A DNA stretch of 23,657 bases from a virus. The translations under genes were made by a program, and so were the position numbers. Of this stretch, positions 1 to 23,657 are shown piece after piece (the first letter of the stretch is position 1; each line of letters starts with the position of its first letter). The notes beneath the pieces were generated by a model that did not search any database, was not told the origin of the DNA, and was given only the letters and a program-made list of their open reading frames with translations. The DNA lies in IMG/VR virus record IMGVR_UViG_3300045284_000415, positions 1-23,657 of that record. One strand, given 5' to 3'.

Positions 1-65
1 CTGATGGCGATGGTGAGGTCAGACGCCGCCGCGCGATAGCTGCCTGGCTGGAAGGCGATGGTCAT
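1..65 (-). CDS. Partial unknown protein, cut by the window edge
   Basis: Only the first 21 codons are visible, beginning MTIAFQPGSY and running off the left end. The ATG overlaps the TGA of the preceding leftward gene (ATGA), the same coupling used throughout this operon. Too little is present to assign a family. It shows that the leftward operon continues outside the window, where the virion genes are expected. Confidence 0.6.
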   Translation of the reverse strand, partial: MTIAFQPGSYRAAASDLTIAI

Positions 66-283
66 GTCCGCTGCCTCTTCGTGTAGGGGGTCTTGGCCCG
101 CATGTACGAACGGTAGGTGTTCTTCATGGGCGAGCGGGTGTACATCGCTGGGAACTGCTTGCTGCTGATCGGGGCGAAGGGGTCATCGACGGGGCGGCGG
201 TCATGGGCAGCGGAGGACATCAGGATGTGGTGACGGGTCGGCTGACGCCGAGGCTTCACTTCACCGCGGTACTCGCTGCTCAT
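62..283 (-). CDS. Small basic unknown protein (73 aa)
   Basis: A basic, polar protein with no membrane segment or recognised motif; the C-terminus is rich in Lys, Arg, Thr and Tyr. The ATG overlaps the stop of the upstream gene (ATGA) and its own stop overlaps the next start, so it is an internal member of the leftward operon. Only a weak purine run precedes the start, consistent with translational coupling. Function unknown; its place downstream of the terminase suggests a late, possibly virion-associated role, which is inference only. Confidence 0.6.
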   Translation of the reverse strand: MSSEYRGEVKPRRQPTRHHILMSSAAHDRRPVDDPFAPISSKQFPAMYTRSPMKNTYRSYMRAKTPYTKRQRT

Positions 284-591
284 CGCTTCTTGACGTAGGC
301 CTTCATTGGCGCTTCTGGCTCCAGTGCCTGCGGCTTGCGCCGACCACCGAGCACGGGTTGACCCGGGAAGAGGGGCTTCGGGTTGTAGTCGCGCCGGTAG
401 CCGGGATGCACGGGGTGGGCGTACGAACCGGCTGGACGGCCAGCCGCCATCTCCTGGTCAGCACCCACGGTCACGCCGCGCTGGGGGCCGACGATGGAGG
501 TCACCCGACCCTCACCGATGCTGCTGCGCCCGCCGAAGCGTTCAGCACCGACCCGTCGACTGGGCCATGCGGCGCGGTTGGTCACTGCCAT
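280..591 (-). CDS. Unknown Gly/Pro/Arg-rich protein (103 aa)
   Basis: Low-complexity protein rich in Gly, Pro and Arg, ending in a basic tail (YVKKR). No catalytic motif is visible. The start ATG overlaps the upstream stop (TGATG) and a good Shine-Dalgarno GGAGG lies just upstream inside the previous gene. The tight operon fit supports expression although the sequence itself is unfamiliar. It may be a disordered virion or scaffold-like component, but nothing in the sequence proves this. Confidence 0.6.
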   Translation of the reverse strand: MAVTNRAAWPSRRVGAERFGGRSSIGEGRVTSIVGPQRGVTVGADQEMAAGRPAGSYAHPVHPGYRRDYNPKPLFPGQPVLGGRRKPQALEPEAPMKAYVKKR

Positions 592-848
592 CAGCGCCTC
601 CGATACGGGCCGGTCGGGCCGACCCCGAACATGAGCGGCTTGTCGAGGCCGGTGGAGGTCATGCTGCGATGGGGACGCCCCTTCCGGTCACTGGAGAGGC
701 CCGGGGGCATGATCGACGTGCTCTTGTCCGACCGGGGGATGTAGCCCTCTACGTCCTCATGGCCAGTGCCAAGCCACCGGTTGGCGTCCACACGACGGCC
801 GGGGTGCCCCTCGTTGCGGGGCTTGATGACCCCATGTCCACTCGCCAT
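591..848 (-). CDS. Unknown protein with N-terminal KPRxEGHPGR motif (85 aa)
   Basis: Start taken at the ATG at 848, which overlaps the upstream stop (TGATG) and follows AAGGAG; a GTG one codon earlier is also possible. The N-terminus (SGHGVIKPRNEGHPGRRV) closely matches that of the next upstream protein (SGPGTNKPRSEGHPGRQV), after which the two diverge. The shared segment suggests a duplicated binding module at the N-termini of adjacent gene products. The rest is polar with PHRSMTSTGLDKP-type segments and no recognised domain. Confidence 0.6.
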   Translation of the reverse strand: MASGHGVIKPRNEGHPGRRVDANRWLGTGHEDVEGYIPRSDKSTSIMPPGLSSDRKGRPHRSMTSTGLDKPLMFGVGPTGPYRRR

Positions 849-1174
849 CACTCCTCCTTCTCGTCAGCGTGGGCTGGCCGGAAAGCGTGCTGCCACGCAG
901 CGTGATCGTGGTCATCGCTGTCAGCACCCCGCTCAACCTTCCACGGTCGACCGCCCGCCAGCCCCTCACCCTTGGCGAGGCCGATGCCGGTCTGGCCGAG
1001 GCGCTTGCCACTGGCGCTGATCCCGGTGAAGTAGCGCTTGCCCATCGAGTCGACCTGGAAGGCCCCATGTCCGGGGACGTGGATGGTGTCACCGACACCG
1101 AAGGCGGCAGCGCTGACCTGGCGACCAGGGTGGCCCTCACTACGTGGCTTGTTGGTGCCAGGTCCGCTGCTCAC
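848..1174 (-). CDS. Unknown protein with KPRxEGHPGR motif and beta-rich core (108 aa)
   Basis: GTG start overlapping the upstream TGA (GTGA). After the shared SGxGxxKPRxEGHPGR N-terminus (residues 2-19) comes a probable beta-rich segment around GVGDTIHVPGHGAFQVD, which looks like a small barrel or SH3-type strand pattern, then a Gly-rich stretch. The tail is acidic and His-rich (ADSDDHDHAAW, DEKEE). No known family is recognised. Its pairing with the neighbouring 85-aa protein suggests that the two bind a common partner through the same N-terminal motif. Confidence 0.6.
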   Translation of the reverse strand: MSSGPGTNKPRSEGHPGRQVSAAAFGVGDTIHVPGHGAFQVDSMGKRYFTGISASGKRLGQTGIGLAKGEGLAGGRPWKVERGADSDDHDHAAWQHAFRPAHADEKEE

Positions 1175-1278
1175 TTCTTCTTGTCCTTGTTGCCTGGCTT
1201 GGCCTTCTCCTGCTCGGCCTTGCCCTTGCCGAAGGGCGTGGCCTTCTTGCCGCCGAACGGCTCCTTCTTGGCGACCAT
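1171..1278 (-). CDS. Lysine-rich miniprotein (35 aa)
   Basis: Reads MVAKKEPFGGKKATPFGKG and ends in KDKKK; about a third of the residues are Lys, with two FG repeats (EPFGGKK, TPFGKGK). The ATG lies directly after the stop of the upstream gene and its own TGA overlaps the next GTG, so it fits the coupled operon exactly. A nucleic-acid-associated or virion-packaged basic peptide is plausible but unproven. Confidence 0.5.
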   Translation of the reverse strand: MVAKKEPFGGKKATPFGKGKAEQEKAKPGNKDKKK

Positions 1279-1279
1279 C

Positions 1280-1429
1280 TCAGATCAGAGCACCGACCTC
1301 GTCCAGGAACTGGTCGAGACGAGTGGCGAGTTCGGCCTTGAGGCCTTCGACCGCCGTCTGCAGCTGGGCCTTGGCCTGGTCGCGCCGGGTGGGGTCGTCC
1401 TCGGCAGGAGTGGGCGTTGGTTCGGTCAT
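1280..1429 (-). CDS. Small helical protein (49 aa)
   Basis: Begins MTEPTPTPAEDDPTRRDQAK with a disordered acidic N-terminus, then a single predicted amphipathic helix (QAKAQLQTAVEGLKAELATR, LDQFLDEVGAL). AAGGGAG is well placed upstream of the ATG. It appears to be the first gene of the leftward sub-operon running to the window edge. Its own promoter probably lies in 1430-1471, back to back with that of the plus-strand gene at 1472. The fold suggests a coiled-coil oligomeriser; family unknown. Confidence 0.55.
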   Translation of the reverse strand: MTEPTPTPAEDDPTRRDQAKAQLQTAVEGLKAELATRLDQFLDEVGALI

Positions 1430-1456
1430 GGCTGTCTCCCTTGTTGGTGTCTAGAG

Positions 1457-1471
1457 TGATATACTCATGGC
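1457..1471 (+). promoter_or_regulatory. Extended -10 promoter for a leaderless mRNA
   Basis: TG-A-TATACT (TG at 1457-1458, hexamer 1460-1465) is followed by six bases and then the ATG at 1472, so transcription should begin at or next to the start codon. No Shine-Dalgarno is present. The ten bases AGAGTGATAT are identical to those of the promoter before the gene starting at 8485. Confidence 0.55.
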
Positions 1472-1714
1472 ATGCCGAAGACGACGAAGATCACTCTGTC
1501 TCCAGAGGATGCTGCTGTCGTCCTCGACATCGTTACGAAGCTCAGTGGCCCGGTATCGCCCGACGCCGCGGCGGTTGCGCTGCGCCAGGCGCGGTACCTG
1601 GTGCCCAAGCTGACGGAGGCTTTCGACGCAGCAGGGATCGCCGCTGACGATGTCGAGCGTCCCGAGATCCCGTTCATGGTGCCGGGGTCGAAGCACAAGC
1701 CAGCTACCCATTGA
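1472..1714 (+). CDS. Small unknown protein on the opposite strand (80 aa)
   Basis: A plus-strand gene inside a leftward operon. Residues 1-55 look helical (PEDAAVVLDIVTKLSGPVSP, RQARYLVPKLTEAFDAAG), and the C-terminus is Pro/Lys-rich. High GC at third codon positions supports coding. It has its own leaderless-type promoter and overlaps the 3' end of the convergent gene at 1704 by 11 bp. No DNA-binding motif is obvious. A separately controlled accessory or regulatory product is likely. Confidence 0.65.
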   Translation: MPKTTKITLSPEDAAVVLDIVTKLSGPVSPDAAAVALRQARYLVPKLTEAFDAAGIAADDVERPEIPFMVPGSKHKPATH

Positions 1715-2714
1715 ACTGACCACTCATGTGGAGGATCGGCTCGCCGGTCATCGGGTGGAAGTACGGCTGACCACGACGGCCTGGCCCCTGCTTGCGGGTG
1801 CGGTCCTGCTGTTCGATCCCGTACTTGACGTGGGTCCACGCCACCGCCTGGGCTGCTGACGGGTCCATGTCCATCGATCGGGCGACAGCGCCGACGATGT
1901 GCGACACGTCCTCGTAGCGGGTCGACTTGCCGGAAGGGAGCGCTGCCTTGGAGAGGCCACGACCGAACTCCCACGGCCGCGACCGGTTGGTCAGTGTGTC
2001 ATAGGCCCGACCGTCGAGAGTGACGTAGTTGCTGGACGGATCAGCGATGTTGTGCATGAAGCTGTTCGTCTTGGGCGAGGTACGCCGGTCGAGCACGTCG
2101 TCGGGGTGCTCACCCTGCACCAGTCGGCCGATCTTCTGCAGTTCGGGCAGCTTGGCGTTCGACAGGGCGGTGCTGGAGAGCCGTGTCATGGCGTCGTTGT
2201 AGTCAAGGCGGTGGGCCGAACGACGCGTCGGCTGGCCCTTCACGATGGCGTCCCAGTGCTTGCCGCCCAGGGACTTCACTGCCGTCAGCGCCTGGACGTT
2301 GCGGGAGTCCCAGTCGGTGTTGGGACTCACCGAGGCGAGGATGCCCGACGCCGACAGGTTGCGATCGCTGGAGGCACCGAGGAAGCCACGGGTGGACAGG
2401 GAGCGCTGGACCTCCTCGTTGGCCTTGGGGTACCAGAGCTTGCCCTCTTCGACGTACTGCGGTGGCGAGGACTCGATCGCATGGGCGAAGTTGGCAGTGG
2501 CCGCAACGATGTTCTTCGGGTCCTTGAAGTCGATGGTCCCCGGGAACTTGAGCACGATCTTGGGGTTGCCCGCCTTGGTCAGCTTCGGCTCACCCGTCGC
2601 CTTGCTGATCGGCTGGTGACGGACGGCCTCACTACCCATCACCGGGTAGTTGGCCTCCTCGGCCTCTGTGTGGAAGTTGGTACCCCTCGGAGTGCCTCGC
2701 TGGGTGACGCCCAT
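1704..2714 (-). CDS. DUF7178-like phage protein (336 aa)
   Basis: Contains the pattern SVSPNTDWDSRNVQAL near residue 130, then SPKTNSFMHNIADP and VTLDGRAYD around 215-240, and AAQAVAWTHVKYG near 290. From memory this order (SPNxDWxxN, PKTxxFxxNIxDP, VT[IL]DxRA, QAxxW) matches a family common in actinobacterial phages, generally annotated as unknown (DUF7178). The second half has a helix-rich, glycosylase-like look, but activity cannot be claimed. ATG overlaps the upstream stop (TGATG) with AGGAAGGG just before. The C-terminus ends MSGQFNG, recalling the GQF element at the N-termini of the proteins at 10453-12931. Confidence 0.7.
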   Translation of the reverse strand: MGVTQRGTPRGTNFHTEAEEANYPVMGSEAVRHQPISKATGEPKLTKAGNPKIVLKFPGTIDFKDPKNIVAATANFAHAIESSPPQYVEEGKLWYPKANEEVQRSLSTRGFLGASSDRNLSASGILASVSPNTDWDSRNVQALTAVKSLGGKHWDAIVKGQPTRRSAHRLDYNDAMTRLSSTALSNAKLPELQKIGRLVQGEHPDDVLDRRTSPKTNSFMHNIADPSSNYVTLDGRAYDTLTNRSRPWEFGRGLSKAALPSGKSTRYEDVSHIVGAVARSMDMDPSAAQAVAWTHVKYGIEQQDRTRKQGPGRRGQPYFHPMTGEPILHMSGQFNG

Positions 2715-3151
2715 CAGCCCTTCCTCCCTCGCGGATCGCGGAAGCCACGGGAGATCCCCTTGGCCCGGTTGGTCTCCAGCACGTCAGGCCGGTCGGTGTA
2801 CTTGGGGGTCTGCGGTGCGACCAGCCCGGTCGGCCGCAACCCGTAGGGCAGCTGCTTCAGCTTCAGAAACTTGCTCTGGACCTGCTTCAGCATCTCGGGC
2901 TTGTCGTTGAGCATCTCGAACCCGGTGTCGCTGTCGGGCGTCGGCCGGATGAGATAGTTGCCCAGGTTGGACTTGGGTCGGCCAGCCGGTGCGTTGTGGG
3001 TCGAGGCCTGGACCAAGTTGGCCCGCGGCTTAGGAACCGGCTGGCCTCCCGGCCCGGAGAGGATGAGCGCACCGGTCATGGTGGAACCGGTCTGCGCTCC
3101 TGGCTTCTTCGGGAGCGGCGTGAGGTACTGGGGAGCCTTCTTCGCCGCCAC
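2714..3151 (-). CDS. Unknown Pro/Lys-rich protein (145 aa)
   Basis: GTG start seven bases after the upstream stop with no clear Shine-Dalgarno, so translation is probably coupled. The N-terminus is basic (AAKKAPQYLTPLPKKPG), the middle extended and Pro-rich, followed by a helical stretch (LNDKPEMLKQVQSKFLKLKQ) and a basic Arg/Gly tail. No membrane segment or catalytic motif is seen. Its position between the terminase and the left-hand operon is where head-assembly genes often lie, so a structural accessory role is possible but not shown. Confidence 0.6.
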   Translation of the reverse strand: MAAKKAPQYLTPLPKKPGAQTGSTMTGALILSGPGGQPVPKPRANLVQASTHNAPAGRPKSNLGNYLIRPTPDSDTGFEMLNDKPEMLKQVQSKFLKLKQLPYGLRPTGLVAPQTPKYTDRPDVLETNRAKGISRGFRDPRGRKG

Positions 3152-3157
3152 AGTGTC

Positions 3158-3523
3158 TCAGTCGTTCACCATCGCCGGGTTGAGCCGGAGGAGGCGCTGC
3201 TCGGAGCCAAGCTCCATCTCCCACTGCGGCGGTCCCTGGCCGACCGACGCACCGATGACGAAGTCGTTGAGCATCGTCGGTGCTTCGATCCACGTCGAGG
3301 AACCGACATGGGCGCGCTCGCGCATCGTCTCTTCAGGCCCCTTGATGCAGGTGTAGGGGTATCCATCGGGACCACCCTGCGTATCGCCATATGCGCCACG
3401 GCCGAAGTCGTTGGGCACATCGGTGTCGGTGGCCACGCCCTCCTCGAAGCGGAGCGGACCACGCCGCATGTTGTTGACGGCGATCGCGTGCTCGTACTGG
3501 ACTTCCGGGTCCGGGTAGCTCAT
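3158..3523 (-). CDS. Unknown protein directly downstream of terminase (121 aa)
   Basis: Begins MSYPDPEVQYEHAIAVNNM. Recognisable stretches are LRFEEGVATDTDVPNDFGRG (near residues 24-43) and TWIEAPTMLNDFVIGASVG (near 76-95), both with a strand-and-turn character. I recall similar segments in small proteins located next to terminases in other actinobacterial phages, without a known function. A strong AAGGAGGG lies upstream of the ATG, in a 37-bp gap after the terminase stop that also carries a CGATATCCCGATAAG element. Its clear ribosome site suggests a highly made late protein. Confidence 0.65.
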   Translation of the reverse strand: MSYPDPEVQYEHAIAVNNMRRGPLRFEEGVATDTDVPNDFGRGAYGDTQGGPDGYPYTCIKGPEETMRERAHVGSSTWIEAPTMLNDFVIGASVGQGPPQWEMELGSEQRLLRLNPAMVND

Positions 3524-3532
3524 GCGTCCCTC

Positions 3533-3547
3533 CTTATCGGGATATCG
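3533..3547 (-). promoter_or_regulatory. ATAT-box motif upstream of the 3158-3523 gene
   Basis: On the minus strand this reads CGATATCCCGATAAG, differing at one base from CGATATCCCGATATG at 6292-6306 and related to GCATATGCCGATATG at 12941. It abuts the Shine-Dalgarno of the gene starting at 3523. Function unknown; it belongs to a repeated motif class in this window. Confidence 0.35.
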
Positions 3548-3560
3548 ACCGGAGCCTAGT

Positions 3561-5150
3561 TCAACGGCCCCGGTAGAAGGGGCTATCTACCTGCTCCACG
3601 ATGGGCACTGTCTCGATCATGCTGCAGGCGCAGGCCAGCGCGGCGCTGTCGACGTAGTCGTCGCGCGCCTCGCGCTCCTCGGGAGCCTGGATGAGCAGGT
3701 ACTGCCCGCGCATCACCTTCTCGGCGTCGACCATCTGCTGGCGGAACCTGCGCCACACGCGCGTGCGCCGCGCCTTGGAGTGGCCGGGGTACACGAACAT
3801 CTGGCGCTGGATCAGCTGGATCATGTGCTTCCAGCGCTCCGACTGGGTCTTGGAGTCGCTGGAGAACGGGATCACCTCGCAGCGGGATCCCATGAGTCGA
3901 GCCATGCGGTCGGCCACCGCTGATCCCATTCCTTGTGCATCGACGCCCATGAAGGCGACGTTGTACGGGTCGAGGAACTCCATGATCTCGAAGTACTGCT
4001 CCTCCCAGGCGGTGTTGTTGATCTCCAGCCAGTTGAGGATGCGGTGCTCGCGGTATCCGGCCGGGTCGGGGAAGTCCCAGTCGACCCAGGTGACGGTGAC
4101 GACGGTGGAGTCCTTGACTCGGGCGGGGTCGATCCCAACCACACAGGGCGAGCGGTGCCATCCTCGGACCAGCTGCATGGATGGGTCTGCCAGGTAGTCA
4201 AGTTCGTCCTCCGTGACGAGCATGCCTCGTTCGAGCATCCACTTCAACGCGTAAGACATTTGGAACTCGTCCGAGTCCTCGCCTAGCCGAAGCTTCTCCT
4301 TCTCGATGAACTTCTTGTAGGAGGGGTTGTACTTGCAGACAGTCCGGTAGTCATACTCATAGTGGTTGGCCCGAGAACGCTTGGACACCTGGCGGCGCTT
4401 GTTGACGTTGATGGCCTTGTAGAAGTCGCCCTTGGAGTAGCCGGGGGTGCCGATCTTCACGATGGTCCCGGCGTAGAAGGCGAGCATCGGGTGGATCGAC
4501 TTCCGCACTACGAGGTCATCGGCATCCTGGGCCTCGTCAAGGATGATGATGTGATACGACGCCCCTTCGATCTTCGCTCGGGGGTTGGCGGTTTGACGGC
4601 GACAGAACGAGCCGCTGGAGAGCCGTAGCACCTTGGACTTGCCGTCGACACGCTCATCGATCTCGGGGTCGAGCATGATGAGTTCCGCATGCTCGGAGGT
4701 GAGCCGGGAGACGATGCGGGAGAAGACCAGGTCGGCCTGGTCATCAACCGGGGCGAAGATGCCGACCCACACGCCCCGCTTGAACTTCTCCAGCACCGGG
4801 TAGGTCCGGGCCAGCTTGGGGAACAGCACCATGCAGCCCGCCAGTGTGGTGGCCACTACCTCGCTCTTGCCCGACTGGCGGGCCATCAGGCCAGTGACTT
4901 CCTCGGCGTCAGCGAGGATCAGGGACTCGATAATGCGATATGCCAGGGTCCTCTGGTAGGGGAACAACTCGAAGCCCGCTAGCTCCTCGCAGAAGACGAT
5001 GGTGCGCTGCACCAGCTGGTCGAGGAACCCGGCCATCTCTGGATCGAGTGGCTCAACGTACTCCTCGTCCTCGTCGGGGGAGTCGTCCACCTCCTCTTCG
5101 AGAAGGTCCTCTGGATCCGGGCCGTAGCCAAGGTCCTCGATCAAGCTCAC
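3561..5150 (-). CDS. terL: Terminase large subunit
   Basis: ATP-driven DNA-packaging motor and headful/site nuclease acting at the procapsid portal. Walker A is ARQSGKS (residues 90-96), Walker B IIILDEAQD (201-209, D205/E206), and KIGTPG (232-237) fits the ATPase coupling motif. The RNase H-like nuclease carries acidic residues in VGIDPA (D341), GVDAQG (D404) and DDYVDSAAL (D498/D501). The 529-aa length is normal for the family. An acidic N-terminal extension (residues 11-36) precedes the ATPase. Start is GTG with no Shine-Dalgarno; a TG-G-TATGAC element inside a 17-bp palindrome sits eight bases upstream, implying a leaderless mRNA. No portal gene follows directly, which is unusual; a small-subunit candidate is only tentative (5267-5509). 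Confidence 0.96.
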   Translation of the reverse strand: MSLIEDLGYGPDPEDLLEEEVDDSPDEDEEYVEPLDPEMAGFLDQLVQRTIVFCEELAGFELFPYQRTLAYRIIESLILADAEEVTGLMARQSGKSEVVATTLAGCMVLFPKLARTYPVLEKFKRGVWVGIFAPVDDQADLVFSRIVSRLTSEHAELIMLDPEIDERVDGKSKVLRLSSGSFCRRQTANPRAKIEGASYHIIILDEAQDADDLVVRKSIHPMLAFYAGTIVKIGTPGYSKGDFYKAINVNKRRQVSKRSRANHYEYDYRTVCKYNPSYKKFIEKEKLRLGEDSDEFQMSYALKWMLERGMLVTEDELDYLADPSMQLVRGWHRSPCVVGIDPARVKDSTVVTVTWVDWDFPDPAGYREHRILNWLEINNTAWEEQYFEIMEFLDPYNVAFMGVDAQGMGSAVADRMARLMGSRCEVIPFSSDSKTQSERWKHMIQLIQRQMFVYPGHSKARRTRVWRRFRQQMVDAEKVMRGQYLLIQAPEEREARDDYVDSAALACACSMIETVPIVEQVDSPFYRGR

Positions 5151-5158
5151 GGCACACA

Positions 5159-5175
5159 GTCATACCAGGTATGAC
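5159..5175. promoter_or_regulatory. 17-bp palindrome overlapping the terminase promoter
   Basis: GTCATACC-A-GGTATGAC has perfect 8-bp arms. On the minus strand its downstream half supplies TG-G-TATGAC, an extended -10 lying eight bases before the terminase GTG. A dimeric repressor bound here would block RNA polymerase at the packaging gene. Confidence 0.5.
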
Positions 5176-5179
5176 GCGG

Positions 5180-5210
5180 AAGAGGGAGGCCACCGGATGG
5201 CCTCCCTCTT
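5180..5210. terminator. Hairpin between terminase and upstream genes
   Basis: Perfect 13-bp stem AAGAGGGAGGCCA with a 5-base loop and matching TGGCCTCCCTCTT. A/T ends on both strands could act in either direction. It lies between the stop of the leftward gene at 5267 and the terminase promoter, so it likely separates the two units. Confidence 0.65.
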
Positions 5211-5266
5211 CAGCACCGAACCCGCTTGCAAGGACGTGACCACATCCAGACCGGGTTATGACCACT

Positions 5267-5509
5267 CTACTCGGACTTCGCCCGCCTGTCCGAGTAATAC
5301 TTCGACGCCTTCTTCAAGCAGGCCTCGCCCTGGCACCCCTGGTTGCGCCGGTACAGCGTGGCGTCGGGGCAGAGGGTCGAGTTGCGCTCGGGGTCGAGGC
5401 CACACACGCCAACCTCGGACACCAGGATGGGACGGCCCTTGCGCCCAGAGCGGTGCTTCTCCAACGCCTCCACCCGCTTCTCCAGCTGGGTGAAGGCGGC
5501 GTCAGTCAC
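5267..5509 (-). CDS. Small four-cysteine protein, possible terminase partner (80 aa)
   Basis: Start taken at GTG 5509 because it overlaps the upstream TGA (GTGA); an open frame continues further but with unlikely composition. Residues 5-19 form a short coiled-coil helix (AFTQLEKRVEALEKH). Four cysteines, C36, C47, C59 and C64 (pattern CX10CX11CX4C, with TLYRRNQGCQGEAC), probably bind zinc. I recall similar small Cys proteins in actinobacterial phages, function unknown. Being immediately upstream of the terminase large subunit and having a coiled coil, it could be a DNA-recognition (small-subunit-like) protein; this is inference. Confidence 0.65.
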   Translation of the reverse strand: MTDAAFTQLEKRVEALEKHRSGRKGRPILVSEVGVCGLDPERNSTLCPDATLYRRNQGCQGEACLKKASKYYSDRRAKSE

Positions 5510-5808
5510 CACAGCGTGGGCTGGGTAGGGGCGTCTGCCTCCACCGGCAGCGGGGGCGTGACGGTGATCCGGTACGAGACGCCATCGGGGGCCAAACCTG
5601 ACAGGGTGCCATCGGCACGCATCTCGCGGCCCTCCCACACGACATCGTTGCGGCTCTCGTAGTACTCGCGGTAGCTCTCGAACATCTCGCAGACGTGCAG
5701 TTCGGCTTCGGGGTCACTGAAGGGCACTTCGATGGAGCGGATGACTTCTTCACCAAAGAGCGGTCCAGACCGCGCCTCAATGACGTACTCGGGCTGGGTG
5801 TCGGTCAT
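5506..5808 (-). CDS. Unknown acidic protein (100 aa)
   Basis: Begins MTDTQPEYVIEARSGP. It has an alternating strand pattern at the start and end and a central helix (AELHVCEMFESYREYYESRND). No membrane segment and one cysteine. It is the first gene of a short leftward unit with the 80-aa Cys protein and ends at the 5180 hairpin. Its start has no Shine-Dalgarno but TG-A-TATGTT lies six bases upstream, so the mRNA is probably leaderless. Function unknown. Confidence 0.65.
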   Translation of the reverse strand: MTDTQPEYVIEARSGPLFGEEVIRSIEVPFSDPEAELHVCEMFESYREYYESRNDVVWEGREMRADGTLSGLAPDGVSYRITVTPPLPVEADAPTQPTLW

Positions 5809-5810
5809 GT

Positions 5811-5833
5811 GCCAAACATATCAACTGTTTGGC
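5811..5833. promoter_or_regulatory. 23-bp inverted repeat on a leaderless promoter
   Basis: Arms GCCAAACA and TGTTTGGC are separated by TATCAAC. The minus-strand -10 TATGTT (5815-5820) and its TG (5822-5823) lie inside it, six bases before the ATG at 5808. The outer GCCAAA-N11-TTTGGC layout recurs exactly at 8506-8528, suggesting one regulator for both genes. Confidence 0.5.
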
Positions 5834-6066
5834 AGAATCACAACCAGCTTGCGCCGAAGGGCCTTGACCTCCGCAGTGGCGTTCTCCAGGTGAGACTGCA
5901 GTTGAGCCAGTGATGGCTCCCGGTCACTGGGCTGCTGCTGGTACACCGACATCACGCGGTTGGCGTTGATCAGGTCCGCTTCCAGCGCCAGGTACAGGTC
6001 CGTCTCGGTCATCCGGTCCAGGCGGCTCGCCTCCGGGATCGGCGGTGGCTTCTTCCTCAACGACAT
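5821..6066 (-). CDS. Helical/coiled-coil protein (81 aa)
   Basis: Starts MSLRKKPPPIPEASRL after GGAGAGG. Helices cover residues 18-43 (ETDLYLALEADLINANRVMS) and 50-75 (PSLAQLQSHLENATAEVKAL), giving a coiled-coil-like protein with a hydrophobic end (LVVILPNS). GC at third codon positions is high all through, so this frame is the coding one across the 143-bp overlap with the upstream gene. Its stop codon is part of the promoter of the next gene. Family unknown. Confidence 0.65.
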   Translation of the reverse strand: MSLRKKPPPIPEASRLDRMTETDLYLALEADLINANRVMSVYQQQPSDREPSLAQLQSHLENATAEVKALRRKLVVILPNS

Positions 6067-6331
6067 GGGGTCCTCTCCATCTGCGGATCTCGTCCAGGTC
6101 AGTGTCATACAGCCGACGATGGGGGTCTTCGCCCCTGGTGCAGATGCCGAGGTGGAGAGCACGTCGTCCGGCAAGCAGGCGTACCCCCCACCGGGAGCGA
6201 CGATAGGGCGGGAGGTCTTCGACCAACCAGGCGTAGGTGATTGGGCGGCGGTCATTCCCTGGGTCGTCGCGCTCGACACCCCAGTAGAACTCGATATCCC
6301 GATATGGCCTGACCGAGTGGACGATGATCAT
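5924..6331 (-). CDS. Unknown protein with an aberrant overlapping tail (135 aa)
   Basis: The first 85 or so residues (MIIVHSVRPYRDIEFYWGVE, then RPITYAWLVEDLPP and LDEIRRW) look like a genuine folded protein with strands and a final helix. After about residue 90 the sequence becomes Gly/Pro/Asp-rich with poor codon use, precisely where it runs through the next gene in another frame. The original stop was probably lost by an indel, or the ribosome changes frame near 6080. ATG overlaps the upstream stop (ATGA). Family not recognised. Confidence 0.55.
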   Translation of the reverse strand: MIIVHSVRPYRDIEFYWGVERDDPGNDRRPITYAWLVEDLPPYRRSRWGVRLLAGRRALHLGICTRGEDPHRRLYDTDLDEIRRWRGPHVVEEEATADPGGEPPGPDDRDGPVPGAGSGPDQRQPRDVGVPAAAQ

Positions 6332-6780
6332 GCGCTGGCCCGGCTGACGCCCCGACGGTCCCGGTTGGACGGCGCTTGCACCTCGTCGGGGGTGAGTCGC
6401 CGGTAGCTGAACTGCTTGTCGATGACGTTGATGTACTTGCCCTTCGACAGGATCCGGGCAAAGCGGCGGAAGTCCTCGTAGCTCATGCCCTCATAGGCGT
6501 AGCCCGGATTGTTGTTGTTCCGCCAGGTGACCTGCGTCTCCCGCTTGAGGTAGTCGTAGCGATATGCCGATACGCGAGAGGACGAGGGCGTCTCGGCCCA
6601 GGGGCCGAGGTCGGTGCGGAGGACCTCCCCGCCACCATCGTCGGCGTCTTCGAGGTCTTCGGCAGGCTGGGCCTTGCGTGTAGCCCGCTCCTTGACCGCC
6701 TTGGCGAACTTGCCAGACTTGTCGCGGTTGTACTGGCGAGGAGCCGATGTCTTGGGAGGAGCACCCGCCTTCTTGGCCAC
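6328..6780 (-). CDS. KTSC-domain protein (150 aa)
   Basis: A basic, disordered N-terminus (residues 1-40, MAKKAGAPPKTSAPRQYNRD onward) precedes a domain at about 64-129. Its pattern SSRVSAYRYDY, ETQVTWRNN, GYAYEGMSYEDFRRF, and SKGKYINVIDKQFSYR matches the KTSC domain, a small fold of unknown biochemical role often suggested to bind nucleic acid. Start is GTG, with TAACGT seven bases upstream as a possible leaderless promoter back to back with the one at 6803. Its TGA overlaps the next ATG. Domain call moderately sure; role unknown. Confidence 0.7.
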   Translation of the reverse strand: MAKKAGAPPKTSAPRQYNRDKSGKFAKAVKERATRKAQPAEDLEDADDGGGEVLRTDLGPWAETPSSSRVSAYRYDYLKRETQVTWRNNNNPGYAYEGMSYEDFRRFARILSKGKYINVIDKQFSYRRLTPDEVQAPSNRDRRGVSRASA

Positions 6781-6802
6781 GACGCCTACGTTACCGAATC
6801 GT

Positions 6803-6818
6803 TGTTACATTGGACCCG
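6803..6818 (+). promoter_or_regulatory. Extended -10 promoter for a leaderless mRNA
   Basis: TG-T-TACATT (TG 6803-6804, hexamer 6806-6811) lies seven bases before GTG 6819. TGTTACATT recurs exactly on the minus strand before the gene starting at 10087. No Shine-Dalgarno is present. Confidence 0.5.
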
Positions 6819-7088
6819 GTGATGGTCCAGGGCAACAACGTCTCCGTGTCGCTCCGCATGGGCGAGTTCGACGGTGACGTGAAGGTGATCATCGGCATCC
6901 ACGACGGGGACGAGGAGACGGCCTGGGTCGCCATCCCCTCGGAGATCGCTGCCAAGGTGTCGTTGGCGCTAGCTCTCCGGGCCAACGAGGCCAAGCACCT
7001 GGAGATGGAGATCGCTGACATCCCGATGGATGACCGGCCCGAGAAGCTCCAGAAGATCTGGAACCGACTCAACTCGCAGGCCAACTAG
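6819..7088 (+). CDS. Small beta/alpha unknown protein (89 aa)
   Basis: Plus-strand gene divergent from the KTSC gene and sharing a 38-bp promoter region. Start is GTG 6819 or the next codon ATG 6822; the -10 position allows either. The N-terminal half forms strands (NNVSVSLRMGEFDGDVKVII, ETAWVAIP), followed by helices (SEIAAKVSLALALRANEAKH, EKLQKIWNRLNSQ). It is acidic and probably cytoplasmic. It ends before a 13-bp terminator hairpin, so it is a monocistronic unit. Function unknown; separate transcription suggests expression at a different stage from the surrounding genes. Confidence 0.7.
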   Translation: MMVQGNNVSVSLRMGEFDGDVKVIIGIHDGDEETAWVAIPSEIAAKVSLALALRANEAKHLEMEIADIPMDDRPEKLQKIWNRLNSQAN

Positions 7089-7096
7089 GCCCGTCG

Positions 7097-7135
7097 CCCC
7101 CCTGGTCCGGGATGACTCCACACGGACCAGGGGGG
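7097..7135. terminator. Strong hairpin between convergent genes
   Basis: Perfect 13-bp arms CCCCCCTGGTCCG / CGGACCAGGGGGG with a 13-base loop, starting eight bases after the stop of the plus-strand gene. No long T tract follows. It probably stops rightward transcription and may serve the leftward unit ending at 7209 as well. Confidence 0.6.
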
Positions 7136-7208
7136 AGGACGAGACACACTCCAGGACCAACCGGCCCCTACGAAAGGGCGAGTTGAAGAGGGTGGGCCAA
7201 TCCCGTCC

Positions 7209-7760
7209 TTACGCCTCGGCGCAGTCGTCCTCATGGTCGAGGAGGGTGTCCTCGTCATCGAACACTGCGCCACAGTAGAAACACACCCAGGGGAGCAACT
7301 CCACAGGAGTTTCCTTGGGCTTCGTCTTCTTCGCTATGTCTTCAAGCTGCTTGACGGTGACCGTGTTCGCCGTGGTGTTCTGGCCCGTCGACCACGTCAC
7401 CGTCGCCGTGCGGGTCATGTTGCACCGCTCGCAGACGAACTGCTCTATCTGACCGCTCTCGTAGAACCCGTTCGTACGCCACTTGTGGCCCATCTGACGA
7501 CACTGCGCGTTGGGCGACTGGACTACCGGCGTGCTTGCTTGAAGCCCTTCGTGAAAGCTCGCTGGGCCGGTGTTGCTGCCCGTCGTGAAGGTGTAGTGGG
7601 TGTTCTGCTGCTGGAGGCCGTAGTCCTTGAAGGCGAGGTAGTCCGTGGCGTTGCCTTCTTCGCGGCGGCGGCGCGCTTTCTCGGCTTCTTCCCAGGAGAA
7701 GTACCAGCCACTGAGAGGGCGAGGATCCTCTGCTGGTGTATTACTTGGGTCTTCAGCCAC
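7209..7760 (-). CDS. Two-zinc-site protein (183 aa)
   Basis: GTG start preceded by AGGAG at good spacing. Residues 18-48 include SGWYFSWEEAEKARRRREEG. A first metal site is C87/H92 plus C110xxC113 (MGHKW, FVCERCNMTRT); a second is a classic C2HC finger at the end, C160xxC163-x12-H176-x3-C180. A C2HC finger at the C-terminus of a small phage protein suggests nucleic-acid or protein binding. Codon use is atypical in the first 18 codons, where the gene lies inside the 3' part of the upstream frame. Last gene of its leftward unit. Confidence 0.75.
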   Translation of the reverse strand: MAEDPSNTPAEDPRPLSGWYFSWEEAEKARRRREEGNATDYLAFKDYGLQQQNTHYTFTTGSNTGPASFHEGLQASTPVVQSPNAQCRQMGHKWRTNGFYESGQIEQFVCERCNMTRTATVTWSTGQNTTANTVTVKQLEDIAKKTKPKETPVELLPWVCFYCGAVFDDEDTLLDHEDDCAEA

Positions 7761-7936
7761 TGGATCTCCTGGAGCAACTCTTGAACGACTCGTAGGTGGC
7801 AGGTGAACGTGGGGTCGGCCATCAGGGCCGACAAGGTCTGGCCGACGATCTGAGTGGTCAGGTCGACCGACTCCGGTGCCACCTGTGTGGCGACGTACTC
7901 CCGCACTCGGGCGGCGAGAACGTCGCCCGGGTTCAT
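7523..7936 (-). CDS. Helical protein with histone H1-like tail, overlapping the next gene (137 aa)
   Basis: ATG overlaps the upstream stop (TGATG). Residues 1-75 look like a normal helical protein (VLAARVREYVATQVAPESVD, LRVVQELLQEIQWLKTQVI). From about residue 80 it becomes Lys/Arg/Ala/Ser/Thr-rich (GKKPRKRAAAAKKATPRTTS), like the tail of histone H1. This tail lies within the 7209-7760 gene in another frame. Third-position GC stays high in this frame somewhat past the next gene's start, so at least the first part of the overlap is coding in both frames. The tail may be real (DNA binding) or partly accidental. Confidence 0.6.
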   Translation of the reverse strand: MNPGDVLAARVREYVATQVAPESVDLTTQIVGQTLSALMADPTFTCHLRVVQELLQEIQWLKTQVIHQQRILALSVAGTSPGKKPRKRAAAAKKATPRTTSPSRTTASSSRTPTTPSRRAATPAQRAFTKGFKQARR

Positions 7937-8202
7937 CAACCCTCCAGGAGCACCCAGCTGGTGTTCTCGTCCAGGGTGACCGTGAACGACTCGGCCTCGC
8001 CGTGCCGGGTGATCAGAGCCACCTTGGCGTCGGCGGGCATGTCGCCCAACAGGACCATCAGGTCCTCCACGGTCAACTCCATCGGCTTCGGCACGTCGTC
8101 AGTTGTACCAGAGTCGGGCTGGTCGTCCGTGAAGCCCTCCATGAAGGCCTCCTGCAGGGCCTGGTCAGTGACGGTGGCCTTGTTGGTGTGGGTCTCAGAC
8201 AT
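7936..8202 (-). CDS. Acidic unknown protein (88 aa)
   Basis: Acidic N-terminal half (MSETHTNKATVTDQALQEAF then DDQPDSGTTDD), then a compact alpha/beta segment: MELTVEDLMVLLGDMPADAK, ALITRHGEAESFTVTLDE, SWVLLEG. The pattern helix, strand, hairpin suggests a small globular domain similar to those found in many phage accessory proteins; no named family is recognised. AAGGAAG lies upstream of the ATG, within the overlapping end of the preceding gene. Middle gene of a four-gene leftward unit. Confidence 0.65.
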   Translation of the reverse strand: MSETHTNKATVTDQALQEAFMEGFTDDQPDSGTTDDVPKPMELTVEDLMVLLGDMPADAKVALITRHGEAESFTVTLDENTSWVLLEG

Positions 8203-8485
8203 CGGGGATCTTCCTTCCTTCGTCAGCGGCCAGTTGGGCCTGGTGCTCGAAATAATCGGCCACCTGGAGGAGGTTGGTCCGCTGCACGGGGTCTTCGATC
8301 AGGCTCACGGCCACGGCGATCATCGCTGCGTACGTCGCCAGGGCTGGGGAGGCGAACTTGTCCTGACGGCGGATGACCACGGCGTCGGGGATCTCGGCCC
8401 CGATCGGGAAGGTGGCGTAGCCGTCTGACACCTTGATCACGTCGTCTCGCTTGAAGGTGGCGTACTTCTCGGAGGAGTCAGGCAT
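8195..8485 (-). CDS. Unknown protein, first gene of a leftward unit (96 aa)
   Basis: Begins MPDSSEKYATFKRDDVIKVS. A strand-rich N-terminus (ATFPIGAEIPDAVVIRR) leads into two long helices (SPALATYAAMIAVAVSLIED, QRTNLLQVADYFEHQAQLAA). The first helix is hydrophobic but interrupted by polar residues, so a soluble helical bundle is more likely than a membrane protein. Start ATG follows TG-A-TATCGT by six bases with no Shine-Dalgarno, implying a leaderless mRNA. The promoter shares ten bases with that at 1457. Confidence 0.65.
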   Translation of the reverse strand: MPDSSEKYATFKRDDVIKVSDGYATFPIGAEIPDAVVIRRQDKFASPALATYAAMIAVAVSLIEDPVQRTNLLQVADYFEHQAQLAADEGRKIPDV

Positions 8486-8491
8486 GGCGTC

Positions 8492-8500
8492 ACGATATCA
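8492..8500 (-). promoter_or_regulatory. Extended -10 promoter for a leaderless mRNA
   Basis: On the minus strand TG-A-TATCGT is followed by GACGCC and then the ATG at 8485. AGAGTGATAT matches the promoter at 1453-1462. The GCCAAA-N11-TTTGGC repeat lies just upstream, over the -35 region. Confidence 0.55.
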
Positions 8501-8505
8501 CTCTT

Positions 8506-8528
8506 GCCAAAGAAACGAAACCTTTGGC
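8506..8528. promoter_or_regulatory. 23-bp inverted repeat, second GCCAAA-N11-TTTGGC site
   Basis: Arms GCCAAAG / CTTTGGC separated by nine bases, over the -35 region of the leftward promoter at 8492. Length and outer half-sites are the same as at 5811-5833. The central bases differ, as expected for a dimeric repressor or activator site rather than a copied sequence. Confidence 0.5.
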
Positions 8529-8529
8529 T

Positions 8530-8555
8530 ACCTGGGGCACGCGAGTGCCCCAGGT
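8530..8555. terminator. Hairpin between promoter region and possible small RNA
   Basis: Perfect 11-bp arms ACCTGGGGCAC / GTGCCCCAGGT with a GCGA loop. It lies upstream of the leftward promoter at 8492 and downstream of nothing coding, so it may insulate this promoter from readthrough, or act as a regulator site. Confidence 0.45.
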
Positions 8556-8561
8556 GACATG

Positions 8562-8661
8562 TGTTACTCTGGAACTGCGGCCCTTCCGAGATGAGACGCA
8601 CGACACGCACACCCTCGGGAGGCAACCAAGAGGGGCCGGATGGGCACATCCGGCCCCTCTT
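8562..8661 (+). ncRNA. Candidate small RNA between promoter and terminator
   Basis: TG-T-TACTCT (8562-8570) is an extended -10 of the type used elsewhere in the window. The next plausible end is the 15-bp terminator hairpin at 8628-8661. A transcript from about 8577 would be roughly 85 nt. No start codon lies at the expected +1, and the next ATG (8591) opens a frame that runs into the antisense of a membrane-protein gene. This is therefore a non-coding RNA candidate, inferred only from signals. Confidence 0.3.
8628..8661. terminator. Bidirectional terminator hairpin
   Basis: Perfect 15-bp stem AAGAGGGGCCGGATG, loop GGCA, CATCCGGCCCCTCTT. The A/T ends resemble the hairpin at 5180-5210 (AAGAGGG...CCCTCTT). 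It lies 10 bp after the stop of the leftward gene at 8672 and probably ends that long operon. Confidence 0.7.
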
Positions 8662-8671
8662 CCATATCCCC

Positions 8672-8788
8672 CTATGGGGCGTGGTACGGCTCGACGGAGT
8701 GACGGACCAACCAGACCGCCAGGAAGGCCAGGCCTCCGAAGAGGATCATCAGCGAGGCCATGAAGAGGAACGCCCACACGCCCTTCAC
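8672..8788 (-). CDS. Tiny membrane protein (38 aa)
   Basis: Start GTG 8788 overlaps the upstream TGA (GTGA). Residues 5-28 form one membrane helix (WAFLFMASLMILFGGLAFLA), followed by a short polar tail (RHSVEPYHAP). It is the last gene of the leftward unit before the 8628 terminator and immediately follows another one-helix peptide. The pair could be holin-like or membrane-modulating peptides; no lysin is nearby to support a lysis cassette. Confidence 0.55.
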   Translation of the reverse strand: MKGVWAFLFMASLMILFGGLAFLAVWLVRHSVEPYHAP

Positions 8789-8871
8789 TGGTAGTAGTTC
8801 GCCAGCATCGCCACGTCCATGATGATCGTGATCATCGCCAGCCACAGGCCGAAGCGGTGCAGGTTGGTCAC
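8785..8871 (-). CDS. Tiny membrane peptide (28 aa)
   Basis: GTG start overlaps the upstream TGA (GTGA) and its stop overlaps the next GTG. It is almost entirely one hydrophobic helix (FGLWLAMITIIMDVAMLANY). Exact overlaps at both ends are the main evidence that it is translated. Function unknown; acts presumably in the cytoplasmic membrane. Confidence 0.5.
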   Translation of the reverse strand: MTNLHRFGLWLAMITIIMDVAMLANYYQ

Positions 8872-9080
8872 GGCTTCTCCAGCATCCGGTCAACCAGATC
8901 GAGGAGGGCGAGCACGATCGTCGCTAGTTCGTTGACCGAGCAGGGGTGACGGGTGTAGTGGCAGTGCTCGCAGCGCTCGTAGCCGTTGCCCTCCTGCTGG
9001 GCCGGGTCGTGGAGGTCACGCTCCTGCTCGGCGTACTGACGTATCTCTGCGTCGCTCCACTCGGAGCCGTTGATGATCAT
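8868..9080 (-). CDS. Small Cys/His cluster protein (70 aa)
   Basis: Start ATG 9080 chosen because it overlaps the upstream TGA (ATGA). Helix at residues 9-27 (SDAEIRQYAEQERDLHDPAQ) precedes a compact metal-binding candidate C37xxC40-H41-x3-H45-x-C47 (ERCEHCHYTRHPC). A second amphipathic helix (ELATIVLALLDLVDRMLEKP) ends the protein. A zinc knuckle between two helices suggests a small protein-binding or DNA-binding adaptor. No named family is recognised. Confidence 0.6.
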   Translation of the reverse strand: MIINGSEWSDAEIRQYAEQERDLHDPAQQEGNGYERCEHCHYTRHPCSVNELATIVLALLDLVDRMLEKP

Positions 9081-9292
9081 CGGCCCCTGTCCTCTTCGTA
9101 CTGCTTGCGGTCGAACCACACGTCGCGCAGGTCGTCGTTCACCTGGTAGCTGGGGAAGTTGTCCCACATGTACTCGCACAGCCGGAACGTGATCGGGCTG
9201 TAGCGCACCGGGGCGCAGTGGATGGCGGCGTTGGAGTGGTCGGCGTGGTAGTTCTGCTGGAAGCTGTGCCAGATCAGTTGGTCAAGCGGCAT
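9077..9292 (-). CDS. Unknown aromatic-rich protein (71 aa)
   Basis: Start ATG 9292 overlaps the upstream stop (TGATG). Sequence is rich in aromatic residues and His: LIWHSFQQNYHADHSNAAIH, FRLCEYMWDNFPSYQVND, DVWFDRKQYEED. Two cysteines (C26, C39) and several His could hold a metal, but there is no standard motif. Probably a compact soluble protein. Function unknown; tightly coupled with the neighbouring genes. Confidence 0.6.
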   Translation of the reverse strand: MPLDQLIWHSFQQNYHADHSNAAIHCAPVRYSPITFRLCEYMWDNFPSYQVNDDLRDVWFDRKQYEEDRGR

Positions 9293-9711
9293 CACTGGCC
9301 CATCTCGTCGTAGTCGGGGTGATCCGGTCCCCAGGGGATCTTCCACCCGGCGCAGTGACCCTCGTACATGTCGTTCGGGCCGTACTTGAAGTTGTGGGGA
9401 TCGTGCTGCTCGCCCTCATGCACCGGGTGGCCGTTCCACCGTGTGGCGAGGCAGGTCTGCTCGTCCCGCGGCGGGTACTTGGTTCCCGACGCCTCCGGGC
9501 CGGTGATCCGCACCGTCTGGTTGGCCTCGATGTGGTCGGCCAGCAGTTGGGCGATGAGGGCGATGTCGGCGGCGAACTGAGCAACGTCAGCGACCAGGAC
9601 CATCGGGTCGAACGGACGCACTGGGACGGAGTCGAGTACGTACTGCTCCAACTCGCCCGCCTTGGCCCTGAGCAGACGCACGGCCCGCTCCGGTGTCAGC
9701 TTCTCGCTCAT
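9292..9711 (-). CDS. Unknown protein with helical N-terminus and Cys/His-rich C-terminus (139 aa)
   Basis: Start ATG 9711 has GGAGGG upstream and overlaps the preceding stop. Residues 5-65 are helical (ERAVRLLRAKAGELEQYVLD, VADVAQFAADIALIAQLLAD). Residues 80-139 are Cys/His/Trp-rich: C87, H95, H98, H119 and C120 with GWKIPWGPDHP. Such a tail may bind zinc. The two-part layout, helical hairpin then metal-binding tail, resembles small phage adaptor proteins, but no family is recognised. Confidence 0.65.
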   Translation of the reverse strand: MSEKLTPERAVRLLRAKAGELEQYVLDSVPVRPFDPMVLVADVAQFAADIALIAQLLADHIEANQTVRITGPEASGTKYPPRDEQTCLATRWNGHPVHEGEQHDPHNFKYGPNDMYEGHCAGWKIPWGPDHPDYDEMGQ

Positions 9712-9875
9712 GGCCCTCCCTCTCCTTCTGCGATCACGGTGCCATCGAAGGCGATGTGTTTCCAGCGCCACACACCGTCGGTGTACTTCCACTGCATCTC
9801 GCCCTCGTCGGTGCCGACCCTGATGTCGGGCATCGAGGCGAACAACTCTTCCTTGGACGGCTCACTCGTCGTCAT
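9708..9875 (-). CDS. Small unknown protein (55 aa)
   Basis: Start ATG 9875 with a GAGG-type site upstream; it begins inside the last codons of the preceding gene (14-nt overlap). Contains a strand-rich part with WKYTDGVWRWKHIAFDGTVI, typical of a small beta-sheet or WW-like fold, after a short acidic helix (SKEELFASMPD). Function unknown. Confidence 0.55.
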   Translation of the reverse strand: MTTSEPSKEELFASMPDIRVGTDEGEMQWKYTDGVWRWKHIAFDGTVIAEGEGGP

Positions 9876-9981
9876 AGTCCTCGTCCTTGCTCTTGCCGCC
9901 CTGCTCCAACCACGCACCGATACCGAGGGCGATCACCAGCACGATCAGCCCGCACCCCAGTGCCACCATGACTTGCGTCAT
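9862..9981 (-). CDS. Tiny membrane protein with acidic tail (39 aa)
   Basis: One membrane helix at residues 4-24 (VMVALGCGLIVLVIALGIGA) followed by a short charged tail (GGKSKDEDYDDE). Predicted orientation by the charge rule is uncertain. It lies seven bases after a further one-helix peptide. A holin-type or membrane-anchoring role is possible; no sequence family can be named. Confidence 0.5.
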   Translation of the reverse strand: MTQVMVALGCGLIVLVIALGIGAWLEQGGKSKDEDYDDE

Positions 9982-9988
9982 GACGTAA

Positions 9989-10087
9989 TCACCGCCTCCA
10001 CCACTCCCAGATCACGTCGAAGATCACGATTCCCGAGAGTACGAGGAGTGTGACGACGCGCGCACCATCAGTAGCGAGGAAGTCCAT
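9989..10087 (-). CDS. Tiny membrane peptide, first gene of operon (32 aa)
   Basis: Reads MDFLATDGARVVTLLVLSGI and ends IWEWWRR: one hydrophobic helix with a Trp/Arg-rich end. ATG lies six bases after TG-T-TACATT, so the mRNA should be leaderless. It heads the leftward unit 10087-8672, which holds four such peptides in eight genes. Confidence 0.5.
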   Translation of the reverse strand: MDFLATDGARVVTLLVLSGIVIFDVIWEWWRR

Positions 10088-10093
10088 GATGTG

Positions 10094-10102
10094 AATGTAA
10101 CA
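10094..10102 (-). promoter_or_regulatory. Extended -10 promoter for a leaderless mRNA
   Basis: On the minus strand TGTTACATT, identical to 6803-6811, then CACATC and the ATG at 10087. It drives the membrane-peptide operon and is back to back with the rightward promoter at 10115. Confidence 0.55.
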
Positions 10103-10114
10103 CCAATAACTCAC

Positions 10115-10143
10115 TTGCCTTGCCAGTAACACTCCTGTAAGTT
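10115..10143 (+). promoter_or_regulatory. -35/-10 promoter of the 10169 gene
   Basis: TTGCCT (10115-10120), a 17-bp spacer, then TAAGTT (10138-10143). AGTAAC and GTTACT (10125-10130 and 10141-10146) form a short inverted repeat across the -10. Unlike most genes here, the transcript would have a leader with AAAGGAGG at 10155-10162. Confidence 0.5.
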
Positions 10144-10168
10144 ACTCAACTCGGAAAGGAGGCCACAG

Positions 10169-10423
10169 ATGGCTCGCATCTTCACCCGCATCGACTACGC
10201 CCGCCGTCTGTGCGCGCTCGCTCCCACCGAGTTGGCCGTGCTGGCCATGAACCACGCTTCGCTGTTCGACGCCGACACCTGCGCCGCCATGGCCGACCTC
10301 TCGGTCGGTGAGGTGTCCAGCGCTGTGTTCGACGCCGTCACGGAAGCGATGGAGTGGGGGCATGAGCGTCTGGCCTCTGACGAAGACCCCGATCAACAGC
10401 TGCTGGTGTTGATCGGGGTCTGA
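10169..10423 (+). CDS. Small helical unknown protein (84 aa)
   Basis: Strong Shine-Dalgarno AAAGGAGG six bases before the ATG. Mostly helical: FTRIDYARRLCALAPTELAV, ADTCAAMADLSVGEVSSAVF, AVTEAMEWGHERLASDEDPD. The pattern resembles a small helical-bundle or HTH-sized protein, but no recognition helix can be argued. The end of the coding sequence forms a 12-bp terminator-like hairpin (10387-10418). The gene is therefore a single-gene unit between divergent and tandem promoters. Confidence 0.7.
   Translation: MARIFTRIDYARRLCALAPTELAVLAMNHASLFDADTCAAMADLSVGEVSSAVFDAVTEAMEWGHERLASDEDPDQQLLVLIGV
10387..10418 (+). terminator. Hairpin built into the end of a coding sequence
   Basis: Perfect arms CCCCGATCAACA / TGTTGATCGGGG with an 8-base loop. 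It encodes the last residues DPDQQLLVLIG of the 84-aa protein. There is no T tract. It would separate this gene from the QGTLF operon. Confidence 0.5.
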
Positions 10424-10439
10424 GGCGCGCCCGGAGGTC

Positions 10440-10452
10440 TACGCTCCACTAC
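10440..10452 (+). promoter_or_regulatory. Possible -10 for the QGTLF operon
   Basis: TACGCT at 10440-10445 lies seven bases before GTG 10453 and just after the hairpin that ends the previous gene. No TG precedes it and no -35 is visible, so this is weaker than the other leaderless-type promoters. Confidence 0.3.
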
Positions 10453-11229
10453 GTGGCCGCGAACGAGAAGCTGGGCGGGCAGTTCATGCATCATGAGCGC
10501 CCTGGCTACGGCCACGACGTTGAGCAGTACGACGTAGTCAGGCCGATGGTCGGCCCGCAGTGGAACCGCGAAACCCAGCAGGTCGAGCGCACCGTGCGGG
10601 ACCGCTCGCTCCTGACGATGACGGTGGAGCACGAACCACCCCACGTTGCATATGCCGGTATCCGGGAAACGAAGCGACGGGACCGGGCCGACTGGGAGGA
10701 CGACGACGAGTACAAGACCTCGCCCCCCGAAGCCGCCGCCGCCAAGGCCGACTTCGAGGCACCCCATCCCGACAACCCGAACCAGCCGAAGCTGTTCGGG
10801 ATGCACACGACCCCTGGTACGTCGAAGGTCGACTACATGGTGGGGACCCGCGAGGCCCGCTCCTATGCGATGACGCTGATCGGCATCGCTCAGAACCGGT
10901 CCATCCAGAACTACGGGCGCAGCCTGATGCCGTCGACCGACCTGTCGCCCCACTCCTACAAGCTCGCCTCCCACCTGTCCGAGAAGGCCGGTACGAAGGC
11001 CCCGCCCGCTGGGGGACCCTCCAACGGGATGGGCTTCAACGACGAACCCGGCATCTACAACCGCCAGCGCTCCAGCACAGAGATCGATGCCAGCGAGGTG
11101 CGCCGTGGGCGCAACCTGGTCCGCCGCGTGGTCAAGGGCGGCAACCCTGATCCCCGGGGCGTCACCAGCCCCGAGCAGTTCAAGGCCAAGAAGCCGAAGA
11201 AGGACCCCAACCAAGGGACGCTGTTCTGA
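10453..11229 (+). CDS. QGTLF-family protein A (258 aa)
   Basis: First gene of a three-gene rightward operon. N-terminus contains LGGQFMHH. The middle holds QPKLFGM (near residue 113) and then the block shared with the next gene: MVGTREAR, IGIAQNRSIQNYGRSLMPST, DLSPHSYKL, and GRNLVRRVVKGGNPDPRGV. The C-terminus is basic (KAKKPKKDPN) and ends exactly QGTLF. Both QPKLF and QGTLF fit Qxx[L]F, the general shape of bacterial sliding-clamp binding peptides; a tag for another partner is equally possible. No enzymatic motif seen. GTG start; its TGA overlaps the next ATG. Confidence 0.75.
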   Translation: MAANEKLGGQFMHHERPGYGHDVEQYDVVRPMVGPQWNRETQQVERTVRDRSLLTMTVEHEPPHVAYAGIRETKRRDRADWEDDDEYKTSPPEAAAAKADFEAPHPDNPNQPKLFGMHTTPGTSKVDYMVGTREARSYAMTLIGIAQNRSIQNYGRSLMPSTDLSPHSYKLASHLSEKAGTKAPPAGGPSNGMGFNDEPGIYNRQRSSTEIDASEVRRGRNLVRRVVKGGNPDPRGVTSPEQFKAKKPKKDPNQGTLF

Positions 11230-12059
11230 TGACCGCTCACGACTCCCTCAACGGTGGTCAGTTCCACCACACCCCCCAGGGGAAGGGGGGCGACTGGTAC
11301 GAGTACACCAAGCCTGACCCGATCGGCAAGCGCCACGTCCACCTGACGCTGGCGACCAACCAGATGCCCGACCGCACGGTGTACGCCACGCCCAGCGATA
11401 ACGCCACGATCTCGTCATCGGAGTGGGAGCACCTCACAGGCACTCGTCATCGGACACAGGACCGGGTCCCCGGACGCCAGGGGGAGGACGTGGACTACCA
11501 CGGGGCCACCAGCAGCGGTGGAGACCACCTCCTCGCTGCCAAGAGGGACCTGGAGACTCCTGGCCCAGGAGGCCAGGGCAAGCTGTTCGGCATGTCCACG
11601 AAGCCAGGCCGCTCCACGGTGTCGGTGCTGATGGGCACGCGCGAGGGTCGGGTGCATGCCCCGACAGCGCTGGGGATCGCACAGATGCAGAACATCCAGG
11701 ACTTCGGCCGCACCCTGCTGCCCTCTGGTGACCTGTCGCCCCACTCGGCCAAGCTGGCCAAGAATCTCCACCAACGTGGGGCCACCAGCGAGGCACCGGC
11801 ACCGGCCAGCAACCACATGGACTTCGGCATCGCCCTGAGCTACTCGGGCAAGAACAACGACGTGGTCCCCCAGCAGGCGGTGCGCGCGGGGCGCAACCTC
11901 ACGCGCCGCGTAGCTCGGGGCGGCAACGCCGACCCCCGAGGGGTGAGCGACGCTGATGGGCCGTCCAAGGAGCCGATCCCCAACTACAACCGCAAGAGTC
12001 CGCCGCGCCGCGGCACTGCCACCCGCAAGCCCGACCCCCGCCAGGGCACGCTGTTCTGA
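11229..12059 (+). CDS. QGTLF-family protein B (276 aa)
   Basis: Paralogue of the preceding gene product. It shares LNGGQFHH at the N-terminus, QGKLFGM near residue 116, LMGTREGR, LGIAQMQNIQDFGRTLLPSG, DLSPHSAKL, GRNLTRRVARGGNADPRGV, and a basic tail ending DPRQGTLF. The first third is beta-rich and different from protein A. Third codon positions of the shared C-terminus differ between copies, so the conservation is in the protein, not just the DNA. ATG overlaps the previous stop (TGATG). Origin by tandem duplication is likely; function unknown. Confidence 0.75.
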   Translation: MTAHDSLNGGQFHHTPQGKGGDWYEYTKPDPIGKRHVHLTLATNQMPDRTVYATPSDNATISSSEWEHLTGTRHRTQDRVPGRQGEDVDYHGATSSGGDHLLAAKRDLETPGPGGQGKLFGMSTKPGRSTVSVLMGTREGRVHAPTALGIAQMQNIQDFGRTLLPSGDLSPHSAKLAKNLHQRGATSEAPAPASNHMDFGIALSYSGKNNDVVPQQAVRAGRNLTRRVARGGNADPRGVSDADGPSKEPIPNYNRKSPPRRGTATRKPDPRQGTLF

Positions 12060-12931
12060 TGGCGAAGAAGAAGGACAATCCCCAGGGCCAGTTCGCCGGG
12101 ATGCCTGCACCCGCCCACCTGTCAGGGGCAGGGATGAGTCCGCACCGCCAGGTGCTGAAGGAGATCGGGGAGACGGCCCCGATGATGATCAGGGCACCAC
12201 GCACTGCCCTGTCGGGCATCGCAGCGTCACGCACGCTCCTGAGCCAGCACGACACCGGCACGTCGGGGGCACTACTGGATTCGGACGAGAGGATCGGCTG
12301 GGAGGACCAGGAGTTCCCCGACCGGGCGAACCACCCGGTCTACGGCTACCTGTCGCACGGCGAGTTCCGGGACAACCTCCACGGGACCGACCTCAAGGAG
12401 TACGCCAACACCAGCGAAGGGCTGACCGACGAGAACCATCCGGTCGACGCAGTGCATGAGTACGGCAACACGGCGTTCGAGTTGCGGCCCCACATGCGCG
12501 AGCACATCACCTTCTCCCACGGTGACTCACTGGGCCGAGACACCTCCGAGGGCGTGACCGCACGACCTGGTGGCGCTCCTCGCTCTCGCCACTTCAGCTT
12601 CGGCCCCGACCAGGCGTACACCGAGATGCAGGTGCATCCCCCCGACAAGCCTGGGGTGGACGTGAACAAGGACGTGACTCGGGCGATCCACTACCGCGAT
12701 GACCGCACCCCGGCAGAGGGACCCCTCCCGTTGGCTCGGGAGAACCGGGCGTCGATGCTGCTGGCCCAGGCCGGGGTGCCCCATGAGGTGCGCTCGATCG
12801 GCCAGACCGAGCAGCACCCCCTGTCGCCCGATCTCGGCCCCGTGGTCAAGAACCTGGAGGTCAGCGTCCTACGGCGTTGGAAGCCCGGTCAAGACTGGGA
12901 GCCGCGCAAGCCCAAGAGGGGCAACGTCTAG
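12059..12931 (+). CDS. Phage ADP-ribosyltransferase-like protein (290 aa)
   Basis: An N-terminal GQF element (residues 10-12) and a linker precede a domain from about residue 45. RTLLSQHDTGTSG (58-70), HPVYGYL (92-98), EYGN (134-137), LRPHMREHITFSHGDSL (142-158) and YTEMQVH (187-193) follow the order seen in phage ART-like domains (RPVYGYL, YG, LRxxVxxRxTFTxGDS, YxExQxHG), often fused to MuF-type head proteins or labelled DUF3626-like. E189 of ExQxH would be the catalytic glutamate, transferring ADP-ribose from NAD+. Here the domain stands alone. It may be a virion-carried host-modifying enzyme. It lacks the QGTLF end of its operon partners. Confident on resemblance, not on activity. Confidence 0.75.
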   Translation: MAKKKDNPQGQFAGMPAPAHLSGAGMSPHRQVLKEIGETAPMMIRAPRTALSGIAASRTLLSQHDTGTSGALLDSDERIGWEDQEFPDRANHPVYGYLSHGEFRDNLHGTDLKEYANTSEGLTDENHPVDAVHEYGNTAFELRPHMREHITFSHGDSLGRDTSEGVTARPGGAPRSRHFSFGPDQAYTEMQVHPPDKPGVDVNKDVTRAIHYRDDRTPAEGPLPLARENRASMLLAQAGVPHEVRSIGQTEQHPLSPDLGPVVKNLEVSVLRRWKPGQDWEPRKPKRGNV

Positions 12932-12940
12932 ACCACTACG

Positions 12941-12955
12941 GCATATGCCGATATG
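12941..12955. repeat. ATAT-box motif exactly between convergent stops
   Basis: GCATATGCCGATATG fills the gap between the TAG at 12929-12931 and the TGA at 12956-12958. It is the best match of a repeated element (also 18101, 3380, 6292, 6560, 18678). No terminator hairpin lies here, so this motif may itself serve as a boundary or protein site. Confidence 0.4.
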
Positions 12956-14728
12956 TCACGCAGTCGGTGGTAGGAACGGCGGGAGCGTGATGGTGGTGGT
13001 CGGCCCTGGCGGGAACGGCCCGTTGGGGTTGGCGCACGCTGACGACTCGGGCGGGTAGGTCACCAGCACAGGCCCAGCGGTGGGGTTGACGGTGTAGGTG
13101 AGGAAGATGCCCTGGCGCAGGAAGGCGTCGGAAGGATCCTGAATCCAGAACCCATCGTCGTTGAGGATCCAGCCGGGAACATCAGCGACCGAACCGTCTG
13201 CGTTGACCTCGGTGCCGGGGTAGAGGATGTCCACTGTCGCTCCTGGCTCGTATACCAGAGGCTGTACGGATACCACTTCGCCATTTGCTGCCGCCGTCAT
13301 GGTGAGCGTTCCCGTGCGCCCTGCGAGCGACGGGAACTGGTTCTGGAAGGTGATGCGGATCGTCGGCACCTCGCGCACGCAGACGGTGCCCGCAGCACCG
13401 AACGTGAACGTGTCAGGCAGGGTGCTGGTCGTGGTCGTGCTGCTCGTCGTCGTGGTGGACGTGCTCGTCGTGGGAGCAATCGTGGTGGTGGACGGGGAAA
13501 CGGTCGAAGTAGTGGTCGAGGAACTCTGCGGTGACGTTGTCGGCGGTGAAGTGGTAGTGCTTGATGTCGTCGTCTCCTCCGGTGGGCAGTCCTCGGGCAG
13601 CGTCACTACGGCCGTCGCCGTCTCCCCCTCCAGGTTGTAGGTCAGGGTCAACGGGGTCGTCAGGCTGGGCGGGTACGGGATGGTGATCGTCGCGTTGGCG
13701 ACGAACAGGAGGGGGTTGCCGGGGTAGTCGGTGCCGTCCGAGAAGCTCAGGAGGCCGAAGTGCCCAGTGAGGTCGGGCCGGTTGCCGAAGGTGATCGAGA
13801 TCTCGGGGAGGTTGTCGTCACCGCAGAAGGCGAAGTCGTCAATACCCAGGAGACTCGGCCGAGGCAGGGTCGTTGTAGTGGTCGACGGCGCGGTCGATGA
13901 GGTGGTCGAACTCGTCGTCGTAGACCCCGGGACGGTCGAGGTGGTCGTCGGGGCCGGGATAGTGGTCGTCGAGGTGGTCGTCGTCACCCCAGGCTGGGTG
14001 GTCGTGGTGGTCGAGGTAGAAGTTGAGGACGTAGACGTGCTCGTAGGCACGACGGTGGAGGTCGTCGTTGTGGGCGCGGTGGTCGAACTTGTCGTGGTGG
14101 ACGACGATGTCGTGGTGCTGCTGGTGCTGCTGGACGATGTCGTGGTTGTACCACCGTCCGGGAGGCACTCAGACACGTCAGGCTCAGGCTGGCCGGTGTC
14201 GAAGGCGATGACCCGGCTGCGGCCCTGCTGGTCAGCGAAGAACGAGCCGATCACGCCGTCCCAGTCGGGGATCGAGTTGACGCTGACCGAGATCGGGTTC
14301 TGACCCGTCTGCAGCCGCTCGTCGTCACCCGGGGTCCCCACGAACTTGCACACGAAGACCTTCTTGGACTCTTCAGTCGTCGTCGTCAGGGCGATAGTTG
14401 TCGAGGTCGAAGAGGTCGTACTCGTAGAAGGTGCCGTCGTAGATGTCGAGGTAGATGTCGGAGTAGAGGACGTAGAAGTGGGTGCGACCGTCGTAGTGGT
14501 GCTTGTGGTGGGGACTGTCTGCGGATTGGTCACCACCACCGTGGTCGACGTGGCCGGGTGAGTCGTCGTCGTGTACGCCGGATGTGTCGTTGAGGTAGCG
14601 GGATGGGTGGTCGTCGTGTAGTAGCCGCCCCCCTGAGGGAAGCTCTCGTTCTTCTGCCAGGAGGCCGCTACCGGGGCACCGATCAGGATCCCCGCCGCTA
14701 TCACCGCTGATGCCACCCGTGCCTTCAT
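12956..14728 (-). CDS. Secreted Thr/Ser-rich mucin-like protein with three globular domains (590 aa)
   Basis: Signal peptide at residues 1-22 (MKARVASAVIAAGILIGAPV, cut after AASW region). Then alternating Thr/Ser/Pro linkers (37-118, 193-288, 385-438) and globular parts. Domain 1 (about 122-190) contains FVCKFVGTPGDDERLQTGQ and NPISVSVNSI with paired Cys (C127, C188). Domains 2 (290-383) and 3 (438-567) are related to each other: LPEISITFGN / VPTIRITFQN, two cysteines each. The linkers are likely glycosylated and exposed at the cell surface, as in actinobacterial envelope proteins. A promoter TATGAT eight bases before the ATG implies a leaderless mRNA. It is probably a host-derived moron, or an adhesion or superinfection factor. 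Confidence 0.8.
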   Translation of the reverse strand: MKARVASAVIAAGILIGAPVAASWQKNESFPQGGGYYTTTTHPATSTTHPAYTTTTHPATSTTVVVTNPQTVPTTSTTTTVAPTSTSSTPTSTSTSTTAPSTSTTSSTSTTIALTTTTEESKKVFVCKFVGTPGDDERLQTGQNPISVSVNSIPDWDGVIGSFFADQQGRSRVIAFDTGQPEPDVSECLPDGGTTTTSSSSTSSTTTSSSTTTSSTTAPTTTTSTVVPTSTSTSSTSTSTTTTTQPGVTTTTSTTTIPAPTTTSTVPGSTTTSSTTSSTAPSTTTTTLPRPSLLGIDDFAFCGDDNLPEISITFGNRPDLTGHFGLLSFSDGTDYPGNPLLFVANATITIPYPPSLTTPLTLTYNLEGETATAVVTLPEDCPPEETTTSSTTTSPPTTSPQSSSTTTSTVSPSTTTIAPTTSTSTTTTSSTTTTSTLPDTFTFGAAGTVCVREVPTIRITFQNQFPSLAGRTGTLTMTAAANGEVVSVQPLVYEPGATVDILYPGTEVNADGSVADVPGWILNDDGFWIQDPSDAFLRQGIFLTYTVNPTAGPVLVTYPPESSACANPNGPFPPGPTTTITLPPFLPPTA

Positions 14729-14736
14729 GGGCCGGG

Positions 14737-14742
14737 ATCATA
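14737..14742 (-). promoter_or_regulatory. -10 element for the mucin-like gene
   Basis: TATGAT on the minus strand followed by eight bases and the ATG at 14728; no Shine-Dalgarno. Nearly consensus -10, and it lies just five bases downstream of the stop of the winged-helix gene. Confidence 0.5.
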
Positions 14743-14746
14743 GTGG

Positions 14747-14992
14747 TCAGGGGGCAGCCGAGAGTGTGTATCCCAGGCGCTCCGTCATCGCTATCCCAGC
14801 GCTGGTCAAACGGTAGGACTCATCGCTGGGGTCGAAGTAGACCAGGTCCCGCCGAACCAGGGCGTTGAGGACATACAGGGTGGCTCCGTGGCTCACCCAC
14901 ACCCACTCGCCGTCCCGCGCGTAGTACCGGTGACGGCCCAGCATCTTGAGAGCGTGGCGCTGGTTGTCACCCAAGGGTCGCTGATTGTTCAT
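14747..14992 (-). CDS. Winged-helix DNA-binding protein candidate (81 aa)
   Basis: Layout fits a small winged helix-turn-helix: helix 1 DNQRHALKMLGRH (9-21), strand EWVWVS (29-34), helices ATLYVLNALVRRDLV (37-51), a wing with YFDPSDESYRLTSAG (52-66), and a last helix AMTERLG. YRLTxAG is typical of MarR/PadR-like repressors and phage regulators. No enzyme or ligand pocket visible. Two GTCGCTAAG sites flank the divergent region upstream (15013 plus strand, 15145 minus strand), making this gene the obvious candidate for a regulator that binds them and represses itself and the neighbouring 15173 gene. Inferred. Confidence 0.65.
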   Translation of the reverse strand: MNNQRPLGDNQRHALKMLGRHRYYARDGEWVWVSHGATLYVLNALVRRDLVYFDPSDESYRLTSAGIAMTERLGYTLSAAP

Positions 14993-15012
14993 GGTCCCGC
15001 CGTTCCGCCGAT

Positions 15013-15021
15013 GTCGCTAAG
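15013..15021 (+). promoter_or_regulatory. GTCGCTAAG site upstream of the winged-helix gene
   Basis: GTCGCTAAGAGA about 20 bases upstream of the ATG at 14992. One of four copies within 1.5 kb (also 15145, 16089, 16483). Candidate operator. Confidence 0.4.
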
Positions 15022-15144
15022 AGACTTTGCGGCGAGGGGTGGACCGAGCGCCAACCCGAGGCACCCCCCGCCTAGTTAGGCCGCAAGCCCTTTCCAAGAT
15101 AGGCCGGGCAGCAGCGAGTAACACAGTAGCATCGCGCTGATCCC

Positions 15145-15153
15145 CTTAGCGAC
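15145..15153 (-). promoter_or_regulatory. GTCGCTAAG site in the promoter of the 15173 gene
   Basis: Reverse-strand copy lying between -35 and -10 positions of the rightward promoter at 15161, where a bound protein would block polymerase. Confidence 0.4.
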
Positions 15154-15160
15154 CTGGGAC

Positions 15161-15172
15161 TACTCTGGCCTG
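15161..15172 (+). promoter_or_regulatory. -10 element for a leaderless mRNA
   Basis: TACTCT (15161-15166), then GGCCTG and GTG 15173. The same TACTCTGG occurs at 8565. No Shine-Dalgarno. Confidence 0.5.
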
Positions 15173-15883
15173 GTGGAAGAGAAGGGGTCCCAGTTCGGCG
15201 GCTACTCCATGGTCCGCAAGCGCGACTTCGCTGACTCCACCCACTTCGAGCTTCACCACAAGGGCATGGAAGTCGGGTCGATGAGCGTGATCCACTACAA
15301 GCAGCACACCGGGGACATCATCTACCCCAACGACCCCGACAAGCGCGAGGGCCGCTGGGACATCGCCACCCGTGAGCCTGACGAGGCCTCCTGGAAGGGC
15401 CACGACGAGACCTGGGCCACCAACACCGCCATCGCAGAGGGTCACCGGCACCCCTCCATCTCCGAGGTCCAGATCCCCCTGTTCAAGCAGACCGTGCGAC
15501 GCCAGAATAATGACATATTCCTGATGTCCATGGCCCGCAAGCACCGGGCGATGGCGGGCACCATGCTGGGCGTCGCCAACAACGACGCCCTCGCTCAGAC
15601 CGGGATCGGCCTCTCACCCTCGTCCAACCTCTCCCAGCACTCCCATCGCTTAGTGACCAAGCTCGGCGCGCGCGGCGTTCTGAACAAGGCCCAGGTCCCG
15701 GACCAGCCGATGAACGACATCACCTGGGAGGAACCGAGGCCAGCCCGTGGAGCTTCCGCCTTCGACGCCGCCGACTACCACCCCATCCCCCACGCCGAGA
15801 TGGAAGCGGGCCGTCAGACCGTCCGCAACATGATCCGCCCCAAGCGACACCGCCCCGACCCCAACCAAGGAACCCTCTTCTGA
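15173..15883 (+). CDS. QGTLF-family protein C (236 aa)
   Basis: Diverged third member of the family at 10453 and 11229. The N-terminus has KGSQFGG (compare GGQF), followed by a beta-rich region (FELHHKGMEVGSMSVIHYKQ). The common core is LGVANNDALAQTGIGLSPSS, NLSQHSHRL, then EAGRQTVRNMIRPKR, and the C-terminus HRPDPNQGTLF is nearly identical to protein A. The codons for QGTLF (CAA GGA ACC CTC TTC) differ from those of protein A, showing protein-level selection. Start GTG with a leaderless-type -10. Its TGA overlaps the next ATG. Function unknown. Confidence 0.75.
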   Translation: MEEKGSQFGGYSMVRKRDFADSTHFELHHKGMEVGSMSVIHYKQHTGDIIYPNDPDKREGRWDIATREPDEASWKGHDETWATNTAIAEGHRHPSISEVQIPLFKQTVRRQNNDIFLMSMARKHRAMAGTMLGVANNDALAQTGIGLSPSSNLSQHSHRLVTKLGARGVLNKAQVPDQPMNDITWEEPRPARGASAFDAADYHPIPHAEMEAGRQTVRNMIRPKRHRPDPNQGTLF

Positions 15884-16083
15884 TGGCCCGAGGACAGAAC
15901 ACCGCCCACCACCCGGCGCGCCAGGTCCACCGCGAGCGCTTCACGCCGCCCCCCAAGGGCAAAGAGGTCGAACTGTGGACCGACCCCCACACCTGGGACG
16001 AAGACCGCCTGGACGAGTGGGCAGCCAGCGAGCAGGTCACCCAGGCCGCAGCATGGCTCCGTGACCACAACGGCCCGTTCTAG
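15883..16083 (+). CDS. Small basic/acidic unknown protein (66 aa)
   Basis: Start ATG overlaps the stop of the QGTLF protein C gene (TGATG). Basic N-terminus (ARGQNTAHHPARQVHRERFT), then an acidic helical part (EDRLDEWAASEQVTQAAAWL). It ends HNGPF. Coupled translation suggests that it works with protein C, much as the ART-like gene follows A and B. No family recognised. Confidence 0.65.
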   Translation: MARGQNTAHHPARQVHRERFTPPPKGKEVELWTDPHTWDEDRLDEWAASEQVTQAAAWLRDHNGPF

Positions 16084-16088
16084 CGTTT

Positions 16089-16097
16089 GTCGCTAAG
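16089..16097 (+). promoter_or_regulatory. GTCGCTAAG site after the 15883 gene
   Basis: TTTGTCGCTAAGGGAACG six bases after the stop codon and before the terminator hairpin. No promoter is visible here, so its role may not be repression. A related TGCGTAAGGGAACG occurs near 21995. Confidence 0.3.
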
Positions 16098-16101
16098 GGA
16101 A

Positions 16102-16136
16102 CGGGAGGGGTGCGCTGCGGCCGCGGCCCCCTCCCG
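16102..16136. terminator. Hairpin between convergent units
   Basis: Arms CGGGAGGGG / CCCCTCCCG with a GC-rich loop containing GCGGCCGC. It lies between the stops at 16083 (rightward) and 16145 (leftward), so it probably ends transcription from both sides. Confidence 0.6.
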
Positions 16137-16144
16137 GACCCGAC

Positions 16145-16339
16145 CTACTTGCTCGCCTTCTTCGGCGGCTCCTCCGTGGCGTCCTCGTTCACGTACGTCG
16201 TCGGCTTGTCCGGGTCGTACCCCGGCCTGTCCGGGAGGTTGTTCGGATTGTCCGGGAGGTTGTTCGGATTGTCCTGTCGAGGATCGGCTTCCCTGGGGCT
16301 GGCAGCTTCGCCGCCGCCCCCTGCGTTTCCTGTGCCCAT
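16145..16339 (-). CDS. Disordered Pro/Asn-rich protein with tandem repeat (64 aa)
   Basis: Start ATG 16339 follows GGAG by eight bases. Fully low-complexity: Gly-rich start, then DNPNNLPDNPNNLPD, a two-copy heptad from a 21-bp tandem DNA repeat (16229-16270), then Pro/Asp- and Lys-rich end (EEPPKKASK). No hydrophobic core, so it is likely intrinsically disordered. It could be a linker or decoy peptide; function cannot be guessed. An upstream in-frame ATG (16417) would extend it, but lies within the preceding gene. Confidence 0.5.
   Translation of the reverse strand: MGTGNAGGGGEAASPREADPRQDNPNNLPDNPNNLPDRPGYDPDKPTTYVNEDATEEPPKKASK
16229..16270. repeat. Two-copy 21-bp tandem repeat
   Basis: GTCCGGGAGGTTGTTCGGAT followed by T, twice, in frame with the 16145-16339 gene, giving NPNNLPD repeats. 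Copy number may vary by slippage. Confidence 0.7.
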
Positions 16340-16391
16340 GTCTCTGACTCCTTTGGTGTCGGTTCCCGCCGCGCACACCCATACCCCGATA

Positions 16392-17591
16392 TCAATCGGT
16401 CGACTCCTCCGCATCACGCTGGGTCTGCAGGTCGGCCAGGATCTCCCCGAGGGTCTTCAGGTTGCCCTCGGCCCGAGATGCCCTTAGCGACTGAGCCTCC
16501 GCAAGCGCCTTCGCCTCGGTCACCTCGCTCATGAACGCCTCCACCTGGCCCTGCAGCGTGTCCACCTGCTCCCGCAACACCTTGCCCCGGCCCCGGTCGC
16601 ACAGCGCAGCGATCTTGTCCAGGATCTGCTCTGTGGTCAGCAACGCCTCGCCCTCTTCGCTCCCACCCGCAGACGGCAAGGCGTCGATCCGGTGGTCGAT
16701 GATCCACTGGGCCAACCACTCCGGGTCGGCCACGATCCCCTCTGCGATCGCCGCCTGCAACGCCCCGTCGATCTCCCGCGCCAGATTGCGGATCCGCGTC
16801 GCCCGCCGCGGGTTCACCGCCCACTCCGGGTCCAGCCCATCAACCGCAGGCTGCGGCTGGGTCCCCATCCCCCGCTTGTGGCCCGCATTGTGGCTGGCGA
16901 CCGAGTGCGGCGAATCGCTCGTCCAGTCGCATCCGTTCGACCGATCGCTCAGATCCTCCTCCCACCGGCACCGGTAGTCCACCGTGTCGTTCGACCACGT
17001 CCGCTCCATCACCGCCTCGCTCGGGTACGTCTCCCCCTTGGCGTTCCGGTGGGCGTTCCACGGCTCCTCCCGGACGATCCGCAGCTTCCGATGGGTGACT
17101 TTCGGCACCGGCTTCACCACCGTCCGCTTCGATGGCTTCACTGGCTCCACTGGCGCTGTCGCAGGGGCCTCATCGGCCAGTCCCACCGCCTCCCGCAGCA
17201 CATGCACCCGATCCGGGTCCAGTTTCACCTTCGGATGGGCGATCAGCCCCTCCACCAAGCTCAACAGCCCGCCCTTCGTCCCCTCGAACGACCGGTGCCT
17301 CACGATCGTGTTCACCCGGCTCCTGAACATCCGGGCGTTGATGTTCGATTGGATCGGCAGATCGATCTTCGTCCCGTCCACCGCCTGCAGATGGATCCCC
17401 TTGCTGATGTCGTACTTCCACCCGCACCCCACGGCCAGGGAGATGAGCACCCGCTGCTCGACAAACCGCATCCCCGACGCCACCTCCCACGTCTCCTTCG
17501 ACACCAGTTCGATCCCGAAGTCGATCGAAGAGGGCGAATCGGGGCTGAACGCATCCCTCGGCGGGTCGTTGTGGCCTGAGTGGTCAGTCAT
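16392..17591 (-). CDS. Large unknown protein with C2H2 site and coiled coil (399 aa)
   Basis: Start ATG 17591 overlaps the upstream TGA (TGATG) with GGGGAG just before. Region 25-140 is a globular alpha/beta domain (VEQRVLISLAVGCGWKYDIS, VNTIVRHRSFEGTKGG). Pro/Lys-rich linker 142-170. A zinc-finger-like site, C208-x12-C221-x12-H234-x3-H238, follows. Helical region 255-305 (REIDGALQAAIAEGI, EWLAQWIIDHRID) and coiled coil 322-395. This looks like a multidomain nucleic-acid-binding or regulatory protein. No enzymatic motif is recognisable. It shares a leftward operon with the 85-aa protein. Contains a GTCGCTAAG site (16483) near its 3' end. Confidence 0.75.
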   Translation of the reverse strand: MTDHSGHNDPPRDAFSPDSPSSIDFGIELVSKETWEVASGMRFVEQRVLISLAVGCGWKYDISKGIHLQAVDGTKIDLPIQSNINARMFRSRVNTIVRHRSFEGTKGGLLSLVEGLIAHPKVKLDPDRVHVLREAVGLADEAPATAPVEPVKPSKRTVVKPVPKVTHRKLRIVREEPWNAHRNAKGETYPSEAVMERTWSNDTVDYRCRWEEDLSDRSNGCDWTSDSPHSVASHNAGHKRGMGTQPQPAVDGLDPEWAVNPRRATRIRNLAREIDGALQAAIAEGIVADPEWLAQWIIDHRIDALPSAGGSEEGEALLTTEQILDKIAALCDRGRGKVLREQVDTLQGQVEAFMSEVTEAKALAEAQSLRASRAEGNLKTLGEILADLQTQRDAEESTD

Positions 17592-17848
17592 CACTCCCCC
17601 CATTCCGGGCTGTAGAAGTCCGTCCCGTGGTCCTGCTCCACTTCCCAGCCCTCGGCCCGGAAGTGGTCGACCACCTCCTGCTGCGTCAGCCCAGCCGGAA
17701 CGGGCGCTTGGCCACAGACGTTCAGCAGGCGCTCCGACCCGGGGATCGGCAGGAAGAACGGCTCCATGTACCGGGCGTAGACGACGCCCTCCCCCGTGTG
17801 GACACGGATGATGTGGGTTTCGGGTGTGGGTTCGGTGTGGTCACTCAT
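17591..17848 (-). CDS. Small unknown protein, first of its operon (85 aa)
   Basis: ATG 17848 lies six bases after TG-A-TACACT; a GTG two codons upstream is possible but would precede the predicted transcript start. Contains IIRVHTGEGVVYARYMEPFF, then LTQQEVVDHFRAEGWEVEQD (helix) and DFYSPEWGE. An alpha/beta fold is likely. The helix resembles those that dock into protein partners. Function unknown; coupled to the 399-aa protein, with which it probably acts. Confidence 0.65.
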   Translation of the reverse strand: MSDHTEPTPETHIIRVHTGEGVVYARYMEPFFLPIPGSERLLNVCGQAPVPAGLTQQEVVDHFRAEGWEVEQDHGTDFYSPEWGE

Positions 17849-17854
17849 GGGCAC

Positions 17855-17863
17855 AGTGTATCA
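17855..17863 (-). promoter_or_regulatory. Extended -10 promoter for a leaderless mRNA
   Basis: On the minus strand TG-A-TACACT followed by GTGCCC and ATG 17848. It is the rightmost of the leaderless-type promoters; genes beyond it use a different leader. Confidence 0.5.
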
Positions 17864-17944
17864 CATCCCATCTCCATCCACTACTGGCTCTTTAGGCCAA
17901 CAGTGGATTTCCTCCCGCCCTCGGGGGCACATGGCGCATGGCCC

Positions 17945-18058
17945 CTACTTGTGCCCTACATGCGGCCTACTTCCCATTCCTTGTACCGCAGGGCCTCTGA
18001 CCAGGCCTTTCTCCCCCTACAAGGAATGGGAAGTAGTCGCCCTGTAGTCGGCAAGTAG
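17945..18058. repeat. Long inverted repeat with perfect 19-bp core
   Basis: CTACTTCCCATTCCTTGTA (17967-17985) pairs perfectly with 18018-18036 across a 32-base loop. Further outward CTACTT, CTACA and CTACTT blocks on the left (from 17945) match AAGTAG, TGTAG and AAGTAG on the right (to 18058), giving imperfect arms of about 40 nt. Candidate cruciform, structured RNA or boundary element. Confidence 0.7.
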
Positions 18059-18211
18059 CTCCCATGCAGAGGAAGCCCCCAAAGAGGCCCCGGGCGTAGG
18101 GCATATGGCGATATGGATGAGAGACCTTCCCCACTCGCGAGGAGAAGGTGACGCTCCAGTCAGGCACTACTCCCCCCTCGGCCCTTCCCTCCAACCACTC
18201 GCGGGGGTTCC

Positions 18212-18395
18212 GCCGCCCGGAGGGCGGCATAGGGTCTTAATGGCCTGGGCTTCGCCCAGGCCATTAGGTGCAAATAGGCCATTCATGGCCTATGCATTGC
18301 GTGCATAGGCAGCGCAGCTGCCTATCCACTTAGGCCAATGGTGGCGGCGCAGCCGCCACCATTTAGGCCATTGATGGCGTGGCGTGCCACGCCAT
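18212..18395. repeat. Array of seven contiguous hairpins
   Basis: Perfect arms at 18212-18228 (7 bp, loop GGA), 18238-18266 (13 bp, loop TTC, or GAA on the other strand), 18274-18293 (9 bp, TC), 18289-18309 (8 bp, TTGCG), 18305-18325 (9 bp, GCA), 18337-18363 (12 bp, GCA) and 18374-18395 (10 bp, GT). Four have C(GNA)G triloops on one strand, known to be unusually stable in single-stranded DNA. A further one (CGACGC-ATT-GCGTCG) is at 18431-18445. Confidence 0.8.
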
Positions 18396-18610
18396 AGTTT
18401 CCAATTGCGCCACTGGTGGCCGCTGCCATACGACGCATTGCGTCGGCTGGTGCGGTGCGACTGCACGCGTCCGCAGGGCTAGGTGGCGGGGGGTAGAGGC
18501 ATTAGCAACCAGCGTCGTGCTCGCATTGCTCCCATTGGTGGCACTGCAGTCGTTGGTGCCTCGCGCTTAACGCCGCCCTTGGGGCGTCCCCGTGGTGCTC
18601 GGGGCGTGGC

Positions 18611-18709
18611 CGCGTCGAGGTGACGCCTGGCACGGGGTGCCGCGCAGGGGGGCGCGTCGAGGTGACCAGGGGCGATGGCATATGGGGCTATGGGGTGACC
18701 AGGGGCGAT
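18611..18709. repeat. Direct repeats around GGTGACC
   Basis: CGCGTCGAGGTGAC occurs at 18611-18624 and 18653-18666. GGTGACCAGGGGCGAT occurs at 18661-18676 and 18694-18709 (33-bp offset, about three helical turns). An ATAT-box motif lies between the last two. Iteron-like spacing. Confidence 0.6.
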
Positions 18710-18864
18710 TCGACGAGAGGCCTCTCAGTGGCCTTCTAAGCCACGCAGGGCCTGTTTGGCACCTGACACCGCAGGGGGGCGTTTGCGTGGCTCTACGGGG
18801 CACACAGAGGCCAATGGTGGCCCCGTGGGCCAATGCGGTGAGGGGGTGCGTAGCGGACGCGAAA

Positions 18865-18890
18865 CACCCCCGGCCGGTGGGCCGGGGGTG
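18865..18890. terminator. Terminator of the helicase gene
   Basis: CACCCCCGGCC, loop GGTG, GGCCGGGGGTG: perfect 11-bp stem 20 bases after the helicase stop, followed on the minus strand by TTTC. The core CCGGCCGGTGGGCCGG is shared with the hairpin at 22826-22855. Confidence 0.7.
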
Positions 18891-18910
18891 CTCGGTCGGG
18901 ACCGTGGCGC

Positions 18911-20758
18911 TCAGTCGTCGGTGGGCGGGTCGGGGATCGGGTTGACCACGTCCATGATCGCCTCGGGGACCGGCGTGCGGGCCGGGGCGGGCTTGGGGGC
19001 GAACCGGCTGGGCACCTTGCCGCCCGTGCGGTAGGCCTGCTCCTGGGCGAACCACTCCTGGACGACTAGCTCCTGGACCGTGCCCTCGGGCATCGTGATT
19101 TCGCGCCCGGCGTTGACGGCGTCGCACACCATCGCCTTCTGCTGTAATACCGTCCAGATTGCATGGTCAATCGTGGGCCTACCGTCGGGGTAGCAGGTGT
19201 TCAGGACGTGCCACTCGACGCCCTCGCCCCGCAGCGCCCGGTCCCGGCTGATCTGATCGGCCCGCAGGATGCGGTCGCACGCCTGCTTCAACAGGCCTGC
19301 GGACCAGGGCAGCTGGACCCACACCGCATCGGCCGCAGCCGTGAGCGTGCAGGCGATCCCGGCCGCTGCAGTCTGGGCCAGGATGACCTTGGCGTGGCCC
19401 GCCTGGAACGCCTCAATCTCGGAGGTGCGCCGGTCGCCCGACACCTCGCCGTTGATGACGGCCGTGTCGATCCCCCGCTTGGCGAGGCCCTCGGCCAGCT
19501 TGGCGAACACCAGCTTGTGCTCGTAGAACACCACGCACTGGCGTCCCTGGTCGACCAGGTCGGCCACGTACTCGACGGCCGCTGCAGCCTTGGCGACGCC
19601 CGCCTCAATCCGCATGGCGTTCATCTGCGTAATCATCGCCGCACGGGCCGCACGCTCTGCGGCGAGCACGCCCTTCTCCTCCATGACCACCGACAGGAAG
19701 TCTTCGGCGAGCCGGTTGTAGCGGGTCATCTCGCCGGTCATCAGGGCCAGCTGCCGGATGAGCCAGCTGCCCCACGGGAGCAGCCCGCCCAGGTCGGCCT
19801 TTTCGATGCGGCAGTAGACCGTGCGGCGCAGGTAGTCGTGCAGTTCGAGCATGCGCTCCACGTCGCAACCGGCGAACGAGGTGCCGAACCGTGAGGTCTC
19901 CGCACCGCAGTAGCGCCACAGGTAGCTGGCGGGCCGTGCGGCACCCGGCGTAATCGTGGTGACCAGTTCAGGCCCGCCGACCATCTGCAGGGGGAGGAAC
20001 CCCTCTACTGGGCGATTGAGGAGTAGGGAACCGGTGACACCGACCACGGGGCGCTGGGTGGCCCGCAGGGCCTGGGTCACAGCGAGCATAACCTTTGCAC
20101 GGGCTGTGATCTTGGCGTTGGCACCGCCCTTGTCGCGGTGAATCTCGTCGCGGACCAGGATGGTCGCCCCCCGGGCGAACGTGCTCGGGATCAGGTGGCC
20201 CTTGCTGTCCGCACCGCTGGTCAGCCAGGCGCGGAGCGTGAGCGGGTCATCGCTGATGAAGTACACGTCGGCAGCCTCGGGCCGGTAGGGCTTGCGACCG
20301 GCGAGGTGTGCGAACCGCAGGTCGGGGAACGCCGCCTGCAGGTCGCTCATGTATCCGCCCTTGCCCACGGGCGGGCCGACCAGGATGGCGTACGGGTTGG
20401 CGTCGCCAGCCGTGCGCGCACGGTGCAGCCACTCGCTGATGATGGCGAGGAACACCTGCGTCTTGCCCAGGCCCATGTCATGGCCCAGCATCGATCCGCC
20501 CCAGCGGGCGATGGCGGCGAGGCAGTACAGGAACGCCGCCGCCTGGTGGGCGAGGAACGGGCGGGCCATGCCAGGCACGGCGTAGGCCAGGCTCGGCTCG
20601 GTCGCCTTGCTGGCGGCGAGCACGTCGTCGCCACCCATGCGGCGCTCGGCCACCTCGCGGTACGTGGGGGGCGCTGCAGGCGCAGCGGGGGCGGGGGTCG
20701 CCGCGCCAGCGGACTGCAGTGCAGCCAGCAGGTCATCGGCGTTGAACGGGTCAGTCAC
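18911..20758 (-). CDS. SNF2-family helicase/translocase
   Basis: ATP-dependent double-stranded-DNA translocase of superfamily 2. Motif I GHDMGLGKT (92-100), motif II DEIH (204-207), motif III VGVTGSLLLNRP (239-250), then second RecA lobe with CVVFYEHKLVFAKLAEGL (408-425), motif V AQTAAAGIACTLTAAD (461-476) and motif VI QACDRILRADQ (492-502), close to QAxDRxHRxGQ of SNF2 proteins. GTG 20758 is chosen over longer openings because GAAGGACCAACC precedes it, as in the other genes of this block. It probably remodels replication forks or recombination intermediates in phage replication. The linker at 20-31 is Ala/Pro-rich. Actinobacterial phages often carry such a helicase beside a DUF6011-type gene. 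Confidence 0.93.
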   Translation of the reverse strand: MTDPFNADDLLAALQSAGAATPAPAAPAAPPTYREVAERRMGGDDVLAASKATEPSLAYAVPGMARPFLAHQAAAFLYCLAAIARWGGSMLGHDMGLGKTQVFLAIISEWLHRARTAGDANPYAILVGPPVGKGGYMSDLQAAFPDLRFAHLAGRKPYRPEAADVYFISDDPLTLRAWLTSGADSKGHLIPSTFARGATILVRDEIHRDKGGANAKITARAKVMLAVTQALRATQRPVVGVTGSLLLNRPVEGFLPLQMVGGPELVTTITPGAARPASYLWRYCGAETSRFGTSFAGCDVERMLELHDYLRRTVYCRIEKADLGGLLPWGSWLIRQLALMTGEMTRYNRLAEDFLSVVMEEKGVLAAERAARAAMITQMNAMRIEAGVAKAAAAVEYVADLVDQGRQCVVFYEHKLVFAKLAEGLAKRGIDTAVINGEVSGDRRTSEIEAFQAGHAKVILAQTAAAGIACTLTAAADAVWVQLPWSAGLLKQACDRILRADQISRDRALRGEGVEWHVLNTCYPDGRPTIDHAIWTVLQQKAMVCDAVNAGREITMPEGTVQELVVQEWFAQEQAYRTGGKVPSRFAPKPAPARTPVPEAIMDVVNPIPDPPTDD

Positions 20759-20842
20759 GGTTGGTCCTTCGGTGTCGGTGTGAACGGGAGTGGTCACAGG
20801 CGGGATCGTACAGGCACGGGCGGGCGTTGGTGGGCACTCGCC

Positions 20843-20894
20843 CCCACTGAGGGGCACCCTGTGGCATTTGTCACAGGGTGCCCCTCGGAGTGGG
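20843..20894. terminator. Long hairpin between DUF6011 and helicase genes
   Basis: Perfect 15-bp stem GAGGGGCACCCTGTG (20849-20863) / 20872-20886 with an 8-base loop, extended after a two-base bulge by CCCACT / AGTGGG. It directly follows the stop of the leftward 20895 gene and ends that transcript; the helicase therefore needs its own promoter (TACGAT near 20810 on the minus strand is a candidate). Confidence 0.7.
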
Positions 20895-21878
20895 TCACGC
20901 CTTCGGGCGGAGGATGGCGTCGGCCTCGGCAGCCGTGGGGTAGTACCACCCGTGGTTGTCGGCGCAGTCAGGGCCGTAGCCCACGGCCAGCGAACGGTCC
21001 TCGGTCAGCACGCCCGGACGCCCGATGGCGAGGCAGTTGAAGCACCGCCCGTGCTGGCGTCCGAACGCCGTTGCCTCGGCACCCGACAGCATGCGGGTGG
21101 TGCCGTTGGCGAGGCCGTCCGCAACGGAGCGCAGCCCCGTGGACCCCTCGGCCTGGAACGTGGTCCCGTTGAAACGGCGGCAGCCCAGGCGGCTGGACCC
21201 GATGCGGTAGATGCGGCGCACCTCGCCTGCGTCGTTGATGTACAGGGCCGGGGGCACGTCAGGCAGGGGTGCCGCCGCCTCGGCCCGCTTGTTGGCGTCG
21301 GCAGCGATGGCGTTGCCGAACTTCACCTGGCCCGGGCTGATGCTGCCCTTGCTCTCCCACTGGCGCAGGATCGACTCGGCAGCCTCGCGGAACCGGCCCT
21401 GGCAGTACGTGAGTGCGAGCGTGAGGCCCTGGTACAGCGGGTCATCGCACAGCCCCTCGCGCACCGCCGACAGGCGCAGGTCGAGCAGTGCGGCGTAGGC
21501 CGGGTCGAACTGAGCCAGCCCGTGGTCGGCGTTGTCCTTGGCTGCGATCAGGTCGCGGAGCACGGGGGCGATCGCCTCCACCGCGGTGGCCGGTGCGCCC
21601 TGGTCGCGGGCGACGGTGAGCATGCGGGCGGCGAACGCCGTGAAGTTGGGCTGCTCGGCGCAGGCGGTGCAGAACGTGCGCCACCCGTCCGCGCCCTGGG
21701 CGCTGTAGCCCGCCTTCACGGCAACCGGCGTGCCGCACGCCTCGCACACCTTGGCGTACAGGTTGACGATGACTCGGCGGTAGCGGGCGGTCAGGACCGG
21801 CGTGGTGCTGGCGGGGCGGGGGACTGCTGCGTCCCACATTTCCCGCTCGCTCTGCTGGTTGTACTCGGACTGGTTCAT
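20895..21878 (-). CDS. DUF6011-type zinc protein (327 aa)
   Basis: Start ATG 21878 follows GAGGAGGACCAACC. A first zinc ribbon is C45xxC48...C70xxC73 (VCEACGT, TFCTACAEQ). A helical middle region (84-200) contains ISPGQVKFGNAIAAD, a pattern seen in phage replication accessory proteins. The C-terminal region ends with GRCFNCLAIGRPGVLTEDRS (C279xxC282) and GYGPDC (C305), matching DUF6011 (GxCxxCGRxLTxxxSxxxGxGPxC) except that the central glycine-arginine is displaced by an insertion. Zinc-binding nucleic-acid or protein adaptor is likely. It lies just upstream of the helicase, with its own terminator. Confidence 0.75.
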   Translation of the reverse strand: MNQSEYNQQSEREMWDAAVPRPASTTPVLTARYRRVIVNLYAKVCEACGTPVAVKAGYSAQGADGWRTFCTACAEQPNFTAFAARMLTVARDQGAPATAVEAIAPVLRDLIAAKDNADHGLAQFDPAYAALLDLRLSAVREGLCDDPLYQGLTLALTYCQGRFREAAESILRQWESKGSISPGQVKFGNAIAADANKRAEAAAPLPDVPPALYINDAGEVRRIYRIGSSRLGCRRFNGTTFQAEGSTGLRSVADGLANGTTRMLSGAEATAFGRQHGRCFNCLAIGRPGVLTEDRSLAVGYGPDCADNHGWYYPTAAEADAILRPKA

Positions 21879-22297
21879 GGTTGGTCCTCCTCGGGCCTCG
21901 GGCCGGTGTGGCCCCTCGGATACGAGGGTAGCACCGTCAAGTAACACATCGGGCACCAGTGGGCACTTGCAGGCACGATGCCCGCTAGCCCTTGCTGCGT
22001 AAGGGAACGCCCGCTAGCCCTACTAGGAGTAGGGGGTATAGGCCATTTAGGCCCTTGCACACCAGGTAGATGCCACATTCGGGAGTGGCTCTCAATCACC
22101 TACGATTCGATCTAAGCGCCGCAAACGAGCGTGGGCGGTGCTTAGGGCCTAACGGGCCATTCGTGCCTCTACGGGCCACTGAGGCCACTCTCAGGGGATC
22201 GTGGCTGCAGGGGCGGAAACACGCCCCCGGACGCGCAAGCGCCCCCCGACCGGTGTGGTCGAGGGGCGCTTGCCTAGGCGTTGGAACGCCCTATGCC
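21879..22297. other. Gene-free 419-bp region upstream of the DUF6011 gene
   Basis: No convincing gene. It holds the leader of the DUF6011 gene with a small hairpin (CCCTCG-GATA-CGAGGG, 21913-21928), two copies of GCCCGCTAGCCCT (21980-21992 and 22009-22021), a hairpin CCCTACT-AGG-AGTAGGG (22018-22034), a TAGGCCA element (22039), and the terminator of the 22298 gene (22235-22273). A clear promoter for the DUF6011 gene was not found. Confidence 0.55.
22235..22273. terminator. Terminator of the 22298 gene
   Basis: GCAAGCGCCCC / GGGGCGCTTGC perfect 11-bp arms with an inner GACC / GGTC pair. A second small palindrome GGCGTT-GG-AACGCC lies between it and the stop codon. Confidence 0.6.
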
Positions 22298-22744
22298 CTA
22301 CAGGCGGCAGTAGATCGAGCCGTCCGCGTCGGCGTAGTCGCCGCCCTCGTTCGGGTCGTTGGAGCCGGTCCACTCCACCTCGGCACCGCACTCGCACTTG
22401 CCGCCGTTGTACGGGTCGACCGGCGAGTGACGGTCGGTCGAGTAGACCGCGTCGAGCGCCTCGCGGAGCATGGCGAGCATGCGCTCGCCGCCCTTGCGCG
22501 AGTAGAACGACACGCTCGTCGCGAACCCGGCAACCGTGTGCGTGGTGAGGGTCACGGCCTGCGCCCCGTCGTCCAGGTCGCAGATGACCACCGACACGTC
22601 ATCGACGCGGTGGACATCGACCCCGGCGTGGCGCACGCCGTCGTCGGCGGTGAACCCTGCGGCGCGGAACGGGCCGTGGCTCAGGACGGTCGAGGCGAAC
22701 GTGTCGAACTGCGTCGTATCGGTGGTGAACGCTGGTGTGGTCAT
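22298..22744 (-). CDS. Unknown protein with C-terminal Cys motif (148 aa)
   Basis: ATG 22744 follows GAAGGACCAACCACG. Strand-rich core: RHAGVDVHRVDDVSVVICDL, AQAVTLTTHTVAGFATSVSF, then helix RMLAMLREALDAVYSTD. C-terminus KCECGAEVEW and IYCRL (C117, C119, C146) forms a possible metal knuckle with EW-G. Acidic overall. No recognised family. It is a single-gene unit with its own extended -10 and terminator. Its leader matches that of the last operon, so it is probably expressed at the same stage as the helicase. Confidence 0.7.
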   Translation of the reverse strand: MTTPAFTTDTTQFDTFASTVLSHGPFRAAGFTADDGVRHAGVDVHRVDDVSVVICDLDDGAQAVTLTTHTVAGFATSVSFYSRKGGERMLAMLREALDAVYSTDRHSPVDPYNGGKCECGAEVEWTGSNDPNEGGDYADADGSIYCRL

Positions 22745-22791
22745 CGTGGTTGGTCCTTCGGTAAGTGGGGCGACGTGCGCCGCCCACCAGG

Positions 22792-22800
22792 AATGTATCA
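22792..22800 (-). promoter_or_regulatory. Extended -10 with conserved leader
   Basis: On the minus strand TG-A-TACATT is followed by CCTGGTGGGCGG and about 40 bases of leader with GAAGGACCAACC before ATG 22744. CCTGGTGGGCGG is repeated in the leader of the 23464 gene. Confidence 0.5.
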
Positions 22801-22825
22801 GGCGGGTATCTCACTCCACACGCGA

Positions 22826-22855
22826 CAGCGCCCCGGCCGGTGGGCCGGGGCGCTG
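22826..22855. terminator. Terminator of the right-end operon
   Basis: CAGCGCCCCGGCC, loop GGTG, GGCCGGGGCGCTG: perfect 13-bp stem 14 bases after the last stop of the operon. Same core as the hairpin at 18865. Confidence 0.7.
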
Positions 22856-22869
22856 GTGTGGGCGCTGGT

Positions 22870-22992
22870 TCAGCGCTTGCTGCGAGGCTTGGTGTTGTCC
22901 CCTCGGCGGCACCAGTCGTGATTGCTGGCCCACCTGGTCGCCGTGGGTGTCACGGGCGGGCGGATGGGTTCGTGGCCCTGGTTGCCGGTCAC
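22870..22992 (-). CDS. Basic miniprotein (40 aa)
   Basis: GTG start overlaps the upstream TGA (GTGA). Pro/Thr-rich N-terminus (GHEPIRPPVTPTATRW) and basic C-terminus (WCRRGDNTKPRSKR). One Cys, no membrane helix. The main evidence is the exact overlap and the terminator placed right after. Function unknown. Confidence 0.45.
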   Translation of the reverse strand: MTGNQGHEPIRPPVTPTATRWASNHDWCRRGDNTKPRSKR

Positions 22993-23156
22993 GCTGCCAC
23001 CTCCACAGTCCAGCCCTCGCGGTCGACCATCGTGTCGAACGTCCGCAGGATGTACATCGTCGCCCAGGCGATGAGCGCCCGATCGGTGCGCTCCACCTGC
23101 GACTCCATTTCGAGCGGCTGGGACAGCTGCGGGTGGGTGAGCCGGTAAACGATCAC
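22989..23156 (-). CDS. Small helical protein (55 aa)
   Basis: GTG 23156 overlaps the upstream TGA (GTGA). Starts VIVYRLTHPQLSQPLEMESQ, then a long amphipathic helix (ERTDRALIAWATMYILRTFD) and EGWTVEVAA. Probably a small soluble dimer. Unknown function; middle gene of the right-end operon. Confidence 0.6.
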   Translation of the reverse strand: MIVYRLTHPQLSQPLEMESQVERTDRALIAWATMYILRTFDTMVDREGWTVEVAA

Positions 23157-23464
23157 GCCTCGTCCCCGTTCGTGCGGTACCAGTCGCGCTGGATGGCGAG
23201 GCACTCGCGGCAGGTGCAGTCCCACAGCGTCGCGCCGTCGCGGTTGCGGTTCACGATGCAGGCACCGAACACCTCGGTGCCGAACATCAGGCCGGACGAC
23301 AGGCGGGGGAGCACGTAGCCGTCCAACGTCCAACCGGCGTTGTCAGTCCCGCTGATGACCACGTCCCCGTCGTCGTCCTCGCGGATGACCTCGTAGTTGC
23401 CGGGGAGGTAGCGGGCGACGCGGGTGGCGTCGCCCCCTCGGATGACTGCGGTGCGAGTGTTCAT
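23153..23464 (-). CDS. Small protein with Cys motif, first gene of right-end operon (103 aa)
   Basis: ATG 23464 follows GGAGGGACCAACC. The core ARYLPGNYEVI, VVISGTDNAGWTLDGYVLPR and LSSGLMFGTEV follows a pattern (YLPxNY, GxDxAGWTLDxYVxPRLxSGL) that I recall in small proteins of Streptomyces-type genomes, plasmids and phages, without known function. WDCTCRECL near the end (C83, C85, C88, plus C69) may bind zinc. It heads an operon with the 55-aa and 40-aa genes, ending at the hairpin at 22826. Confidence 0.7.
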   Translation of the reverse strand: MNTRTAVIRGGDATRVARYLPGNYEVIREDDDGDVVISGTDNAGWTLDGYVLPRLSSGLMFGTEVFGACIVNRNRDGATLWDCTCRECLAIQRDWYRTNGDEA

Positions 23465-23510
23465 GGTTGGTCCCTCCGGGATCAGGGGCGGCGGTTCCCG
23501 CCCACCAGGA

Positions 23511-23516
23511 AAGCTA
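23511..23516 (-). promoter_or_regulatory. Possible -10 of the right-end operon
   Basis: TAGCTT on the minus strand, followed by TCCTGGTGGGCGGG, the same leader block as in the 22744 gene. No TG or -35. The remaining 140 bases to the window edge hold short palindromes only. Confidence 0.35.
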
Positions 23517-23657
23517 GTGCTGCAGGGTGGGCAGTCGCAACCACCTGCGGGCGAGCGTGGGCGAGCGCCACCTGAGGCACACCTAGTGACGCCCGTCACA
23601 AGGCGGGCCGCACATAGAGGCCCTCCGCGCCGCGGAGCACGCCGTGCAACGCGGCGC

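Follow-up and report, generated by a model that had tools for sequence, protein, structure and literature searches.

C-terminal QxxLF peptides of a soil phage as possible tags for docking a varying protein set on the host replication machine

In phage T4, a single short N-terminal leader, the capsid targeting sequence, is carried by unrelated internal head proteins.

Peptides that bind the bacterial sliding clamp are pentameric (Q-phi-x-[LM]-[FL]) or hexameric (Q-phi-x-[LM]-x-[FL]) and reside in C-terminal tails, disordered N-termini, or loops; in the E. coli consensus peptide, Gly at position 2 reduces affinity and Trp at position 5 also weakens it (PMC11139829). In actinobacteria, NucS binds the clamp (DnaN) via a C-terminal [EK][LY][TR]LF, a motif found in S. 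coelicolor and other species (PMC8228993), and in Caulobacter the SocB toxin blocks replication elongation through an ordinary clamp-binding motif (PMC9690074). The clamp is also a phage target, as exemplified by the clamp-loading inhibitor gp168 of phage Twort (PMC11139829). Phages and conjugative elements also encode polyvalent, head-delivered effectors, whose repertoire includes GNAT-like, ART-like, ParB-like, and zincin-type domains; clamp and replisome are not mentioned in the text describing them (Iyer et al. 2017, PMC5512222).

Here, we analyzed a window of 23,657 nucleotides (IMG/VR record IMGVR_UViG_3300045284_000415) that encodes three proteins ending in QGTLF, and compare it with these systems. 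Our data suggest that this soil phage may dock a changing protein set onto the host replication machine.

Three GNAT-like paralogues in the window

The QGTLF-ended proteins (p1 to p3), their motifs, and the genes coupled to them are as follows:

10453..11229, plus strand: p1, GNAT-like paralogue, 258 aa, C-terminus DPNQGTLF
10453..10485, plus strand: p1 leader MAANEKLGGQF
10783..10803, plus strand: QPKLFGM inside p1 (residue 111), in an insertion preceding the central GNAT strand
11212..11226, plus strand: QGTLF at the C-terminus of p1
11229..12059, plus strand: p2, GNAT-like paralogue, 276 aa, C-terminus DPRQGTLF
11229..11264, plus strand: p2 leader MTAHDSLNGGQF
11574..11594, plus strand: QGKLFGM inside p2 (residue 116), closing an insertion mostly low in model confidence
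12042..12056, plus strand: QGTLF at the C-terminus of p2
12059..12931, plus strand: p4, orphan of 290 aa coupled to p2, with NPQGQFAGM close to the N-terminus
15173..15883, plus strand: p3, GNAT-like paralogue, 236 aa, C-terminus DPNQGTLF
15173..15196, plus strand: p3 N-terminus MEEKGSQF, a shorter form of the leader
15470..15484, plus strand: QIPLF inside p3 (residue 100), at the alignment position of the p1 and p2 internal motifs
15866..15880, plus strand: QGTLF at the C-terminus of p3
15883..16083, plus strand: 66 aa protein coupled to p3, N-terminus MARGQNTAHHPARQVHRERF

A first-pass annotation had placed the three open reading frames at 10453, 11229, and 15173, with QGTLF as their very last residues and an early [GS]QF element in each, all of which we confirmed (GQF or SQF lies near residues 9, 10, and 6 of p1, p2, and p3, respectively). 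That annotation regarded them as divergent proteins sharing their ends; instead, our alignment relates p1, p2, and p3 as full-length paralogues with pairwise identities of 24-44% (43% for p1 versus p2, and 24-26% for full-length alignments of p3). An internal QxKLFGM, reported for two copies, is present in p1 and p2, but an internal QxxLF occurs in all three, and the insertion carrying the p1 motif is absent from short homologues. As also stated at first pass, the QGTLF codons differ among the copies (CAAGGGACGCTGTTC, CAGGGCACGCTGTTC, and CAAGGAACCCTCTTC), and we therefore rejected a signal maintained in the DNA rather than in the peptide. The proposed translational coupling was borne out insofar as each stop overlaps the following ATG (TGATG), but the gene coupled to p1 in this way is p2. 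The supposedly ART-like partner, p4, had no Pfam or PHROG match and no homologue among the contigs searched, so we dropped that label. In related phages, the MARGQNTAHHPARQVHRERF element of the 66 aa protein is found again on small proteins encoded in the terminase-portal block.

Pfam and PHROG scans of p1 to p4 assigned no family. As the p2 model yielded no significant match in the PDB, we modeled a short homologue (L011:18439-18930; pLDDT 73.7). Nearly all of its best 50 PDB matches were GNATs, the top ones with a probability of 1.00, at a best E of 4.6e-3 and TM-scores of about 0.4. The model thus provides moderate evidence for a GNAT fold in this homologue, which we extend to the paralogues p1 to p3. 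Their acetyltransferase activity appears doubtful, because the acetyl-CoA loop consensus [QR]-x-x-G-x-[GA] is not matched in the alignment (R-S-Y-A-M-T in p1, R-V-H-A-P-T in p2, and R-A-M-A-G-T in p3). Low-confidence residues of the p2 model (54-104, 115-117, and about 241-276) could reflect disorder, but a shallow alignment would have the same effect.

Wider searches returned few relatives. Neither p2 nor a short homologue had a tblastn match in 50,697 phage records, and the profile search of the family proposed at first pass (p1 to p3 profiles against IMG/VR) retrieved L013 only. Scanning IMG/VR for terminal DPxQGTLF identified three near-identical ART-like genes only, and a scan for terminal DPNQLxLF gave five matches, some of which resemble, by eye, helix-turn-helix (HTH) and zinc-finger regulators in other phages or prophages.

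QxxLF ends across related phages

Three further genes of the window bear on the distribution of such ends:

1704..2714, minus strand: DUF7178 protein, C-terminus SGQFNG
3561..5150, minus strand: large terminase, used as the anchor for finding related phages
5506..5808, minus strand: 100 aa ORF whose C-terminus, PTQPTLW, is a further QxxL[FW] end

Among 713 non-redundant genes from 54 related phage contigs, the residue before a C-terminal ..LF was Q in 9 genes, P in 1, and any other residue in none. Shuffling of the tails (2000 shuffles) gave a mean of 0.065 terminal QxxLF and a maximum of 1, i.e., the observed number is about 140-fold higher. The QxxLF-ended genes span five families (GNAT-like, ART-like [by eye], DUF7178-like, phrog_3170, and a small ORF) and, outside the window, are mostly found in the variable block that separates terminase from portal. 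For most motif-bearing proteins, Pfam and PHROG scans returned no family or weak matches only. A basic linker mostly precedes the tails, with a mean net charge of +2.45 versus -0.28; none of 20000 random samples reached +2.45.

The tails vary among orthologues: DUF7178-like proteins end in QMALF, QLSLGI, QMDFGF, QMSFGF, or QGTLF, phrog_3170-like proteins in QLSLF, QLELF, or QLSFDL, and GNAT-like proteins in QGTLF, QFKLF, or QQTLL. DUF7178-class proteins elsewhere in the phage group have QLSLF-type ends, and the counterpart of the 100 aa ORF in L004 and L005 ends in QPTLF, versus QPTLW in the window. The latter has Trp at position 5, which is weakening in the E. coli consensus peptide.

The first-pass annotation had held that homologues keeping the core without QGTLF would argue against its proposal, and this was borne out in part. 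The C-terminal motif is missing from short homologues encoded between the portal and scaffold genes and from a pair in G019; the GNAT homologues without it include those of G005/L014/L122. As these retain the core, the motif is an exchangeable add-on that is not essential to the fold. Given that p1 to p3 are paralogous and that some homologues lack the tail, we considered if the window tails reflect plain common ancestry with no binding function. We deem this improbable, because unrelated families share the ending, the codon differences are synonymous, and the variation among orthologues is clamp-like.

Candidate receptors of the terminal peptide

The first-pass annotation envisaged a modular set of proteins brought to one receptor. 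The modular part is strengthened by our finding that unrelated families in related phages end in the same peptide class. Among the receptors put forward, the host clamp is the best fit: QLSLF-type ends are replaced in orthologues by QLSLGI- or QLSFDL-type ends, and these variants agree closely with both published forms of the clamp motif. More specifically, QGTLF of p1 to p3, which lies at the free C-terminus, and QxxLF of relatives carry Gln at position 1, [LM] at position 4, and [FL] at position 5. At position 2, where canonical motifs have an aliphatic residue, tails of the group such as QLSLF, QMALF, and QLSLGI carry Leu or Met, but QGTLF carries Gly, and we therefore call p1 to p3 clamp-motif-like rather than canonical members.

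A phage-encoded clamp was ruled out as the receptor for near-complete relatives: searches of five of them with PF00712 and PF02768 found none, with positive controls, and DNA polymerase A is present whereas DnaN and Pol III alpha are absent. Thus, the partner would be host DnaN. A terminase relative on an Actinomadura contig (a cultured actinobacterium; 50% identical) and the presence of Streptomyces phages among the relatives point to an actinobacterial host. Taken together, we consider it reasonably probable that the QGTLF ends, and probably also the internal QxKLF of p1 and p2, dock these proteins on actinobacterial DnaN (beta subunit). Each protein would consist of a GNAT-fold domain and a basic tail, probably flexible, that ends in the peptide, with a second peptide within an insertion in the window paralogues. 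Relatives mount the same peptide class on other effector-type proteins, encoded in a variable block beside head genes, so that a changing protein set would be held at the host replication fork through DnaN. The likeliest outcome would be that host replication is disturbed, or that replisome or DNA-bound proteins are modified. Several observations weigh against this reading: Gly at position 2 of QGTLF, Trp at position 5 of QPTLW, the GNAT homologues without the C-terminal motif, and the lack of any such motif in the isolated relative LuckySocke.

The receptor might instead be another phage protein, e.g., a replication or recombination factor that prefers QxxLF by chance. QG.LF is frequent in the group (21 of 76 QxxLF occurrences) and is not a favored clamp form, but we identified no such receptor among the phage proteins, the orthologous tail variation tracks the clamp consensus, and the isolated relative LuckySocke has no QxxLF tail, all of which render this explanation rather remote.

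Gene order invites another alternative, namely that the peptide binds scaffold, portal, or capsid, and so packs the proteins into the virion for injection with the DNA. Families with the motif are encoded in the stretch from terminase to portal, GNAT-like homologues in that from portal to scaffold, a phrog_3170-like relative in Rhodococcus phage E3 carries a structural-protein annotation, and capsid deployment has been proposed for solo GNATs of mycobacteriophages, which lie beside late genes (PMC5512222). However, the homologues within the head operon are the untailed ones, QxxLF is absent from E3 gp205, most long contigs encode just one, two, or no tailed proteins, and the changes between QLSLF and QLSFDL resemble clamp motifs. 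A terminal head-loading tag is thus unlikely, if less so than another phage receptor. We found no report of E3 virion proteomics in the literature searched.

The N-terminus may carry a signal distinct from the C-terminal peptide, since GQF belongs to a longer leader (M-A-A-x-[DEN]-[HKN]-L-x-x-Q-F) that is also found on unrelated proteins in relatives. A role in head loading is conceivable for the proteins or for this leader. We tentatively propose two addresses, although we regard this arrangement as unlikely at present: the leader would route effector domains into the phage head, the clamp peptide (C-terminal or in a loop) would direct them to the host clamp after injection, and new domains would acquire both when they recombine into a block reserved for cargo genes.

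Comparison with known systems

If DnaN docking is correct, a five-residue tag would be a general route by which a phage group steers many proteins of unrelated families to the replication fork of the host. It would provide a rule for spotting host-takeover proteins of unknown function (a terminal QxxLF or QxxLxF and a gene near head genes), as well as concrete predictions of DnaN binding for individual proteins of the DUF7178, phrog_3170, and GNAT-like families.

Like the beta-clamp-binding proteins (QL[SD]LF; Pol IV, Pol V, and Hda; [EK][LY][TR]LF in NucS), the proteins described here present Q-or-similar-x-x-L-F in a loop or as the free C-terminal end, and orthologues carry either the pentameric or the hexameric version at equivalent positions. 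They differ in that the carriers are phage effector-type proteins rather than polymerases or repair enzymes, position 2 is Gly in the window, and binding is proposed from the motif. The proposed target would be shared with Twort gp168, but the latter acts as one dedicated inhibitor situated in the clamp DNA channel, not in the peptide pocket, and not as a peptide on multiple proteins (PMC11139829). SocB, in contrast, is a host toxin-antitoxin protein outside any phage set.

The leader resembles the T4 capsid targeting sequence in being shared by unrelated proteins, but differs from it in sequence, and its role in packaging is hypothetical. Rhodococcus phage E3 gp205 and gp206 appear, by eye, to be fusions of corresponding domains. 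With polyvalent proteins (PMC5512222), the phages studied here share an overlapping effector repertoire (GNAT-like, ART-like, ParB-like, and zincin-type proteins) and genes near head genes; this late-gene adjacency is seen in relatives, whereas p1 to p3 of the window lie 5-11 kb from the terminase on the opposite strand. Polyvalent proteins are long multidomain chains, with at least two effector domains each. In contrast, each window protein has one recognizable domain, and the proteins of this group are mostly single domains with exchangeable end peptides.

Three paralogues sharing a C-terminal peptide

In the window, a 23,657-base fragment from an uncultured virus record, all three ORFs that the first-pass annotation had described as ending in QGTLF lie at the claimed positions, with this peptide as their last residues. 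In each, QGTLF is followed by TGATG, such that the following ORF begins on the stop codon, and the codons of QGTLF are not identical among copies. The window features are:

10453-11229 (+): p1, ends in QGTLF
11229-12059 (+): p2, ends in QGTLF
15173-15883 (+): p3, ends in QGTLF
15883-16083 (+), 591-848 (-) and 848-1174 (-): small proteins with [NH]HPxRQVHRERF (or GHPGR[RQ]V)
12956-14728 (-): mucin-like Thr/Ser-rich protein of 590 aa with numerous TTTS-type repeats and a probable signal peptide; its gene separates p3 from the 12059 gene
16228-16274: within a small ORF on the minus strand, a 21-base unit that encodes DNPNNLP repeats, present in about two perfect copies

The three had also been presented as divergent proteins with common ends. 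The tail is indeed conserved, but p1-p3 are paralogues (43% identity for p1 versus p2, 24-26% for p3 versus p2) that also share core residues around L.PS..LS.HS..L. Taken by itself, the window would therefore allow simple descent as the explanation of the tail, and any wider meaning must be tested in relatives. Alignment placed the internal QxKLFGM of p1 and p2 at the end of an insertion absent from short homologues. Short homologues with neither C-terminal nor internal peptide lie as three consecutive genes in the interval from portal to scaffold, and two homologues on related contig G019 carry an internal motif, QTTLF (residue 110) in one and QGTLF (residue 114) in the other.

An AlphaFold2 model of p2 (eight sequences; mean pLDDT 60) gave no significant match in the PDB. 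For the model of a short homologue (L011:18439-18930; pLDDT 73.7), nearly all of the 50 best PDB matches were GNAT acetyltransferases (best E 4.6e-3; leading matches with probability 1.00; TM-scores of about 0.4), and many viral matches carry acetyltransferase annotation. Catalysis by these GNAT-like proteins is doubtful, because their acetyl-CoA loop lacks the usual glycines.

Recurrence of the tail in related phages

Searching with the terminase (3561-5150, minus strand) matched 53 IMG/VR loci, isolates including Streptomyces phages LuckySocke, BRock and others (48-49% identity), and, at 50%, a 759 kb contig from Actinomadura atramentaria, a cultured actinobacterium; on the basis of the latter two, the host is likely an actinobacterium. 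The contigs examined whole or nearly whole comprised five long ones (98-118 kb) and several that were shorter; genes were called with a custom codon-usage model, so that gene counts are approximate.

Nine of 713 non-redundant genes from related contigs end in QxxLF, versus a mean of 0.065 (maximum 1) in 2000 trials with shuffled last 40 residues; these are 9 of the 53 QxxLF occurrences in the gene set. Only one other residue precedes a C-terminal xxLF, namely P, once, in the HPTLF end of an orthologue within a tailed family. The nine genes form five BLAST clusters; each of the five long contigs has zero to two genes with such an end. A tail without function is, in our judgment, very unlikely. 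In the long contigs, tailed genes sit in the TerL-to-portal block, except for one GNAT-like gene (G015) upstream of the terminase, resembling the window arrangement. That the tail is a head-loading signal seems unlikely.

Families carrying QxxLF-class peptides
GNAT-like (window, L013, G015): QGTLF, QFKLF, QQTLL (G015)
ART-like, labelled by eye, no match in a Pfam search (G011): DPNQGTLF
DUF7178-like, matches under the Pfam cut-off: QMALF, QLSLGI, QMDFGF, QMSFGF, QGTLF
phrog_3170-like: QLSLF, QLELF, QLSFDL
Small ORF family: QPTL[FW]
Near the N-terminus, three examples: ParB-like, weak phrog_723 match (G013 361-906), QxxLF; phrog_3170-like (G013), MSAPRQGKLF; zincin HELGH motif protein (L127 12895-13911), GQQGTLF

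The L127 zincin gene adjoins a terminase with 61% identity, and its contig was binned as Armatimonadota. Two short phage/prophage proteins (L061 5446-5472 and L062 4453-4479, both minus strand) end in DPNQLTLF and DPNQLNLF, in that order; by eye, they resemble an HTH activator and an Ogr-like zinc finger.

Two further elements were described with patterns composed after examples had been seen, making their counts descriptive. A leader, M-[ASTK]-[AGS]-x-[DENHQ]-[HNKQRS]-[LIVF]-x(1-4)-Q, opens 15 distinct proteins (21/1558 genes; altered patterns, 0-3), including GNAT-like, ParB-like and others without assigned fold. The protein after p3 bears HHPARQVHRERF, an element that recurs among the block's small proteins (16 genes versus 0-1 for altered patterns); [NH]HPxRQVHRERF (or GHPGR[RQ]V) was found again on many small terminase-portal block proteins of related phages.

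The clamp as candidate receptor and known systems

Orthologous tails vary as strings, yet keep one class, and a basic linker precedes most. According to a 2024 review (PMC11139829), natural clamp-binding motifs take the form Q-phi-x-[LM]-[FL] or Q-phi-x-[LM]-x-[FL] and occur in loops, C-terminal tails or disordered N-termini; it also reports that exchanging LGL for LF at the end of the Pol IV peptide has no effect. Principally because the whole tail set fits this description, we favor the sliding clamp: the tails probably dock their proteins on it, whereas binding to another receptor appears quite improbable. Near-complete relatives encode DNA polymerase A, and neither DnaN nor Pol III alpha was found in them; therefore, no clamp other than that of the host is known to be available. 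A docked protein would thus reach the host fork, or DNA on which a host clamp is loaded.

In Rhodococcus phage E3 (L066 43803-47638), phrog_3170-like and DUF7178-like parts appear by eye to be fused in gp205, and GNAT-like and ART-like parts in gp206, whereas relatives of the window encode the same repertoire as separate genes. Compared with clamp-binding motifs, the tail set of the phage group matches the pentameric and hexameric forms, whereas QGTLF of the window differs by Gly at position 2 and would be a suboptimal motif. Actinobacterial NucS binds DnaN via a C-terminal [EK][LY][TR]LF (PMC8228993).
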